Shown here in pieces: positions 1 to 64,000 of a stretch of DNA of 64,000 nt (the stretch's first letter is position 1; each line of letters opens with the position of its first letter). Below the pieces are notes generated by a model, which ran no database searches, was not told where the DNA came from, and was given only the letters and a program-made list of their open reading frames with translations. Origin of the DNA: an uncultured Armatimonadota bacterium (lineage in GTDB: Bacteria; Armatimonadota; Fimbriimonadia; Fimbriimonadales; Fimbriimonadaceae). Both the position numbers and the translations under genes were made by a program. The stretch is from contig CAIYLG010000029.1 of NCBI GenBank assembly GCA_903927025.1, positions 1 through 64,000 on the forward strand. Direction: 5' to 3'.

Positions 1-1
1 C

Positions 2-136
2 ATCCCCCTCAACCCCTGCACAGGAACCACGACCGGCTACTCGATCACCACGACCGCTACGACGGCAACTGTCGCTGCAACTTCAGGCTCCAACTGCGGA
101 ACCTGGACTCCAGCAACCTTCTCGCTGACTCTGTAA
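2..136 (+). CDS. C-terminal fragment of a secreted, pilin-like protein (partial at window edge)
   Basis: An open frame enters from the left edge and stops with TAA at 134-136. The 44 visible residues are rich in Thr, Ser and Ala and end in a segment CGTWTPATFSLTL. Two cysteines (one near the start, one before GTW) could form a disulfide, as in the C-terminal loop of type IV pilins. A strong terminator follows directly, so this gene ends its transcript. The pilin reading is a guess from composition and the C-terminal Cys; only the coding frame and the stop are certain. Confidence 0.45.
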   Translation: MPLNPCTGTTTGYSITTTATTATVAATSGSNCGTWTPATFSLTL

Positions 137-162
137 GATCAGCCTAAGCACTCAGAACAGAG

Positions 163-200
163 GCGGCAGGGTGAAGTTCATCTTCATCCTGCCGCTTTTT
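163..200 (+). terminator. Rho-independent terminator
   Basis: A 14-bp stem (163-176 with 182-195, one G-U pair) closes a five-base loop and is followed by five T residues. It lies 27 bases after the stop of the upstream fragment. Confidence 0.88.
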
Positions 201-253
201 CGTGTTTGAAGTTCCTTCATACGAAATTCATCTGAAAGGCAGACAATAGGGGC

Positions 254-1105
254 ATGGTTAACGACGACGCGCCGGTTGGCACCGTTATCAGCAGAAGGGA
301 GGCCCTGAGCCTCTTATCTCGGGCAGGACTCTTTCTCGCAGGTGGAGCATCGTTTATCGCTCCATCATCAGAAGCCCTTGCAGAGCTGCCCACTAGGCAG
401 GTGCATTTGGTGGCAAGTCCTGAACTCACGGAAGGACCCTTCTTCGTGGACGAAAAGCTTCATCGACAAGACCTGTTGTCTGGCACGACTCGCGAGACGG
501 TATTGAAGGGTCTGCCGCTGCACCTTAGCTTTGACGTCATGCAGGCAGTGAATGGAAAGGTGGTCCCGCTTAAGGGCGCCCATGTCGATGTGTGGCACGC
601 AGATGCCGCCGGGGTTTATTCGGATGAGAGCAACCCGATGAACCATGAAGACACTTCGCGTCAAACCTGGCTTCGAGGTTATCAAGTTACAGATGCCAAC
701 GGCTTAGTGCAGTTCAAGACGATCTTTCCGGGATGGTACGAGGGAAGATGCCCACATATCCACTTCAAGGTTCGCAATTTCTCCAAAGCAGACAAGGTAA
801 CCGCTGAGTTCACGTCTCAGGTGTTCTTCCACGATAGAGATGCGGAATTGATCTATAAGGCAGAACCTTATGCCTCGAGAGGGTCTCGTGAGACGACCAA
901 CGAGAGAGATGGCATCTTCTCCGAGCGTCAGGTGGATGGTTCTATGGCAGGGTCACACCTGTTGCTTGACCTTGAAAAGCACTCAAGCGGACGCGGATAT
1001 CACTCAAAGTTTGCGATCCTCCTAACGGATGGGAACTTCAACGCCCTTCATCGCCGCGGCTTTGGCCCAGGTGGCCCGCCTCCACCTGATGGTGGGTGGG
1101 GCTAG
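254..1105 (+). CDS. Intradiol ring-cleavage dioxygenase family protein, Tat-exported
   Basis: The 283-residue protein starts with a twin-arginine signal: SRREAL at residues 13-18, then a hydrophobic stretch to about residue 43. The rest follows the protocatechuate 3,4-dioxygenase beta-type fold. It has a TEGPFFVDE segment near 59-67, a Tyr in VYSDES (Y122), and the WYEGRCPHIHF block giving Y162, R165, H168 and H170. These are the expected two-Tyr/two-His ligands for non-haem Fe(III). Family members cleave catechol-type rings between the hydroxyls; the exported forms are mostly uncharacterised. The tail is Gly/Pro-rich (about 271-283). It sits alone between a terminator and a membrane operon, so context gives no substrate. 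Confidence 0.85.
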   Translation: MVNDDAPVGTVISRREALSLLSRAGLFLAGGASFIAPSSEALAELPTRQVHLVASPELTEGPFFVDEKLHRQDLLSGTTRETVLKGLPLHLSFDVMQAVNGKVVPLKGAHVDVWHADAAGVYSDESNPMNHEDTSRQTWLRGYQVTDANGLVQFKTIFPGWYEGRCPHIHFKVRNFSKADKVTAEFTSQVFFHDRDAELIYKAEPYASRGSRETTNERDGIFSERQVDGSMAGSHLLLDLEKHSSGRGYHSKFAILLTDGNFNALHRRGFGPGGPPPPDGGWG

Positions 1106-1190
1106 GCTGGCTTTCTTTCAAGCGATCCCGACTGAAGTCCGCGCTCCGAGATAGCGATTTATCGCCACAAAATCCCCAGTAATTTGTAGA

Positions 1191-2933
1191 ATGGGAGGCG
1201 TGTCTCGCTTCCTTCGGTACCTAGTCTGCCTTGCAGTCGCGCTGTTCTCGACAGCGGTTGTATCGGCCCAGGTCACCGAGTCGAAGGATACGCTAGTGGG
1301 CATTCGTGACCACAACTTCATCAGGACCCTCACCGAGAATGGGGCCCCGGAGAATTTGAGCAAGGGGCAAATCTACCTGCTGGTTCGGATTGGTGCTGCT
1401 TTCGAAAATATAACCGCATGCGCAGGGACATCCGAGGATGCTGTCAAGCTTGCGAATTCTCTCCAGCGGGCTTCCGGCATCAACGAGGTTCGCTATGCTA
1501 AGGAGGACGACTATACTGCCGCGTTCGCGGGTCACTCGTCCGGGCACCTATTCAACATGTCCCAGTCTTGGGATTTCGATCTTAGTTCGATCGTTCAGCG
1601 ACTGAAAGCGGACGGATGGCAGGTATTCGGCGGTGTGACCCTTGGAACCCATGTCTCCGCCAACGTCGCCGGTTCGCCGCTCCATGTCGTCCGCAACCTC
1701 CAAACCTTTCCCTTGGAGGCTTTCACGCAGCACCCCGTTCACCTGGAAACCAAGGTGGGTGGAATCCCAGTCGCACTCATCGCGATCGTCATCTTCGGCC
1801 CGTTCTTCGGATTGGTCTTCGGATTTACGGCGGGCACTGCGATTGCAAAGAACAAAACCATCGAGATTTCGGCGCGAAGAAAGCTCTACCTCAAGCTCAT
1901 TCGCACTCCCACCTACGGACTTATGGGGCTCAGCGTGGTTGTGTCTCTATTTGCGATCTTCACCAGGCAGCTCACTCCAATCGTCGACGTCTGGTTTGGC
2001 ACTTCTCAAGAAGCGTCTGTGATCATCCCGTTGATCATGCCGATGATGCTTCTGTCGGTCTTGGCGATCATTCCCATGTCGAAGGTCGAACGTAAACTGT
2101 TTTCAACCGCACCAGATAGTACGGATTTCAAGCCAGCCGAAGCAGTTCCAATTACAGATTCGCCAAAGAAGCCGTTCACCGTATGGATGATCGCTCAAGT
2201 TGTGGCGGGGGCCACCGTCTCGTTCACTGTCATCTTTACGCATCCCTCCCAACTTGTTCGATTTATCGGAACAATCGTCGGTTACGGCTTGATGTTTACG
2301 GCTGGGCCACTTTCAGGCTACATTGCCAGCCGCAGGAGGAAGTTGAACCCTGTATCCGAGTCTGACGATCCGCTCGTTCAAAAAGTGATGCGATTCGCGG
2401 AGGCGGCAAAGGCGCCGGTATGGAGCGTCGATGTTTTGGAGCCGAGGGATCAGATTCAAAAGGTCGCTATCTTCGTGCTGAACGGAAAGTTGACTCTCTC
2501 TAGAACGGCACTGGATGACCTCTCCGAGCCGGCCCTTGACTACGGAATTGTCAGTAGCCTCTCGTCCAAGACGAGTCAAATGCTCCTCCCGATGTTTGCG
2601 ATGATGCTTGTCTTGGTTTCTGCATTTGTCTTCGCAATGATGAAGATCCGAGCCTTGCTTCCCCGGGAGCAAGTGGGTTCGGCGATATTCGCGTCCTTTG
2701 GCGGGATGTTTGCAGTGGAATTCCCTTTCCTCATGTGGCTGAACCGGTGGGTTCGCCGGAAGCAGATTCGCGCCTCTCTCACCCTGGTTCCAAACCGCCT
2801 CGCTGCCCGGGAATATGTGGAGAAATCGATGGCGCCGCTAACGTCCGATCTGCCGTCCAAGCGAACTGAGAAGTTCCGGACGCAAGCCTTCGCCGACATC
2901 GACCTTGTCGCCAACCAAATGGGGCTGCCATGA
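1191..2933 (+). CDS. Polytopic membrane protein with degenerate M48-peptidase-like domain
   Basis: The 580-residue protein has a signal-like N-terminus (cleavage expected near 27), an extracytoplasmic region to about 190, membrane segments near 194-216, 238-260, 277-297, 330-375 and 463-515, and a cytosolic tail. Residues 395-470 follow the M48 (HtpX/Ste24) layout, but where the HExxH zinc motif is expected the sequence is SSLSS (455-459), after ALDYGIV. If that alignment is right, no zinc site remains and the protein is a pseudo-peptidase. It overlaps the next gene by ATGA, and that gene has the same degenerate block, so the two are probably paralogues acting together. Function unknown. Confidence 0.7.
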   Translation: MGGVSRFLRYLVCLAVALFSTAVVSAQVTESKDTLVGIRDHNFIRTLTENGAPENLSKGQIYLLVRIGAAFENITACAGTSEDAVKLANSLQRASGINEVRYAKEDDYTAAFAGHSSGHLFNMSQSWDFDLSSIVQRLKADGWQVFGGVTLGTHVSANVAGSPLHVVRNLQTFPLEAFTQHPVHLETKVGGIPVALIAIVIFGPFFGLVFGFTAGTAIAKNKTIEISARRKLYLKLIRTPTYGLMGLSVVVSLFAIFTRQLTPIVDVWFGTSQEASVIIPLIMPMMLLSVLAIIPMSKVERKLFSTAPDSTDFKPAEAVPITDSPKKPFTVWMIAQVVAGATVSFTVIFTHPSQLVRFIGTIVGYGLMFTAGPLSGYIASRRRKLNPVSESDDPLVQKVMRFAEAAKAPVWSVDVLEPRDQIQKVAIFVLNGKLTLSRTALDDLSEPALDYGIVSSLSSKTSQMLLPMFAMMLVLVSAFVFAMMKIRALLPREQVGSAIFASFGGMFAVEFPFLMWLNRWVRRKQIRASLTLVPNRLAAREYVEKSMAPLTSDLPSKRTEKFRTQAFADIDLVANQMGLP

Positions 2934-3778
2934 GAACCTTTTCTCGAAGATTGAGCCCGGAGGAAACCCCGAAAGAGCTGCAGGCAGAGGTGGAGCACTA
3001 TACCAAGAGATTTCGTGCGAACACGGCGATCCTCACGTTCTGCGGAATGATTGCTGGACTACAACTTCCAATCCAAAGTCTCTTTGTCACACACGATTCT
3101 GCAGTCACGTGCGTGATCATGACAACCCTTGGCTTGGTAGTGTTCTTCAGTGCCGGGCCATTCGCGGGATTTCTAGCTTGGACCCATTCCCACTCCGAAC
3201 GAAGAGGTCACTCCAAGTCCACACTTGAAGAAATGGGTTTCGAGCTTGCCAAACGGGCTGGATACCGCCTCCTGTGGGGAGTTCCCGTGGTCACCGAGAG
3301 CTTTGCGCAAATAGACTCATTTGTTGCAGTGGGTTCGGGACAACTCATGGTATCGAAGCGAGCCGCTGAGGAGTTCTCGGAGCCGGTTATCAAGTTCGGG
3401 ATGGCTTACGCCCTGGCACGATCAATGGAGAGCTTCCTGTTGCGGGCGAGCTGGTTTCTTTTGGGCGCAATTCTTGCGGATGGATGGATTATCAGCCGCT
3501 ACCTCAGATCACTGCCGCGTGCGTCGTGGAAGGCCGAAGCGTTCTTGGCTTCCCTAATCGGTATGTACTTGGTTTTTATACTCGTCGCTTCCTTCTTTTG
3601 GAAACGAAGAAGTGGGACAGCGATGAGCCGAGCGCTCCAACTGGCCGCCGACGTGGAAGCAGCCAAGACCTGGTGCGAGCGCCCCGTGCCAGAAAACGTG
3701 CCCGCTTGGACAGTGAAGGGCAGAAGAAAGCGACGCGCTAAGTTGATCGATGACCTTTATCAAGCTATTGGGGAGTGA
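2930..3778 (+). CDS. Membrane protein, second degenerate M48-like paralogue
   Basis: This 282-residue protein is translationally coupled to the preceding gene (ATGA overlap). It has hydrophobic segments near 33-50, 60-83, 168-185 and 195-220 and a basic C-terminus. The stretch FSEPVIKFGMAYALARS (149-165) aligns with LSEPALDYGIVSSLSSK of the upstream protein. In both, the position of the M48 HExxH motif is replaced; here it reads YALAR (160-164). It lacks the long N-terminal extracytoplasmic part of its neighbour. A heteromeric membrane complex is plausible but not shown. Function unknown. Confidence 0.65.
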   Translation: MRTFSRRLSPEETPKELQAEVEHYTKRFRANTAILTFCGMIAGLQLPIQSLFVTHDSAVTCVIMTTLGLVVFFSAGPFAGFLAWTHSHSERRGHSKSTLEEMGFELAKRAGYRLLWGVPVVTESFAQIDSFVAVGSGQLMVSKRAAEEFSEPVIKFGMAYALARSMESFLLRASWFLLGAILADGWIISRYLRSLPRASWKAEAFLASLIGMYLVFILVASFFWKRRSGTAMSRALQLAADVEAAKTWCERPVPENVPAWTVKGRRKRRAKLIDDLYQAIGE

Positions 3779-3806
3779 AGTGTTGTCGGGCCATATGTGG
3801 CTGAGG

Positions 3807-5393
3807 TTAGAATCCGACGGCTTGGCCGTCTTTGCGCTGATCGGAGCCGGCGATGTATCCGTCTTCTCCTTTCAGGATCAACTGAGCTCCGCCAAAGGCT
3901 TGGTTGCCCCAGCCGCCTTCGACTGAAACCTGGTGGCCAAGCGACTGAAGCTGAGTGACCACATCGGGCGCCATCGAAGATTCAACGGCTATCGTCCCGT
4001 CTTCCATCACCTGCCATCGTGCGCCGTCGGAAGAGGCTTGTGGGCTTTGGCCGTGGAGCAGAACGCGGATCGCCATTTGGACGTGGCCCTGAGCCTGCAT
4101 CGCTCCACCCATCACGCCGAAGCTCATTATCGGGCTTCCATGTTGGGTGACAAAGCCTGGAATGATCGTCTGGAATGGCCGCTTGCGCGGACCTACTGAG
4201 TTGGGATGACCTTGCTCCAAACGGAAGCAGCAGCCGCGGTTTTGAAGGCTGATTCCAGTGCCGGGCACCACAATTCCCGAGCCAAAGCCCATGTAGTTGC
4301 TCTGGATGAACGAGACCATACGACCTTCGGAATCGGCGGCGGTGAGATAGACCGTTCCGCTTGGCTTCGGAATGCCATGGGTAGGGAGTCCAGCAACCTC
4401 CGGACGAATGAATCCACTTCGAGACCGGAGATAGTCCGTCTCGATAAGCGTTTGGGGATCAAATTCCATCGTCGCCGGGTCCGAGACAAACCGGTGCAGA
4501 TCGGCAAACGCGAGCTTCATCGCCTCAATCTGCAGGTGAATCGACTCTGCCGAATCTGGTGACATGGAATCCATGCCGCCAAATTCGCGCAGGATTCCAA
4601 GGGCCATCAGAGCTGCTATCCCTTGGCCGTTGGGCGGGATCTCGTGAACTTCGTAGCCGTAAAAGGGAATGGAAATCGTTCCGCACCAATCCGCGGTGTG
4701 TCCGGCTAAGTCTTCCAGGCTCATCACTCCGCCGCACTTATTGGAGAAATCAACGATCTTGTTTGCCAAAGCGCCACGGTAGAAGGAGTCGCCCACTGTC
4801 TCGGCGATCTCTTCGAGTGTTCGTGCCATCCCTTCGCACCGGAACGTGCTTCCAATGGATGGTGCCGCGCCTCCTGGCATAAACGCTTCCGCATATCCAG
4901 GCTCGTCCTTCAGAACAGCGGCAGCTCGAGCCCATGACGTGGCTGTAATAGGCGATACGGGGTATCCGTCTCGGGCATACGAAATCGCCGGCTCGAAGAG
5001 TTGGGCGAATTTCAACCGCCCAAACCGCTTTGAAAGCGCACACCAGGCGGAAACGGCACCGGGTACGGTGACGGTGTCCCAACCGCGTGATGGCATGGTT
5101 GAATACTTAGCAAATCGCTCGGGAGTCCAACCGGCTGGGCTGCGACCCGATGCGTTCAACCCGTGAAGCTGCTCTCCGTCCCACAGGATGGCAAAGGCGT
5201 CGCTGCCGATCCCGTTGCTGGTAGGTTCCACCACGGTCAGCGCAATTGCGGCGGCAAGAGCGGCGTCGATGGCATTGCCGCCCAACAGGAGCATCCTGAG
5301 ACCTGCTTGGGCAGCGAGGGGCTGGGAGGTAGCGACAAGGTTGCGGGCGAGAATCGGCTGCCGGATCGAGTGGTAAGACGCTTGAAAGTCCAT
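3807..5393 (-). CDS. Gamma-glutamyltransferase family protein (YwrD-like)
   Basis: The 528-residue protein matches the Ntn-hydrolase gamma-glutamyltranspeptidase family. It has the GGNAIDAALAAA segment (38-49), EPTSNGIGSDAF (56-67), and the expected nucleophile Thr347 in SGTVYLTAAD, followed by a glycine-rich NYMGFGSGIVVPG block. There is no signal peptide, so it is likely cytoplasmic, as for the Bacillus YwrD branch rather than periplasmic Ggt. Members mature by autocleavage before the Thr and cleave gamma-glutamyl bonds of glutathione or related compounds. Length is normal. It is divergent from the GH44 gene. Confidence 0.9.
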   Translation of the reverse strand: MDFQASYHSIRQPILARNLVATSQPLAAQAGLRMLLLGGNAIDAALAAAIALTVVEPTSNGIGSDAFAILWDGEQLHGLNASGRSPAGWTPERFAKYSTMPSRGWDTVTVPGAVSAWCALSKRFGRLKFAQLFEPAISYARDGYPVSPITATSWARAAAVLKDEPGYAEAFMPGGAAPSIGSTFRCEGMARTLEEIAETVGDSFYRGALANKIVDFSNKCGGVMSLEDLAGHTADWCGTISIPFYGYEVHEIPPNGQGIAALMALGILREFGGMDSMSPDSAESIHLQIEAMKLAFADLHRFVSDPATMEFDPQTLIETDYLRSRSGFIRPEVAGLPTHGIPKPSGTVYLTAADSEGRMVSFIQSNYMGFGSGIVVPGTGISLQNRGCCFRLEQGHPNSVGPRKRPFQTIIPGFVTQHGSPIMSFGVMGGAMQAQGHVQMAIRVLLHGQSPQASSDGARWQVMEDGTIAVESSMAPDVVTQLQSLGHQVSVEGGWGNQAFGGAQLILKGEDGYIAGSDQRKDGQAVGF

Positions 5394-5435
5394 CAGGATG
5401 ACTTGAGTCTACCAACGAGCCTCGGTAGCTTCACC

Positions 5436-5441
5436 TATAAT
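5436..5441 (+). promoter_or_regulatory. Candidate -10 box for the GH44 gene
   Basis: A perfect TATAAT lies 20 bases upstream of the GH44 start, with a short leader carrying GATAGGA as a possible ribosome site. No good -35 box is visible at normal spacing. Confidence 0.3.
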
Positions 5442-5461
5442 GGCGAAGATAGGAAACACCG

Positions 5462-7039
5462 ATGTTCACTGTTGCGCTCCTTGGTCTCGTCAGTCTTCAG
5501 GCTGCTTCTTCCGACTTCGCGTTTACTATTGACGCGCGAAAGCAGACCTTAATCTCGCCGTACATCTACGGGATCAACTATCCTGACTCCTTCATTGATG
5601 AATGGCTTAAGGAGTGGGATGGACTCTCGGCTGGTGTGACCCTTGCCCGTGAGGGCGGCAATCGCTTCACTGCCTACAACTGGGAAACGAACGCAAGCAA
5701 CGCGGGACAAGACTACTTCTTCGAAAATGACGACTATTTGGGAGTGAGCAACGAAGCCGGGCTCACCGTTCGGAAGTTTCTTGAGCACGTCCAGAGCAAG
5801 GGGGCTGCCTCCTTGCTCACGGTTCCAACCCTTGGATTTGTGGCAGCAGACAAAGACAATGCCCGTGATGGCGGACAAGACGTTAACCACACGCCCGACT
5901 TCCTGCACAAACGCTTTCTGCCATCCGTGGCCCGTAAGCCTAGCGGCCACTTTGAATATCCGCCGAACACTAAGGATTCGGTGGTCTACCAGGATGAGTT
6001 TGTCCATTGGGTTGAGTCGGTGAAGAAGCCGAACGCGCCTGTGTGGTTCTCATTGGACAACGAACCTGACTTGTGGGCAGGAACCCATGCCCGAATTCGC
6101 GCCAAAACACCGACTTACGCCGAGATCATCGACAACGGCATTGAATATGCGTCCGCAATCAAGGCGGTTGCTCCCAAGGCGCTCGTGTTTGGTCCAGCTA
6201 ACTATGGCTGGTATGGCTTTCGTGCCTTTCAGGGTGCCCCAGATGCCAACGGAAGAGTGTTTGTCGATGCCTATCTGGATGCAATGAAGCAAGCTGAGAG
6301 CAAGTGGCACCGGCGTTTGCTGGATAGCTTTGACTTCCACTGGTACCCGGAAGCGACTGGCGATGGGGTTCGGATCACGATGACCAATCAGGCGGATAAG
6401 CCAGCCACAGCAATGGCAAGAATTCAAGCCCCACGCTCCCTTTGGGACCCGACCTATGTCGAGGACAGTTGGATTCCAAAATCCAACGGAAACAAGCCGA
6501 TTCGATTATTGCCGGACATGCAGGAGCGTGTCCTTGCCCATTATCCGGGCACGAAGCTCTCCATTTCCGAATACGACTTTGGCGGCCGAAGTTCAATAAG
6601 CGGTGCCTTAGCTGAAGCGGATGCACTCGGCATCTTTGGTCGATATGGACTCTTTGCTGCGTGCCACTGGGGCTTGGGGGCAAAGGATGAAGCCGCGCTG
6701 GCCGGGTTCGAGGCGTTCTCCAACTATGACCGACACGGTTCAAGATTCGGAGACCGTGGACTTCAAGTAGCAGGTGGGAATCCTGCACTCAACTCGGTCT
6801 ATGCGTCCCTCGACTCAAAACGCCGAGGAATATTGGTGCTCGTCGTGATCAACAAGGGAAGCGAATCGCAGAGTCTGTCGATGAATTTGACGGGCTTTCA
6901 TCCGCGTGATGGCAAAGCCTTCGTGGTGAAGGAAGGCATCTACCTACAACCGCTTGCGGGGATGCTAGGAATCAAGAATGGAACCGTGCTGTACACAGTT
7001 CCGCCCTTCAGCGTTTCAACCCTTGAGGTCCAGAACTGA
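5462..7039 (+). CDS. Glycoside hydrolase family 44 (secreted endoglucanase/xyloglucanase type)
   Basis: The 525-residue protein has a short signal peptide (about 1-16), then the GH44 signature: ISPYIYGINYPDSF (31-44) and GGNRFTAYNWETNASNAG (65-82). The acid/base Glu is E201 in LDNEPDLW and the nucleophile is E370 in SISEYDFGG, both at the expected strand ends of the TIM barrel. The last 100 residues are the usual beta-sandwich. GH44 enzymes cut beta-1,4-glucans internally and often act on xyloglucan. No cellulose-binding module or dockerin is present. Upstream are gamma-glutamyltransferase (divergent) and downstream an SGNH hydrolase on the same strand, which could share the transcript. Confidence 0.92.
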   Translation: MFTVALLGLVSLQAASSDFAFTIDARKQTLISPYIYGINYPDSFIDEWLKEWDGLSAGVTLAREGGNRFTAYNWETNASNAGQDYFFENDDYLGVSNEAGLTVRKFLEHVQSKGAASLLTVPTLGFVAADKDNARDGGQDVNHTPDFLHKRFLPSVARKPSGHFEYPPNTKDSVVYQDEFVHWVESVKKPNAPVWFSLDNEPDLWAGTHARIRAKTPTYAEIIDNGIEYASAIKAVAPKALVFGPANYGWYGFRAFQGAPDANGRVFVDAYLDAMKQAESKWHRRLLDSFDFHWYPEATGDGVRITMTNQADKPATAMARIQAPRSLWDPTYVEDSWIPKSNGNKPIRLLPDMQERVLAHYPGTKLSISEYDFGGRSSISGALAEADALGIFGRYGLFAACHWGLGAKDEAALAGFEAFSNYDRHGSRFGDRGLQVAGGNPALNSVYASLDSKRRGILVLVVINKGSESQSLSMNLTGFHPRDGKAFVVKEGIYLQPLAGMLGIKNGTVLYTVPPFSVSTLEVQN

Positions 7040-7112
7040 GCTGCTGGGAACGATGCGAGGATGTCCATCCACCCAAGCCGTCTCACGTTAACTCGAATTC
7101 GTCGAACACAAT

Positions 7113-7124
7113 CCAATCGATTGG
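7113..7124. promoter_or_regulatory. Candidate LacI-family operator
   Basis: CCAATCGATTGG is a perfect 12-bp palindrome with the central CG and AANCGNTT core usual for LacI-family operators. It lies just upstream of a possible -10 box (TAAAGT, 7138-7143) of the SGNH hydrolase gene. A LacI-type regulator is encoded at 47.2-48.2 kb; a link is untested. Confidence 0.35.
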
Positions 7125-7150
7125 TTTTGGTTAGCGGTAAAGTTCGCTTC

Positions 7151-7822
7151 ATGTTGCTCGTACTGTCTGCATTGGCGATCTCCTCGACACTGATCTCACG
7201 TCACATGCCAGCACAGTCAGATCCCTTTGCAAAGGAAGTCGCGGCATTTTCAAATGCGGATCGTATCAATCCTCCTGCCAAGGGGCAGGTTCTCTTTATC
7301 GGTAGCTCCTCTTTCACGAAGTGGACGGATGTGGGCGACTATTTCCCGAACGTCAAGATCCTCAATCGTGCCTTTGGAGGCTCAGCACTCCCAGATGTGA
7401 TTCGCCACTTGGACGAGGTCGTCTATCCGTACAAGCCAAGGCAGGTTGTGATCTATTGTGGGGAGAACGACTTTGCTGGAGACAGCAAACTTGAGCCAGC
7501 TGAAGTGGTGAACCGCTTCAAGACCCTCTTCCGACTGATCCGCAATCATGAGCGCAACGTCCCCATCATTTACGTTTCCATGAAGCCGAGCCCCAGCCGA
7601 TGGCAGATGCGCGCAAAGTTCCAGACAGCCAATGCGAAGATTGCTGACTTCCTCAAGCACCAGCGCAAGGCTGAATTCTTGGATGTTTGGCCCGTGATGC
7701 TCAACGGCGACGGGGTTCCGAAGCCAGAGATTTTTCTGTCAGACAGGCTTCACATGAACGCAACCGGATACCATCTCTGGCAACCTCTTCTGGAGCCACT
7801 TCTCGTAAAGCAATCAAACTAG
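7151..7822 (+). CDS. Secreted SGNH/GDSL-type esterase or acylhydrolase
   Basis: From the ATG at 7151 the protein has 223 residues and begins with a signal peptide. An in-frame ATG at 7061 would add 30 basic residues before it; I prefer 7151 because a palindrome and a -10-like box lie between the two. The SGNH blocks are present: block I Ser in FIGSSSFTKW, Gly in NRAFGGS, Asn in CGENDF and the Asp/His pair in LSDRLHMN. Such enzymes remove acetyl or other acyl groups from sugars and lipids. Next to GH44 and GH52, a carbohydrate esterase role is reasonable but inferred. Its stop overlaps the convergent GH52 stop by four bases. Confidence 0.82.
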   Translation: MLLVLSALAISSTLISRHMPAQSDPFAKEVAAFSNADRINPPAKGQVLFIGSSSFTKWTDVGDYFPNVKILNRAFGGSALPDVIRHLDEVVYPYKPRQVVIYCGENDFAGDSKLEPAEVVNRFKTLFRLIRNHERNVPIIYVSMKPSPSRWQMRAKFQTANAKIADFLKHQRKAEFLDVWPVMLNGDGVPKPEIFLSDRLHMNATGYHLWQPLLEPLLVKQSN

Positions 7823-9921
7823 GTTAGTCCAAGACGCGTCCGAATGTCGCCAAGCGTCTTGGGACCCTGTCCCAGCCATAGAATGCTTGTTACACCGCGT
7901 GGATAGTATCGACTGCCCACAGCTTTGCCTTCCAGCATCTGGTCGCTCCAGGCATAGAAGATGTTCTCGTCACGCAGAAGCCAGTCTCGGTGGGCTTTGT
8001 CTGCTACAACGTCTTGTCGGTTCCCAAGTACCCGCTCGCTGACGAACTGGCAGAGATAGATCTTGCTTAGCCAAGAGTTGCCACTGGTCGAACTTAGTTT
8101 CCATCCCCCATCTTGAAATAGGCAAACTCCGGGTTTGAGAACGCCGTCCAAGTGGCGAGAAAGAATCTGCCGAAGCTGCGGATAATCATCTGCAAAACCC
8201 ATCACGTACGGGTAGACCAAGGCCTCAATCGCAGGAATAATTCTTGCCTCAATCCCTTCCCCGATCACAGCGGGAAGAAGGCCATCAGGATCTTTTGCAC
8301 CGAGCACGGTGCTCGCCGCCCGATCCGCCTGAACGTTGGCTCGAACGGATAGTTCGGCATCTCCAAGTCTTGAGAGCACCGATTGAAGGACTCGATAGCA
8401 GGCCCATCCCTTCACTGCCAGGTACACGTTATTTCGCGCTTGCCCAAGCGAAGTGTCTAGGCTATCGTAGGTCGTAATTTCGGCCCCACCGGCACACCGC
8501 GCGTCGTCTAGCCCCATGACACCATTTCTTCGAATGTCGACTGGGTTATCACGGTTTTCCAGGCTGGCAAGGCATTTGTGCCATACGTCTCTTTGTTCTT
8601 GTGCCCAATCCCAGTCTTCAGTGTCAAACACGTAAAGCCCTGCGGTAAGGACCCAGTTCATCAGCTCCTCGCTGCTCATGTAGGAAAAACAGCCAGTGAG
8701 TCCGGCCTGCTCGTAGCCAGACCTGCCAGCAGGAGCGAAGTTGTTTGCGACTCCCATGTCATGCGTGAAGGCGATTCCGCCTGGATGAAGGTCGCTTCTG
8801 CCTGGGAAGCGAGCATCAGATTCGTAGGAATAGCGTTCTACAAACTGGTCCAGCACGTTTCGAACCGTCCAAGGATTCATGACGAGTTCGAAGAAGGTTT
8901 GATCGACGGTTAGGTCGAACGTGTTCATCATTCGGTACTCGCCTTCATGGACCACCCACAGCGGATCCCCGACTGGAGTCTCTAGAAGCTGGGTCGATCC
9001 ATAGTAGGACCGTATAGCGTGTGCAGCCATGAAGGCTCGGTCTGGCGATAGCCACTCGGATAGCTTTGAATCGAATGATTTGCACTCGGCAATGGTGTGC
9101 TGCGCTTGAGCGAGGCTATGGCGAAGGACCTCTTCAACGTTTTGAAACCAGCGTCGATAGAGGTACCGAGTTTCAATTCCTGTTGTCGCAGTTCCGCTCC
9201 TGAAGAACCCAACTGAAAAGGTGAAGGTCTTACGCTTTCCTGCCGGAACCGTTCCGACCAGCATGCCAATGCTGCCGAGCATGAAGCCGAGGTTCTCAGA
9301 GAGTCGCGGGGCGAGAACTGCCTCTGGCTGCCAGGCGAGCCCAGCTGTGAGTCCAGGGTCACTTGAGGCAATCGCAATGCTTGACCCTTGGCCCACTCCC
9401 ACGAGACCCTCGGCCTGTAAGATTCTCATGCCGCTCGCACGATCTGAGCCGGCGTAGCCGAAGAATGCCTTCCGATCGTTCAGGCAACTTCGGTTATCCA
9501 CCTCGATTTGAACCACTATGGCTGGGCATAGTGCACCTTTTGCTAGTGGCGAGGACGGGTGAGGAATGGACTGGACCTGCGAGAAAACTCGAAATTTAAA
9601 GTCTTCTGCCTTCCACTCATCCACTGATGCGCCGAAGCTGCGCGTGATGACGGAATCCTCAAAAGGCCGCATCGCCGACTGGTAACCGATATCGCTGAGT
9701 CCTTCGACGTCGAAGTCCTCCGAGGCGGTCCCTGTGTGGCCGAAGAAGGGAAGTGAGCGGAAGTTCCCACCCTCACGGTCCTGCACTCCCGCATAGATCC
9801 CTTCGCAGGCGGGACCGGCAAGTTCGAGGCCGAATCCCCCATTCGGCCCCTTCATTCCGAGTGTTAGGGAAGCGAAGGCGCCAATAGGGGAGTGATGGGC
9901 GTTAAAGAACGGCGTCGTCAT
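7819..9921 (-). CDS. Glycoside hydrolase family 52, beta-xylosidase
   Basis: The protein matches GH52 along its length: about 700 residues, like Geobacillus XynB2 (about 705). The N-terminus FFNAHHSPIGAFASLTLG is typical. The nucleophile Glu is in the EGEYRMMNTFDL block (about 326-337) and the acid Asp is in TYDSLDTSLGQARNN (about 484-498). There is no signal peptide, so it should act on imported xylo-oligosaccharides. A GTG at 9930 would add three residues; I chose ATG 9921, which fits the family start. GH52 is a small family known mainly from Firmicutes, so its presence here is notable. Confidence 0.9.
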   Translation of the reverse strand: MTTPFFNAHHSPIGAFASLTLGMKGPNGGFGLELAGPACEGIYAGVQDREGGNFRSLPFFGHTGTASEDFDVEGLSDIGYQSAMRPFEDSVITRSFGASVDEWKAEDFKFRVFSQVQSIPHPSSPLAKGALCPAIVVQIEVDNRSCLNDRKAFFGYAGSDRASGMRILQAEGLVGVGQGSSIAIASSDPGLTAGLAWQPEAVLAPRLSENLGFMLGSIGMLVGTVPAGKRKTFTFSVGFFRSGTATTGIETRYLYRRWFQNVEEVLRHSLAQAQHTIAECKSFDSKLSEWLSPDRAFMAAHAIRSYYGSTQLLETPVGDPLWVVHEGEYRMMNTFDLTVDQTFFELVMNPWTVRNVLDQFVERYSYESDARFPGRSDLHPGGIAFTHDMGVANNFAPAGRSGYEQAGLTGCFSYMSSEELMNWVLTAGLYVFDTEDWDWAQEQRDVWHKCLASLENRDNPVDIRRNGVMGLDDARCAGGAEITTYDSLDTSLGQARNNVYLAVKGWACYRVLQSVLSRLGDAELSVRANVQADRAASTVLGAKDPDGLLPAVIGEGIEARIIPAIEALVYPYVMGFADDYPQLRQILSRHLDGVLKPGVCLFQDGGWKLSSTSGNSWLSKIYLCQFVSERVLGNRQDVVADKAHRDWLLRDENIFYAWSDQMLEGKAVGSRYYPRGVTSILWLGQGPKTLGDIRTRLGLT

Positions 9922-9966
9922 CAGTCCCACTATTTTGGCGACCTCAGGGCCGCGAGTGCCTGCCCA

Positions 9967-10764
9967 TTACCACTTTAACGCGGAGATGCCGGCCTTCGTG
10001 AGTGTCTTGACGTGTCCATCGACGTAAGCAATGAACGTGCGATCCTCGAAGTACACCAAGTTGGATTTGGGACCGAGCGAAAGCATAACGGTTGCGGCAG
10101 GTTCAGCTACGGACGTCATTGATTTGCCCACGAGGTTGGGGTTGATCCGAATGTCCAACGGCTTGTTGTCCGGACCCAGCCAGACCTTCTCGTTCTTTAG
10201 GTACGGCCGAAGCTTTGCCTTCAGAGTTGCCTGCGTCATCGCGACCTTGTCCTGGTGATCGTTTGTGTAGAGGAGAACTCCCAGAGCGATTTGCTTGAAG
10301 TTTGAGAGGATCACCGTTCGCTCCGCAGCTTTGTGAGCCTGAGCCTGCACGACACTTGGGTCCTTGGCGAACTTGACGAGTTCATCAAAAATCCCTTTGC
10401 CCCCACTGATCTTCCAATCCCCACCCACATTCTTGAGGGTCACTTCACCGGTCAGAACCGGAGCCGTTTGACCAGTACCCGGTTTATCAGGACGCATTGG
10501 GAAAACGAATGAAACGGTTCCCGTAGCCGTGTCTCCTGTTGTAGTCAGCTTGACGTCCTTCACTTCAACGCTGGGTGCATCGCTCTTCTTCTGGTTAAGC
10601 CGTGCGAGGGCATCCGTGGCTTCGGTGATTTTTGCACCGTCGATACGAGAAAAGAGTTCCTTCCAGAGTTGGTGGTTGAGCGCATCCATCGCCCCCCTTA
10701 CCGTTGCCTCCGGTGTGGCGTCTCGAGCAAAAAGAAGTAGGGCCCCAGCCAGTAGGTGGATCAT
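9967..10764 (-). CDS. Secreted protein with NTF2-like N-terminus and H-X9-DG (DUF1559-type) C-terminus
   Basis: The 265-residue protein has a short hydrophobic leader (about 1-13), then a region (18-110) of DUF4878/NTF2 character with repeated Thr-rich strands. From about 150 it resembles the conserved tail of DUF1559 pilin-like proteins: SNFKQIALGVLLYTNDHQD, a PYLKNEKVWLGPDN segment and the terminal FIAYVDGHVKTL. In the usual family this tail follows an N-terminal prepilin helix with a type III signal; here that helix is missing and another domain takes its place. It is preceded by a very good promoter whose predicted start point leaves almost no leader. Function unknown. Confidence 0.7.
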   Translation of the reverse strand: MIHLLAGALLLFARDATPEATVRGAMDALNHQLWKELFSRIDGAKITEATDALARLNQKKSDAPSVEVKDVKLTTTGDTATGTVSFVFPMRPDKPGTGQTAPVLTGEVTLKNVGGDWKISGGKGIFDELVKFAKDPSVVQAQAHKAAERTVILSNFKQIALGVLLYTNDHQDKVAMTQATLKAKLRPYLKNEKVWLGPDNKPLDIRINPNLVGKSMTSVAEPAATVMLSLGPKSNLVYFEDRTFIAYVDGHVKTLTKAGISALKW

Positions 10765-10773
10765 GTTGAGAAC

Positions 10774-10801
10774 ATTATATGTTGAAAGAGTGATTAGTCA
10801 A
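10774..10801 (-). promoter_or_regulatory. Sigma70-type promoter, predicted leaderless transcript
   Basis: On the minus strand TTGACT (10796-10801) and TATAAT (10774-10779) are separated by 16 bases. Only nine bases lie between the -10 box and the ATG at 10764, so the mRNA would begin within a few bases of the start codon and carry no Shine-Dalgarno site. Confidence 0.65.
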
Positions 10802-10813
10802 AGGCTCAATCGG

Positions 10814-11587
10814 CTACGCCTTTCCACCAAATGTCAGTCCAACGAACCACTGGCTGTTCTTCTTTAGCCCGCCAGCAGACGGCTGGCTAGAGTAGTCCAC
10901 CACGTTGTTGATCGTCAACTTCAAAGGCTTTGACAATTGGTAGCCGACGGAGAGTACAGACGTGAGAACATAGTCCGAGAAGTTGCTGAACGCCGGGATG
11001 TAGCTTAGCGTGTGGGCGATATTCATCTTGTTGCCGATATTCCTATTGAACTGACTGCCAAACGCGGCGCTGGGGGTGTCTTTTCGCTGAGAGCCATCGG
11101 TGTAGGCTTCGGTTAGGTAAGCGGCACCTCCGCTTAAGTTCCACTTCCATACGTGGCTCTCATGCACGATGTAGCTGAGTCCGCCTCCATAGATACTACG
11201 CAGACTCAGGTTGTTCGGACTGTCCTCTCGATAGCCGACCGAGCCGTAAACAGCCAGTTTCTGCGATACATTTCGATCGTAGCGACCATTGATAAATGCG
11301 AAATTCGAGGTGACGCTGTATGCCGAACTGGCGGCGGTGGTTTGCCTGCTAAAGAAGTAGCCAAGGTCAAAGTGAATCGAGTCGATGCCCTTATTTGCAC
11401 GATCCGCCGAGGCGAGGAAATTGTAAGTCTGAGAGTCAGTCGCACCGTTGACAAAGGTCAGACCGAATGTCCCTGACAGGTCAAACGCTGGTGCCGCCGG
11501 CTTGGCTTCATTAACTTTATCGTCTGTGGCGAAAGCGCACGCGGCCAATCCGACGGCCGCCATGCTTACAGAAAAGCGATGATTCAT
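10814..11587 (-). CDS. Outer-membrane beta-barrel protein, DUF481-like
   Basis: From ATG 11587 the protein has 257 residues with a signal peptide. An upstream in-frame ATG at 11644 would add 19 residues spanning a -10 box and is unlikely. The mature part is a run of alternating amphipathic strands with Gly/Tyr/Phe turns (LSGTFGLTFVNG, LDLGYFFS-type strands, VYGSVGYRED, GGGLSYIVH) and ends in a strand with terminal aromatic residues (WFVGLTFGGKA). This is the layout of DUF481/YdiY-type barrels. It presumably sits in the outer membrane; the ligand is unknown. The gene lies between the GH74-like protein and the H-X9-DG protein on the same strand, each with its own start signals. Confidence 0.75.
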   Translation of the reverse strand: MNHRFSVSMAAVGLAACAFATDDKVNEAKPAAPAFDLSGTFGLTFVNGATDSQTYNFLASADRANKGIDSIHFDLGYFFSRQTTAASSAYSVTSNFAFINGRYDRNVSQKLAVYGSVGYREDSPNNLSLRSIYGGGLSYIVHESHVWKWNLSGGAAYLTEAYTDGSQRKDTPSAAFGSQFNRNIGNKMNIAHTLSYIPAFSNFSDYVLTSVLSVGYQLSKPLKLTINNVVDYSSQPSAGGLKKNSQWFVGLTFGGKA

Positions 11588-11596
11588 GGCAGCAGC

Positions 11597-11602
11597 ATTA
11601 TA
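11597..11602 (-). promoter_or_regulatory. Candidate -10 box, leaderless arrangement
   Basis: On the minus strand TATAAT ends nine bases before the ATG at 11587, and no ribosome site is visible in that gap. A weak -35 (TTCAAG) lies 16 bases upstream. Confidence 0.45.
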
Positions 11603-11647
11603 GTCGCTGAGGAGTGCCCTTGAAGACCTCAGCGCGACTGCCACATG

Positions 11648-13885
11648 CTATGGGCTTGACTGCTCTCCAACTCGAACTCCGTTACCAAAGCTGGTGACCC
11701 AAACTTCACCCGGCTTGAATGGATTGAAGAACACTCGGGTGGGCTGGCGGAACGGGTAACTGGGGACTTGATTGAATGTCGGATGCGCGCTCGTAGCGTT
11801 CACCGAAGCCCACAGTCCTTCGGTTTCCGTGGTTGCATACACCAGCTTCGAATTCTTCGGATCTACTGCGCAGGATCCGACTCGGTCTGACTGGAACACT
11901 AGGGTCCATGAAGCGCCCCGGTTGGTGGACTTGTAGAGACCACCGCGGTTGTTGGCGGTGCCACCCCAGCCGCTGTAGACGCCTACGTACCAAGTGTTTT
12001 GGGCTGCGTCGGTCGGGTCCAGAGAAAGGTCCATCGTCCACCAGTGCATATTCGCGGCGCTGCGATCGACCCATGAAGTGCCTCCATTTGTGCTGACAAA
12101 GACTCCGGAAGAATCTGTGAAGCTGGGAGCCATTCGGCCGGAGTACGTTGCCACCAGGGTGCCGTCTTTGAGGACCGTAATGTTGAAGGCATGTCCTTGA
12201 GTTCGGGGTGGCGATGCCAGTCGCTTCCAAGTCGCAGAAGTACCTTTTGTAATGTCCGAGCACACATAGATGCCGCCGCTGGCGCTGTTGGCTACCGATG
12301 CATACAATCGCTTGGTGTTTGTCGGGTCCAACGCCACACCCATCACGACGTGGCCGATGGTTCCAAGTTGGGTCCAGGTCTTTCCTGCATCGGTTGACTG
12401 CAGAACGTTGCCGGTGCCGCTGTCTATTCGCGAATCCGTGAGGTGCGTACTCTCATACATATCGTGATTGGATGACGTAGCCATGTACATGGTGCCGGTC
12501 GGTCCAACGATAGCCTGGTAGGAAGAATTGAGCTTTTGGCCAGAGTAGTTCAGGCTCCAGCTGGATCCCCCATCTGTACTTCGAATGCCGGATATGTCAG
12601 AAAACGACGCCCACATCGTGGAAGTGTTTGGCCAGGCAAGCCACCAAGAGGATGTGTTCTCGAGCCCGACTCCATGGTAAGCCTTTCCCTTAGGGGTTAA
12701 GGTGTTCACCTTGTTCTGATCCGACGGCAACACGTAGGTCTGCTGCCAAGTGGTGCCACCGTCCGTGGTTAAGTGGCAGAAGCCGTAGCCTGTGAATGCC
12801 GCCCGTTTGGCGTCGGTTGGGCACACTTCAAAGCCAAAGACGAGTTGGTCATAGGACCACTGGTGATCCCCACCCGCGCCTTGCCAGCCCGTGGCGACAT
12901 TTTGGTTATTGGCAGTGAGAAGTGAATTTCCCCAGGCTTGTCCTCCGTTGGTGGACTTAAGGACGACGGGGGTTTGCGAATCGCAGCTTCCGGCAAGATA
13001 GACGTTTTGGATGTCATTCCGAGCCATGCTCACATAGAAAGGATAAGTGCCCGCCGGGACTCCGCTTACACACTTTTTCCAAGACGAGGATGTACCGAAA
13101 TCAAGGGTGTACACCCCTTTGTAGTTTCCGTAATTGTCCCCACCGATTCCGCCCCAGATTTGCCCTGCCGCCAAAGTGACGGCGAAGAACCGAGTTGTGG
13201 TCCCGGCTTTTGCCGCGGCAAAGCTGACGATCTGCTCGGTCGTTGGGATGCCCGGTACGGACATCTTAATGAATGAGCTTCCGCCATTAGTAGATTCGTA
13301 AACGCCCAGACTCGTTGCGGCAATGATGGTCTGTCCGCTGAAATAGACCCCTCCCAGCACGACGCCAGAGTTGTTGTCTCCAGCCACGACTTTCTTCCAA
13401 GTTTTGCCAGTGTCAGAGGAGAAGTAGAGGGTGGAATAGTCGCTGACGAACAGTCGGTTGGTTGTTGTCCAGTCCGCCATGAGATACCAGGCGCCCTGTC
13501 CAGTTGGGTCGGTGGTCAGCGGTTTCCATGTGCTTCCTCCATCCGTGCTCGTCACCGGGGTCTGGTTTCCATTTGTGGTGCCGATGGAGTAAAGGGTGGA
13601 CTTGTTGCTGGTGTACTGCACCTGAGGCGCGTTCGGCCCTGTTTGAATCGAGGTGAATGGTACAAGGGACCAGCTGGCTCCGGTCGTGGTTGAGTGATAC
13701 ACGCCACTCATGTCACAGGAAAGCCAAATCTCACTGGAGTTGAATGGGTTGAAGGTTGGTGCGAAAAATGAGCCTCCGCCTCCAATCCCAACACTCTTCC
13801 ACGAGGTGGGCATTTGGGCGTTTGCGGCACTCGCCAAAATCGCAACGCTTGCCAAACCAAAAACTGAAAACCTATTTCTGCTCAT
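11648..13885 (-). CDS. Secreted GH74-like / BNR-repeat seven-bladed propeller protein
   Basis: From ATG 13885, preceded by GAAAGGT five bases away, the protein has 745 residues and a signal peptide ending ASAANAQ. It carries many Asp-box repeats of the type SxDxGxTW (for example STDGGSTWKP, STDAGKTWTQ, STNGGTSWVD) in two halves, as in tandem-propeller GH74 xyloglucanases. The N-terminal WKSVGIGGGGSFFAPTFNP followed by SCDMSGVYHS matches the region that holds the first catalytic Asp in GH74. The second catalytic Asp could not be placed with confidence, so a non-catalytic sortilin/BNR propeller remains possible. Xyloglucan as substrate would fit the nearby GH44 and GH52. Confidence 0.72.
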   Translation of the reverse strand: MSRNRFSVFGLASVAILASAANAQMPTSWKSVGIGGGGSFFAPTFNPFNSSEIWLSCDMSGVYHSTTTGASWSLVPFTSIQTGPNAPQVQYTSNKSTLYSIGTTNGNQTPVTSTDGGSTWKPLTTDPTGQGAWYLMADWTTTNRLFVSDYSTLYFSSDTGKTWKKVVAGDNNSGVVLGGVYFSGQTIIAATSLGVYESTNGGSSFIKMSVPGIPTTEQIVSFAAAKAGTTTRFFAVTLAAGQIWGGIGGDNYGNYKGVYTLDFGTSSSWKKCVSGVPAGTYPFYVSMARNDIQNVYLAGSCDSQTPVVLKSTNGGQAWGNSLLTANNQNVATGWQGAGGDHQWSYDQLVFGFEVCPTDAKRAAFTGYGFCHLTTDGGTTWQQTYVLPSDQNKVNTLTPKGKAYHGVGLENTSSWWLAWPNTSTMWASFSDISGIRSTDGGSSWSLNYSGQKLNSSYQAIVGPTGTMYMATSSNHDMYESTHLTDSRIDSGTGNVLQSTDAGKTWTQLGTIGHVVMGVALDPTNTKRLYASVANSASGGIYVCSDITKGTSATWKRLASPPRTQGHAFNITVLKDGTLVATYSGRMAPSFTDSSGVFVSTNGGTSWVDRSAANMHWWTMDLSLDPTDAAQNTWYVGVYSGWGGTANNRGGLYKSTNRGASWTLVFQSDRVGSCAVDPKNSKLVYATTETEGLWASVNATSAHPTFNQVPSYPFRQPTRVFFNPFKPGEVWVTSFGNGVRVGEQSSP

Positions 13886-14009
13886 GAATACCTTTCGCCT
13901 GTTCTCCGACTTCTTCAAGATTGTCGGTCGATTTCAAGGCGAATTGTCTCTGATGGAGCGCAGCAATACCGTTACAAATGAAGATTTCGGCCAAAGTGGG
14001 ACCTATGAC

Positions 14010-14033
14010 CCTGTCAGTTCTCGACTGACAGGG
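14010..14033. terminator. Hairpin at gene end, no U-tract
   Basis: CCCTGTCAG and CTGACAGGG form a perfect 9-bp stem around a short loop. It contains the last codons and stop of the minus-strand monooxygenase. No T-run follows on either strand, so it may be an RNA-stabilising hairpin rather than an intrinsic terminator. Confidence 0.4.
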
Positions 14034-15528
14034 TGAACCACTTTTCCAGATAGGAAAGCATAAGGTCGGGCTCGTGGATATCGAATGCAGCGCCTACGTA
14101 CCCGTCTGGTCTCACGAGGTAGGCAGAGTCGGCGGCAAATCCAGCGGATTGTGCTTCCTGGGTGAACTCAACATCAATCACTTTAATCCCAAAGCGGCCG
14201 ACCATCTCCGTGACTCTTGACGTTCCTGATGGTATGCAGATCAGAGACCAGCGAGCTGAACTCAGCTGATCGTAGATGTCCGAATTCGGCAGCCAGGGAA
14301 GTCGATCCCCACCTTGAACCGATCCTCGCACTCCTTCACTGAGTTCGCTGTGCGAGTAGTGAATCTGAGTTTGAGAAACGAGCCGAAAGAGTACGTTTCT
14401 TGTAGCATCCAGCCTCAGCATCAACGGTCCAAATCGTGGAACAAGAAACCTTCGAATGGCGCGAGATTGAAGATTGGTACCAACGACAGCGCGGAACGCC
14501 CGGTCGGTTGAGTGAACCAGCACTTTCGCAAATTCGATCCGCTCTGGCTCATAGGAATCCAGAATGGACTCTGGAGCAGTTCCTGAGAGAACCGCCCCCA
14601 GTTTCCAGCTCAAATTGACGGCATCCCCAATTCCCGTATTCATGCCCTGGCCGCCGGCGGGGCTGTGCACGTGCCCCGCGTCGCCGGCTATAAAGACCCT
14701 CCCGACCCGGAAGTGCTCGGCGACGCGGTGATGCACATGATAGGTGGAGAACCAATTCACCGCTTGGACCTCTGCGTCAATTTGTGCTTTTACCAATGGG
14801 CGAAGGTCTTCGAAATCCACTGGGGATTTTGCAGCGAACTCCTTGGGCACGATTCCAACGAGCCGGAAGGTTCCTTCAGAACGAATCGGAAAACCGAGAA
14901 GCAGCGATTCAGCGTCAGCAGATACGTTTACGTCCTGGTTGAGCGCGGTTCCGGAGGCAACGACATCCGCCACATAGAACATCTGATCGTAGGTTCCGCC
15001 TGGAAACTCAAGTCTCAGCCCTTGGCGAACTGAGCTATGGACGCCATCGCATCCGCAGACGTACGAAAAGGATGCAATCTCGTCTTCTTCAGGTCGGCGA
15101 ATTTCCGCGGAGACCGAGTCCCCATCGTCCCGGAATCGCATTAGCTCGGAGTTCCACTCGACTGCGACGCCAAAGTGGCTCAACTCCTCAATCAGGAGCC
15201 TCTCGTGAATATCTTGAGGCAGACTGAGAATGAATGGAAACGGGCTGATGAATTGGCCGGCATCGCTGAACGGAAGCGTGGCAACTTCCTCGCGTCCTCG
15301 CCGGAGGTGCATCGCGTGTACGGGTATGCCGGCCGCAACGATTCGATCTGCGATTCCCAGAAGCTGGTACAGCTCCAACGTCCTTGCTTGGACTGCCATC
15401 GCCCTGGATGCTTCACCCGGGCCCGCATTCTTTTCGATGATGCGAACAGGGATGCCAGCCTTGGATAGCCAAAGCGCCATGACGAGACCGGTTGGTCCTG
15501 CGCCCACGATCAAGATTGGACGAACCAT
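14014..15528 (-). CDS. FAD-dependent aromatic-ring monooxygenase (PheA/TfdB/MhpA type)
   Basis: The 504-residue protein is a class A flavoprotein hydroxylase. It has the N-terminal Rossmann motif VGAGPTGLVMALWL with Glu at the end of strand 2 (IIEK), the DG motif in CGCDGVHSSVR, and the GD motif in FIAGDAGHVHSPAGGQGMN. The C-terminal thioredoxin-like tail is short. Members use NAD(P)H and O2 to hydroxylate phenols or other aromatics. The intradiol dioxygenase-like gene near 0.3 kb could act on catechol-type products, but it is exported and 13 kb away, so a joint pathway is speculative. It stands alone, divergent from the EAL gene. Confidence 0.85.
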   Translation of the reverse strand: MVRPILIVGAGPTGLVMALWLSKAGIPVRIIEKNAGPGEASRAMAVQARTLELYQLLGIADRIVAAGIPVHAMHLRRGREEVATLPFSDAGQFISPFPFILSLPQDIHERLLIEELSHFGVAVEWNSELMRFRDDGDSVSAEIRRPEEDEIASFSYVCGCDGVHSSVRQGLRLEFPGGTYDQMFYVADVVASGTALNQDVNVSADAESLLLGFPIRSEGTFRLVGIVPKEFAAKSPVDFEDLRPLVKAQIDAEVQAVNWFSTYHVHHRVAEHFRVGRVFIAGDAGHVHSPAGGQGMNTGIGDAVNLSWKLGAVLSGTAPESILDSYEPERIEFAKVLVHSTDRAFRAVVGTNLQSRAIRRFLVPRFGPLMLRLDATRNVLFRLVSQTQIHYSHSELSEGVRGSVQGGDRLPWLPNSDIYDQLSSARWSLICIPSGTSRVTEMVGRFGIKVIDVEFTQEAQSAGFAADSAYLVRPDGYVGAAFDIHEPDLMLSYLEKWFTLSVEN

Positions 15529-15735
15529 GAAGCCAACCCATTCTGAACCATTTGGCCTATCGGTGACGAATTTTAAGTCAATTCACTTTCAAAGGCGGGC
15601 TAAATCCGTCGCCCTTTTCCGTGATGAGACGGATTCTTGCGGATAACACCTGCATTCAGAAGTGATATGAAGTCAAAATGAAGTGAGAAGGGAAACGTTA
15701 AGGCAGAATCGGGCTATCCCGATAAAAATACTAGC

Positions 15736-16545
15736 ATGATGTCGAATGAATCGTCTCGCCCTTCGATCACTCAGGCCGATTTGCAGGCCGGTATCGATGG
15801 TGGGCAGTTTAGCCTCCGCTATCAGCCTAAGCTCGACTTTGAACTTCTGAACTTGAAGGGATTTGAAGCTTTGGCTCGTTGGGAGCACCCTATCTACGGG
15901 CAGATCATGCCCAGTGAGTTCATCCCCGTCGCCGAAGAAACCGGACTGATCGGTCGATTGACTGAATTGGTGGTTGACCAGGCATTTCGCTGGTACAAAA
16001 CCACGCCTGGCGCGCAGGGGCACTCCCTTTCCATCAATTTTTCAGCGAAGCGCCTCAGCAATCTCGACTTTTCCAACTGGCTCTACGAGATCTGTCGTCG
16101 TGCCGCAATACGGCCAGACACCGTCATTCTCGAAATAACGGAAGCCGGCATGATGGAGCAAAGGCTCCTCGCTCATGATATGTTTGACCGTTTGCGAGGA
16201 AGGGGCTTCCAGATCGCGATTGACGATTACGGGGTGGGACCTAGCTCTAAACTGTTGCTTCAAAGGTTGCCCATAAACGAAATTAAGATCGATACGTCCT
16301 TCGGAATCAAGGCGACGACCTCACAAGAGGCGAGAGACTTTATCAAGGCAACTGTCGACTTTGGCCACAGCTACAAAATCAAGGTCGCAGTTGGCGGAGT
16401 TGAGGATCAGGACACGTTGAATTATCTTCGGAGCATTGGTGTGGACTACGCCTATGGCTTCCTGATTTCCAGACCGATGACGGCTGAACAGTCTGCGGAG
16501 TGGATCCTCCATCGACGTCAGCTCACGAAGAACCTGCTGTTCTAA
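15736..16545 (+). CDS. Stand-alone EAL-domain protein, probably catalytically altered
   Basis: The 269-residue protein is a single EAL domain with no sensor or GGDEF part. Present are E44 of the EAL motif, N101, E133/E136 (LEITE), D163-D164 (DDYG) and K184 (IKID). Two residues needed for c-di-GMP hydrolysis are changed. The AEGVE motif reads VGGVE (Gly220 in place of the first Glu). The Gln of the later QG pair is Tyr240. Active EAL enzymes such as RocR need both, so this protein more likely binds c-di-GMP or a partner than cleaves it. It ends in a bidirectional terminator shared with the antiporter gene. Confidence 0.88.
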   Translation: MMSNESSRPSITQADLQAGIDGGQFSLRYQPKLDFELLNLKGFEALARWEHPIYGQIMPSEFIPVAEETGLIGRLTELVVDQAFRWYKTTPGAQGHSLSINFSAKRLSNLDFSNWLYEICRRAAIRPDTVILEITEAGMMEQRLLAHDMFDRLRGRGFQIAIDDYGVGPSSKLLLQRLPINEIKIDTSFGIKATTSQEARDFIKATVDFGHSYKIKVAVGGVEDQDTLNYLRSIGVDYAYGFLISRPMTAEQSAEWILHRRQLTKNLLF

Positions 16546-16583
16546 ATTGAATGGAGTGCAATAGAATGCACTCCATTTAATTT
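16544..16583. terminator. Bidirectional terminator
   Basis: A 16-bp stem (16544-16559 with 16568-16583, one G-U pair) closes an eight-base loop between two convergent genes. AT-rich arms give T-rich ends in both directions. Confidence 0.8.
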
Positions 16584-17916
16584 AGGCAACGATCTCGTCA
16601 AGTTCTCCGATTCCGAGTCCCATTCCCCGACGACTGCTAACGTATTCAGAGAGCCTGTACGGAGCTTCCATCTCGGTTCCTCGGATGAGTCTTCGAAGCA
16701 GCGGTGCCGCCATGATGGTGCTGATCACACACATGAGAACGAGCATGCAGTAGACCGGGGCCGTAATCGCTCCCATCTCACGCCCAATGTTCGCGGCAAT
16801 CAGCCCCATCAGAGCCCGTGTGTTCATCATGATGCCGATGGCAGATGCCTGGCGAGTTTCGAACCCGCTGAGTCTTGCCGCGACAAAGCAACCCACGAAT
16901 TTCCCAAAGAACGAAACGAACAGTAGAAGCCCAAGTGCAACCCACATGATTCCACTTCCTAGCGACCCCATATTCGTGTGAAGTCCTGTAAAGGTGAAGA
17001 AGATCGGGAGGAAGAACGCCGTGATGAAGTTCTTCATGTTTTGGAAAACGGCTTCTTTGAACTCTGTTTGGTCGTACAGCACTGCACCGAGCATAAATGG
17101 GCCAAAGAGGGATGAGATGCCGATCTTGTTTGTGGCCGTTGCGCTGAGCATGATTGCCACGATCAACATCGCCAGACCATTCAGGCTCGCCTTGCCCGAC
17201 TTATCCAGAAACCCCTTCTTAATGCCTCTTATTGCCAGTGGCCTTACCACCTTGAGGAGAATCACGGCGAGAATGGCAACCATAGCCATCATCTGCAATG
17301 TCTCCATCAGGTCTAGCTTGGACCGGACGATCGCGCTGACGACCGCAAGGCAGACCCAGCCAAGTGCATCGTCAATAGCGGCAGCGGTGATCGTAAGCAC
17401 ACCGACATCGGTGGCGGTAAGGTTGAATTCGATCAGGATCCTGCCGAGAATGGGGATTGCTGTGATGGAAACTGCAGTCCCGATAAAGAGGCTGAACGCC
17501 AACGTGTTCGTCGCAGGGAATTGAGGATGGAGCCAATAGCCAAACCCCGTACCCAGTGCGAATGGCAAAACAATTCCACAAATGGAAACTAAACTGGCTG
17601 ACTTGTAGTGCGATTTGACGTTTCCAAAATCAAACTCCAGCCCAATGAAGAACATCAGGAACACGAGCCCTATCTGGCTCATCATGTAGATGACTTGATT
17701 GGTGGATCCAGGCTGGCCGTCTGGCGGAAACAGTGCATGAAACATGCCCGGGAATGCACTTCCAAGGAACGACGGGCCCAGCAGAAGTCCGGCAATGATC
17801 TCTCCTACGACAATCGGATGGCCCAGGCGCCGCCCAATTTGCCCTGCGATTCTGGCAATCAAAACGATGACAACAAGCTGAATTAGCAAGCCAACGAGGA
17901 TGGCTTCATTCTTCAT
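16582..17916 (-). CDS. CPA2-family cation:proton antiporter (NapA/KefB type, no RCK domain)
   Basis: The 444-residue protein is almost entirely membrane-embedded, with about 12-13 hydrophobic segments. Motifs include GQIGRRLGHPIVVGEIIAGL near the N-terminus, SITAIPILGRIL, and AAAIDDALGW with the adjacent Asp pair typical of electrogenic CPA2 exchangers. It lacks the C-terminal RCK/TrkA-N domain of KefB/KefC, so it is closer to Na+/H+ exchangers of the NapA type. It would trade H+ for Na+ or K+ across the inner membrane. Upstream of the ATG is a palindrome that contains the likely -10 box, suggesting tight repression. Confidence 0.88.
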   Translation of the reverse strand: MKNEAILVGLLIQLVVIVLIARIAGQIGRRLGHPIVVGEIIAGLLLGPSFLGSAFPGMFHALFPPDGQPGSTNQVIYMMSQIGLVFLMFFIGLEFDFGNVKSHYKSASLVSICGIVLPFALGTGFGYWLHPQFPATNTLAFSLFIGTAVSITAIPILGRILIEFNLTATDVGVLTITAAAIDDALGWVCLAVVSAIVRSKLDLMETLQMMAMVAILAVILLKVVRPLAIRGIKKGFLDKSGKASLNGLAMLIVAIMLSATATNKIGISSLFGPFMLGAVLYDQTEFKEAVFQNMKNFITAFFLPIFFTFTGLHTNMGSLGSGIMWVALGLLLFVSFFGKFVGCFVAARLSGFETRQASAIGIMMNTRALMGLIAANIGREMGAITAPVYCMLVLMCVISTIMAAPLLRRLIRGTEMEAPYRLSEYVSSRRGMGLGIGELDEIVA

Positions 17917-17921
17917 GAAGA

Positions 17922-17946
17922 AAATATATCATATCGCGATATATTT
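17922..17946 (-). promoter_or_regulatory. Operator palindrome over the antiporter promoter
   Basis: Arms AAATATATC and GATATATTT are perfect inverted repeats separated by seven bases; the inner ATATCGCGATAT is also palindromic. On the minus strand TATATT (17923-17928) lies six bases before the ATG, so a bound repressor would cover the -10 box. The regulator is not identifiable here. Confidence 0.55.
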
Positions 17947-18001
17947 GAGGGAAACTTTTCGTGATCGTCACGGCCGTACTATTTCATTCAACTCGTTCAT
18001 C

Positions 18002-18033
18002 TTCCGGTAAAAATGCGTCAACATTAACCGGAA
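18002..18033. promoter_or_regulatory. Inverted repeat upstream of the sugar ABC operon
   Basis: TTCCGGT (18002-18008) and ACCGGAA (18027-18033) are inverted repeats 18 bases apart, about 55 bases before the binding-protein gene. It could be a two-site operator or a leader hairpin. Confidence 0.3.
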
Positions 18034-18088
18034 ATCGGGTCCACGGAGCGTCTTTGAGCGTGGATGTCCGGTACGGGAGACAACAACT

Positions 18089-19099
18089 ATGAAGTTGGCA
18101 ATGAGATTTGGGCTTAGCGCCCTTTTGCCGATCGTCATCCTCGCGGCAGGATGTGGATCTGATTCGAGTTCTGGCGGCACCGCTGCGGGAGGCAGTTCCA
18201 CCAACGGAAAGTCCCCTGACTCCGGAAAGAAGCTCGTCGTGGGCTTTTCACAGATTGGCGCTGAAAGCGGCTGGAGAACGGCGAACACGGAGTCGATCAA
18301 GTCCGAGGCTGAGAAGCGTGGCGTTGACTTGAAGTTCAGTGATGCTCAACAGAAGCAGGAGAACCAGATTAAGGCGATCCGCTCCTACATCGATCAGAAG
18401 GTCGACGTCATCGCGTTTTCTCCTGTAGTCGAAACAGGATGGGAGCCGGTCCTTCGCGAAGCAAAGGCTGCAAACATTCCTGTGTTTGTTTCAGACCGCC
18501 GCCCAGATGTGCCAGACGATCTGTACGTCACGTTTATTGGCTCTGACTTCATCGAAGAGGGCAAGCGTGCCGCCGAGTGGCTCGCTGCGAAGTGTGGCGG
18601 CAAGGCCACAATCGCGGAGCTTTCCGGTACTCCAGGAAGCGCTCCCGCCAACGACCGCAAAAAGGGTTTCACCGACGCAATTGCCAAGTTCCCCGGCATG
18701 AAGATCGTCTTCTCTCAGACCGGCGAATTCACCCGCGCAAAGGGCAAAGAGGTTACTGAGGCGCTGTTGAAGTCCCCTCAGGGAAGTCAGATCACGGCGC
18801 TGTTCGCGCACAACGATGATATGGCGCTTGGAGCAATCCAGGCGATTGAGGAAGCTGGCAAGAAGCCTGGCAAGGACATTCTCATCGTCTCAATCGACGG
18901 TGTCAAGGATGCGTTCAAGGCGATGAGCGAGGGCAAGCTTAACTGTAGCGTTGAGTGCAACCCACTTCTTGGCCCGCCCCTATTTGATGCAATTGACGCG
19001 TTCAAGAAGGGAACCAAGCTACCAAAGCGAACGGTTATGAAGGACGGCATCTTCGATGAGACGACGGCGGCCAAAGAGCTCCCGACTCGTAAGTATTGA
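18089..19099 (+). CDS. ytfQ: Sugar ABC transporter substrate-binding lipoprotein, YtfQ-like
   Basis: The 336-residue protein has a lipoprotein signal (LAAGC, Cys near 22) and a Gly/Ser-rich linker, then a type I periplasmic-binding fold. It resembles E. coli YtfQ closely: VGFSQIGAESGWRTANTES, QKQENQIKAIRSYIDQ, SPVVETGWEPVLREAK, and an HNDDMALGAIQAIEEAGKKPGKD segment. YtfQ binds galactofuranose/galactopyranose. The gene order binding protein, ATPase and two permeases is the same as ytfQRT-yjfF. A fucokinase/pyrophosphorylase gene faces the operon, so L-fucose or a galactose-like sugar is a reasonable ligand here, by inference. First gene of the operon. Confidence 0.88.
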   Translation: MKLAMRFGLSALLPIVILAAGCGSDSSSGGTAAGGSSTNGKSPDSGKKLVVGFSQIGAESGWRTANTESIKSEAEKRGVDLKFSDAQQKQENQIKAIRSYIDQKVDVIAFSPVVETGWEPVLREAKAANIPVFVSDRRPDVPDDLYVTFIGSDFIEEGKRAAEWLAAKCGGKATIAELSGTPGSAPANDRKKGFTDAIAKFPGMKIVFSQTGEFTRAKGKEVTEALLKSPQGSQITALFAHNDDMALGAIQAIEEAGKKPGKDILIVSIDGVKDAFKAMSEGKLNCSVECNPLLGPPLFDAIDAFKKGTKLPKRTVMKDGIFDETTAAKELPTRKY

Positions 19100-19108
19100 T
19101 CGAGGAGG

Positions 19109-20614
19109 ATGGCAGACCCTGACCTCCTGACCCTCCGTGGCATTGTCAAGCGCTTCCCTGGAATGGTGGCGCTTGATCACGTGGACTTCTCCGTCAAAGC
19201 TGGAGAGGTCCACGCTTTGATGGGTGAGAACGGTGCTGGCAAAAGCACGCTCATCAAAATCATGACAGGCGCGCTCGCCTTGGACGAAGGAGAGATCCTG
19301 TTGGAAGGAGCCACCGTCCAGCCCAGAACAACCTTTGAGGCTGCTCAACTGGGAATCCGCCCTGTCTATCAAGAGGTTAACCTTGCCCCCAATCTCTCGG
19401 TTGCTGAGAATATTTGCCTCGGACAATTCAATCACAGACGCTTAGGGCTGGGTTGGAAGCAGATGGTGTCACAAGCGGAAGAGGCTGTCGCTAAGCTCTC
19501 CCTTCAAATTGATGTCCGACGCCCCCTGTCCGACTACTCTGTGGCTCTGCAGCAAATGATCGCTATAGCAAGAGCAGTTGCCGTTACGCCTAAGGTTTTG
19601 GTTTTGGACGAACCTACGTCCAGCTTGGATGCTGGGGAAGTGGAGCAGGTGTTCGCCGTCGTTCGCCATCTGCGAAACCAGGGGCTTGGAATCATTTTCG
19701 TCTCTCACTTTATCGATCAGGTCTTTGCCATTTCTGACCGGATTACGGTTCTGAGGAACGGCAAGATGGTCGCGGTTGATACGGCACAAGCGATGGGCCC
19801 GCAGGGCCTGGTGCGCCACATGATCGGTCGTGGCGAGATAGAATCGCCAACAAGAACGGTTCAGCACAAGGCTCCAACTGATGGACCCACAGTTCTGGCT
19901 GCCGAAGGAATTGGAAGACGCTCTGCCGTCCACGGTGTCAGCTTGAATATTCAGCAGGGCGATGTGGTTGGCCTAGCCGGTCTGCTGGGCTCTGGAAGAA
20001 CGGAAACTCTCCGACTGCTATTTGGCGCAGACAAGCGTGACACCGGCCAATTGAGCATCCATGGTCAGCCCACGGGCAGGTGGACGGTAAAGAAGTCGAT
20101 CCGCAGTGGTTTTGGATTCTGCACCGAAGATCGAAAGGTATCGGGAATCATTCCGGAACTGAGCGTTAGAGAGAACATCATCCTGGCGCTTCAGGCGCGC
20201 AGAAACGTCTTTGCTCCGTTGAGTGCGTCAAAGCAGAGGGAAGTTGCCGATCGCATGGTTGCCGCGCTTCGCGTTGCAACGACGGATATCGACAAGCCGA
20301 TTCAGTTTCTCAGCGGAGGAAACCAACAAAAGTGTCTTCTCGCCCGCTGGCTGGTAACCGAGCCCAAATTGTTGCTGCTTGATGAGCCAACTCGAGGCAT
20401 CGACATTGGCGCAAAGCAGGAGATTCTAGAACTCATCAACGACTTGCGCGAGAAGGGTATGTCGCTTGTCATCGCGGACTCCGAGCTTGCCGAACTCCTG
20501 CGGGTAGCCACGGAAATCGCGGTGTTGCGAGATCGTGAATTTGTTGCCTCAGATCGATCCGGCCAACTGAAAGAAGAGGCGATCATGGCCCTCATGGCGG
20601 AGGGAACTGCTTGA
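19109..20614 (+). CDS. ytfR: Sugar ABC transporter ATPase with two ABC domains, YtfR-like
   Basis: The 501-residue protein contains two tandem nucleotide-binding domains, as in RbsA/MglA/YtfR. Domain 1 has Walker A GENGAGKST (39-47), a signature DYSVALQQM and Walker B VLVLDEPTSS. Domain 2 (from about 255) has the degenerate Walker A GLLGSGRTET usual for this group, a signature FLSGGNQQK and Walker B LLLLDEPTRG. It powers import by the two permeases that follow. The purine-rich GAGGAGG directly abuts the ATG at 19109, so spacing is unusually tight. Confidence 0.92.
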   Translation: MADPDLLTLRGIVKRFPGMVALDHVDFSVKAGEVHALMGENGAGKSTLIKIMTGALALDEGEILLEGATVQPRTTFEAAQLGIRPVYQEVNLAPNLSVAENICLGQFNHRRLGLGWKQMVSQAEEAVAKLSLQIDVRRPLSDYSVALQQMIAIARAVAVTPKVLVLDEPTSSLDAGEVEQVFAVVRHLRNQGLGIIFVSHFIDQVFAISDRITVLRNGKMVAVDTAQAMGPQGLVRHMIGRGEIESPTRTVQHKAPTDGPTVLAAEGIGRRSAVHGVSLNIQQGDVVGLAGLLGSGRTETLRLLFGADKRDTGQLSIHGQPTGRWTVKKSIRSGFGFCTEDRKVSGIIPELSVRENIILALQARRNVFAPLSASKQREVADRMVAALRVATTDIDKPIQFLSGGNQQKCLLARWLVTEPKLLLLDEPTRGIDIGAKQEILELINDLREKGMSLVIADSELAELLRVATEIAVLRDREFVASDRSGQLKEEAIMALMAEGTA

Positions 20615-21621
20615 AGCTACCGAAGAATCTTATTGCCCCGTTGGTCGCTTTGGCCGCGATCCTCGTCTACGACCTATTCTTCACCCCCGGATTCTTTCAC
20701 CTGGCTTGGACGGCCGGAAGGCTTCAGGGGAGCCTGATTGACGTCCTCAATCGCGCGGCACCAGTTCAGTTGCTCAGCGTAGGAATGACGCTTGTGATTG
20801 CGACCGGTGGCGTGGATCTGAGTGTGGGTGCGGTGATGGCCATTGCGGGCACGGTGGGAGCTTCGCTGCTGGCAGCTGCTGAAGGCGCCAACGGCAAAAA
20901 GCCAGTGCCGCATAGTGTTCCGCAAGTCCTCCTCGTATCGCTTGGTGCAGCGTTGGTCTGCGGCCTCTGGAACGGCTTTTTGGTCACGTTTGTCGAGCTT
21001 CAGCCGATTGTTGCTACGCTTCTGCTCATGGTGGCGGGTCGCGGCGCGGCTCAGTTGATTTCTGATGGTCAGATCATCACTTTCTCGAATGGCTCTTACA
21101 GCCACATCGCAAGCGGCTCGCCGCTTCTGGTGCCGAATCCGGTTTGGATCGCTCTTGGATTTGGGGTAATCGTTTCCCTGTTGGTTCGTCGCTCCTCCCT
21201 AGGACTCTTCTTGGAAGCAGTTGGTGGAAATCCGGAAGCGAGTCGGCTTTCAGGAATCGACGCACGGTGGGTCAAGATCGCAGCTTATGCGATTTGCGGC
21301 TTGGGAGCAGGAATTGCCGGCGTGATCGCCACTGCCGATATCCGTGCGGCCGATGCAAATAACGCGGGTCTGTACCTTGAGCTCGATGCAATTCTCGCAG
21401 TTGCCATTGGCGGGACTTCCTTGTCGGGTGGTCGCTTCTCACTCATTGGATCGGCGATCGGCGCTCTGCTAATGCAGACACTAACGACGACCATCCTTTC
21501 GAAGGGAGTCCCTCCTGCGGCGACGCTCGTGCTCAAGGCAGTTGTGGTCATCGGCGTCTGCCTGTTCCAATCTCAAAAGTTTGCCCAGTGGCGCTCGTCC
21601 CTCAAGAAGGTGTCGGCTTGA
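20611..21621 (+). CDS. ytfT: Sugar ABC transporter permease, YtfT-like
   Basis: The 336-residue protein begins with TTG at 20611, overlapping the preceding stop as TTGA, with GGAGGG six bases before it. It is a BPD_transp_2 (RbsC-type) permease with about nine to ten hydrophobic segments. It has the GMTLVIATGGVDLSVGAVMA motif near 69-88, the GNPEASRLSGIDARWVK cytoplasmic loop that contacts the ATPase, and LYLELDAILAVAIGGTSLSGGRFS. It forms the membrane channel with the next permease. Confidence 0.9.
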   Translation: MKLPKNLIAPLVALAAILVYDLFFTPGFFHLAWTAGRLQGSLIDVLNRAAPVQLLSVGMTLVIATGGVDLSVGAVMAIAGTVGASLLAAAEGANGKKPVPHSVPQVLLVSLGAALVCGLWNGFLVTFVELQPIVATLLLMVAGRGAAQLISDGQIITFSNGSYSHIASGSPLLVPNPVWIALGFGVIVSLLVRRSSLGLFLEAVGGNPEASRLSGIDARWVKIAAYAICGLGAGIAGVIATADIRAADANNAGLYLELDAILAVAIGGTSLSGGRFSLIGSAIGALLMQTLTTTILSKGVPPAATLVLKAVVVIGVCLFQSQKFAQWRSSLKKVSA

Positions 21622-22598
21622 GGTGGTTTCGGTCTCGTGAAAACCTTCCTCTGATCACCACGATCGGTGTTTTCATCCTCTTGTATTTGCTTGCAGGGTG
21701 GAAGTTCCACGGATTCTTCTCGACCCGTGTTCCGCTGAACCTGCTTTCCGACAACGCCTTTTTGGGGGTTGTGGCTGTCGGTCTCACCTTCGTGATTCTC
21801 TCCGGTGGCATTGATCTGTCTGTGGGGTCAATGGTTGGGCTGTCTGGGATTCTACTGGCACACTTAATTGCCCACCTGCATTGGCATCCTATGCTCGCGA
21901 TGGCGGCGGTTCTGTGTGTTGGAATCGTGATCGGCACTTTCCACGGGATTCTAGTCGCGAAATTTGGGATCGCGCCTTTTCTGGCGACGCTGGGTGGGCT
22001 GTTCTTCTGCCGAGGCGCGGCACTTTGGATCAGTCAAGAGTCAATCGACATTGACCATCCGTTCTTCAAAAAGCTTGCCCTCTTCTCCATTCTGCTTCCC
22101 GGTGCGGCTTCTGTCACGGTGGGAACGATTGTTTTGGTGTTGGCAGTTGCATTTGGGGTCTGGGTGGGCAAACACACTCTGTTTGGAAGAACCGTCCTCG
22201 CCATCGGCGGCAACAAAACCTCAGCAGGATTGATGGGGCTACGAGTTGACAGCACCCTCATTCGAATCTACGCCGTGTCCGGCTTCTGCTCTGCGCTCGG
22301 CGGCATCCTCTACGCGATTTACACGTCGTCCGGAAATGCCGTCTCTGGCACTGGGATGGAACTTGACGCGATTGCGGCGGTGGTAATTGGCGGCACACTG
22401 CTGTCGGGCGGATACGGCTCGGTGCTAGGTTCCTTTATCGGAACCCTGATCTTGGGAATTATCCAGACTGCGATTTCCTACCAGGGAACGCTAAGCTCGT
22501 GGTGGACCAAAATCGCGATTGGGGCCCTTCTCTTGATCTTCATGCTCCTGCAGCGGGGACTCGTTCGGCTGACCTCGCGCGGTACAGGAAGCGGTTAG
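21618..22598 (+). CDS. yjfF: Sugar ABC transporter permease, YjfF-like
   Basis: This is the second RbsC-type permease. I start it at TTG 21618, which overlaps the previous stop as TTGA and has AAGAAGG seven bases upstream. An ATG at 21588 would add ten residues and a 34-base overlap. The 326-residue protein shows GLTFVILSGGIDLSVGSMVG, the loop GGNKTSAGLMGLRVDSTLIR and GMELDAIAAVVIGGTLLSGG. Two different permeases in one operon, as in ytfT/yjfF, indicate a heterodimeric channel. A perfect hairpin overlaps its end. Confidence 0.9.
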   Translation: MRWFRSRENLPLITTIGVFILLYLLAGWKFHGFFSTRVPLNLLSDNAFLGVVAVGLTFVILSGGIDLSVGSMVGLSGILLAHLIAHLHWHPMLAMAAVLCVGIVIGTFHGILVAKFGIAPFLATLGGLFFCRGAALWISQESIDIDHPFFKKLALFSILLPGAASVTVGTIVLVLAVAFGVWVGKHTLFGRTVLAIGGNKTSAGLMGLRVDSTLIRIYAVSGFCSALGGILYAIYTSSGNAVSGTGMELDAIAAVVIGGTLLSGGYGSVLGSFIGTLILGIIQTAISYQGTLSSWWTKIAIGALLLIFMLLQRGLVRLTSRGTGSG

Positions 22599-22624
22599 AA
22601 GTCAGCTCGTACTGACTTCTAACC
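22593..22624. terminator. Hairpin between convergent permease and fkp genes
   Basis: GGTTAGAAGTCAG and CTGACTTCTAACC form a perfect 13-bp stem with a six-base loop. It contains the stops of both genes. No clear U-tract follows, but position and symmetry fit a shared transcription end. Confidence 0.65.
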
Positions 22625-25493
22625 CAGTCTGGGAAACCGCCATTCTTACGAATCTCGCTCCCGAGGAGCGGTTCTCCAGTTCAAGTACCTGCTTGATTCG
22701 GTGAGACGCTTCCACACTTTTGCCCAGTATCAGCAGGTATCCGCCTCCGCCAGCTCCGAGGAGCTTTGCGCCAACAGCGTAATCATCAATCAGGTTGTAG
22801 AGACGAGCCACTGCGGGTGGGTTGGTGCCGCTGTCAAGCTGTTGATTGAGCACCCAAGACCGCCGAATGGCACCGCCAAATCCTTGGTAGGAGCGGGTCT
22901 GGAGGGCTTGGACAAGGGACTCCGTATTCTCTCCGATTTCTCGAAGCGTGGAGAGCCGCGACCCGGAGTTAAGAAACATTCCCCTCACGATCTCCTTGAG
23001 CACATCATGGGCCACTCGAGTGATACCGGTGTAGTAGAGGAGGGCAGTTCCTTCAGAGATGGCAGATGCAAAGACCTGTTCAGGGAGCCAATTGCAGGAG
23101 ATGTCCTGACGAATCCCGGGAGTCGTCGTCACTAGCTTCAGCCCAGGCATGACGCCTCCAACTTGGTCCTGCCAGCCTCCGCCGCTTGTAAGCATCTGCT
23201 CGCTAGCCAGTACTCGATCAAAGATTTGTTGATGGCTCCAGCAATGCCCGCACATTTCGGAGAGGGCGGAGAGAATGGCTGCGGATAAGATGCTGCTCGT
23301 GCCCATTCCTGAGCCCTTTGGCACGGCTGCAAGCATGGAGAGTTCGATTCCGCCGCCAAACGCCTCAAGCTGCTTCCTCAGTGTGGATTCGCTGTGCTCG
23401 ACGAACTGCGGGGTGAAGCCACTGAGTGCAAGCGCGGTTTTTGCAAGCGAAAACTCCGATTGCTTGCCAACATCGGTTTTAAGATCTTCATAGGTCGAAA
23501 CCCTAACCTCAGTTCCGAGGTCGATGGATTTGAGCACGATCTCGGGCTCCTTGAGAACCCTTCCGAACACCTGTACCGGTGGCTGACCATTAATCTCTAT
23601 CGCTACGTTGACGACGCGTCCGCCATACAGCATGCTGTATGGCGGCGTATCTGTCCAGCCGCCTGCTAAGTCCATCCTAAGCGGACAGCGGCTCCAAATA
23701 ATCTGGTCGGGAAGGAGCGTCGATTGTGGGAATTTCGTCTTGAGCCAGTCCGCTTCCACGATCACGTCATGCAAAACTCGAAATGCCTCCGCTTCTAGCC
23801 GATCGGCACCGTTATCGCCTCGATTACGCAGGACAGCAGATCGAAACATTCTCTCATGAAGTTTCTGAGCGGGACTTGCCGTTTCTGACAGCGGATGAGC
23901 ATCCCAGGCCATTTTGGTGGCGGCAAGCTGTGTGGCAGCCTTCTCAAGGTCTGTGCTGAAGAAGATGCTTCGGGTGTGGTTCTTCAGGGTCGTTTCAAGG
24001 GACAAGTCTCGCAGCTCCCGACGCTGTTTGTAAAGTCGGCCAATATTCGCGCGGCTCTGAAGCGCTTGAGCGGAAACTCGTTCAGCTGCCAGCCACCAGG
24101 CTGCGTGCACTTCCCGCGATACGGAGGTTTCCCCAAAGAGCCATGCTAGCCTGTCTGCGGATATATCGCTCAGATCGCAGATCGGAAATAGTCTCGCCTC
24201 CTGAATATCTGTCGCCGGACTGATGCCTGCATCTTCGAAAGAGAGACCGCGGATGGCCAGGCAGGAATCTAGAACCTTCCCCATCCACTTCGTGTCTTTG
24301 CCGCCGGCCGGTCCGGAGAAAGAATCATCAAATCCGTAGGGGCGAACACACCACTGATCCTCGCCAATGGGGACGAGGTCTAGGCATTGTCCTTTCGGGA
24401 GTATCAGCGGGAAACTGAGCGGAGGGATGTTCGTGACAACGTTTCCTCCTGCGAAGGTAGATCCTTCTCTAAACCAGCAATTCTCCATCCAAACCTTGGC
24501 GGCAGGGTCGAAATCAGGAGTCCGCTCAAACACACAGTTGAGTGCGTGTTGATTTAGGCGACGATGGGCACTGGTCGTAAAACCTAGGTCGCTGCGCACG
24601 GGTGAACAGCCCGTTTGCAGCTTCGAAACTGCCTCCACAAGCTGCCGATTGGTGCCGAAATGATAGAAGTCGTCACCAGCGGCGAGGAGGGCAGAAGTGA
24701 GTCCCTGGAGCCGTTCCACCGGCTTAGAGGGGTTCAATCCGAGCGCAAGCCCGTACTCGGAGTACAAATCGTACTTGCGAATTCCATTTGGAAATGATTC
24801 GCTGGCCTCATCCCATCCGCACTCAGACATCAGTGCCATCACTGCCGCCTCGCTAAGGAACCACACGCCAGCATCTACGAGGCATCGGTGTGACTCGGCA
24901 AACGAGTTAATCTGCTTTACGGTTGGCTTCTGAAGGGCAAAGTCGATTTGACCGAGCTTCCCCCACGGAGTGAAAAAGGTGCCAAAAACAGTGGCGGCCT
25001 CGGCGGGAGCCTCGAACCCTAGGCAGACCACGTCCGCCTTGGGCAATGTGCGGGGAAGTGCTCTCGGGCGCATTAATGCGTCTCCGCTGATGATGGCTAC
25101 CAGGGAATCTGAGTCCGCTCTTCCGAACAGGTCATCCATCTCGGCGGTCTGGAGGTCCAGCAGTGTTTGATCAAAGGCCTGCCCAACCGTCCCGCGTTCC
25201 ACGGAGATAGGCAGAAGTGCCTTTCCAACCGAGGCGTAAGCTGGCAGACGGCGACTCTGACCGCCCGAATGCACCACCAATTTGGGGCGAGATCTGAGCC
25301 AGACCGCGAAAGATTGCCCCTTTCCAGTTGCTTTCCAAGCTTCGAAAAGTAGATTGGCGGTGCCGCCTCCAGATCCAATGGGACGGCCCGGGTCGTTTGC
25401 GGCAAACCAATCTGGAGCGTGCCTTCCTTCAAGCTGAGGGAAGTGGGCAACCATCGACTCCGGCAGGGTCACCAGGCACTGAAACGAAGACAT
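22602..25493 (-). CDS. fkp: Bifunctional L-fucokinase / GDP-L-fucose pyrophosphorylase (Fkp)
   Basis: From ATG 25493 the protein has 963 residues, close to Bacteroides Fkp (about 950), and it aligns by eye throughout. The N-terminal nucleotidyltransferase half has GSGGGTANLLFEAW and HSGGQSRRLPAYASVGK (around 75-90). The C-terminal GHMP kinase half starts near 595 with LRMDLAGGWTDTPPYS and has the Gly-rich ATP loop PKGSGMGTSS near 720. It ends with LLGAGGGGYLL. Fkp converts free L-fucose to fucose-1-phosphate and then GDP-fucose, the donor for fucosylating surface glycans. An upstream in-frame start (25679) was rejected because it runs 146 bases into the neighbouring gene. A TATACT box seven bases before the ATG suggests a leaderless mRNA. 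Confidence 0.93.
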   Translation of the reverse strand: MSSFQCLVTLPESMVAHFPQLEGRHAPDWFAANDPGRPIGSGGGTANLLFEAWKATGKGQSFAVWLRSRPKLVVHSGGQSRRLPAYASVGKALLPISVERGTVGQAFDQTLLDLQTAEMDDLFGRADSDSLVAIISGDALMRPRALPRTLPKADVVCLGFEAPAEAATVFGTFFTPWGKLGQIDFALQKPTVKQINSFAESHRCLVDAGVWFLSEAAVMALMSECGWDEASESFPNGIRKYDLYSEYGLALGLNPSKPVERLQGLTSALLAAGDDFYHFGTNRQLVEAVSKLQTGCSPVRSDLGFTTSAHRRLNQHALNCVFERTPDFDPAAKVWMENCWFREGSTFAGGNVVTNIPPLSFPLILPKGQCLDLVPIGEDQWCVRPYGFDDSFSGPAGGKDTKWMGKVLDSCLAIRGLSFEDAGISPATDIQEARLFPICDLSDISADRLAWLFGETSVSREVHAAWWLAAERVSAQALQSRANIGRLYKQRRELRDLSLETTLKNHTRSIFFSTDLEKAATQLAATKMAWDAHPLSETASPAQKLHERMFRSAVLRNRGDNGADRLEAEAFRVLHDVIVEADWLKTKFPQSTLLPDQIIWSRCPLRMDLAGGWTDTPPYSMLYGGRVVNVAIEINGQPPVQVFGRVLKEPEIVLKSIDLGTEVRVSTYEDLKTDVGKQSEFSLAKTALALSGFTPQFVEHSESTLRKQLEAFGGGIELSMLAAVPKGSGMGTSSILSAAILSALSEMCGHCWSHQQIFDRVLASEQMLTSGGGWQDQVGGVMPGLKLVTTTPGIRQDISCNWLPEQVFASAISEGTALLYYTGITRVAHDVLKEIVRGMFLNSGSRLSTLREIGENTESLVQALQTRSYQGFGGAIRRSWVLNQQLDSGTNPPAVARLYNLIDDYAVGAKLLGAGGGGYLLILGKSVEASHRIKQVLELENRSSGARFVRMAVSQTGLEVSTS

Positions 25494-25500
25494 GGGCAGA

Positions 25501-25506
25501 AGTATA
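25501..25506 (-). promoter_or_regulatory. Candidate -10 box of fkp, leaderless arrangement
   Basis: On the minus strand TATACT ends seven bases before the fkp ATG and no Shine-Dalgarno is visible. The -35 region is weak. Confidence 0.35.
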
Positions 25507-25533
25507 TCGGTGCTGGCTTCGGGTTCGTTCAGG

Positions 25534-26679
25534 CTAGCGAGCGGAACGTGAGAACAAGTGCCTTCCCGCTTGGATGACTGCCGGCGGGTCAATCCTTCCA
25601 AATTGGCCGTGAGGCTGACTTCTTGGACCCGCGGTGTAATACAGAGAGCCGACCGCACCAGCCGCAGCGCCGTTCCCAAACATCAGACATCTCAGGCCAG
25701 GAATTGAAATGGGAGTCTGGTTGTCGATGGATAACGAGCCAATATACGCTCCCGTCTTTGGGTCGTACACGTTGATCATCCCATCTCCATAGTTCGCAAC
25801 CAGGAGCATGTTGGCAGCGGCTTTGAAGGTGGCTGGCGCAACCGCGACGCCGATGGGTGAGTTCAAATTTCCACCTGCCACAAGTTGGGATAAAAGGTTT
25901 CCGCTTGTATCGTAGACATCAACGTATCCATTGCCGGGAGCAGGGACGTCGGTCTGCCCGCTTGGGTCATATTTGGCATAGGTTACATAGAGCTTCCCGC
26001 CAATATTCTGGATGCCGAATGGGTGAAATGCCGGAGGAATAGTAGGGTCTTTGAGGCCCGCCGTCAGGGTGACAAGCGCGAAGTCCTTGTCAAATACATC
26101 AATAGTTCCGTTTGAAAAATCGGTGGCAAAGATAAAGTTGCCAGCAGGATTGTTTCCCACTGCCACTCCGGTGTAGATGGCATTTGTGATGGTGGTTGCT
26201 GCAATCGCTACTGAGGAAGACACCGTCGCATTCCATCCGCAGATCCATCCGGCAACGGATACCACGATAAAGGTTGACGGTGCAGTTACAGCGCCATTGG
26301 TAATCTTAAAGTCAGTTGAGGGGTTGAATGCCGCGCCGGTCGCTCCCCCGAATGGGATCTTAAAGTTTTGATTCGCGGCCGCGATGGTCCCGTTGGGCAC
26401 CCCGCCTGTGTAGACGGTTGCGGTGCCATTGACGGCGTTCGGTACGACCCAATTCCCAGTGGGAGAATATGTGATTCCCCAAGGCGAAATGAGGTTGGCG
26501 TCTAGAATTTGGCCCAGCCCAACCTGGTCGCTCACGAGCGACGTTTGCACATACCCAGGAAGCGTCGTAATGTTGGATGGGAGCGTATTTGCGGGTCCCC
26601 CGCCTCCGCATCCATGCAGGAGAAGGGCAACGCTAGTAGCGGCTGCGCCAGCCGAGATCGTTCTGAGCCGAAGCGTCAT
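25534..26679 (-). CDS. TIGR03118-family secreted lipoprotein, beta-propeller type
   Basis: From ATG 26679 the protein has 381 residues with a lipoprotein signal (LLLHGC, Cys near 24). An in-frame ATG at 26718 would place 13 residues before the signal. The mature part opens with YVQTSLVSDQVGLGQILDA and continues LISPWGITYSPTGNWVVPN, the hallmark of the TIGR03118 family. Further NHL-like blades follow (NFIFATDFSNGTIDVFDKDF, FGIQNIGGKLYVTYAKYD, LLVANYGDGMINVYDPKTG). Function of the family is unknown; an extracellular propeller on the cell surface is expected. TACGAT seven bases before the ATG may be a leaderless -10 box. Confidence 0.82.
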   Translation of the reverse strand: MTLRLRTISAGAAATSVALLLHGCGGGGPANTLPSNITTLPGYVQTSLVSDQVGLGQILDANLISPWGITYSPTGNWVVPNAVNGTATVYTGGVPNGTIAAANQNFKIPFGGATGAAFNPSTDFKITNGAVTAPSTFIVVSVAGWICGWNATVSSSVAIAATTITNAIYTGVAVGNNPAGNFIFATDFSNGTIDVFDKDFALVTLTAGLKDPTIPPAFHPFGIQNIGGKLYVTYAKYDPSGQTDVPAPGNGYVDVYDTSGNLLSQLVAGGNLNSPIGVAVAPATFKAAANMLLVANYGDGMINVYDPKTGAYIGSLSIDNQTPISIPGLRCLMFGNGAAAGAVGSLYYTAGPRSQPHGQFGRIDPPAVIQAGRHLFSRSAR

Positions 26680-26772
26680 GTCTGCTATCGTAGCGCCGAA
26701 GACACGCTGAATGTGCAAGTTCTACGCACCTGCATAAAAAGTTGGGGCTAATTTCGATTTCGGAGAGCCTGG

Positions 26773-27339
26773 TTAAGCTAAATCGTATGCCTGCTTAAGC
26801 CATGCAGAAAGTTCGGCGTCGACGGTTTCAACGCTGGGCACTCTTACCCTGTGGCTCAACATCGCGTTAAAGCTTCCAGATGCTTCCAGTCGAGCACTTG
26901 GAGTTACGCCCTTCAATTGGATGCCAACATCCAACCGACCAGAGGCTGGCTGAAGTATCGCAAACTGTTTGGATCGCCTTACGCTGACGTAACCTTTTTT
27001 GGGAGCAAGGTCGATATCTGAGCCAAAGCCCTCAAGCAAGGCTAACACTGCATCGTAGATGGGCTTTACTTCTGCTCGCTTCCCAAACATTTCTGTGATG
27101 GGATCGTCCGAGTTTGGCGGCCCTGAACTAACAGACCTAAGGGCAATCTGATTGGCGTAACCGTGGCTAACGCCAAACCCGTCCTTGATCCCCTTCACGA
27201 TCTCTCCGTGCTTCGTCCATCCGCTTTGCTCGATAACAGACTGCCACTCTTCCAGAGTTTTCCCGGTCTTTTCCTTTAGGGAGGCGACCATCTTTTCGAG
27301 CGACTCTTCTGGGCGAATAGGTGCCTTGTCGGATGCCAT
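26773..27339 (-). CDS. DUF4287 / DUF5655 protein
   Basis: The 188-residue soluble protein has two recognisable parts. Residues 14-68 match DUF4287: LEKMVASLKEKTGKTLEEW, then a WTKHGEIV...FGVSHGYANQIA segment. Residues 85-185 match DUF5655, a domain thought to bind or transport small molecules or nucleic acid: VKPIYDAVLALLEGFG, KKGYVSVRRSKQFAILQP and RLDVGIQLKG. The combination is common in bacteria; the role is not known. No signal peptide. Confidence 0.78.
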   Translation of the reverse strand: MASDKAPIRPEESLEKMVASLKEKTGKTLEEWQSVIEQSGWTKHGEIVKGIKDGFGVSHGYANQIALRSVSSGPPNSDDPITEMFGKRAEVKPIYDAVLALLEGFGSDIDLAPKKGYVSVRRSKQFAILQPASGRLDVGIQLKGVTPSARLEASGSFNAMLSHRVRVPSVETVDAELSAWLKQAYDLA

Positions 27340-27369
27340 TTTTCATCATAGCCCGTTATGAGCAGGCCA

Positions 27370-27939
27370 CTAGTGAGGCACAAGAACGAACGCCAGATCG
27401 TCAACTGCGAAATCATTCCCGATGATGTTGGTGTTGTCATCATAGAGTCGGATGCGCGCTTCTGTTTCTGCCCCGGATGTCCATCTCGCCACGAAATGCA
27501 CCCAGTCTCCAGCGCCTGGCTTAAGCTCAAATACTGGCGCGACAGGATGACCATTGATTCGCAACAAGATCCGTCCCGGACTTGGGTCGCGAGGAGCGCC
27601 ATTCGTAGGGTCTTTAGACCAAGAGGCGGCTGAGATTCGAAACTCGTAACTGTGGTTCGGCTGGACGCGAACGGTCTCGGTCCAGAAGCAAAGGTTGGCG
27701 GTCGCGCTGCCATTCACCAGCAACATATTGCGGTTGCCTTGCTTCGGGTCCTGAATGCTGCACGCCCCGTGGTGTTTTAGCTTAGGGTCTTTCGCGACGG
27801 CATACGTTCCGTCACCAAGCAGGTCAGTGGATAGGCCGTAACTAGACGAAAAGCCTCTTGTCCCGTGTCTGAAATCCCCGTTGACCAGGAGATTGCGCTC
27901 TCCGGACAGAACCAAAAGTGCCATGGTTGTGCAGATCAT
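27370..27939 (-). CDS. Secreted protein with carbohydrate-binding-like (CBM4_9-type) domain
   Basis: From ATG 27939 the protein has 189 residues with a signal peptide (about 1-15). The single domain begins LLVNGDFRHGTRGFSSSYG, the usual opening of CBM4_9/CBM22-like beta-sandwiches. It has a strand FWTETVRVQPNHSYEFRISAA and ends DNTNIIGNDFAVDDLAFVL, which again fits these jelly rolls. No catalytic domain is attached. The start overlaps the stop of a small upstream reading frame (ATGA), which supports this start and coupling. A glycan-binding role is likely from fold only. Confidence 0.68.
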   Translation of the reverse strand: MICTTMALLVLSGERNLLVNGDFRHGTRGFSSSYGLSTDLLGDGTYAVAKDPKLKHHGACSIQDPKQGNRNMLLVNGSATANLCFWTETVRVQPNHSYEFRISAASWSKDPTNGAPRDPSPGRILLRINGHPVAPVFELKPGAGDWVHFVARWTSGAETEARIRLYDDNTNIIGNDFAVDDLAFVLVPH

Positions 27940-28190
27940 GATTTCACCTGCGGCATTGTATGCCACTTTCTGGTTTTTCCGAGCGGCCTGAGAATTATTT
28001 CAGGGCGTAGAAATCCGTCGGTCCAATCGCAGCGGAGCTCACGAATGTGCTTACGGAGGCATAAGCCCATTTCTGCGTACCATTCGGGTTCACTGCGTAG
28101 ATCTATTCGGTGGCCACCCCATCGGCTGGATTTTTCATGATGCGCCCGACTGGCGTATTCTTTTGGCTTGATGCTTATTCCCAGAGACAA
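27936..28190 (-). CDS. Small unrecognised protein coupled to the CBM-like gene
   Basis: A frame of roughly 75-90 residues stops at 27936 and its TGA overlaps the ATG of the CBM-like gene (ATGA), a sign of translational coupling. The sequence is soluble and charged (SSRWGGHRIDLRSEPEWY, then RELRCDWTDGFLRPEIIL). I cannot name a family. The start is uncertain: ATG 28205 or TTG 28190 would overlap the beginning of the divergent sulfotransferase gene; I list 28190. A non-coding leader is the alternative. Confidence 0.4.
   Translation of the reverse strand: MSLGISIKPKEYASRAHHEKSSRWGGHRIDLRSEPEWYAEMGLCLRKHIRELRCDWTDGFLRPEIILRPLGKTRKWHTMPQVKS
28156..28161 (+). promoter_or_regulatory. Candidate -10 box of the sulfotransferase gene
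   Basis: TATTCT ends nine bases before ATG 28171, with TTCATG 16 bases upstream as a weak -35. No Shine-Dalgarno lies between. Confidence 0.3.
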
Positions 28191-29316
28191 AGTTGTCGAG
28201 GTCAATCGAACTCACCCAGTTGCGGGGGTAAGGCCGACAGATTTCGTTTGTGAGCCCGATGGAGAAGTCGGATTTGAACAGCTCATTGCGGATCCGCGCT
28301 TTTCGCTCTACTGTTTTGATTCCGCTTCGAACGAGGCCGTCTTTGTTGAGCTGTCCGATCCAGCAGCTGCTGATGCGGCACCCTTTTACTATCAGACTCA
28401 AGCAGAGCAGGCCCGCGCAGTGCTGCGGGTGCCCCTGGAGACCTTCCACGAGGCCGCTGATAGAATTGCGAAAGCACCTGAGCGAATGATCCTCATCCAC
28501 TCGGTTGGACGGTGCGGATCGACTTTGGTCAGCAAAGTGTTTGCATCTCAACCCTCCGTCTACAGTCTTTCGGAGCCAGATGACCTCACCCAATTGGTTC
28601 AGCTACATGTGGGTGACGGTATTGAACTTGACTGGATTCGTGCCAATTTATCTAGTGCGATCAAATGGCGATGGAAGCCGCGAACGGGTGCGCCAGCCCA
28701 ACATCTCGCAATTAAGACAAGAAGTGAAGTTCTCGTTCTCGCCGACTTGATCGCTGACTGCTTCCCGTCATCGAAGCACCTGTTTGTCTATCGAGACGCA
28801 ATCGACTGGTCAAAGTCGGTCTACCAAGCATGGCCAGCCGACCGCGACGTTTATGACCCGGAAACTTGTAGGAAGATTCAGCAATCTTGGTCAAACACCC
28901 TGCCGATTGTCGGTGACTACTTGCGGCAGGGTGTGGCGCTCAATGCAATGGAGACTCGGGTTCAAGCCTGGATTACCTGCACTGAAGCATATTTGAGCCT
29001 GAGGGAGCACGGGCTTGCCGCGTTTGGTTTGAGGTACGAGGACCTTAACGCTCACCCAGCGGATGTTCTGCCGGAGATGCTGGAAAGGTGTGGTGTTGGC
29101 AACATTGACTGGGGGGCCGTCGAAACCGTACTCAGCCAAGACTCTCAGGCAGGAACTGTTTTTGACCGGGCCGAACGCAAGAAGAACGTGCGCAACCTCT
29201 CCGATCAGATGGTTGTGGATGTTAAGCGGTGCATCGCGGCTCGTCCGAAACTGCTGGCTCCCGATGTCATTTTGCCCGGCACGATTCTCCCTGCTCCTCT
29301 CATGACGGAAAGGTAG
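28171..29316 (+). CDS. Sulfotransferase-family protein
   Basis: The 381-residue protein (ATG 28171; a TTG lies one codon upstream) has a P-loop-like 5'-phosphosulfate-binding motif HSVGRCGSTLVSKVF near 109-123, the typical entry to the PAPS sulfotransferase fold. A second conserved segment, SSKHLFVYRDAIDWSKSVYQ near 205-224, matches the 3'-phosphate-binding region, where RD and a Ser are usual. The N-terminal 100 residues are unassigned. The acceptor is unknown; carbohydrate or small molecule are both possible. No PAPS-synthesis genes are in the window. Confidence 0.72.
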   Translation: MLIPRDKVVEVNRTHPVAGVRPTDFVCEPDGEVGFEQLIADPRFSLYCFDSASNEAVFVELSDPAAADAAPFYYQTQAEQARAVLRVPLETFHEAADRIAKAPERMILIHSVGRCGSTLVSKVFASQPSVYSLSEPDDLTQLVQLHVGDGIELDWIRANLSSAIKWRWKPRTGAPAQHLAIKTRSEVLVLADLIADCFPSSKHLFVYRDAIDWSKSVYQAWPADRDVYDPETCRKIQQSWSNTLPIVGDYLRQGVALNAMETRVQAWITCTEAYLSLREHGLAAFGLRYEDLNAHPADVLPEMLERCGVGNIDWGAVETVLSQDSQAGTVFDRAERKKNVRNLSDQMVVDVKRCIAARPKLLAPDVILPGTILPAPLMTER

Positions 29317-29342
29317 TTGAAGGCGTGAAGGTGAAACGAGTC

Positions 29343-30152
29343 CTACTCAGCGGGAACGGCAAGTCGAAAACCATAAAGTGGGCTTCGGATGGAACCTGGC
29401 TTGTAGTCATTGGCACTTGAGCTAGGTGTGGTCGAGGACATGTCGGCGTAGCGAAATGCGGTGCGGAAGCTTCGCGGGTTATCATCTCCCCAGTCCCCGC
29501 CTCGAAGCACGCGTCCTCGACCCGTGGTGGGTCCCTTCGGGTTCCTAACTGGCATGCCTTCATAGCTTGCGCTGTAGTAATCCAGGCACCACTCGAAGAC
29601 ATTACCGGCCATGTCAAGACAGCCAAACGGACTCACGCCGGTTGGGTAGGAGCCAACTGGTGCGGTGAAAGTCGTATTGGTCCGTAGCCGAGTCGCCTCG
29701 AATCGATTTCCCCAGGGGAATTCTCTGGCATCGGTGCCACGGGCGGCTTTTTCAAATTGCGCTTCAGTTGGAAGGTCTCCTCCAGCCCACTTACAGTAGG
29801 CGCGACAGTCTTCCCAGTTGACCAGCACCATAGGATGGTTGTCTATCCAGCCCCACTGTGGCTTCAACGCCTTCCAGTCGTACTTGTAGCCCGTTGATTT
29901 GGTGAATTCTCGAAACTGCGCCACTGTGACCAGATTCTTTGCCATCCAGTAGGCGTCAAGGTAGACCTGTCGAATCGGCAGCTCGTTGGGGTTGTGATTT
30001 GAACCCATGGTGAACTCACCGGCAGGCACGTACATGAGGTCAATATCGCCCTTAAGGCTCTTCTTGGTCGACCCAATGGTCAGCTGCTGGGGAGTTCCAT
30101 GCAGCGCGAGGACAGCGGCGAGGACAGTTAACATATCGCGGAGTGATGGCAC
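29343..30152 (-). CDS. FGE-sulfatase (SUMF1-fold) domain protein without the active-site cysteines
   Basis: The 269-residue protein has a signal-like N-terminus and a full formylglycine-generating-enzyme fold: VPAGEFTMGSN, HPMVLVNWEDCRAYCKWAGGDLPTEAQFEKAAR in two conserved pieces, FGCLDMAGNVFEWCLDYY and RVLRGGDWGDD. In true FGEs the segment after RGGSW carries two copper-binding cysteines; here it reads DWGDDNPRSFRTAFRY with none. It is therefore probably not a sulfatase activator. Related folds serve as sugar- or ligand-binding proteins or other oxygenases. Although a sulfatase-like protein is encoded at 51 kb, this is unlikely to be its maturase. Confidence 0.8.
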   Translation of the reverse strand: MPSLRDMLTVLAAVLALHGTPQQLTIGSTKKSLKGDIDLMYVPAGEFTMGSNHNPNELPIRQVYLDAYWMAKNLVTVAQFREFTKSTGYKYDWKALKPQWGWIDNHPMVLVNWEDCRAYCKWAGGDLPTEAQFEKAARGTDAREFPWGNRFEATRLRTNTTFTAPVGSYPTGVSPFGCLDMAGNVFEWCLDYYSASYEGMPVRNPKGPTTGRGRVLRGGDWGDDNPRSFRTAFRYADMSSTTPSSSANDYKPGSIRSPLYGFRLAVPAE

Positions 30153-30161
30153 GATACCGCA

Positions 30162-30668
30162 TTAATACTCGACCTTTCCGGACAGACGTGCCCATAGCTC
30201 AAAGCTGTGCAAATCGTCATCAAGTTTGATCTGATGGCAAGGGATGCTTCGTGCTTCCATCGGCAGTTCAATTTCTCTGTAGATCCTATCGTCGTCGAAA
30301 CCAGCTTTCATGGCGTCGACGCGATCCGCCGCGAACCACACCGAATCCAGTCTTGCCCAATAGATGGCGCTGAGGCACATTGGGCAAGGTTCACAGCTCG
30401 CGTAGATTTCACATCCCGCCAGATTAAAGGTGCTCAGGCTCCTACAGGCGCTTCGGATGGCGACCACTTCCGCATGAGCCGTAGGGTCATTATCCGGAGC
30501 GACTCGGTTAACGCCAGATGCCACGATCTCGCCGCCCTTCACAATCACAGCGCCAAAGGGGCCACCACCGGTGCGAACGCTCTCGACGGAGAGCCTCACG
30601 GCTTCTGCTAAGAATTCTCTCCGCTGAGGGTTGTTTCTTTCTTCGCTCATCTCGCCATTTATGATCAT
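30162..30668 (-). CDS. guaD: Guanine deaminase / cytidine-deaminase-fold protein (GuaD-like)
   Basis: The 168-residue protein is a zinc-dependent nucleobase deaminase. It has GGGPFGAVIVKGG (34-46), the zinc/proton-shuttle motif TAHAEVVAI and the second zinc motif CEPCPMC. The tail with a conserved FELW-type aromatic resembles Bacillus GuaD, which turns guanine into xanthine. tRNA adenosine deaminase TadA shares these motifs, but the N-terminus and tail fit GuaD better. A downstream in-frame ATG (30650) is an alternative start. Confidence 0.82.
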   Translation of the reverse strand: MIINGEMSEERNNPQRREFLAEAVRLSVESVRTGGGPFGAVIVKGGEIVASGVNRVAPDNDPTAHAEVVAIRSACRSLSTFNLAGCEIYASCEPCPMCLSAIYWARLDSVWFAADRVDAMKAGFDDDRIYREIELPMEARSIPCHQIKLDDDLHSFELWARLSGKVEY

Positions 30669-30732
30669 GACATTGAGCTCAGAGCCGACGTTTCCTGGCT
30701 ACTTGTAAATGAAGTACGAAGGATGAGAAGAT

Positions 30733-32697
30733 GTGCCTGTGATTGATATCTGTCTTGTCTCGCTCCTCCTGGGAGGAGGAATGCAATCCGAACTGCAGAT
30801 GGACACGATGGCGCCTCTCCAGCGCGCGCCGATTGCCAAAGGTTTGTTCGACGGAAGCATTGCCTCGCTGAAGAAAAACCAGTATCCGAAATGGTTTACC
30901 GATGGGAAGCTGGGAATCTGGGCGCACTGGGGACCGCAGGCTGTGCCGATGGAGGGTGACTGGTATGCCCGAATGTTGTACGAAGAGGGGAGTCACGACT
31001 ACCAGGACCACCTCGCTAAATTCGGCCACCCAAGCAAGACCGGCTACAAGGACATCATTCCCCTTTGGAAAGCGGAGAAGTGGGACCCTGAAGCGCTGAT
31101 GGAATTGTACAAGGGTGCTGGCGCCAAGTATTTCGTGAGCATGGGAGTCCATCACGACAACTTTGACCTCTGGAACTCAACCTACCATCGCTGGAATGCG
31201 GTGAAAATGGGTCCGCATCGAGACATGGTAGGAGAGTGGCAGAAGGCCGCGCTCAAGAACGGACTCCATTTCGGGGTTAGCGAGCACCTAGGTGCAAGCT
31301 TCACCTGGTTTCAGGCAAGCAGAAAGGCTGATAAGGCCGGACCGCTCCAAGGTGTGCCCTACGACGGCAACGACCCGGCATACGAAGATCTCTATCACTG
31401 GAAGGCGAAGCCAGGAGATACCGGCTGGTACAGCAGCGACCCGCAATGGCATGCGGAGTGGTATCGACGCATCAAGGACCTTGTCGACAAATATCACCCT
31501 GACCTTCTTTATAGTGATGGCGGCCTCCCCTTTGGCGATGTTGGCTCATCGCTCGTTTCTCACCTCTACAATGTCAGCCGTGAAGTCCACCACGGAAAGC
31601 AGGAGGCGGTTTATACATGTAAAGAGCCTTCCGAGGGCAGATGGGCTCAGGATGTTGAGCGTGGTGTGCTTTCTGGAATCCAGAAGTATCCGTGGCAGAC
31701 GGATACTTCGATTGGGGACTGGTACTACAACAAGAATTGGAAATATCGCGGAGCAGATTGGGTCATCAAGACTCTGGTCGATGTTGTTAGCAAGAACGGC
31801 AACCTGCTGATCAACGTGGTGCTTCGCCCTGATGGAAGTCTGGATCCCGAGGCGCGGACTGTTCTGGGTGACATGACGTCATGGATTAAGACAAACGGCG
31901 AATCCATCTACGGGACCACTCCGTGGGTGATTTTTGGCGAAGGCCCAATTCGTGCCAAAGGCGGAGCGTTCAAGGAAGATTTTGGCTTTACCGCCAAGGA
32001 CGTACGATTCTCGTCAAAGGGTGAGCGGACCGTTTACGCTACCTTGATGGGTGCGGCCCAAGGTGATGAAGTCGTTCTTTCCTCGCTCAGGAAGTCAGCC
32101 GACACGCTTGCGGTGATTCGCTCAGTCAAGGTGCTGGGCAGCCGTTCCACAATTGATTGGACTTGGAAGACCGACGGTCTTCATGTCTCTCTTCCTGATG
32201 CCCAGCCAAATAATATTGCGGTTGTCATCAAAATCGAGGGCGACAACCTTCGTGACTTCAATCCGCCACCCACACCTGAGCAGCAACCGGTTGTTGTCAA
32301 AGCGACTGGAGGCAGCACTCTCAGCCTCAACGCCGCTTTGGCGACCACGCACGGTGCCGTGGCGGTCGAGGCCAGTGGCGGAAAAGAAAATCTCGGGTTC
32401 TGGGACAACCCAGACGACTACGTTTCCTGGGAGGCGGAAATCCCAGCTGCCGGAGAATATGAAGTGCTGGCAATAGCGTCCGCTCAGTCTTTCCCCACTG
32501 AGTGTGATGTTGTCATCGGCAAACTTCATGTGGCTGGATCCGTGGCTGCCACGGGCGGATGGGGCAACTACACGGATCTCAACTTCGGCAAGGTGAAAAT
32601 TGCCAAGGCAGGGCGAACAACAATAACGGTCAAGGCGCTCCGCCACGACTCATGGAAACCGATGAACCTCCGGGCGATTATTCTTCGAAAGGTTTAG
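30733..32697 (+). CDS. Secreted GH29 alpha-L-fucosidase with C-terminal carbohydrate-binding-like domain
   Basis: The 654-residue protein starts with GTG and has a short signal (about 1-18). GH29 motifs include WFTDGKLGIWAHWGPQAVP (54-72), MGVHHDNFDLWNS (137-149) and the nucleophile D262 in LLYSDGGLPF. The catalytic domain ends near 490. A further domain (about 505-654) with FWDNPDDYVSWEAEIPAAGEY is like DUF5077/CBM35-type modules often found behind fucosidases. It should release L-fucose outside the cytoplasm, which could feed the sugar importer and Fkp at 18-25 kb; that link is inference. Followed by a hairpin. Confidence 0.92.
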   Translation: MPVIDICLVSLLLGGGMQSELQMDTMAPLQRAPIAKGLFDGSIASLKKNQYPKWFTDGKLGIWAHWGPQAVPMEGDWYARMLYEEGSHDYQDHLAKFGHPSKTGYKDIIPLWKAEKWDPEALMELYKGAGAKYFVSMGVHHDNFDLWNSTYHRWNAVKMGPHRDMVGEWQKAALKNGLHFGVSEHLGASFTWFQASRKADKAGPLQGVPYDGNDPAYEDLYHWKAKPGDTGWYSSDPQWHAEWYRRIKDLVDKYHPDLLYSDGGLPFGDVGSSLVSHLYNVSREVHHGKQEAVYTCKEPSEGRWAQDVERGVLSGIQKYPWQTDTSIGDWYYNKNWKYRGADWVIKTLVDVVSKNGNLLINVVLRPDGSLDPEARTVLGDMTSWIKTNGESIYGTTPWVIFGEGPIRAKGGAFKEDFGFTAKDVRFSSKGERTVYATLMGAAQGDEVVLSSLRKSADTLAVIRSVKVLGSRSTIDWTWKTDGLHVSLPDAQPNNIAVVIKIEGDNLRDFNPPPTPEQQPVVVKATGGSTLSLNAALATTHGAVAVEASGGKENLGFWDNPDDYVSWEAEIPAAGEYEVLAIASAQSFPTECDVVIGKLHVAGSVAATGGWGNYTDLNFGKVKIAKAGRTTITVKALRHDSWKPMNLRAIILRKV

Positions 32698-32711
32698 CCA
32701 CATGTTCGCCG

Positions 32712-32737
32712 CCCAAGGCTCACAGTAGGGCCTTGGG
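32712..32737 (+). terminator. Hairpin after the fucosidase gene
   Basis: CCCAAGGC and GCCTTGGG form a perfect 8-bp stem with a ten-base loop, 15 bases after the GH29 stop. No strong T-run follows. Confidence 0.4.
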
Positions 32738-32784
32738 TACCCTTATGCAGTCCCCAAGCACTATTGAGCGTGCGTTGTTGCCCT

Positions 32785-34395
32785 ATGACTGCCCTTCAGA
32801 AAGAGATCTCCAAACGACGTACGTTTGCCATCATTTCCCACCCAGACGCGGGAAAGACGACGCTGACGGAAAAGCTGCTGCTCTATGGAGGCGCGATTCA
32901 ACTTGCCGGCACAGTCACGGCTAGGCGGAATCAGCGTAAGGCGACGTCGGACTGGATGGAAATTGAGAAGCAGCGAGGCATCTCCATCACCTCAACCGTG
33001 CTTCAGTTTGAATATCGTGACCACGTCCTCAACTTGCTGGATACCCCGGGTCACGACGACTTCAGCGCGGACACCTACCGAACGCTGACTGCCGCGGACA
33101 GTGCGGTCATGCTGATCGACAACGCCAAGGGCGTCGAGACCCAGACGAAGAAGCTATTCGCCGTCTGCCGTCAGCGCGGCATCCCCATCTTCACCTTCAT
33201 CAACAAGCTTGACCACGACGGCATCGGGCCTCTTGCGCTGCTCACCGAAGTTGAAGATGTCCTTGGTATTAAGAGCGTGGCGATGAACTGGCCAATTGGA
33301 CAGGGAATCGACTTTAAGGGCGTATACCATCGAGGAACCCGGCGCGTTCACCTGTTCCAGAGGGTTGCGCATGGTGCAGAGCGCGCACCTGTGACGGAGT
33401 TTGATTTTGATTCTCCAGAAGTGGCCAAGTACCTAACGGCCGCAGAGCTGAAAACACTTCAGGATGAGATTGAGCTGATCGACATTGCCGGCGAGCAGTT
33501 CAACGCAGAAGCCGTTCTTAAAGGCGAACTCACCCCCGTTTTCTTTGGCAGCGCCATGAACAACTTTGGCGTTGAGCTGTTTCTCAACGAGTTCTTGGGC
33601 ATGGCACCCGCTCCAGGACATCGAACCGCCGAAGAGAGGCAGGTCGAACCGGACGAACCGGACTTCAGCGGGTTTGTCTTCAAGATTCAGGCCAACATGG
33701 ACCCGAACCACCGGGACCGAATTGCATTTCTACGGGTCGTCTCTGGCAAGTTTGAAAAGGACATGGCGGTGAAGCACACTCGCCTGAACAAGGAGATTCG
33801 GCTGACCCGACCCCAAAGGCTGTTTGCCCAAGATCGGGAAACTGTCGAAGAGGCTTACGGCGGCGATATCATCGGCCTGACCAACCCTGGTCTGTACAGC
33901 TTGGGAGACACCGTGTGTGTGGGCCCCGCCATTCATTTCCGAGAGCTGCCACCCTTTGCACCAGAAATGTTTGCGGTGCTTATCAATCGAAGCATCGAAC
34001 GGTTCAAGCACTTTGAGAAGGGAATCGAGCAGCTTTGCGATGAGGGACTCGTCGATCTATTCCTGGACACCCGTGCCCACCGCCGAGATCCGATTCTCGG
34101 AGTGGTTGGAAAGCTTCAGTTTGAAGTCATCCAGTATCGACTGAAAAGCGAGTACGGCGTGGACACGATGCTGGAGCCGCTCACCTACGATCTGATCCGA
34201 TACATCGAGGCGGACCCCAAAGTGCTCGCTGAAGTCTATTGGGGAAGCAACGCTCGCCCAGTTCAGACCAGGCGCGGCAACACAGCAGCACTCGTCGCGG
34301 GCGCGTGGCCGCTTAAGTATCTCGAAGACAAGAATCCAGAGGTCAAGTTCTTCGAGAGAGAAGACATGCTGAAAGCCTTCTCAAGGGCTGTTTAG
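32785..34395 (+). CDS. prfC: Peptide chain release factor 3 (RF3)
   Basis: The 536-residue GTPase starts at ATG 32785, where the sequence matches the E. coli RF3 start; a TTG at 32764 would add seven residues. G motifs are clear: SHPDAGKTTLTEKLL (G1), GISITS (G2), DTPGHDDFS (G3), NKLD (G4). Domains II and III follow, including the EVIQYRLKSEYGVD segment. RF3 uses GTP to remove RF1/RF2 from the ribosome after peptide release. Single gene with no partners nearby. Confidence 0.96.
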   Translation: MTALQKEISKRRTFAIISHPDAGKTTLTEKLLLYGGAIQLAGTVTARRNQRKATSDWMEIEKQRGISITSTVLQFEYRDHVLNLLDTPGHDDFSADTYRTLTAADSAVMLIDNAKGVETQTKKLFAVCRQRGIPIFTFINKLDHDGIGPLALLTEVEDVLGIKSVAMNWPIGQGIDFKGVYHRGTRRVHLFQRVAHGAERAPVTEFDFDSPEVAKYLTAAELKTLQDEIELIDIAGEQFNAEAVLKGELTPVFFGSAMNNFGVELFLNEFLGMAPAPGHRTAEERQVEPDEPDFSGFVFKIQANMDPNHRDRIAFLRVVSGKFEKDMAVKHTRLNKEIRLTRPQRLFAQDRETVEEAYGGDIIGLTNPGLYSLGDTVCVGPAIHFRELPPFAPEMFAVLINRSIERFKHFEKGIEQLCDEGLVDLFLDTRAHRRDPILGVVGKLQFEVIQYRLKSEYGVDTMLEPLTYDLIRYIEADPKVLAEVYWGSNARPVQTRRGNTAALVAGAWPLKYLEDKNPEVKFFEREDMLKAFSRAV

Positions 34396-34568
34396 AACCT
34401 GACGTAGTTGGTGACTGGGTCTAAAGACCTAATCGTCCTATCATCCTGCGATCACGTCCTGATCACCCATTTGCAGAACTGTTTTGGCCCATTTGCGGAT
34501 GGCCAGACTCTCCTTTGTAACCGCCTCGAACCCTCAAGTTGAGGCAAAAAACGGAGAGAAACAGAAAC

Positions 34569-35135
34569 ATGAAATTCAAAACCGCAGCCGCAATCGCCGT
34601 CGCCGCCATCTCGTTCAGTGCCCTGGCAATGCCCAGGCAGGATGCCATGGATCACAACCCCATGGTCGGTGGCGCCGCCATGATGAAGTCGATAGATATC
34701 GTTGACAACGCTGTCAACTCACCCGATCACACCACTCTCGTCGCCGCTGTCAAGGCCGCTGGACTTGTCGACGCCCTCAAAGGAAAGGGACCTTTCACGG
34801 TCTTTGCTCCAACCAATGGCGCATTTAAGCTGCTTCCGGATGGCACAGTTGACACTCTCCTAAAGCCTGAGAGCAAGGAGACTCTGACAAAGGTTCTCAC
34901 GTATCACGTCGTCCCCGGTGTTCTGGATTCCAAGGCGCTTAAGGCCGGCATCCGAAAGGGCAATGGAACGTTTATGGTCAAGGCGCTAAGCGGCGATACC
35001 CTTACGTTCATGATGAACGGACCGATGAACATCGTCGTGAAAGATGCGAAAGGCGGCGTTGCCAGCATCTCCACGTACGATGTCTATCAGTCGAACGGAG
35101 TCATTCAGGTCATCGACAAGGTTCTGATGCCCTAA
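34569..35135 (+). CDS. Secreted fasciclin (FAS1) domain protein
   Basis: From ATG 34569 (GGAGAG ten bases upstream) the protein has 188 residues with a clear signal peptide ending near SALAMP. A single FAS1 domain fills the rest. It has the H1 block LVAAVKAAGLVDALKGKGPFTVFAPTNGAF in two parts, LTYHVVPGVLDSKAL, and the end block VYQSNGVIQVIDKVLMP. FAS1 domains mediate adhesion to cells or matrix. Many bacteria make one as a single secreted domain. Its stop overlaps the convergent ceramidase-like gene by four bases. Confidence 0.92.
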   Translation: MKFKTAAAIAVAAISFSALAMPRQDAMDHNPMVGGAAMMKSIDIVDNAVNSPDHTTLVAAVKAAGLVDALKGKGPFTVFAPTNGAFKLLPDGTVDTLLKPESKETLTKVLTYHVVPGVLDSKALKAGIRKGNGTFMVKALSGDTLTFMMNGPMNIVVKDAKGGVASISTYDVYQSNGVIQVIDKVLMP

Positions 35136-36520
35136 GCTTTGGGTTGAGCTTTCGGTTTTGAGAGCCGCTCAAGCTGAGTGAGGCTGCCGTGGATAAGAAA
35201 CTCCAAGGCTCCCTTCGCAAACGGTGTCTGCTGGACGGCAGGCACCGATTTGTCGTACAGCTCCCGTGGTGGAAGGTACCCATACCAGCCATTGGCGACG
35301 TTCATCACGCAAACGGCTCGATCAATGAAGTGAAGGCGCAGGTGTCGCTGGAGCAGTGTGTACGGTTCGCCAGGCGTACCTAGGAATAGAATATCTCCCG
35401 CTGACCACAGGTACATGGGCAACCGCACGGAAGCGTCTGGGCCAACCGTCAGTCTCGTATCCCGTTCGTTGCGAAGCAGCTCATGCTGTCGCCGATCTTC
35501 AGTAGCCAGCATCTGGAATTCAAGCTGCTCAGCTGAAGGCATCTCGCGGAGCGGAATTTCTACCGTGTAAATCGTGGCATCCGTCCCAGTGGGCACATCA
35601 TCCGGCACGCTCTCCCATATGCCGATCGGCGCTGCAGATTCGACCATGCTGGTGTAGGAGGATTTTTGGCCAACCGGCACCATTGATTCCAAAGCGGAGA
35701 GCACGGCGTAGCCAAGCTCCCGCCCGTTGCTGTCCGCAATTTCCGGGTCGTTGGCGTATTGGTCGCGCGGGGCCATTTCGCCGCCAGCTCCCTGTAGGAA
35801 CATACAGGTGCCGCCGACGTGGTTCTCGACAACTTCTCGCATGGCTCCCACGTAATCGGGCGAAATCCACCGGCTCTGCCACCCAAGGGACGTCGGGTGA
35901 CAGGCGTAGTTGACGATGGTGCCAATCATCTCTCCGTCATCAGAAACGGCCTTGCCCACAAGGAGAACTGGGTCTGCTGGAGCTCGCTCCTCATATCCAT
36001 TCACGTAGGTCCCGAGCTCGGGGTCGAATTGATCTCGACATTTTGCGAGCCGGCACCTTCCGTAGGTCCACGCGAGCACGCCCTGTTTGGCGGATCGGTT
36101 AGATTCGCGGGCGAGGTCAACTAGCGTATCTCGAAGAAGCTGGAGGTAAGGACGAACAAGATTTCCACCCGGTTTGTCTGTATCTTCAAGCGAGATACTG
36201 GGGCCTGCGTGAGTGTGAGAGAGGGCGATGATGACTCGGGCAGGGTCAATGTTCAGCTGCTCAATAAGGTGTCCGCGCACGTACCATTCGTCTTCCTTTC
36301 GACGCCACCAGCCAAGGTCCAGAGCGACAAGGATAAGCGGCTCTTCCGTGCGGTCGCTGCGGAGTGTCAGGACTGTTGCAGTTAAGGGACGGTGAACCTC
36401 GTCCGCGATATCGTGTTCGGACGCGGCCCAAGTGCGGGCGTAAATGCCCAATGGCGGCGTGATCTCTGCTCTAGCGATTCCTATGAATCCGTGAAACGAC
36501 GGTTGGCGAACGTCAGGCAA
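35132..36520 (-). CDS. Neutral/alkaline ceramidase-like (N-terminal domain) protein
   Basis: The 462-residue protein resembles the N-terminal catalytic domain of neutral ceramidases. It opens with IGIARAEITPPLGIYARTW and continues LILVALDLGW, RVIIALSHTHAGPSIS with the expected His pair, and VNYACHPTSLGW with another zinc-type His. MFLQGAGGEMAPRDQY also fits. It is shorter than true ceramidases and lacks their C-terminal Ig-like domain and a signal peptide. Many such short proteins sit in sugar-metabolism loci and are uncharacterised, so a zinc amidase/hydrolase of unknown substrate is the safest call. Confidence 0.78.
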   Translation of the reverse strand: MPDVRQPSFHGFIGIARAEITPPLGIYARTWAASEHDIADEVHRPLTATVLTLRSDRTEEPLILVALDLGWWRRKEDEWYVRGHLIEQLNIDPARVIIALSHTHAGPSISLEDTDKPGGNLVRPYLQLLRDTLVDLARESNRSAKQGVLAWTYGRCRLAKCRDQFDPELGTYVNGYEERAPADPVLLVGKAVSDDGEMIGTIVNYACHPTSLGWQSRWISPDYVGAMREVVENHVGGTCMFLQGAGGEMAPRDQYANDPEIADSNGRELGYAVLSALESMVPVGQKSSYTSMVESAAPIGIWESVPDDVPTGTDATIYTVEIPLREMPSAEQLEFQMLATEDRRQHELLRNERDTRLTVGPDASVRLPMYLWSAGDILFLGTPGEPYTLLQRHLRLHFIDRAVCVMNVANGWYGYLPPRELYDKSVPAVQQTPFAKGALEFLIHGSLTQLERLSKPKAQPKA

Positions 36521-36670
36521 CTATGCCCCTCCCAGATAGATGGCCTCAGCCACTACTCAAACTTAGCATGATCGCTCCCCAGCGACAAAGCAAAAAGCAA
36601 ATAAGGGAAACAGCATCTGAGAAACATCTGCTGAAATCCAACCTGCACTATATCGGATTGTTGTCCGACG

Positions 36671-37849
36671 CTACCAGTCCCCAGGGCTGCCATCGGAGTA
36701 GAAACTTCTTTGCGGGAGCTCCTGCTCGAAAGGATGCTTGGCTACTTCCTTCTCGTTGATCTCAATTCCAAGTCCGGGGCGGCTGTTAGGTCGCACGATT
36801 CGTCCCTTGGGCTCCACCTCAAATCCTTCCGAAACCACATCTTTTCGCCACGGGACGTCTCGGTGAACGGCTTCACAAATGATGTAGGAAGGTGTTGCGA
36901 AGCCAAATTCGATGGATGCGGCGGTGCTCACTGGGCCCTGTGGATTGTGTGGCGCCATTGCGACGCGGTAAGCCTCTGCGAGCGCCGCGATGCGACGAGC
37001 CTCGCTGAGGCCACCGCAGTGGGTGATGTCTGGCTGGATGACGCTGCATGCTCGTTTCTCCAGCAAGTCGCGGAATGCATGGATGCCAACCAGTCGCTCG
37101 CCGGTTGCAATGGGCGTCTTAACCGCACGTTGAATAGCCGCAATATCGTCGGCGGCTTCTGGCCAGCAGGGTTCTTCAAACCAGTAAAGGCCATAAGGGT
37201 CGAGCGCCTGGGCAAACAGGTGTCCCATCCGCGGGGACGGCCGCGCATGACAGTCCACCATAATGTCGATTTCATCACCGACTGCATCCCGCATCGCGCT
37301 CACACATGCTTCTGCGTACTTCACTGGCTTAAGACCCTCCAGTGGCATGGTTTCCGGCACTGCCATCGTCTTGAAAGCGGTGAATCCGTCCTCGACGGTC
37401 TTGATTGCCAAATCAGCAAACCGATTTGCGTCGCCAGGAGTGGTCTCGTAAAAGTCCTCCATTTTGCCCCCACCGAGGTGGCTGTACAGTCGGATAGTGT
37501 CTCTCACCGGACCGCCCCAAAGCTTATGGCATGGCACCCCGTGCACTTTTCCAACGATGTCCCAGAGCGCAATATCGATTCCGCTGATTGCCGTGCCCCG
37601 AACGATGCCGTTGCCGTGCCAGAAGTGTTGGCGGTACATCACCTGCCACAGATACTCAACTCGCGTAGGATCTTCGCCGATCAGCAGCTGTTCCAAATCC
37701 TGAATGGCTCCAATGACTCCCCGAGTGTGCCATTCAAGGGTGGCCTCTCCCCACCCGTATAGGCCTGGCTGGTCCGTAAGGACCTTCACGAATATCCAGT
37801 TGCGCATTCGAGCGTTGCAGACCAGGGTTTCAATCTTGGTGATCTTCAA
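36671..37849 (-). CDS. Enolase-superfamily dehydratase, DgoD (D-galactonate dehydratase)-like
   Basis: I start at TTG 37849: AGAGGA lies six bases upstream and the resulting [10 protein letters not shown] matches the DgoD N-terminus. ATG 37867 would add six residues. The protein (392 residues) has the mandelate-racemase subgroup layout: VDCHARPSP with the Asp and His, [17 protein letters not shown] and QPDITHCGG, then the catalytic His in MAPHNPQGP. The tail [13 protein letters not shown] is also DgoD-like. Such enzymes dehydrate sugar acids to 2-keto-3-deoxy acids. Galactonate is only the best guess; fuconate or other acids are possible given the fucose genes nearby. Confidence 0.85.
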
Positions 37850-38046
37850 AATGCTTCCTCTCCGCATTCGGGCGCGATCAAATCTGATCGATTGAGCATA
37901 GACAAACCGGGCTTGGTTGCATCAGCCCATCTCGCACACTCCGTGATATTGGCGACAGTGCCACCGCTATCGACGACAGCGCCTGCGGCTATCAGAGAAA
38001 GCATTCCCTACTATAGAACACGGACTCAGCGGCTAAGCGAGAGCCA

Positions 38047-38937
38047 TCACACCGTTAAGGAGCAGCCCGCAAAGTCCTGGTCGACCTGGATCGTACTGTG
38101 CGCAATCGAAAACTCATGGATGAGTTCATGGCCGAGGTCTGCGACAAAGCCTTCCTCACATCCCTGAGGCATCACGAGATGTGCGGTTAGGGCCGTCTCC
38201 GTGGTGCTCATCGCCCATATATGCAGGTCCGATACACCTTTTACTCCGGGCCTGGATTCCAGATAAGTCCGTACCGCGATTGGGTCGACGCCTTGCGGAA
38301 CCGCATCGATGGCCAAGTCGAAGGACCTCCTGAGGAGGTTCCAGCTTCCCATCGTAATCAGGCCGACAATCACAAGGCTCGAAACTGGATCGATCCAAAG
38401 CGCACCCGTCTTCTTGATAATAAAGCCGGCAACGACGACTCCAAAGGCGACAATCGCATCGGCGAGCATGTGCATGTACGCGCCTTCGATGTTCAGATCA
38501 TCCTTTCGGCCCCGCACAAACATTAGGGCAGTTCCGCCGTTGATCAGGATGCCCACGGCTGCAACAGCCATCACTACATTGCCCTCAACCGGAACTGGAT
38601 GGGACAGCCTTTGCACTGCTTCCCAAGCGATAGCACCCACTGCGACGAGGAGGAGCGTGGAGTTTCCGAGGGCGGCAAGGATAGAAGATCGCCGGTACCC
38701 GTATGTCCGCCTCAGGGTCGGTGGTCGTGTCGCTAGATAGGCCGCTGCCCATCCCATGAGAAGGCCCAATACGTCGCCGACGTTGTGGCCGGCATCGGCA
38801 AGCAATGAGAGCGATTTCGTCATCGCTCCGTAGAAAATTTCCACGATGACGAAGGTCGCATTAAGGGTGATTCCAACCGCAAACGCGGCATTGTAACTTG
38901 CTGGCTTATGATGTTCGCAGTTGGAGTGGTCGTGCAT
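38047..38937 (-). CDS. Cation diffusion facilitator (zinc exporter, CzcD/ZitB type)
   Basis: The 296-residue protein has a His-rich start (MHDHSNCEHHK) and six membrane segments. The two metal-binding HxxxD motifs are present: LLADAGHNVGD in segment 2 and HMLAD in segment 5. A cytoplasmic C-terminal domain (from about 205) follows, with SRPGVKGVSDLHIWAMST. These proteins export Zn2+, Co2+ or similar ions in exchange for protons. It is six bases downstream of the DUF4337 gene, so the two are an operon. Confidence 0.93.
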   Translation of the reverse strand: MHDHSNCEHHKPASYNAAFAVGITLNATFVIVEIFYGAMTKSLSLLADAGHNVGDVLGLLMGWAAAYLATRPPTLRRTYGYRRSSILAALGNSTLLLVAVGAIAWEAVQRLSHPVPVEGNVVMAVAAVGILINGGTALMFVRGRKDDLNIEGAYMHMLADAIVAFGVVVAGFIIKKTGALWIDPVSSLVIVGLITMGSWNLLRRSFDLAIDAVPQGVDPIAVRTYLESRPGVKGVSDLHIWAMSTTETALTAHLVMPQGCEEGFVADLGHELIHEFSIAHSTIQVDQDFAGCSLTV

Positions 38938-38943
38938 AGCCTG

Positions 38944-39612
38944 TTAGAAACCTGAGTTGATTAGCCCCATCACGCAAAGGACCAAGCCGGCTGCGCCGAC
39001 CAAGATGCTCATGAGCCATACCGGCTTAAGCTTGGTGAGGGCTGAAATAGCGCCAAGTGCAATCGCCACCTGAATAAACGCCACAGATTGGGCAAACATT
39101 TCATGCGCCTTTTTAAGGTGTTCGGCCTCCTTTTCAAACTCTTTGGCCTCGGTTGAGAGCTTCTTGGACTTCTCCTCCTCCGTGGCAATCTGCTTTTCGT
39201 AATCGGCGACTCGATCTTCAGCCGACTTGGGTCTGAATTTGGGTTTCTCGCCACCCTTGGACTTCTCCTTAGAATTTGTCTTCGGCGCGGCTTCGGGATG
39301 GGGTGCGAAGGCCACCGCTCCATCTAGGATCGCATTCGTCTGAAGGGTATACAGGTGGGTCTTTTGGCGGGCTGACTGGTACTCATTCCACTTGTCCGAT
39401 GCTTTGAGCTGCGAGATCATTGCCTCATTGATCAATCCACCCGACCTTAAGGCACCCACAGCTGCAAACACGGCTAGGATCGCCGTAGTCAATCCGATAT
39501 AGCGAGTCCAGTGAGTGAGCTTTTCCTCAGCAACACGCTCGCTACGTTCCTTGTGGAGTTCGTCGATTGCGTCCTGAAGCTCGGTTGTTTCGACTTCAAT
39601 TTCTTCTGGCAC
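38944..39612 (-). CDS. DUF4337 membrane protein
   Basis: The 222-residue protein has an acidic N-terminus with heptad-like helix, a membrane segment near 37-57, a Lys/Glu-rich middle (about 110-165, coiled-coil-like) and two C-terminal segments near 178-195 and 200-220. The segment LINEAMISQLKASDKWNEYQ with the later YQSARQKTHLY is characteristic of DUF4337. Function unknown. It precedes the CDF exporter by six bases and is probably co-transcribed. Confidence 0.82.
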   Translation of the reverse strand: MPEEIEVETTELQDAIDELHKERSERVAEEKLTHWTRYIGLTTAILAVFAAVGALRSGGLINEAMISQLKASDKWNEYQSARQKTHLYTLQTNAILDGAVAFAPHPEAAPKTNSKEKSKGGEKPKFRPKSAEDRVADYEKQIATEEEKSKKLSTEAKEFEKEAEHLKKAHEMFAQSVAFIQVAIALGAISALTKLKPVWLMSILVGAAGLVLCVMGLINSGF

Positions 39613-39653
39613 GGACGCTATTTTAGGCGGTTAACGCTCTGGTTCTTCTGAAT

Positions 39654-39869
39654 CTACTGAAGATTGGTCTCTAAAGCGCACCTGCAGCCTTCCTCTGAAG
39701 GCAGTGCCGTATCCACACGTCGCCTTGCTTCGAGGGCAATTTCCTGGGTGGTTAGGTCCGGCTTGCCTACGGATGAAATGGCATCCTTCTTGGCTGAGAT
39801 TGTTGCCCTGATGCCCGCTCGACGGACCTTGCGGGTTGGGTCAGGCGGCAGTTCAAAGGAGCGATCCAT
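39654..39869 (-). CDS. Possible small protein upstream of DUF4337
   Basis: A 71-residue frame has a charged, helix-like composition (SISAKKDAISS-type and LTTQEIALEARRRVD segments) and lies 42 bases upstream of the DUF4337 start. The opposite strand has an equally long frame (39664-39876) with less protein-like composition. There is no visible ribosome site and no family I recognise. It may be non-coding. Confidence 0.28.
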   Translation of the reverse strand: MDRSFELPPDPTRKVRRAGIRATISAKKDAISSVGKPDLTTQEIALEARRRVDTALPSEEGCRCALETNLQ

Positions 39870-40053
39870 GTCTTAGTCTGCATGGCGGTGCGGAATCAGG
39901 CAAGTCCCAATATTGGGTTAGGTCTTTTTAAGGAAGTTGATGAGTTCTCGGAACCTCTGGGATTGTCGCAATGCCTAGAGTTTTCTCACGCTATAAATAC
40001 TTAACGCTTCTAAAGGAAGTGAAACCGACGTTTCGATTCACACTAACCAAAAC
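39870..40053. other. Intergenic region before the RND operon
   Basis: With the doubtful small frame at 39654-39869 this is the only stretch above 300 bases without a firm gene. It is AT-richer than its surroundings near 39975-40050 and contains TATAAA in the sequence GCTATAAATACTTAA, a possible -10 for the efflux operon, with a long leader to ATG 40054. No RNA gene or operator was recognised. Confidence 0.4.
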
Positions 40054-41931
40054 ATGAAGAGAGCACTCTTGATCGGCATTCCGTTTATTCTCCTGCTTGT
40101 GCTGGTGGGTTGGCGCTATATGCAAAAGGCCGACAGCGGCGCGAAGCTGCAGCAGCGCTCCTCCAGCATGAAGAGCGGTGCCGTCAATGTCGTGTTGGGC
40201 GTGGCTGGTCCAAAAGATGTTGACTCCACGTTTGAGGCTGTGGGCATGGTTGCTTCCCCTTACGCTGTCGAGCTCTCTCCAAAGTTGACCGGAAAGATTG
40301 TTTATCTCCCCGATTTCATTCGTGAGGGATACGAAGTCAAGGCTGGACAGCTACTCTGCCAGTTAGACACAACTGAGACGATGGGGCAGGTGCTGCAGGC
40401 AAAAGCCCAACTTGCTCAGGCGAAGTCGAACCTGGTCAGTGCCAAGTACATCCAACATCCAACCGACACCAATATTGAGTCCCAGATCGCCCAGGCCATT
40501 GCGACGGTACGGAGCAATCAGGCGGACTACGATCAGGTCAACGAGAACTACGCAGCCCAGGTCCATCAGGCCCACTCTCTGGTCGTCGATGCCCAAGCAA
40601 AAGTAGCGGCTGCCAAGGCGGCTTCTTACAACGCGGAGGCCAGCCTCGGCAGCGCAAACGCCAACCTCGTTGACTCGAAGGCTAAGCTCAATCGAGAAAA
40701 CACGCTTTACAAGCAGGGATACGTTGCTGCGCAGGACGTAGACGACGCCATCGCCGCCGAAAAGGTGGCGGAAGCCAACGTCAAGGTCGCCGATGGATCC
40801 GTTCGTGCCGCCAAATCCGCAGAAGAATCAGCACAGGCTCAGCTTCGATCGGCTGAGGACAACGAAAGCATCGTCAAAAAGACGGGCCAGACAAACATTA
40901 GAGCAGCTCTTGAAAAGGTCAAGCAGGCTTCGGCAGCGCTCAAATATTCGCAATCTACAACTTCCCAAAAGCCTGCCTATGTAGCCCAGTTGGCGGCTGA
41001 CCAGGCTGCGGTTGACGCGGCTGAAGGCAACCTTAACCAAGCCCTGGCTCGATTGGCCGACTGCGACCTGAAGTCCACGATTGACGGCACCATCAGTAAG
41101 CGAAATGCTGATGTGGGGACGGTAGTGAACTCGGGAAATTCGATCGTAGAGATCCAATATCTCAAATGGCTCTACGTCGACTCAGCAGTGCCCATTGAGT
41201 ATGCAGGCAAGATTTCAAAAGGCACTCGAGTGCAAATGTCGCTTGATGTGCTCGGTGGAACTCCGGTCGCCGGCGTTGTCACCGATCTGAGCAATGTTGC
41301 TGACCCTCAGAATCGCCAATTTACCGCGAAGATACGGATCGAAAATGCCGACGGCAGGCTGCGACCCGGAATGTACGCCCGTGTCAAGTTCCTTATCAGC
41401 ACAAAGTCATATCCAGTTGTTGTGCCTCGAGAAGCCGTGCATACCGGCAACGATGGAACCTCTACAGTAACAACCGTTGACGCAGGCAATGTTGCCCATG
41501 TGGTCCCCGTGACGATCGGCGAGCAGGACACCAACAATATCGTGGTGACCAGCGGCGTCGAGGCTGGAGACAAAGTGGTTGTCCTTAGCTACACAACTGT
41601 TCGTGACAAGCAAAAGGTCACGGCGGGTGGTAAAGGCAAAGGAAAGAAGGGAGGCAAAGACGGTGCATCGGTCGACCCGAATGCTCCTTTGCCGGATGGC
41701 ACCCCCGTAGGTGGTGGCGATGCCCCTGCAACTCACCAAAAGGGGCCTGGAAAGCACAAAGGGATCCCAGCAGCAGAGCAAACCCCGCCTGCAAGCACTA
41801 CAGGGTCGCCCGACGGCACTCCTGTGGGAGCCGGACCCGCGCCGACTGACTCGGCATCGCCCAGCGCCGGCACTCACCGGCATAAGAAGGGAGTTGGATC
41901 AGAGTCGGCAGCAACCGGAGCCGGAAAGTAA
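40054..41931 (+). CDS. RND efflux membrane-fusion (periplasmic adaptor) protein
   Basis: The 625-residue protein has an N-terminal membrane anchor (about 4-24). A lipoyl-half segment follows (VELSPKLTGKIVYLPDFIREGYEVKAGQ in two parts). A very long Ala/Gln-rich coiled coil spans about 105-330, then the second lipoyl half (STIDGTISKRNADVGTVVNSG region), a beta-barrel and a membrane-proximal domain to about 520. The last 100 residues are low-complexity: Lys/Gly-rich, with two copies of DGTPVG and His/Lys patches. Adaptors of this family bridge the RND pump and TolC channel; a tail like this is not usual. First gene of the efflux operon. Confidence 0.9.
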   Translation: MKRALLIGIPFILLLVLVGWRYMQKADSGAKLQQRSSSMKSGAVNVVLGVAGPKDVDSTFEAVGMVASPYAVELSPKLTGKIVYLPDFIREGYEVKAGQLLCQLDTTETMGQVLQAKAQLAQAKSNLVSAKYIQHPTDTNIESQIAQAIATVRSNQADYDQVNENYAAQVHQAHSLVVDAQAKVAAAKAASYNAEASLGSANANLVDSKAKLNRENTLYKQGYVAAQDVDDAIAAEKVAEANVKVADGSVRAAKSAEESAQAQLRSAEDNESIVKKTGQTNIRAALEKVKQASAALKYSQSTTSQKPAYVAQLAADQAAVDAAEGNLNQALARLADCDLKSTIDGTISKRNADVGTVVNSGNSIVEIQYLKWLYVDSAVPIEYAGKISKGTRVQMSLDVLGGTPVAGVVTDLSNVADPQNRQFTAKIRIENADGRLRPGMYARVKFLISTKSYPVVVPREAVHTGNDGTSTVTTVDAGNVAHVVPVTIGEQDTNNIVVTSGVEAGDKVVVLSYTTVRDKQKVTAGGKGKGKKGGKDGASVDPNAPLPDGTPVGGGDAPATHQKGPGKHKGIPAAEQTPPASTTGSPDGTPVGAGPAPTDSASPSAGTHRHKKGVGSESAATGAGK

Positions 41932-41934
41932 CTC

Positions 41935-44900
41935 ATGAGCCTCGCAAAGTTCTCGGTTGAAAGACCGGTCGCGGTCTCAATGCGTATTGCTGCTCTGGTT
42001 GTGCTCGGCGCAATCTGTTTCACGAAGCTGCCCATCGACCTGCTTCCAAAGATCTCCATCCCAACCGTTGGCGTCAACACGTCCTACACCAACGTGGCTC
42101 CCGCAGATATGGAGAGCATTGTCACGCGCCCGATTGAGGAAGCAGTCTCTTCGGCACCGAACATTTATTCGATCTCCTCAAGCACCACGCTCGGCAACTC
42201 CAACGTTCGTATTCAATTTCAGTGGGGAGTCGACATTGGCCAAGCAGCCGTCGATACACTTCAGTTAGTCGAAAAGGCCAGGGCTGGATTTCCCCTCGAT
42301 CCAAACCTGCAGACACCGATCGTCTCCAAGTTCGACCCATCCCAGCTCCCGATCATGATTTTCGGCGTGACCGGAATGGACGACATGGTCAAGTTGCGCG
42401 ACCTGATGAACAACCAGGTCACTCCGCTGTTCGAATCGGCAAATGGAGTTGCCTCGTGCGTGGCGTCGGGTGGGCTTCCTCGCGCAATTGTTGTCGACGT
42501 TGACCCGATCAAACTCCAGACCTACGGCATCTCGCTATCCCAGGTGGAGAGCCGAATTGTACAAGAGAATATCGATCTTCCCGCCGGCGTCGCCAAGCTC
42601 GGCAAGACGGAGTTCACGGTCAGGGCATTGGGTTACTTCAACTCACCCCTTCAGGCCGCAAACATCCCGCTCGGGTTCTTCAACGGCCAGGTCATTCGCC
42701 TAAGAGACGTGGCCAGTGTTACGGACAGCCACCAGGAACAGCGCATTTACACGCGTCTGAACGGCAAACCTGCGGTCGGAATGCTTATCATCGAGCAAAG
42801 TGGTGCGAACACCATCGACACCGCAAAGGCGGTTCAAGACAAGCTCAAACTCGTCAAAAAGCTTTACCCTCAGCTTAAGTTTGATTTGGCATACGAGCAG
42901 GCGGGATTCATTGCCGCTTCGATCGACGATCTTAGAAACACAGCGCTAATCGGCGGTGGACTCGCAGTCCTCATCCTCATGATGTTTCTGCGCAACTTCC
43001 GCGCAACTATGGTGGTGGGACTGTCCATCCCCATTTCGATCATCTCAACGTTTTCTCTGCTTTACTTCGGCGGATTTACGCTGAATACCATCTCACTAAG
43101 CGGCCTTGCCTTGTCTTCCGGACTCATCGTCGACGATGCTGTCGTTGTTCTTGAAAACATCTTTAGGCATATCGAGCGTGATAAACGCCGGGCGGTAGAG
43201 GCCGCCGTCTCCGGATCGGAGGAGATCACGGGTGCGGTCGTCGCATCAACCTTGACGGTTATGGTTGTGTTCTTCCCGCTTCTTTTGGTCAAGGGGCAGT
43301 CGGGCCAGATGTTCAGCCAGTTTGCGCTGGTGGTCATCTTCTCCATCGCCGTTTCGCTGCTAGACGCCACGACTGTTGTTCCGATGCTGGCATCGAGACT
43401 CATCCGAGAGGAGGAAGTTCTTGAAGAAGCTCACCCAGAGCTGCGAGACCTGCACGGCAAGAAGCTCGGTCCTTTGACTCGAATTTTCGACTGGACGGGG
43501 GCGAAGTTCAACGACCTTGATGCTTCGTACCACCGAGGTCTGCAGTGGGCGTTGAGGCACCGCTATTTTGTTCTGGGTTCGGCCATCGCCATCACGGCCG
43601 TCAGCCTCTTGCTGGTGCCGTTGGTCGGCAGCGAAATGTTGCCGCAGACTGACAGCGGAAACTTCACCGTCAACATGAAGTATCCGGTTGGCACCGCGCT
43701 CAGTGTTACCAACGCAGGAATGAAGTCGATCGAGGCGTATCTGGCCAAAGAGCCGGATGTGGACGTAGTCTTCGCCGCGGCAGGAACCACCCTCAGCCTT
43801 CGTGGCACGACAACGGCACAAATTGGCTATCAAGGCTCATGTACTGTTCAGCTCAAGGCGAACCGAAAGAACAGCACACAGGATTTGATCACAAAGTATC
43901 AGAAGGCACTTGCGCCACTGGTTCCGGGAGCCCGACTTGTTGTGACTCCTTACGACCTCGTCACCCAGATTCTTACCGGCGGTGCGACCAACGAGGAGAT
44001 TGACCTCTTTGGTCAGAACATCGACGAAGTGCAGGTGCAGGCCAAGAAGGCCATTCAAGAGCTCAGAGGAGTACCGGGTCTTGAATCAGTCGACCAGACC
44101 GCTCAGGAGTCCACCCCAGAACTTAGATGGAACATTGACCGTGATAAAGCCGCCGCACTAGGCGTGAACTTCTCGGACGTTGCGAATGCCCTCAACACGG
44201 CGACCAGCGGCACGATCTGTACCTACTATCAGGAAAACGGCTTCCAGTACCCGATTTACGTGCAGATGCCCGAGAAAAGCCGAAAGTCCATCGACCAGTT
44301 GTCGCGGATGCCGATTACTCCTTCGATGTCTCCGCAGGTTTCAGACGGAACTTCTTCAGGTGGTTCTGGCGGATCCAGTTCGGCACGTGTGGTGCCGACT
44401 GTGGCCGGATTTGTCTCCTCAGGTGGCGGGGGCGGAGGCAGTTCGGGAGCGGCATCAAAGCAGGTCCTGCTCGGTCAAGTTGCTACACCTGCGACTCAGC
44501 TGGGACCCAACGAGATTGACCGGCTAGATCGACAGCGATACATTGCCATCACTGGGCGTGTTCAGGGGCGATCAGAAAGCGCTGTTCAGGAAGACATCTC
44601 CAAGGTGATGAACCAACTCCAGGCATCCTTCCCACAAGGGCAGGGAATGTATTGGGACTATGGAGTCAATCAGCGACGAAAGGCTGACGAGTTTTCGGGA
44701 CTCGGATTGTCCGTAATCCTTGCGATTGCGCTCATCTACATGTTGCTTGCCTCGCAGTTTGAATCTTTTGTCTTCCCGCTGGTTGTGCTCTGCTCGGTTC
44801 CACTGTGCGCTTCTGGAGTCGTCCTGGCGCTGTTCCTATCGAACCGGGCCTTTGGTCTAACCGCATTCATCGGCTTGCTGATGCTCATTGGCATCGTCGT

Positions 44901-45297
44901 TAAGAATGGAATTCTGCTCGTGGACTACACCAACCAATTGCGGGCCAGGGGTCTCAATCGAGATGAAGCGATCTTAACCGCTGCTCCCACCCGACTGCGG
45001 CCAATTTTGATGACGTCAAGCGCTGCCGTTTTGGGCATGTTGCCCTTGGCGCTCGGAATTGGAAAAGGATCCGAGACTCAAGCGCCCTTGGCAACCGCGG
45101 TCGTCGGCGGGTTGACCAGCTCAACCATGCTCACCTTGTTCGTTGTGCCTATCGTTTACACGATGTTCGACGACCTTGGACGCCACTTCCGCAAGAGCAA
45201 GGGCGACTTCGCTCCGGTCGGAGGTGGGACAGGCGGGCCAAATAATCAAGACCCGCACCAGCCCATTCCAGCGCCGGAGAAAGAGACTCTTGGATGA
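41935..45297 (+). CDS. RND-family efflux pump (AcrB/HAE1 type)
   Basis: The 1120-residue protein has the AcrB layout: 12 membrane segments and two large periplasmic loops. Proton-relay residues are present: the Asp pair in GLIVDDAVVVLEN and the Lys in VVKNGILLVDYTNQ. In the second periplasmic loop, about residues 798-842, there is a Ser/Gly-rich insertion (GTSSGGSGGSSS and SSGGGGGGSSG) not found in AcrB. It expels hydrophobic compounds together with the adaptor upstream and the TolC protein downstream. The start is three bases after the adaptor stop. Confidence 0.95.
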   Translation: MSLAKFSVERPVAVSMRIAALVVLGAICFTKLPIDLLPKISIPTVGVNTSYTNVAPADMESIVTRPIEEAVSSAPNIYSISSSTTLGNSNVRIQFQWGVDIGQAAVDTLQLVEKARAGFPLDPNLQTPIVSKFDPSQLPIMIFGVTGMDDMVKLRDLMNNQVTPLFESANGVASCVASGGLPRAIVVDVDPIKLQTYGISLSQVESRIVQENIDLPAGVAKLGKTEFTVRALGYFNSPLQAANIPLGFFNGQVIRLRDVASVTDSHQEQRIYTRLNGKPAVGMLIIEQSGANTIDTAKAVQDKLKLVKKLYPQLKFDLAYEQAGFIAASIDDLRNTALIGGGLAVLILMMFLRNFRATMVVGLSIPISIISTFSLLYFGGFTLNTISLSGLALSSGLIVDDAVVVLENIFRHIERDKRRAVEAAVSGSEEITGAVVASTLTVMVVFFPLLLVKGQSGQMFSQFALVVIFSIAVSLLDATTVVPMLASRLIREEEVLEEAHPELRDLHGKKLGPLTRIFDWTGAKFNDLDASYHRGLQWALRHRYFVLGSAIAITAVSLLLVPLVGSEMLPQTDSGNFTVNMKYPVGTALSVTNAGMKSIEAYLAKEPDVDVVFAAAGTTLSLRGTTTAQIGYQGSCTVQLKANRKNSTQDLITKYQKALAPLVPGARLVVTPYDLVTQILTGGATNEEIDLFGQNIDEVQVQAKKAIQELRGVPGLESVDQTAQESTPELRWNIDRDKAAALGVNFSDVANALNTATSGTICTYYQENGFQYPIYVQMPEKSRKSIDQLSRMPITPSMSPQVSDGTSSGGSGGSSSARVVPTVAGFVSSGGGGGGSSGAASKQVLLGQVATPATQLGPNEIDRLDRQRYIAITGRVQGRSESAVQEDISKVMNQLQASFPQGQGMYWDYGVNQRRKADEFSGLGLSVILAIALIYMLLASQFESFVFPLVVLCSVPLCASGVVLALFLSNRAFGLTAFIGLLMLIGIVVKNGILLVDYTNQLRARGLNRDEAILTAAPTRLRPILMTSSAAVLGMLPLALGIGKGSETQAPLATAVVGGLTSSTMLTLFVVPIVYTMFDDLGRHFRKSKGDFAPVGGGTGGPNNQDPHQPIPAPEKETLG

Positions 45298-45811
45298 ATC
45301 GACGCATGAGAGAGCGATCAAGCTTGAAGGATTGCTCCCAAAGGCACTTCGTTCTCTGTTTAAGCCGGAGGCAAGCGACCCATTGGTCGAGCTTCCGGTG
45401 GGGCAGATGCGGCTTATGCGACTTTTGGCAATGCGCCCTTGGACACCGTCGCACCTGGGTGAAGAGTTGGGTCTGTCAGTGAGCGCCGTCACTCAGATGG
45501 CAAATCGTTTAGAGGGCATTGGATACGTCGCTCGTGTCGAAGATCCGATAGATAGGAGAGTTAAGCACCTAACCCTCACGACACTTGGAAAGACGCTGAT
45601 GTCCAACCGACAGCAACGTCGCGTTGGCACGCTCCAAACGGTGCTTGCCCACATGCCAGAAGAGCGACAAAAGGAGTTTGTCGCGTTGCTTGAAGAGGTT
45701 ATTGAAGCAACCACAAAGGCAGCAACGAGCGCTGACAACAGTATTTTCATGGAGGCAGAAATGGAGCAGAAGCTTCCGATGCCTCCTGCATTTGTAATGG
45801 AAGAAAGATGA
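45290..45811 (+). CDS. MarR-family transcriptional regulator
   Basis: I start at TTG 45290, which has GGAGA ten bases upstream and overlaps the end of the pump gene by eight bases. The open frame extends further upstream only as a shadow of the pump gene. The 173-residue protein has a winged helix: MRLLAMRPWTPSHLGEELG, recognition helix SVSAVTQMANRLEGIGYV and wing EDPIDRRVKHLTLT. MarR proteins usually repress the linked efflux genes and release DNA when a drug binds. Its place between pump and outer-membrane channel in one operon suggests autoregulation. It overlaps tolC by ATGA. Confidence 0.88.
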   Translation: MDESTHERAIKLEGLLPKALRSLFKPEASDPLVELPVGQMRLMRLLAMRPWTPSHLGEELGLSVSAVTQMANRLEGIGYVARVEDPIDRRVKHLTLTTLGKTLMSNRQQRRVGTLQTVLAHMPEERQKEFVALLEEVIEATTKAATSADNSIFMEAEMEQKLPMPPAFVMEER

Positions 45812-47181
45812 TCAAAAGGACCGTACCGATTCTCGCCTTGGCCTGTGTCTTTGCCCTGGGTTTTGGCCAGCAGACCCCGCCGATTCAGCCGAAAACAGTT
45901 GATGTCCCAAAGCTTCAGCCGCTTGTCGCGCCTGGGCTGCCTAAGGGAGGGGAAATCATCGCAAATGCACCGCTGTCTGCCGCAGAAGCCGTTCGGATTG
46001 CGCTTGCGCATCAACCTCAAATCGGAATCGCAAAGGCAACGGCAGATGCGGCTCACGGGGCCACTCTCCAGGTGCAGGCGCTGGGCAATCCGACGGTAGC
46101 GGTTAGCGGAACTGCAACTCATGCTCAGGTGATTCAATCGGGCAGCCAGGCTCTTGTCGGCGGAAATCAGTCGGATATGTCGACCGCCATTGTGCTCAAT
46201 CAGCTGATTTTTGACTTCAACAAAACCCGCGACATGGTTCGACAGGCACAAGCGCTGGAGCGCGCCAGCTACAAATCGTTCGGGCAGACCCAACAGGACT
46301 ATGCCCTTCTGGTCAAGCAGGACTTCTACGCTTATGTTCAGGCTCAGCAGGAAGCAAAAGTGCAGGAAGCGAACGTAAAAAGCAGGCAGTCACAGCTAGA
46401 TCTCACTCAGGCCACAGTGAATGCAGGAACAGGCGAGCCTCTGGACTTGGTGAGCGCCAAGACGCTCACCGCGCAATCGGTTCTAGCCTGGAGCCAGTCG
46501 CTCCAGGTGCAGGAGACGGCCCGAACCAAACTCGCTTTGGATATGGGAATTGACCCCCGAACGCCTATCGCCGTCTCTCCGTCTACCGAACTTGAAGTTC
46601 AGCTGCCGACTGACGGGAATGTTCTAGTCGACCAAGCCCTGAAGCAGAGGCCGTCGATTCTCGCCGCAATTGAAACGCTTAAGGCGTCGGGATTTGGTGT
46701 TTCGGTTGCTCGAAAGAATAATGTTCCTACTCTGAATTTTCAAGCAGGAATGGATACCTCTGGGCCGGAGAACCCGTTCGACCGTCAGACAGGATTTGTG
46801 TCGCTTACGCTGGGGTGGACTCTGATCGATGGCGGAGTGAAGCTCGGAAAAGTGCGGGAAGCTGAGGCCAACAAGTCCGCGGCGGCACTTGCCCTGCGCC
46901 AGGCTTCGCTAACTGCCATGCAAGAGGTCAGCAACGCAATTGTTGCCATTCAGACCGCCCGGCAGCAGATTCCGGTCGCCGACTCAGAAGTTGCCAACGC
47001 GCAAGAGGGCGTACGTCTTGCTCAGGGCCGATATCGAGCTGGGGTCACCACATTCCAGGAAATCATCACGGCACAGGCGAATTTGGTGACGGCACAGACG
47101 GACCAAGTGAATTCAGTTGCGGCCCTCGCAATCGCGTTTGCGACTTTAGACCATGCGATTGGAAAGTGGCCGGTCAACTAG
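45808..47181 (+). CDS. TolC-family outer-membrane efflux channel
   Basis: The 457-residue protein has a signal peptide (about 1-20) and two repeats of long alpha-helical hairpins typical of TolC/OprM. Each begins with a conserved segment: LSAAEAVRIALAHQPQIGIAKA in the first half and VDQALKQRPSILAAIETLKAS in the second. The end has EGVRLAQGRYRAGVTTFQEII. It forms the outer exit duct for the RND pump encoded upstream. Start overlaps the MarR stop (ATGA). Its stop overlaps the convergent LacI gene by eight bases. Confidence 0.93.
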   Translation: MIKRTVPILALACVFALGFGQQTPPIQPKTVDVPKLQPLVAPGLPKGGEIIANAPLSAAEAVRIALAHQPQIGIAKATADAAHGATLQVQALGNPTVAVSGTATHAQVIQSGSQALVGGNQSDMSTAIVLNQLIFDFNKTRDMVRQAQALERASYKSFGQTQQDYALLVKQDFYAYVQAQQEAKVQEANVKSRQSQLDLTQATVNAGTGEPLDLVSAKTLTAQSVLAWSQSLQVQETARTKLALDMGIDPRTPIAVSPSTELEVQLPTDGNVLVDQALKQRPSILAAIETLKASGFGVSVARKNNVPTLNFQAGMDTSGPENPFDRQTGFVSLTLGWTLIDGGVKLGKVREAEANKSAAALALRQASLTAMQEVSNAIVAIQTARQQIPVADSEVANAQEGVRLAQGRYRAGVTTFQEIITAQANLVTAQTDQVNSVAALAIAFATLDHAIGKWPVN

Positions 47182-48214
47182 TTTTGCGAAGGGTGGCAAC
47201 GCTGTCGCGTTCGACGAGGTGAGTCGAAAACCGAACGGTTTCTGCAAAGCGCCCGCCATCCGCAATGTGATCGATCAGCAGCTCGACGGATCGTTTTCCG
47301 ATCAGTTGTAGCGGTTGTCTGAATGTGGTGAGAGGCGGAATGCACCTGGAGGCCTCAGGACCATCATCGATAGAAATCATGCTGAGGTCAGTGGGAATGG
47401 AGATCCCAGCTTCCATAAGCGCCTCCACGACCTGCATCGCAAAGACATCGTTCCACGCCACGAATGCGGTGGGCCGCAGATTTTCCGGGAGCCCCAGAAA
47501 TGCGTTCACGAAGCTTTGGGGCCACTCATCCCTCAGATCCCATCGGTTGAACTGCCAGTCCGGGTGAATGTCGAAGCCCGCCGTCGCCATGGCCGCTCGG
47601 TAGCCGGCTTCTCGCTCAACAGAGCTGATTCGTGAGGGTTTGGTGCCGATGTAGCCGATTCTTCGATGGCCACGCTCCAGCAAATAGGAGGTCGCCGCTC
47701 GTGCCGTTTCCAGGTTGTCGATATCCACGCTCGAGACACCCTTTAGCCAGCTGGTGGATCCGATCATCACCATGGGGACACCTCGTTGATGCAGTAGGTT
47801 GACTGCCTCACTCTCTAACCCTGGCGCCATCAGGAGGAGTCCATCACACCTGCCGTCATAGTTGCGGCGAATTGCCTGACCGATGTTGGTATGCCACATC
47901 TGCTGGATGAAAATTGTCGTGCTCCACCCCTGCAGACCAGCAGCTTCCAGAATTCCGTCAAGAATGCTGGCGAAGTAGGAATTCGTGAAGATTGGCGAAT
48001 AGCTAAGCTCTTCGGCAATGAATCCCAGATTGCGGGTGTTGATCGCCTTTTGGCGTTCCTCCATTGGCGGAGGGCGATATCCGAGTTCGCGCATTTTTGC
48101 AAGAACTCTAACGCGAGTCTCCTCTCCGACACGCTCGTAGCGTCCGTTGAGTACGTGCGACACAGTGGCGGTGCTGACGCCACACGCCTTTGCGACTTCC
48201 CGAATGGTTGCCAT
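47174..48214 (-). CDS. LacI-family transcriptional regulator
   Basis: The 346-residue protein has the N-terminal helix-turn-helix TIREVAKACGVSTATVSHVLNGR (3-25, split here by eye) and hinge helix. A type I periplasmic-binding-like effector domain follows, with DGLLLMAPG, VPMVMIGSTSW, HRRIGYIGTKP and TAFVAWNDVFAMQ segments. Such regulators repress sugar genes until a sugar ligand binds. It is next to spermidine synthase and the TolC gene, neither an obvious target. A LacI-type palindrome at 7113 and the sugar operons elsewhere in the window are candidates. Confidence 0.93.
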   Translation of the reverse strand: MATIREVAKACGVSTATVSHVLNGRYERVGEETRVRVLAKMRELGYRPPPMEERQKAINTRNLGFIAEELSYSPIFTNSYFASILDGILEAAGLQGWSTTIFIQQMWHTNIGQAIRRNYDGRCDGLLLMAPGLESEAVNLLHQRGVPMVMIGSTSWLKGVSSVDIDNLETARAATSYLLERGHRRIGYIGTKPSRISSVEREAGYRAAMATAGFDIHPDWQFNRWDLRDEWPQSFVNAFLGLPENLRPTAFVAWNDVFAMQVVEALMEAGISIPTDLSMISIDDGPEASRCIPPLTTFRQPLQLIGKRSVELLIDHIADGGRFAETVRFSTHLVERDSVATLRKTS

Positions 48215-48323
48215 AACGAAGGATTGTCAGGCTCCTGACCCGTCCATGATAGCGCGGGCTTGGGTGCATCTGCTTTCTTCAACCTGGTAGAACCCTAGTA
48301 GCAGGTGCGCGCAGGTGCACAAG

Positions 48324-49169
48324 ATGCCAGGAATCCGATTGAACCCACAGTATCTAACCGTTCCCATTCGCAGCGATAAGCTGTCCCTCTCAGTTCAGGT
48401 GAAGGCTCACCTATCGCACAGAAAGACTGAATTCCAAACGATCGATATCTACGATACCGAAGCATTTGGCCGTGTTCTAACCCTTGACGGCCATATCCAG
48501 CTCACTGAACTCGACGAGCGGACCTATCACGAAGGCCTTGTCCAGGTACCCCTACTTTCCATCGAGAGCCCAAAAACTGCGCTCGTTGTGGGAGGCGGGG
48601 ATGGTGGAGTTTTGCGCGAGATCTGCAAGCACAGTTCGATCGAACAGGTTGACATGGCGGAAATTGATGCAGGAGTTGTCGAAGAGTCAAAGCTTCACCT
48701 CCCGTTTGTCAGCGGCGGTGCTTTCGAAGATCCCAGGGTCAACCTGTGCATCACGGATGCGTTTGAATTCGTTCGTGCTTCCAAAACAAAATACGACCTT
48801 ATTGTGGTGGACAGCACGGACGTTTACGAAGAAGAAGACGGGGGACTGAGCGAGCAGCTGTTCACAGAGGGCTTCTATCGCGATTGCCTCAATGCGCTCA
48901 CCCCTCAGGGGATTGTGGTTACGCAGGCAGACAATCTCGTCTTCTGCCCGTACTCCCTTGAGCATATCTTGGCGATGTTCGGAAAGGTCTTCCCCCAGAC
49001 GGGCAGCTATTTCGCGGTCATTCCATCGTTCGGAGGCTTCTCGGGATACGCGTGGGGAAGCGCTGGAGCGGTGATCAATGCGAGCTACCCAGCGGATCGT
49101 GCCGCCAAGGTTGAACTTCGCTCGCTGACAAAGTCTTCCTACGAGTACGGCATGGGGCGTTGGACCTAA
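48324..49169 (+). CDS. speE: Spermidine synthase (polyamine aminopropyltransferase)
   Basis: From ATG 48324 (GTG 48315 would add three residues) the protein has 281 residues, the normal SpeE length. It has the N-terminal beta-strand domain with KTEFQTIDIYDTEAFGRVL and LDGHIQLTELDERTYHE, the nucleotide motif VVGGGDGGVLREI, the AEID acidic residue, and the catalytic DSTDVYEEEDGG loop near 155-170. It transfers aminopropyl groups from decarboxylated SAM to putrescine. No speD or speA gene is near. Confidence 0.93.
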   Translation: MPGIRLNPQYLTVPIRSDKLSLSVQVKAHLSHRKTEFQTIDIYDTEAFGRVLTLDGHIQLTELDERTYHEGLVQVPLLSIESPKTALVVGGGDGGVLREICKHSSIEQVDMAEIDAGVVEESKLHLPFVSGGAFEDPRVNLCITDAFEFVRASKTKYDLIVVDSTDVYEEEDGGLSEQLFTEGFYRDCLNALTPQGIVVTQADNLVFCPYSLEHILAMFGKVFPQTGSYFAVIPSFGGFSGYAWGSAGAVINASYPADRAAKVELRSLTKSSYEYGMGRWT

Positions 49170-49289
49170 TTGTTGACCAATGCTCGCCGCTACACCGTGA
49201 CAGCGCAGTCAGAAGAGCACTCGTCATTCCGGTTGCTAGAAATTCTTTAATGGACATAAGAGATTTCTAACTCCCTTTCGGAGCTCTTA

Positions 49290-49313
49290 GCTAAACACTA
49301 GGAATTGTTTAGC
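49290..49313 (+). promoter_or_regulatory. Hairpin in the leader of the envelope operon
   Basis: GCTAAACA and TGTTTAGC are perfect inverted repeats around eight bases, ending 15 bases before ATG 49329. A second pair, TAGAAAT (49237-49243) and ATTTCTA (49263-49269), lies upstream. Either could be an operator or a leader structure. Confidence 0.35.
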
Positions 49314-49328
49314 GTCCCAACTTTAAAC

Positions 49329-49568
49329 ATGAAAAACTTTGACCGATTTGTGAGCCTAGGATTGGCTTGCGCATCTTTGATGGCTATCTCTAGATCTGCC
49401 AACGCCTACATTGACGCCGGATCAGGAAGCTACCTCCTGCAGGTCCTCCTAGCGGGTCTTTTGGCTGGCGCGTATGTTGCCAAGTCAGCGATCCTAAACA
49501 TGAAGGCTGTTATCGTTCGCAAGCTCCACCCGACAAAGCGAGACGACTCAGTTACGCATGTCGGCTGA
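49329..49568 (+). CDS. Small membrane protein with YIDAGSGS motif
   Basis: From ATG 49329 the protein has 79 residues. It has a signal peptide-like start, the motif AYIDAGSGSYLLQ, a membrane segment (about 36-56) and a basic tail. Small proteins with a YIDPGSGS-type motif are frequently found in surface-polysaccharide gene groups; their job is unknown. A TTG at 49305 lies inside the leader hairpin and was not used. It overlaps the following gene by 11 bases, so the three genes 49.3-52.5 kb form one operon. Confidence 0.72.
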   Translation: MKNFDRFVSLGLACASLMAISRSANAYIDAGSGSYLLQVLLAGLLAGAYVAKSAILNMKAVIVRKLHPTKRDDSVTHVG

Positions 49569-50952
49569 GGCTAGGCTCGGCGCCTCTTTTCGAGATCCGA
49601 GCGGATTCGTCTATAAGAAATCAGGCGTGCTCCTTCGGCAGGTTAACGAGTCCTATCGGGACGCGTTTCGGTTGCTGACAGAGTCTGGACTATACGAGTC
49701 GCTCGTGCAGGGAAGTCTTCTCATTCCTCACACAGCCGCTAGCTTTGATCTAGCGCTAACGGAGGATGCGGCCTTTGTCATTAAGCCGGAAATCATCTCA
49801 ACGATTTCTTATCCATACGAGTGGTCTTTCAGCCAATTGAAGGATGCGGCGCTGTTGACGCTTCAAGTCCAAAAGACTGCGATCCAGCACGGGATGAGCC
49901 TTAAGGACGCCAGCGCCTATAACGTCCAGTTTCATCACGGTCGCCCCATCTTCTTGGATACGCTCTCGTTTGAGCCGTATCTCGAAGGCAAGCCTTGGAT
50001 TGCCTACCGCCAATTCTGCCAACACTTCGTTGCCCCACTTGTGCTCATGTCTCACGTGGACGTGCGGCTAGGAAAGTTGAGTGAGAACTTTATTGATGGA
50101 ATACCGCTCGATTTGGCCAGCAGAATCAGTCATCCATTCACGCGCCTAAACGTCAAAATCGGACTTCATTTACATCTCCACGCCAAACTTCAGGCGAAGT
50201 CGGCGAACGAGGCTCCAAAGCCCGAGCCTGCCTCCAAGTTCAGCAAGAACGCGCTGCTTGGTCTGATAGATGGGCTCAGTTCTTTGGTAGAGGGACTTCA
50301 ATGGAAGCCAGAAGGTACGGAGTGGGCAGACTATTACTCCGACACAAACTACTCCTCAGCCTCGATGGCGGCAAAAAAGGAAATGGTTAAGAGTTGCCTC
50401 CAGACCATTGAGCCGGCGCCCAAGATTGTTTGGGACTTGGGTGCAAATAACGGTGAATTCAGTGCGATCGCAACTGGGCTCGGAATTCGAACGATCGCTT
50501 GGGATATTGACCCCGCCGCCGTTGAGAAGAACTATCGCAGTCGAAGAGACGATCGGCTCATGCTTCCACTCGTACAGGACCTGACCAATCCGAGCCCTGA
50601 TCTTGGTTGGGGCCTTAAAGAACGGGATTCGTTCATTGGGCGAGGCCCCGTGGATGCTGTGATGGCACTGGCATTAGTCCACCATTTGGCAATTAGCAAC
50701 AATGTCCCCCTTCAAGACGTTGCTGAGTTCATGGCTCGGATTGGCGAGTGGCTCATCATCGAGTTCGTTCCGAAGGAAGATTCCCAGGTTCAACGGCTGC
50801 TGGCAACACGCGAAGACGTCTTTCCGAGCTACACCAAGGCTGGATTTGAATCTGCGTTTAGCGCTCATTTCCGAATTGTTTCCTCTGAAAACGTGGAAGG
50901 AACAGTTCGTACCCTGTATCTGATGCGCCGAATCGGAGCGCCTAAAATATGA
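49558..50952 (+). CDS. SAM-dependent methyltransferase (NoeA-like)
   Basis: The 464-residue soluble protein has a SAM-binding motif WDLGANNGEFSAIA near 292-305 followed by an acidic strand end (AWDID). Its long N-terminal part (FVYKKSGVLLRQVNESY, then HHGRPIFLDTLSFEPY) resembles the nodulation methyltransferase NoeA group, where the acceptor is a glycan. Placed between a small membrane protein and a membrane-bound sulfatase-fold enzyme with ATGA coupling, it probably modifies a surface saccharide or lipid; this is inference. Confidence 0.78.
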   Translation: MSAEARLGASFRDPSGFVYKKSGVLLRQVNESYRDAFRLLTESGLYESLVQGSLLIPHTAASFDLALTEDAAFVIKPEIISTISYPYEWSFSQLKDAALLTLQVQKTAIQHGMSLKDASAYNVQFHHGRPIFLDTLSFEPYLEGKPWIAYRQFCQHFVAPLVLMSHVDVRLGKLSENFIDGIPLDLASRISHPFTRLNVKIGLHLHLHAKLQAKSANEAPKPEPASKFSKNALLGLIDGLSSLVEGLQWKPEGTEWADYYSDTNYSSASMAAKKEMVKSCLQTIEPAPKIVWDLGANNGEFSAIATGLGIRTIAWDIDPAAVEKNYRSRRDDRLMLPLVQDLTNPSPDLGWGLKERDSFIGRGPVDAVMALALVHHLAISNNVPLQDVAEFMARIGEWLIIEFVPKEDSQVQRLLATREDVFPSYTKAGFESAFSAHFRIVSSENVEGTVRTLYLMRRIGAPKI

Positions 50953-52502
50953 ATCGGCCGTTTCATCCGATTCTGTTTTCCATCTATCCAGTTCTCGCCC
51001 TGTACTCCGTCAATACAGCTCTTGTCCCCCCAGGGGATGTTCCTATTCCCTTGGCGGTGACGCTTGTTGTAGCGCTGTTGTTCTGGGGGATGCTTTCGCT
51101 AATCTTGCGAAATGCTGGCCGTGCTGCTGTTGCAACATCTCTCTCGGTCATCACCCTTTATGCATACGGCCATATCTGGAATCTCTGCGACCAGAATCGA
51201 TTGCTAAAGGAGTTTTTTGGGGACAAGGAGGGCCTGCTTTGGGCATGGTCGCTGCTTTTTATCCTTGTCATGGTCGCCGGTGGATGGAAATGGAAGCGGA
51301 GTGAAGCCATCACCCGAGGCATGAATTTCTTCGGCATGGTGCTGCTCATCATGCCAGTAAGTTCAATAGGATTGTCTTGGTTCAATGTATGGCGTGGCAC
51401 CACCGTGGCGAAGGCGAGTTCTGGCGTTGCCAGCCTAAGCACACAGGACCGACCAGACATTTTCTACATCATATTGGATGGATACGGCAGAAGTGATGCC
51501 GTCAAGAGGGTCATTGGATTTGACAATGAGTGGTTTGTAAAGGGGCTGGAAGCACGTGGATTCTACGTGCCTCGAAACAGCCGCTCAAATTATTGCGAGA
51601 CGGAACTGTCCCTTTCCTCAAGTCTCAACCTGGACTACCTTCCGACGCTGTTGCCGAAGATTGACCCGAACCACACCGATCGTGTGATATTGGATCGGCT
51701 AATCGACAAGAGCCAAGTTTCAAGCTATCTGAAAGGGATTGGATACCGTTATGAGGCGGTGACGACAGGCTTTCCATCGGTCCACCCTGATTCGGCAGAT
51801 CTTTGGCTACGGAAAGATATCGGCATATCCCTTTTTGAGGGAGTGCTCCTGAGTGAAACGCCGCTTCCCGCGAGAGATCCAATGAGTTCGATGTCGCAGT
51901 TTGATTCCAGACGGATCATTCTGAAGTCAGCATTCAGCAACCTCGAAACGCTCGCGAAATCTGGTACTCAGCCTCGATTCATTTTTGTCCATATCCTTGC
52001 CCCCCACCCTCCGTTTGTCTTTGATGCCAATGGGGGATCCGTCCGGCCCAAGAAAATGGGATATTCGATCGTTGATGGGAATCACTTTTATCAAAACGGT
52101 GGAACCCGAGAGGAATACCAGGCGGGCTATGCCGGGCAGGCCACCTACATCAGCAAGCTGCTGCTTCCAGCCGTCGACAAGATCATTAAGCTCAGTTCCA
52201 AGCCACCGGTGATTATCATTCAAGGGGATCACGGGTCCAAGCTGAACCTAGATCAGGAACTACTGGAGAAGACTGATGTGAATGAATGCTTTCCCAACCT
52301 GAATGCGTTCTATGTGCCGCCAAAGGTCAGGGCAAACCTATACGATTCAATCACACCCGTCAACTCATTCCGGCTCTTGTTCAATGGGTTGTTTAACGAC
52401 CGGTTTGAAAAGTTGCCGGACAAAAGCTATTACTCGGGTTGGTCGTCACCGTTCAAATTTGAGGAAGTGACTTCCCGAATCAAAACGAGATCGACCAACT
52501 GA
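50949..52502 (+). CDS. Membrane-anchored sulfatase/alkaline-phosphatase-superfamily protein
   Basis: The 517-residue protein has about four membrane segments in the first 150 residues and a periplasmic sulfatase-fold domain. The domain starts at PDIFYIILDGYGR with the metal-binding Asp, then has a candidate nucleophile Thr/Ser in NYCETELSLSSSLN, and IIQGDHGS near the end with the second metal site. This is the plan of phosphoethanolamine or glycerol-phosphate transferases (LtaS/EptA). No sulfatase-type CxPxR motif is seen, so transfer of a phospho-group to an envelope glycan is more likely than sulfate removal. Coupled to the methyltransferase by ATGA. Confidence 0.75.
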   Translation: MNRPFHPILFSIYPVLALYSVNTALVPPGDVPIPLAVTLVVALLFWGMLSLILRNAGRAAVATSLSVITLYAYGHIWNLCDQNRLLKEFFGDKEGLLWAWSLLFILVMVAGGWKWKRSEAITRGMNFFGMVLLIMPVSSIGLSWFNVWRGTTVAKASSGVASLSTQDRPDIFYIILDGYGRSDAVKRVIGFDNEWFVKGLEARGFYVPRNSRSNYCETELSLSSSLNLDYLPTLLPKIDPNHTDRVILDRLIDKSQVSSYLKGIGYRYEAVTTGFPSVHPDSADLWLRKDIGISLFEGVLLSETPLPARDPMSSMSQFDSRRIILKSAFSNLETLAKSGTQPRFIFVHILAPHPPFVFDANGGSVRPKKMGYSIVDGNHFYQNGGTREEYQAGYAGQATYISKLLLPAVDKIIKLSSKPPVIIIQGDHGSKLNLDQELLEKTDVNECFPNLNAFYVPPKVRANLYDSITPVNSFRLLFNGLFNDRFEKLPDKSYYSGWSSPFKFEEVTSRIKTRSTN

Positions 52503-54630
52503 CGGTTCCGGTACTGGTGGGACTGAGCTTTACCTCGGCGTAAGAATCCTCGACGCGCACATCAATGCGGTCAACTCCCGCTTTGGCGCCATTGAGCGTG
52601 AACCCCCTAGGAATTCGAACAAAGATGCTGTAAGGATCTCCTTTCACAACTCTGCTTGAGCCGGATAGGGTGTGTCCGCTCCACTTAACATTCACGAAGT
52701 CTTGAGCTCCCTGCGTGATGTGCCTGCTGGTTGACAGGATCTGAGGGTGGCTTTCAACCCGACGAATGGCGTAAGTTGCGAGATCCTTTGGATCCAGCGC
52801 CTTAGCGGTAAAGATGCCGTTGAAATCGCCCAAATACCTCTTTGACCAAAATTCGAACACAGCGTAAGTTGCGTTAGCAAGTCCGAGGTCACTGAACTTG
52901 ACCTGGGATTCACCCATCGGGTCGGAGGTCCAATTCATATGGGTCAGGACGGCCCATTTCTCATAGGGCTCGTTGATGTCCAGCATCCACCAGGGGCAAA
53001 CCTCTCCCTTTTGGTCCGCATCGATCGGTCCTGAGTTGGCACCCCCATTCTCGTTTCGAAGGCCCTTGATGAGGTTGTTTGTCTTGATGGGGTCGTAATC
53101 GTAGAGCTGACCGGGGATGGTGAATAGAATCGGACTCGCTCGCTTAACACCTTCCAGGTTCGCATCGTCCTCATACACTTCAGGTTTGTCGCTGAGAAGA
53201 AGCTGTCCTCCTGCCATGGAAACAAGGACGGGACGGATCTTTTCTTCACCGTCGATATATTTTCCGGTCTTTCGATCGAAAGGTTTAACATCGCAATGGT
53301 CAGGGTCATTGCGCCACACAACGTTGTTCCAAGAGGTGTACTGCTGCAGGGTCGAGGGGCCGAACCCGTCCCCACCCAGACGGCATCCGTCTGCAATGCC
53401 GATTGCTTCCGGAAGCACTCCCCAGCATGCAAGCATATACGTGCTTTCTCCGAGCTCCTTGCGCATTGCCTTGAGGATGTTTCGATAGGCTTCTTCGGGA
53501 GCGACGCCCTTCTTCACCAGGACATCGCGGCAGGGATAGGTGGAATCGTACAGCAGGTGGCGAAGGGCATCCACTTTGATGTACTTCCAGCCCATCTCAT
53601 GAAGCGCATGGTGGGTTGGAGTGACGACGTTTGCTATGGCTTCTGGTTCGGCTCCGTTCAGTCCATAGTCGATCCACGGACCCTTGTGTGGGGTGCCATC
53701 CGCGTTCTGAATAAAGTAGTTGGGGTGTGCCTTTACGTAATCTTCATCACCGAAGTGCACGTTGATCCAAAGCGCGGGGTCGAGTCCCAGATTTGAGATG
53801 GACTTGCTGAGGATAGCTAGGCCGTGGGGGAATTTCTCATTGGTATTCAGCCAATCTTTTGGCAAACCGCCGTTGCCTGACTGATATCCATCGTCGATTT
53901 GGATGTACTTGTATCCAAAGTCTTTGAGCTTCGTAGAGAAGATCTCACTGACCTTGAGGACGTCCTGCTCGCGAACGCTGTCAAAGTACGCCCACCACGA
54001 GCACCAGCCTGTCACGGAGCCCTTCCAAACCGACTTCTCCCAAGGATGGAAGTAGGGAAGATTCTTGTGCTTCTGGTAGTAAAGCGGTCGGAATTTAAAG
54101 TGGATGGATGGCCCATTTAGGGTCCAACCGAATCTAGGGTTCTTCTCTCCTTGGCCAAGTGGTGTGATCAGTCCCGGCACACCATCAGTTGATTCGAGCA
54201 TCCAATCGCGGGTGCGATCATAGATCGCATTGTTCCTTCCGTTTGCGGAGAGCCCTATCGAATTTCGGACCAGTTTGAATTTTGCCTGTGCCGCTCCGAG
54301 AGTTTCCGCCGCGAACGATTCGGACGAACCGTTTGCCAATGCGCTTAGAGAGATTGACTTTCCATCGCTTGAATCGATGGAGATGTCCTGGGTGACCTCA
54401 TGTCGCGGCCCAAACGTCGTCTGTGTTCGAACGGAGATCTTCGTGCCGACGAGGCCGCCTGCAGACTTCAGGATGCCAGCCAGGACGACTTTTGAGTCGT
54501 AGGCAATTTCTATCTTTCCGGTCTCGGGAACGAATTTGACCTGAGCCCCTTCGTTGGAAGGCGAAAGTTGGTTTCCAGGTCCGCCGGATAGAACTCCGAA
54601 AACCGCAAGCGAGTAAAGCGCCAAAGGCAT
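52480..54630 (-). CDS. Secreted GH36-like alpha-galactosidase
   Basis: The 716-residue protein has a signal peptide, an N-terminal beta-sandwich and a TIM barrel from about 200. Barrel motifs include VTGWCSWWAYFDS (206-218), YIQIDDGYQSG (242-252), the nucleophile D354 in KYIKVDALRHLL and the acid/base D421 in RLGGDGFGP. The C-terminus is a beta-sandwich. It belongs to the clan-D group with GH36 galactosidases and raffinose-synthase-like (Sip) enzymes, some of which transfer galactose. Galactoside hydrolysis is the best call. Overlaps the convergent envelope gene by 23 bases. A TAAGAT box six bases before the ATG may be a leaderless -10. Confidence 0.85.
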   Translation of the reverse strand: MPLALYSLAVFGVLSGGPGNQLSPSNEGAQVKFVPETGKIEIAYDSKVVLAGILKSAGGLVGTKISVRTQTTFGPRHEVTQDISIDSSDGKSISLSALANGSSESFAAETLGAAQAKFKLVRNSIGLSANGRNNAIYDRTRDWMLESTDGVPGLITPLGQGEKNPRFGWTLNGPSIHFKFRPLYYQKHKNLPYFHPWEKSVWKGSVTGWCSWWAYFDSVREQDVLKVSEIFSTKLKDFGYKYIQIDDGYQSGNGGLPKDWLNTNEKFPHGLAILSKSISNLGLDPALWINVHFGDEDYVKAHPNYFIQNADGTPHKGPWIDYGLNGAEPEAIANVVTPTHHALHEMGWKYIKVDALRHLLYDSTYPCRDVLVKKGVAPEEAYRNILKAMRKELGESTYMLACWGVLPEAIGIADGCRLGGDGFGPSTLQQYTSWNNVVWRNDPDHCDVKPFDRKTGKYIDGEEKIRPVLVSMAGGQLLLSDKPEVYEDDANLEGVKRASPILFTIPGQLYDYDPIKTNNLIKGLRNENGGANSGPIDADQKGEVCPWWMLDINEPYEKWAVLTHMNWTSDPMGESQVKFSDLGLANATYAVFEFWSKRYLGDFNGIFTAKALDPKDLATYAIRRVESHPQILSTSRHITQGAQDFVNVKWSGHTLSGSSRVVKGDPYSIFVRIPRGFTLNGAKAGVDRIDVRVEDSYAEVKLSPTSTGTVSWSISF

Positions 54631-54786
54631 TTCACCATCTTATCTCGGAACCCTTTCTGAAGACAGTTTGCCCGGCGTGTCCCGTAAATGCGGGACTCTC
54701 TCGTCGACCGAAAGGAAGCAACAATAGACGTTGAGGGACACGGCATAGATGCGCGATTCCGAATTTTCGCGACCCCCGGCTAAAAC

Positions 54787-55413
54787 ATGCTAGATCAAGC
54801 GCTGATGATTGCCGCCTTTTTGGTGGCGAGTTCTGCTCCTCAAAGGGCACGGCTCTCGACGTTTTACGCCTACGAACCTACCCAAGTCCCCTCCCCAGCC
54901 ATGTTGTCCGTGCAAGAGAAGCGACCGCCCAACGGCACCAAGCCTGGTGTGATCAATGGCGGGCACCCCGTGGCCAAGCCCGGTCAGTCGCCTTCATACG
55001 TGAATATAAGCGGAAATTTTGGCGGAGTGTTTTACGTTTCTGGAATCGGCGGCGCTACGAGCCAAACCCAAACCAGCCAGGTGAGCGTTATCACCAATCG
55101 GTCATTGACCTTGGCTGCCACAAGCTTTCGGCCGCTAACCTCGGCGCAAAATCCTAACCCGGAGATGGGAACGATCTCCTACACCATGGCGATCTACTCG
55201 GGTACTCCGAGTCAAATGGGCGCACTTGTGGCGGGACCCGTGTCTGGCACTGACGCTGGATTTAATGGCCAAACTCTTTCAATCACCGTGCCAGAACAGC
55301 AGGCCAACGAGAACTTTGTTCTCGTAATTACCAGGACGCTGTACGTAAACCCTTCGGCTACAGGGCAGTGCACGCTCGTCGGGACAGGAAATATTAGTGT
55401 TGCCATCAATTAA
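54787..55413 (+). CDS. Secreted subunit-like beta-sandwich protein, unrecognised family
   Basis: The 208-residue protein has a hydrophobic N-terminus (about 1-20), a Pro-rich linker (to about 70) and one domain of alternating strands (VNISGNFGGVFYVSG, QVSVITNRSLTLAATSF, ISYTMAIYSGTP, NENFVLVITRTLYVNPS). The pattern of short strands rich in Thr/Ser, and a final strand NISVAIN, recalls fimbrial or spore-coat-U-type subunits, but I cannot match a family. It is the first of three genes; the next encodes an Ig-like protein and the third a secretin. One Cys (in TGQCTLVG) is present. Function inferred only from context. Confidence 0.55.
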   Translation: MLDQALMIAAFLVASSAPQRARLSTFYAYEPTQVPSPAMLSVQEKRPPNGTKPGVINGGHPVAKPGQSPSYVNISGNFGGVFYVSGIGGATSQTQTSQVSVITNRSLTLAATSFRPLTSAQNPNPEMGTISYTMAIYSGTPSQMGALVAGPVSGTDAGFNGQTLSITVPEQQANENFVLVITRTLYVNPSATGQCTLVGTGNISVAIN

Positions 55414-55432
55414 AGAAAGCCTCGTGCACGGA

Positions 55433-56998
55433 ATGCGCGGCGTCGTGCGGTGCCTGCTTGCGGCCGCCTGCCTCGCCACTGCCGCACAGGCGCAAACTGA
55501 GTCGTCGGGTCTTCGCGGGATGGCGATCAACCCAATCATGTACCGCGTCGGTGGGCATGTGGGATCGCCACTGAACCTGCCAATTGAGGTTCAGAACCTC
55601 GAAATGAGACCGCTGAAGATCACACTCAAGCTTCGATCGGTGGCCTACAGCGATTGGTCTTACGGAGCCAATCTGGATGCTAAGAATTCGCACGACTGCT
55701 CGTCTTGGTTTGGCACGACGACCTTCACCACCACGATTGATAAGACTTCAACCTATCGTTTCCCTCTAAAGTGCGTGATTCCTAAGGTGGATCCGGGCGT
55801 TTATTATTGCCTCGGAACCATTGATCCAAACATTGTTGGGGACACCAGCGTTATCATCGCTGAGTACCAGATTCCGATCATCGTCTTTGTCGGGATGCAG
55901 CCCAAATTGGACCTCAAGTTTGGGACGCCCAATCTCACAGTCACAGACAAACTCTCCGGAATCGACGTGCCGTTCATCAATGATAGCGACGCCTTTACGG
56001 TTGTTGGAGCCGCCGTCCAGCTGCGAGATTCCGTTACCGGAAGGAGCATTGCGATCCGATCAGATTCGGATCGCAATCTGTACCCTCAATCTAAGCGGTT
56101 GATCCACTTTGCGGTTCCAAAGCTGTCTGATGGGCAGTATCGAATTGACTGCACCTGCCAATCTGGAACCCGCAGCTTCCGCCCAATTGTTGCCCAATAT
56201 GTGGTGAACAAGGGCAAGGTCGCCCTGAGCACTCCTGACTCCGTGATCTCCCTTCCTCCTTTCACGGTGGACCCGCCCCGATTGCGGCAAAGCATGCCGG
56301 CGGGAGCTCAGCGCTTGGTAACCATCAAGTTCACCAACCAGACAGATGCACCGCTGACGATCAACTTGACTCCGCATCGGCTAACCCAGTCAGCCAACGG
56401 CTTGCTTCAGGTAACCGATGATCCGCCAACCGCTCCGCTTACAGTAACCCTCAATCCGAACACCCTCACGATTCCTGCCCGAAGAACCAGCACTCTGCGA
56501 GTGACACTGGCTGTCGATGGAACCGCTGTTGGAGACAATTGGTTTGCGATCACTGCCCTAAGCGCGGATGGTGCATCCATGTCCGAAGAGGTTTACGGAA
56601 GCATCAATATTCCGAACACTGGAAGTCCAAAGCTGGGCATCGTTCCCAAGGAGACCGGCTTTGTTGGGGACGTCCCGCTGAGTATCGACTACGAAGTGAC
56701 CAACAACGGCAACATCGCACTGTTGCCCAAGATTTCCGCATCGGTGATGGAAGGTGGACTTACTCCCGTCGCAAGACTCGAAGTTCCACTTTTGGGCGAC
56801 GGCGGCATTCTGCCGGGCGCAACATTACGAAACCGGTTGATGCTTCCTCCAGATTTGAAGGCAGGCGCGTACACCGTAAGACTTGAATATCAGTACGGAG
56901 AAGCTTTGAGTGAAATCAAGCAGCTCCCATTCATCGTTCCAGCTCCGAAGAAGAAGGCAACGGCAGGCACGAAACCAAAACGAGGAGGCAAACGTTGA
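55433..56998 (+). CDS. Secreted multi-Ig-like protein with chaperone-like domains
   Basis: From ATG 55433 the protein has 521 residues with a good signal peptide (CLLAAACLATAAQAQ). In-frame TTG 55397 and GTG 55424 are alternatives. It shows four beta-sandwich repeats. Each has a segment like INPIMYRVGG...LPIEVQNLEMRPL or FTVDPPRLRQSM...VTIKFTNQTDAPL, and TLNPNTLTIPARRTSTLRV resembles the edge strands of PapD-type and DUF916/COG1470 proteins. The C-terminus is basic (KKKATAGTKPKRGGKR), fitting contact with a membrane or surface. Its stop overlaps the secretin start as TTGA. Confidence 0.6.
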   Translation: MRGVVRCLLAAACLATAAQAQTESSGLRGMAINPIMYRVGGHVGSPLNLPIEVQNLEMRPLKITLKLRSVAYSDWSYGANLDAKNSHDCSSWFGTTTFTTTIDKTSTYRFPLKCVIPKVDPGVYYCLGTIDPNIVGDTSVIIAEYQIPIIVFVGMQPKLDLKFGTPNLTVTDKLSGIDVPFINDSDAFTVVGAAVQLRDSVTGRSIAIRSDSDRNLYPQSKRLIHFAVPKLSDGQYRIDCTCQSGTRSFRPIVAQYVVNKGKVALSTPDSVISLPPFTVDPPRLRQSMPAGAQRLVTIKFTNQTDAPLTINLTPHRLTQSANGLLQVTDDPPTAPLTVTLNPNTLTIPARRTSTLRVTLAVDGTAVGDNWFAITALSADGASMSEEVYGSINIPNTGSPKLGIVPKETGFVGDVPLSIDYEVTNNGNIALLPKISASVMEGGLTPVARLEVPLLGDGGILPGATLRNRLMLPPDLKAGAYTVRLEYQYGEALSEIKQLPFIVPAPKKKATAGTKPKRGGKR

Positions 56999-58569
56999 TC
57001 CAAATGAAATATCGTGCATTTGCGGCCGTCGCGATTGTCAGTGGAGTTTCCCTGACGCCGGCTGCTCCGTTAACCAGACATTCGCTGACGTCATCCATGA
57101 TTTCGGCGGCGATGGCCAAATTCCATGGCGTCAAAGACCCTAGCCACGGCTCTTTCCGCATGGTTGCCACGGCGGTTCAGGTTCCAGCTCAAAACAAGTC
57201 AGGTGACCCAAAACCCGCCGATCCGAAGACCTCGGATCAGGGGCCTATCACGGCAGATGTCACTCCGTTAAAGCCGGCGCAAGAGCCGATTAAAGCGGAT
57301 GTCAAGCCTGTAAAGCAGGGAGATCAGGGCGCTGTTCAGGCAACCGTCACCCCGGCTGTCAAGGCTCCTCCGGCTCCAACAAAAGTTGCTGAAGCCAAGG
57401 TCCCAGACGCGAAGCCAGCAGAAGAAAAGCCGGCCCCCAAATCGGCGGACCAAAAGACTCCTGCAGCCACTCCCGTCAAGGGTGCTCCAACGAACGGCTT
57501 AGTCTCCAACGTTTTCGTCGATGCGGAAATTCGGTCCGTGATCAACGACGTCTCGAGTCTTGCCGGAGTCACGATCATTGGCGACGACACGATCAAAGAG
57601 CAGACCGTTACCATCGAGTTCAAGAACGAACCCATCGATTCGGTCGTTGAAAAGCTTGCCTTGATCACGGGTGCTTACTCAAAGCAACAGTCTCCTGGCG
57701 TGTACATAATCAGCAAGGCGACGGTGGAGTCCGCATTCTTCCAGAAGTTCGCGGAAACTCGAATCTACAGCGTCCAAAACCAAACAGCCGCGTCGATTCA
57801 GGCCCTGTTGAACGCGTCCTATAAGCCATATCTCTCCGTTGACCCCAAGACGAACACGATTGGAGTCTGTGCTCCAAAGCAACTGGCAGACAAGATTCTC
57901 GCTGACATCCAAAAGGCCGATAGGCCGGGTCGACAAATCTATGTGGAAGCCCTAGTTACGGAAATCAGCGCTGAGGATGGACTCAACACGTCGTTCAACG
58001 GTTCGCACGGAAAGTGGTCCCTCGGCGCAAACCTGGGCATCATCACTCAAGCGGCTGGGTTTGCGGATCTTGCTCAGATCAACGCGTTGATCACCGATCA
58101 TAAAATGAAGCTGCGCGCCAATCCGCACCTCATCGCGACAGCGGGACTGGAATCCACAGTGAACGTTGGGCAAGATACTTACTACAGCATTCTCAGCGGA
58201 AGCACCATCTATCCAACCAGCCAGATTCAGCTCATCCACACCGGCGTTGTCCTCAAGTTCACCGCCACAATTGGAGACGACGGACTCATCACGATGCAGC
58301 TCGCACCTAGCGTGAGCGATGCGGTTGTGAACGTGAATGGCAACCCGACGTCGAATATCCGCACCGCGGATACCCGAGTTCGAGTCAAGTCTGGCGAGAC
58401 GATCATGATTGCAGGCTTAACTCAGGAGACCGGAGACAAACAGGTTGTCCGCGTGCCGCTTCTTGGCTACATTCCGCTCGTGGGCGAACTGTTCACGCAG
58501 CGCAATACCACCAAGAAGAAGGTTGAGACGGTCTTCCTGATTACCCCTCGAATACTGGATCCAAAGTAG
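56995..58569 (+). CDS. Secretin-family outer-membrane pore protein
   Basis: The start is TTG 56995: AGGAGG lies six bases before it, while ATG 57004 would be 15 bases away. The 524-residue protein has an N-terminal signal, a Pro/Lys-rich linker with ADV-P repeats (about 65-165), an N0-type domain (170-240) and one N1/KH-like domain (255-308). The secretin core (315-522) contains IYVEALVTEIS, the VRVKSGETIMIAGL block and the terminal VPLLGYIPLVGELF and ETVFLITPRI motifs. Secretins form large outer-membrane gates for type II/III secretion, type IV pili or phage. No other pilus or secretion genes are nearby, which is odd. Confidence 0.9.
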   Translation: MIQMKYRAFAAVAIVSGVSLTPAAPLTRHSLTSSMISAAMAKFHGVKDPSHGSFRMVATAVQVPAQNKSGDPKPADPKTSDQGPITADVTPLKPAQEPIKADVKPVKQGDQGAVQATVTPAVKAPPAPTKVAEAKVPDAKPAEEKPAPKSADQKTPAATPVKGAPTNGLVSNVFVDAEIRSVINDVSSLAGVTIIGDDTIKEQTVTIEFKNEPIDSVVEKLALITGAYSKQQSPGVYIISKATVESAFFQKFAETRIYSVQNQTAASIQALLNASYKPYLSVDPKTNTIGVCAPKQLADKILADIQKADRPGRQIYVEALVTEISAEDGLNTSFNGSHGKWSLGANLGIITQAAGFADLAQINALITDHKMKLRANPHLIATAGLESTVNVGQDTYYSILSGSTIYPTSQIQLIHTGVVLKFTATIGDDGLITMQLAPSVSDAVVNVNGNPTSNIRTADTRVRVKSGETIMIAGLTQETGDKQVVRVPLLGYIPLVGELFTQRNTTKKKVETVFLITPRILDPK

Positions 58570-58584
58570 AGGTAACGCCATGGG

Positions 58585-58614
58585 GCACTTCAGATCAGCT
58601 TTTGTCTGAAGTGC
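58585..58614. terminator. Hairpin between secretin and aldolase genes
   Basis: GCACTTCAGA and TCTGAAGTGC form a perfect 10-bp stem with a ten-base loop between convergent genes. It overlaps the aldolase stop. No strong U-tract follows. Confidence 0.55.
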
Positions 58615-59345
58615 TCGTCTGGGCGCGTGTGAATCCGGTCGATTGCCTGTTGCGTCATCGGCACCAGATCCTTGCCCGTGGAGAGTGCACCGAGCCATGC
58701 TCGGGCGGACTTTTCGCCCATATACGTCGCGCTTTCAACATCGCGAATCGACTTGGCGGGGGCGATGAGGCCATGGTTTTGTAGCCAGATCGTCTTTGGC
58801 ACCATTCCAAACTTCGCGATGAACGCCTCGACGCTTGATCGAATCGCGCGAGCTAGTGGCAACCCAGGGTCAACATAGGGGACGAAGGCAGTAGCAGGAC
58901 CGCAGCAGACAATTTCATCCGGAAAGAGTCGAAGTCCGGCGATCTCTTCGCAACCGTCAACTGAAAGCAGACTTATGAGTGGGGTCGGATGGGTGTGGCC
59001 GACGTACCCAATCCCCTCCAAGCTGAGCAGGTAAGCGTGCATGAACGCCTCTACGGATGGCTGAGGATCGACTTCCGGGTCTACACGACAGCTGCTGAGC
59101 AGATTCTTTGTTTCCGTATCGCTGAGATCTGGTCCGTCCAGAGCCGTTAGGATCGGAGCAAACTTCACCCGAGAGAACCCAGCCGCGGAGATGTTCCCCA
59201 TCGAGTGTCCGCTCGCCTTCACAAGGAAATAATCCTCACCAGCCTTACCGCTGACATTCCCCTCGCCAAGAATGGCGAGGTCCTGGGAAGTAGAACCCAG
59301 TTTGTGACAAAGCTCAATCAGTTCTTCAGTGAGCGCTTCCTGCAT
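58590..59345 (-). CDS. Class II aldolase/adducin-family protein (FucA/RhaD-like)
   Basis: From ATG 59345 the protein has 251 residues. Upstream ATG 59426 would overlap the divergent amidase gene and pass through a promoter, so it was not used. Motifs: GEGNVSGKAGEDYFLVKASG for phosphate binding, VGHTHPTPL with the zinc His pair, and WLQNHGLI with a third His. Family members cleave fuculose-1-P or rhamnulose-1-P, or decarboxylate sugar phosphates. With fucose genes in the window L-fuculose-phosphate aldolase is attractive, but no fucose isomerase or fuculokinase is seen, so substrate is open. Confidence 0.82.
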   Translation of the reverse strand: MQEALTEELIELCHKLGSTSQDLAILGEGNVSGKAGEDYFLVKASGHSMGNISAAGFSRVKFAPILTALDGPDLSDTETKNLLSSCRVDPEVDPQPSVEAFMHAYLLSLEGIGYVGHTHPTPLISLLSVDGCEEIAGLRLFPDEIVCCGPATAFVPYVDPGLPLARAIRSSVEAFIAKFGMVPKTIWLQNHGLIAPAKSIRDVESATYMGEKSARAWLGALSTGKDLVPMTQQAIDRIHTRPDEHFRQKLI

Positions 59346-59352
59346 CAAAACG

Positions 59353-59380
59353 AGGATACCGGAGGCAGGAATTCTGTGAA
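59353..59380 (-). promoter_or_regulatory. Sigma70-type promoter of the aldolase gene, predicted leaderless
   Basis: On the minus strand TTCACA (59375-59380) and TATCCT (59353-59358) are 16 bases apart. Seven bases separate the -10 box from ATG 59345 and none resemble a Shine-Dalgarno site. Confidence 0.55.
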
Positions 59381-59401
59381 GGGGCAGCGAATTCGGTGCC
59401 C

Positions 59402-61066
59402 ATGTCGGCAGACCACACAGTGACACGAAAGGAAGTTCTCAAATCGATTCTCATCGCAGCCGCCGCAGGCAGCCTGCCTGCATCGGCTATGGCCGCTGTT
59501 CAAGGCGGGGCACCAGCCTCCGAAATCACCCTAGACGACCTCAAATCATTTGAGAAGATCGCTGGGATTTCCTTTGCCGATGATGAACGCAAACGAGTGC
59601 TCGGTGAAATTCGTGGTGCGCGAGCCGGGTTTGAAACTGTCCGCAAGGAAACGATCCTTCCAACTACCGGCATTTCCACGCCATTTATCCCACTGGGAGG
59701 TGGATCGGTCCACGGTGCCAAGGTCCACGCGCGATCTTCGGACCCCAGTGTGAAGCGACCCTCAAGCGATGAGGATCTTGCGTTCATGTCCGTGCGCGAA
59801 CTCGGCCACCTGATTCGCACCCGTCAGGTGTCTCCAGTTGAGCTTACTGAGGTCTACATCGCCCGGCTTAAACGCTACGGCGACAGGCTCATTGCGGTCG
59901 TCAATTTGACCGAAGACTTAGCAATGCAGCAGGCTCATGCCGCCGAAGCCGAAATTCGGGCAGGACATTATCGCGGTCCCCTGCACGGCATCCCGTATGG
60001 AATCAAGGATCTGTTCAGCGTCAAGGGACTTCCGACAACCTGGGGCGCGGGCCCCTACGAGCATCAGGTGTTCGACTATGACGCTACCGTCGTGAAGAAG
60101 CTGGAAGCGGCAGGAGCCATCCTCCTTGCCAAATTGAGCTGCGGCTCCCTAGCCCAGGGAGATGTCTGGTTTAAGGGAACCACGAAGAACCCATGGAATC
60201 CCAAGCAAGGCTCCAGCGGTTCCAGCGCTGGATCTGCTTCAGCCACCGCGGCAGGGTTGGTTGGGTTTTCGATTGGAACGGAAACATACGGCAGCATCAC
60301 CTCTCCCAGCGTTCGGTGCAGGGTGACAGGTTTTCGCCCGACTTTTGGCCGGGTCAGTCGCTATGGTGCGATGGAACTCAGCTACACGATGGACAAGGTT
60401 GGGCCGATCTGTAGAGAAGTCGAGGACTGCGCTTTGGTCTTTGCCGCGATCTGCGGATCCGACGCTCAGGATCTTGCCGCTGTGGATCGAGAGTTCCAAT
60501 ACCCGCATCGGGTCTCCGTCAAAAAACTAAAGGTCGGATGGGCCGGATCTGAGGCGGCGATGGCTACGGATCCGATCCTGAAGGTTTTTAAGGATTTGGG
60601 CGCCTCGGTTCGCTTTGCCAAATTCACGCCTATTCCAGATGGGGTCAATCAGATCCTCGATGTGGAGGCCGGATCTGCATTTGACGAGTTCACGAGAACG
60701 GACACGATTCACGGACTCAAGAACTCGAGTTGGCCGGAAACGTTCCGTGCCAGCCGATATGTCCCTGCCGTCGAATACCTGCAGGCGCAGCGAGCGAGAA
60801 CCCTCCTCATGCATCGGTTCGAGGCAGAGCTGGGAGACATGGATATCGTGGTTGGAAATGGCGTGCTGGGGGCGATCCTAGGGCACTGCAACTACTGTGG
60901 CCATCCTCAAGTGGCCTTGCCATTTGGAGGTGATGCAAATGGCAACAGCATCGCCAAATCGCTAGTCGGAAGGCTGTATCGCGATGACGAACTCCTGAGC
61001 GTGGCAAAAGTCGTTCAAGACCACTTCGACTTCCACAGAAAGCGTCCAGACCTCACAAAGGTGTGA
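59402..61066 (+). CDS. Secreted amidase (amidase-signature family)
   Basis: From ATG 59402 (GTG 59396 adds two residues) the protein has 554 residues. The N-terminus TRKEVLKSILIAAAAG is Tat-like, with Arg-Lys instead of Arg-Arg, and ends near ASAMA. The amidase-signature catalytic triad is in place: Lys202 in PYGIKDLFSVKG, cis-Ser275 in the GSSGSSAGSAS loop and the nucleophile Ser298 in GTETYGSITSPS. It hydrolyses amides; sequence does not give the substrate. GatA, the tRNA amidotransferase subunit, shares the fold but is not exported and has partners gatB/gatC, absent here. Confidence 0.88.
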   Translation: MSADHTVTRKEVLKSILIAAAAGSLPASAMAAVQGGAPASEITLDDLKSFEKIAGISFADDERKRVLGEIRGARAGFETVRKETILPTTGISTPFIPLGGGSVHGAKVHARSSDPSVKRPSSDEDLAFMSVRELGHLIRTRQVSPVELTEVYIARLKRYGDRLIAVVNLTEDLAMQQAHAAEAEIRAGHYRGPLHGIPYGIKDLFSVKGLPTTWGAGPYEHQVFDYDATVVKKLEAAGAILLAKLSCGSLAQGDVWFKGTTKNPWNPKQGSSGSSAGSASATAAGLVGFSIGTETYGSITSPSVRCRVTGFRPTFGRVSRYGAMELSYTMDKVGPICREVEDCALVFAAICGSDAQDLAAVDREFQYPHRVSVKKLKVGWAGSEAAMATDPILKVFKDLGASVRFAKFTPIPDGVNQILDVEAGSAFDEFTRTDTIHGLKNSSWPETFRASRYVPAVEYLQAQRARTLLMHRFEAELGDMDIVVGNGVLGAILGHCNYCGHPQVALPFGGDANGNSIAKSLVGRLYRDDELLSVAKVVQDHFDFHRKRPDLTKV

Positions 61067-61096
61067 AGGGTTTGGATAGCGGGCATAATGGGGCTC

Positions 61097-61513
61097 ATGA
61101 TCGGCGCAGTCGAAACCCCAGTGTGTGTCTCAATCGTTCTGTGCAACGAATGCATCGAAGATAAGCGGACCAACAATAAGTCGCTGATAGGTCTCTTCAA
61201 TGCGATTCATGTGCAGGCGGTTCCAGCCGTCCATCCTCGGATGGTGGTGATGGCCACGCTCACAAACGCTTCGACGTTGCTCAACCTGAGTCTCATCATC
61301 CGGTCGCCGTCCGGGGCGGACGTTTGTGAACTGAGCGCCCCATTTCCGGCCTCACACCCGCTTGCCACCTACGATATCGTGTTTGAATTCAACGGCGTGC
61401 TCATTGAGGCACCAGGGACATACAACGTGGATCTGCTATGCAACGGCAGCTATTTGGGTGGTCGCCGCTTTGATGTTGTGGCCGGCAACGCTGATCACTC
61501 CGACGAGGGCTGA
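61097..61513 (+). CDS. Small conserved protein, DUF6941-like
   Basis: I prefer ATG 61097: the ATG at 61088 lies inside a CATAAT box that ends seven bases before 61097. The 138-residue soluble protein has a beta-rich sequence with VSIVLCNECIEDKRTNNKS, LIGLFNAIHVQAVPAVHP and a final GSYLGGRRFDVV strand. This pattern is like DUF6941, a C2-like fold of unknown function; the family call is from memory of its start motif. It overlaps the convergent HhH gene by 19 bases. Confidence 0.6.
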   Translation: MIGAVETPVCVSIVLCNECIEDKRTNNKSLIGLFNAIHVQAVPAVHPRMVVMATLTNASTLLNLSLIIRSPSGADVCELSAPFPASHPLATYDIVFEFNGVLIEAPGTYNVDLLCNGSYLGGRRFDVVAGNADHSDEG

Positions 61514-61956
61514 TGGGCGCGGATAGCCTGGATCAGTTTGGGCCCAACTCCCTGCACTTCCTTAAGCACCTCTGATCGATCAGCTTCCTGGAGCTTTGCA
61601 AAGCTATCGATTCCGTACTCCTGGAAGAGTTTTCGCGCTGTTTTCGCGCCCAGTCCAGGGATGCGTACCAGTTCCAGCACGGTGATCGGAGCCTGTTCCT
61701 CCCATTCCTTCTGCTTCGAACTGACACCCGAGTCCAAGATTTCGCGGATGTACTGCGCGACAAGCTTTCCAACGCCAGGAATCTCGGTGAGGCGTCCCTC
61801 CTGGCGGAGCTGCATCACGGGCTCCGGCATCTTTTCAATCATTCGCGCAATCTGGGTGTACCGAGTGGCGTGCGACTCTTCATAGCCTGCGATGATCAAA
61901 AAGTCGCGGAGGTCCTTCAGCCTGCTGGCCAGTTCAGCGTTGGTCATGTTCAGCAT
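61495..61956 (-). CDS. Stand-alone helix-hairpin-helix protein, PolX N-terminal-like
   Basis: The 153-residue protein resembles only the first part of bacterial family-X DNA polymerases. It has an 8-kDa-like domain (TNAELASRLKDLRDFLIIAGY, HATRYTQIARMIEKMP) and two helix-hairpin-helix motifs (LTEIPGVGKLVAQYI and LVRIPGLGAKTARKL), with a third GVGPKLIQAI near the end. The polymerase and PHP phosphatase domains are absent, and the stop is clean, with no continuing frame. It likely binds gapped or nicked DNA without a catalytic centre. ATG 61947 is an alternative start. Confidence 0.78.
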   Translation of the reverse strand: MLNMTNAELASRLKDLRDFLIIAGYEESHATRYTQIARMIEKMPEPVMQLRQEGRLTEIPGVGKLVAQYIREILDSGVSSKQKEWEEQAPITVLELVRIPGLGAKTARKLFQEYGIDSFAKLQEADRSEVLKEVQGVGPKLIQAIRAHQPSSE

Positions 61957-62070
61957 TTTGACTCACAAGGATACAGACCTCGCAAATGTTCTGTTCTAAC
62001 GGAAATCTGTGGATCTGGAGAAGTTCTCGGGCTCTCCAAGAACGTGTTCTAAGCCATACTTTTTCAACTA

Positions 62071-63423
62071 ATGCCTTTCTCAGAGAACTTCCAGTGGGGT
62101 GTCGCAACCGCCTCCTACCAAATCGAAGGTGCGCCTTATAAAGTCGGTGGCGGCCGAAGTGTGTGGGATATGTTCTGCGAGCGCCCGGGCGCCATTAACG
62201 ATCGTTCCAACGGAGACGTTGCCTGCGATCACTACAATCGATATCGCGAAGATGCTGCGATGATGAAGACGTTGGGGATCCCCAACTACCGGCTCTCCAT
62301 CTCCTGGCCCCGTGTGATTCCCGATGGAATCGGAGCGATCAGCCAAGAGGGTCTCAGCTACTATGATCGTCTTCTTGATTCGCTGTTGGAGAACGAAATA
62401 CAGCCTCATGTGACCCTGTTCCACTGGGACATGCCCTATGAGCTCTACTTGAAGGGCGGCTGGCTTAATCGCGATTCCGCTGACTGGTTTGCCGAATATT
62501 CGCAGGTCGTCGTGGATAAGCTGCAGGACCGCGTTGCCAGTTGGATGACCCTCAACGAGCCACAGTGCTTTATTGGCCTCGGGCTTCAATCCGCACTGCA
62601 TGCTCCGGGAGATCGACTCAATTTCAAGGAAGTGCTGCTTGCCGGCCATCACGCCATGCTGGCTCACGGTAAATCTGTCCAGGTGATTCGAGCACGAAGC
62701 GAGAAGCCAACTCGAGTTGGCTGGGCACCGGTAGGCGCTCCGAAGATTCCGTTGACCAACTCGCCAGAGGACATCGAGGCCGCTCGCAAGGCGACCTTTA
62801 ACGTCACACAGAAGACGGTTTGGAGCAACGCCTGGTGGAACGACCCCGTGTTCTTTGGACATTATCCAGAGGACGAAATGGCCGTCTTTGGCTCAGATGT
62901 GCCTACCCCGAGGGCAGGCGATATGGAGACGATCTGCCAGCCGCTCGACTTCTACGGGGCAAATATCTACAATGGAGATTCGATCAAGGCGGATCCCAAC
63001 ACAGGTGCGCCAGTTGAGGTGGAGCATCCGCTGGGAATGGCACGGACCATCTATCACTGGGCGGTTACGCCAGACGCGCTGTATTGGGGGCCCAAGTTCT
63101 TCTATGAGCGCTATGGCAAGCCAATCGTGGTCACGGAGAACGGCCTCGGCCTTTCTGACTGGATCGCTCTGGATGGCAAGGTTCACGATCCGCAGCGAAT
63201 CGACTTCCTCTCTCGCTACCTGTTGTCCTTGGAGCGAGCCGCAGATGATGGAGTGCCAATCGACGGCTACTTCCAGTGGTCGCTGATGGACAACTTCGAG
63301 TGGTACGAAGGGTATCGGTTCCGGTTCGGCCTCGTTTATGTGGACTACCAGACTCAGGAGCGCACTCCAAAGGACAGCGCCTACTGGTATCGGGACGTCA
63401 TTAAGCGAAACGGCGTCAACTAG
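62071..63423 (+). CDS. GH1 beta-glucosidase
   Basis: The 450-residue cytosolic protein is a typical GH1 enzyme. It has the N-terminal FQWGVATASYQIEG (7-20), the acid/base E163 in TLNEPQCF and the nucleophile E356 in VVTENGLG. The substrate-site aromatic block GYFQWSLMDNFEWYEGY is near the end. It hydrolyses cello-oligosaccharides or other beta-glucosides, finishing the degradation begun by GH44 and related enzymes. No signal peptide and no PTS partner, so non-phosphorylated substrates are expected. Strong terminator follows. Confidence 0.95.
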   Translation: MPFSENFQWGVATASYQIEGAPYKVGGGRSVWDMFCERPGAINDRSNGDVACDHYNRYREDAAMMKTLGIPNYRLSISWPRVIPDGIGAISQEGLSYYDRLLDSLLENEIQPHVTLFHWDMPYELYLKGGWLNRDSADWFAEYSQVVVDKLQDRVASWMTLNEPQCFIGLGLQSALHAPGDRLNFKEVLLAGHHAMLAHGKSVQVIRARSEKPTRVGWAPVGAPKIPLTNSPEDIEAARKATFNVTQKTVWSNAWWNDPVFFGHYPEDEMAVFGSDVPTPRAGDMETICQPLDFYGANIYNGDSIKADPNTGAPVEVEHPLGMARTIYHWAVTPDALYWGPKFFYERYGKPIVVTENGLGLSDWIALDGKVHDPQRIDFLSRYLLSLERAADDGVPIDGYFQWSLMDNFEWYEGYRFRFGLVYVDYQTQERTPKDSAYWYRDVIKRNGVN

Positions 63424-63437
63424 GCGATCCTTTCTTC

Positions 63438-63473
63438 GGAGCCGGTGGTCGAGAGATCACCGGCTCCTTTTTT
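63438..63473 (+). terminator. Rho-independent terminator after GH1
   Basis: GGAGCCGGTG and CACCGGCTCC form a perfect 10-bp stem with a ten-base loop followed by six T. It also ends close to the convergent cyclic-nucleotide-binding gene. Confidence 0.9.
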
Positions 63474-63475
63474 GT

Positions 63476-63949
63476 CTAGTCGCGTAGTGCCCATGCTTCG
63501 TGGGCGTTGTCCATCAGCGAGTCAAGCAGGTGGTCTGCACTTCGGAGGCGAGCACATACGACCCGGGTTAGGTTCGCAAGGATATAGAACCCAAACTCGT
63601 GGTCTGAACACATCGCCTTTCTGAGCTCCTGAGCGGGAAACTTGAGCGCATAGACCGAACCGTTCGCAATCGCATTTGCCGCCCTTGGCTGCGCATCGAG
63701 AAAGGCCAGTTCGCCAAGCACTGTGCCCGCAGAGGCGTCGTAAAACTTGTCGCCGTCGTCAGTAAGCACATTGGCATGTCCCTCTAGGATTACGTAGAGG
63801 TCAGCATCAGTGCCGTTATGCTTGATGATCTGATGTCCGTTTTGGAAGAAAACGGGCTGGGCAAGTGAGCAGAGCTTTTGAAAGTGCTCTGGTTTAAGCT
63901 TGTAGGTAAGGCAGTTTTCGGCGAGTGCAGTCAGGTCTTGGGGTGTCAT
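63476..63949 (-). CDS. Cyclic-nucleotide-binding-domain protein
   Basis: The 157-residue protein is a single cNMP-binding domain with the phosphate-binding cassette VLGELAFLDAQPRAANAIA near 81-99. The Glu and Arg that contact the ribose and phosphate in CRP-type domains are present. The usual DNA-binding winged helix of CRP/FNR regulators is missing and no enzyme is attached. It may act as a regulatory subunit or adaptor for cAMP-type signals. GGAGGAG lies 11 bases upstream of the start. Confidence 0.85.
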   Translation of the reverse strand: MTPQDLTALAENCLTYKLKPEHFQKLCSLAQPVFFQNGHQIIKHNGTDADLYVILEGHANVLTDDGDKFYDASAGTVLGELAFLDAQPRAANAIANGSVYALKFPAQELRKAMCSDHEFGFYILANLTRVVCARLRSADHLLDSLMDNAHEAWALRD

Positions 63950-64000
63950 GGCTTGGGCGGCTCCTCCAAGGAGTTCCAGCCGTTTTACCCCGTTCGCCTG

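Follow-up and report, generated by a model that had tools for sequence, protein, structure and literature searches.

What is the role of a secretin whose gene is coupled to genes for a small secreted protein and an Ig-type protein, at a locus that lacks genes for pilins, an ATPase and an inner-membrane platform? The locus lies in the window, a 64,000-nucleotide stretch of DNA corresponding to contig C29 in the 66-contig, 5.25-Mb genome of a Fimbriimonas-like member of the Armatimonadota. Three same-strand open reading frames, encoding a subunit, a multi-Ig protein of chaperone type and a secretin, occupy positions 54787-58569:

54787..55413, + strand: subunit gene, 208 aa, with a Sec signal peptide and no Pfam or NCBIfam family match
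55397..56998, + strand: WxLIP/PapD-like chaperone-type (Ig) gene, 533 aa counted from GTG
56995..58569, + strand: short secretin gene, 524 aa, with a TTG start that overlaps the previous stop codon; PF00263 at E 7e-35

Gene order and conservation

The three co-directional genes and the TTG start within a TTGA overlap are present exactly as the first-pass annotation described them, and the same 4-nt overlap of the Ig and secretin genes (spacing -3) is found in six related loci. The annotation had also noted that other type II secretion (T2SS) and type IV pilus (T4P) genes are missing from the window. In a scan of the genome's contigs, T2SS/T4P-type ATPases (PF00437) were absent from the window and from all of C29, as well as from C66, the contig of a paralogous locus, and sit on C38, C8, C10, C45 and C48. 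A sigma-70 promoter scan gave no signal above chance, and no known RNA element was found upstream of the window locus.

Ig matches occur in 28 of 291 Armatimonadota genomes. A secretin gene lies downstream of the large Ig ORF in 27 of 29 loci from many families of the phylum, usually with a gap of less than 1 kb and once of 2.8 kb; one exception is at a contig edge, and the other has a non-secretin ORF and then the contig end. Because the order of Ig followed by secretin is repeated at the paralogous C66 locus and at many loci elsewhere, the arrangement is not due to chance. The full order of subunit, Ig and secretin is kept in two genera of the Fimbriimonadaceae, so that the lack of joint conservation that the annotation had named as evidence against itself is not what we find. 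Within this family one or more subunit genes lie directly upstream of the Ig gene in 11 of the 13 assessable loci (three in tandem at G018:C81), with homologues of the window subunit in this position in genomes G018, G020, G021, G066 and G068. Across the phylum one to three small secreted proteins are usually encoded upstream of Ig; several end in a pilin-like G-x-Y-(x)n-T-x-T strand and one has a weak DUF4402 match, and the statistical link between the Fimbriimonadaceae subunits and the upstream proteins of other classes is not significant. Judged from this conservation, we consider it nearly certain that subunit, Ig protein and secretin constitute a single functional unit.

All named relatives of the Ig protein are from Armatimonadota, mostly Fimbriimonas-like MAGs, and a pattern-based scan of GTDB contigs returned matches from Fimbriimonadaceae alone; no Ig/secretin set was found on plasmids. 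Five further, weaker Ig matches are single-unit proteins of ~270-300 aa without a secretin.

The C66 locus, with Ig followed by secretin, is one of the two exceptions to the subunit-upstream rule in the Fimbriimonadaceae. A second type of subunit gene (type 2) is dispersed in the host genome, and because most of its 19 DNA matches are cut by contig ends its copy number is an estimate: there are probably at least a dozen copies, similar enough to fragment the assembly. These genes have a common leader of ~138 nt and a terminator. The C66 Ig gene is preceded by this leader as well (E 4e-9; the alignment scores 71, and shuffled sequences reach at most 26), and between the two lies a decayed type-2 subunit remnant with a start codon, a partial signal peptide and an early stop. 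From leader and remnant it follows that the C66 machine once had a subunit in place, with a leader common to the dispersed genes, and the common leader ties the dispersed subunits to the C66 machine. The window locus lacks this leader, which has no Rfam match and a predicted fold no better than those of shuffled sequences.

The subunit and the Ig protein

The mature subunit consists of an extension and a single domain:

54847..54978, + strand: N-terminal extension, predicted disordered, a candidate donor strand with a conserved R-x-F-x-Y motif
54859-54873, + strand: TFYAY, the form of this motif in the window subunit, within the extension
54979..55410, + strand: beta-sandwich domain (AlphaFold2), which stops at most one residue from the last strand

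The AlphaFold2 model is of moderate quality (mean pLDDT 68), with a core at 80-94 and values below 50 at residues 7-47 and 53-65; residues 7-65 are mostly disordered. Sixteen of the 20 top VIA structural matches are chaperone-usher pilins (Z 8.8 to 7.5), the best being the PapGII pilin domain (Z 8.8), CfaE (8.5), FimG (8.3) and CsuA/B (7.9), and the other four are Pyrodictium CanA cannulae and a tube protein. Foldseek returned no match below E 1e-3 for the same model, and the subunit profile has no match among PDB sequences. The signal peptide and the modelled beta-sandwich support the secreted beta-sandwich protein of the first-pass annotation. Tyr29, one of six residues invariant in 16/16 subunits, lies within the disordered extension, and position 27 is aromatic in all 16 (Phe in 15, Tyr in the window's own). 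The most conserved N-terminal residues alternate (F-x-Y), a pattern like that of a donor strand, for which the segment is a candidate.

The Ig protein probably starts at an in-frame ATG at 55433 rather than at the GTG, as the ATG opens a clean signal peptide, MRGVVRCLLAAACLATAAQAQ. It is organised as follows:

55508..56242, + strand: first WxLIP/PapD-like two-domain unit, residues 38-282, with a profile match to EfmWxLIP1
56246..56944, + strand: second WxLIP/PapD-like two-domain unit, residues 284-516, homologous to the first
56945..56995, + strand: basic C-terminal tail KKKATAGTKPKRGGKR, without a transmembrane helix

The basic tail that had been noted earlier is thus present, many but not all homologues have one, and the AlphaFold2 model shows no helix at the C-terminus. 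Searched against the PDB, the profile of the whole protein matches Enterococcus faecium WxLIP1 at E 2.5e-6, and that of the N-terminal unit alone (profile A6) matches EfmWxLIP1 at E 1.8e-6 over nearly its full length, including both domains (PGBD and HBD). The N- and C-terminal halves also align with one another as homologues (hhalign E 2.1e-10). Pfam gives Ig-type matches below threshold only, WxLIP/DUF916 among them, and no PapD_N match. The model (mean pLDDT 82) contains only beta structure from residue 42 to 514, which can be read as four sandwich domains, in agreement with the multi-Ig description. Its C-terminal half (residues 286-516) matches WxLIP folds (9i25_C, Z 18.1; 9i1y_A, Z 16.9) and fimbrial chaperones (CfaA, Z 13.8; CsuC, 12.8; SfaE, 12.6; FimC, 12.4); some unrelated long Ig chains also score Z ~13, but with rmsd >10 A. 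We considered Arg50 as the equivalent of PapD Arg8 and dropped it as a general argument, its conservation being confined to the family alignment and not phylum-wide. By sequence comparison the Ig protein is nearest to the WxLIP proteins of Gram-positives, with two units in tandem. Of the earlier PapD/DUF916-like assignment, the fold-level likeness to WxLIP and fimbrial chaperones and the sequence-level likeness to WxLIP stand, and the protein is not simply a PapD.

WxLIP proteins are predicted to complete the WxL sandwich by an inserted strand (PMC10599100), and in Gram-positives they are regarded as surface proteins and not as export chaperones. By analogy, the locus could encode a diderm WxL-type surface complex: the WxLIP-like protein would pass through the secretin itself and remain attached to the subunit on the cell surface, forming an adhesive coat or anchor and no fibre. 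EfmWxLIP1, the closest sequence relative, is such a surface protein, an acidic surface polymer could be a ligand of the basic tail, and there are several subunits per genome. We nonetheless think this unlikely: the Ig protein has no transmembrane helix, is duplicated in tandem, and its gene is tightly coupled to a secretin and not to cell-wall anchors; the window subunit contains no Trp and so no WxL motif, and the Pfam WxL domain has no match in the 16 subunits at E <= 10.

A different role for the Ig protein, that of scaffolding the secretin in the periplasm or helping it to assemble, as PilP or the pilotins do for other secretins, would make the upstream proteins one cargo among several, with the secretin exporting mainly other proteins. 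Such a role would suit the better conservation of the Ig-secretin pair than of any subunit family, as well as the variation of the upstream proteins among families. Variable subunits are, though, usual in chaperone-usher loci, the Ig protein has a strong fold match to strand-donating chaperones, and secreted beta-type proteins recur upstream, several with the pilin-like ending, and we regard the scaffold role as quite improbable.

The secretin and the usher search

That the third gene encodes a secretin, as first annotated, is confirmed by its Pfam core match, and two regions can be distinguished:

57514..57936, + strand: periplasmic N0/STN-like and N1 domains, residues 174-314, with weak matches to PF21305 (GspD N0), PF07660 (STN) and PF03958 (Secretin_N)
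58084..58557, + strand: secretin core, residues 364-521 (PF00263), with no C-terminal S domain

The host genome encodes seven secretins. Judged from ORF content, the one on C8 is the genome's PilQ, adjoining PilM/N/O-like genes and aroK/aroB, and the one on C10 lies within a T2SS-like cluster. In a quick tree of 60 secretins, with long reference branches, all Ig-associated secretins fall in one supported clade of 26. For two of these 26 no Ig had been recorded: at L106 Ig is present as a fragment at a contig edge, and L144 starts with the first base of its contig. Outside this clade are the genome's PilQ, T2SS-like and large secretins, E. coli GspD and HofQ, and pIV of phage M13. Grouping with the genome's PilQ, which the first-pass annotation had held would count against its reading, is therefore not observed, and the window secretin scores far under the cut-offs of the TIGR PilQ and GspD models. 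We reject a PilQ or T2SS role for it on the strength of the tree and of the separate PilQ and T2SS-like secretins of the genome. The broader idea that it serves a T4P or T2SS encoded elsewhere, its adjacency to the Ig gene being incidental, could draw on the systems carried on C8, C10 and C38, but these have their own secretins, the window secretin is in a different supported clade, and the Ig-secretin pairing is phylum-wide; we consider it very improbable.

No usher (PF00577) was found in the host genome, with a positive E. coli control, and among the 291 Armatimonadota genomes only one has a match above the cut-off, that one being a bin with 6% contamination.

A proposed export pathway and its relation to known systems

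Our proposed reading of the locus, which we hold to be somewhat better than even, is a pathway without an usher, in which a chaperone and a secretin export donor-strand-type subunits. It is built on the gene set and order, signal peptides, predicted folds, secretin clade, usher absence and shared leader, all computed directly. Subunit, Ig protein and secretin would all reach the periplasm via Sec, where the Ig protein would lend a beta-strand to the incomplete beta-sandwich of the subunit, prevent its aggregation and hand it over to the short, dedicated outer-membrane secretin. There, or once past this channel, the lent strand would give way to the N-terminal extension of the next subunit (the R-x-F-x-Y segment), and the subunits would emerge as a fibre or coat on the cell surface. 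An ATPase or inner-membrane platform would not be required, as in chaperone-usher pathways. Gene linkage is what suggests passage of the subunit through the secretin, we infer strand donation and polymerisation, and formation of a fibre would be a further step beyond the export route.

In favour of this pathway we count the Ig-secretin linkage, the upstream subunits, the pilin-like subunit model, the WxLIP and chaperone folds, the single secretin clade, the lack of an usher and of an ATPase on C29 and C66, and the F-x-Y alternation. Against it are the moderate subunit model, the non-significant Foldseek result, the lack of PapD_N or pilin family matches, the family-restricted Arg50, the status of WxLIP as a surface protein in Gram-positives, and the fact that known secretins act with partner machinery. 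The first-pass annotation had seen a chaperone-usher-like set with a secretin replacing the usher; linkage, predicted folds and usher absence uphold the set, and its joint function is still one that we infer.

With the chaperone-usher systems (type 1, P, CFA/I and archaic Csu) the locus has in common secreted subunits with a pilin-like predicted fold and an N-terminal extension, a periplasmic Ig chaperone-type protein of two-domain architecture, and an outer-membrane channel encoded in one operon without an ATPase. It differs in having a secretin in the place of the usher, a tandem double chaperone nearer to WxLIP by sequence and matched to the two-domain PapD type at fold level only, and no Pfam match to PapD_N, pilin or usher families. 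With the WxL/WxLIP (DUF916-DUF3324) systems of Bacilli it shares an Ig protein homologous to WxLIP in sequence and fold and a small beta-sandwich partner, strand insertion being predicted in the Bacilli system, whereas here two WxLIP units occur in one protein without a transmembrane helix, the subunit lacks WxL motifs, the host is diderm and the partner is a secretin. The secretins of T4P and T2SS (PilQ, GspD) share the core and N0/N1-type domains, but the window secretin is short, lacks the S domain, belongs to a separate clade, and stands at a locus free of pilin, ATPase and platform genes. TasA/TapA fibres and CanA cannulae are built of beta-sandwich subunits linked by donated strands, and CanA itself came up in the structural search with the subunit model, but these systems have no secretin and belong to monoderm or archaeal envelopes. 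Because the usher is missing we do not claim chaperone-usher membership, and since the locus has neither WxL motifs nor the membrane helix we do not claim WxL membership; the system would work as a blend of the two.

No description of a chaperone-secretin system turned up in a search of open-access papers, and the pairing of a chaperone with a secretin in place of an usher pore appears not to have been described before. To our knowledge ushers are the only outer-membrane pores that assemble donor-strand pili, and we know of secretins only with multi-part, energy-driven or phage machines. We tentatively suggest, at a little under even confidence, a hitherto undescribed outer-membrane pathway distributed across the Armatimonadota. 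In it, a double WxLIP/PapD-type chaperone would pass donor-strand subunits on to a secretin dedicated to them, and a surface fibre would be assembled; alongside ushers and type IV pili this would be a third way of making pili across an outer membrane, and in evolution it would link the WxL complexes of Gram-positives with the chaperone-usher pili of Gram-negatives. The phylum has received little study, and the locus yields predictions for it that are clear and can be tested. If the suggestion is true, usher and secretin solutions would be interchangeable, in a phylum almost without ushers, and the WxL/WxLIP complexes of Gram-positives would be tied to chaperone-usher pili.

Neighbours and variants of the Ig-secretin loci

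LuxR-type regulator genes adjoin type-2 and g28 loci in which the Ig gene (encoding a tandem double WxLIP/PapD-like unit) is followed by a short secretin gene:
L013, 10861-12165: LuxR-type regulator gene
L053, 10863-12269: LuxR-type regulator gene
L055, 10626-12242: LuxR-type regulator gene

At L052 (2756-4274; G021:C39) the secretin is present as two overlapping ORFs, a split that is a frameshift or an assembly error. Genome G018 contains a fourth, divergent Ig-secretin pair (L161, 1-1016; G018:C71). Upstream of this pair are genes for two small beta-type proteins, both secreted, and one of the two has a weak match to DUF4402 (E 0.008).

Secretin rows and single-unit loci

Rows of three adjacent secretin-like genes are kept in several Armatimonadota outside Fimbriimonadia:
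L143, 14847-19899: three secretin-like genes
L152, 2086-6931: three secretin-like genes
L155, 2628-7400: three secretin-like genes
L162, 3315-8263: three secretin-like genes

The middle gene is very divergent, and in the secretin tree the genes of these rows together form a separate branch of their own.

Loci L119, L120, L123 and L124 encode a PapD/WxLIP-like protein of one unit (about 270 aa), with small secreted proteins upstream at some of them. Downstream at L120, L123 and L124 is a protein of 760-925 aa; none of these has a Pfam usher match, and two of the three have CarboxypepD_reg-like domains close to the C-terminus. These loci may encode a further export system that relies on a chaperone, or else an usher of very divergent sequence.

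Subunit genes away from complete sets

Stand-alone genes for the small secreted subunit, a predicted beta-sandwich protein, lie between the same two flanking genes in four Fimbriimonas genomes (L060-L063), in two cases in tandem. Upstream of the paralogous Ig-secretin operon on C66 of G000 are the type-2 subunit leader and a truncated subunit-gene remnant:
L062, 7788-8453 (G000:C45): stand-alone subunit gene
L169, G000:C66:10440-10900: type-2 leader and truncated remnant

Similar type-2 subunit genes form a dispersed family in G000 (L128-L142, L170-L175), on these contigs:
C2, C7, C10, C11, C12, C16, C18, C23, C26, C33, C49, C50, C52, C58, C59, C66

Many share a leader and terminator, one copy (C2) has an internal deletion, and the assembly is broken by copies at many contig ends. 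This suggests that the genes of an abundant surface protein undergo birth-and-death evolution or gene conversion.
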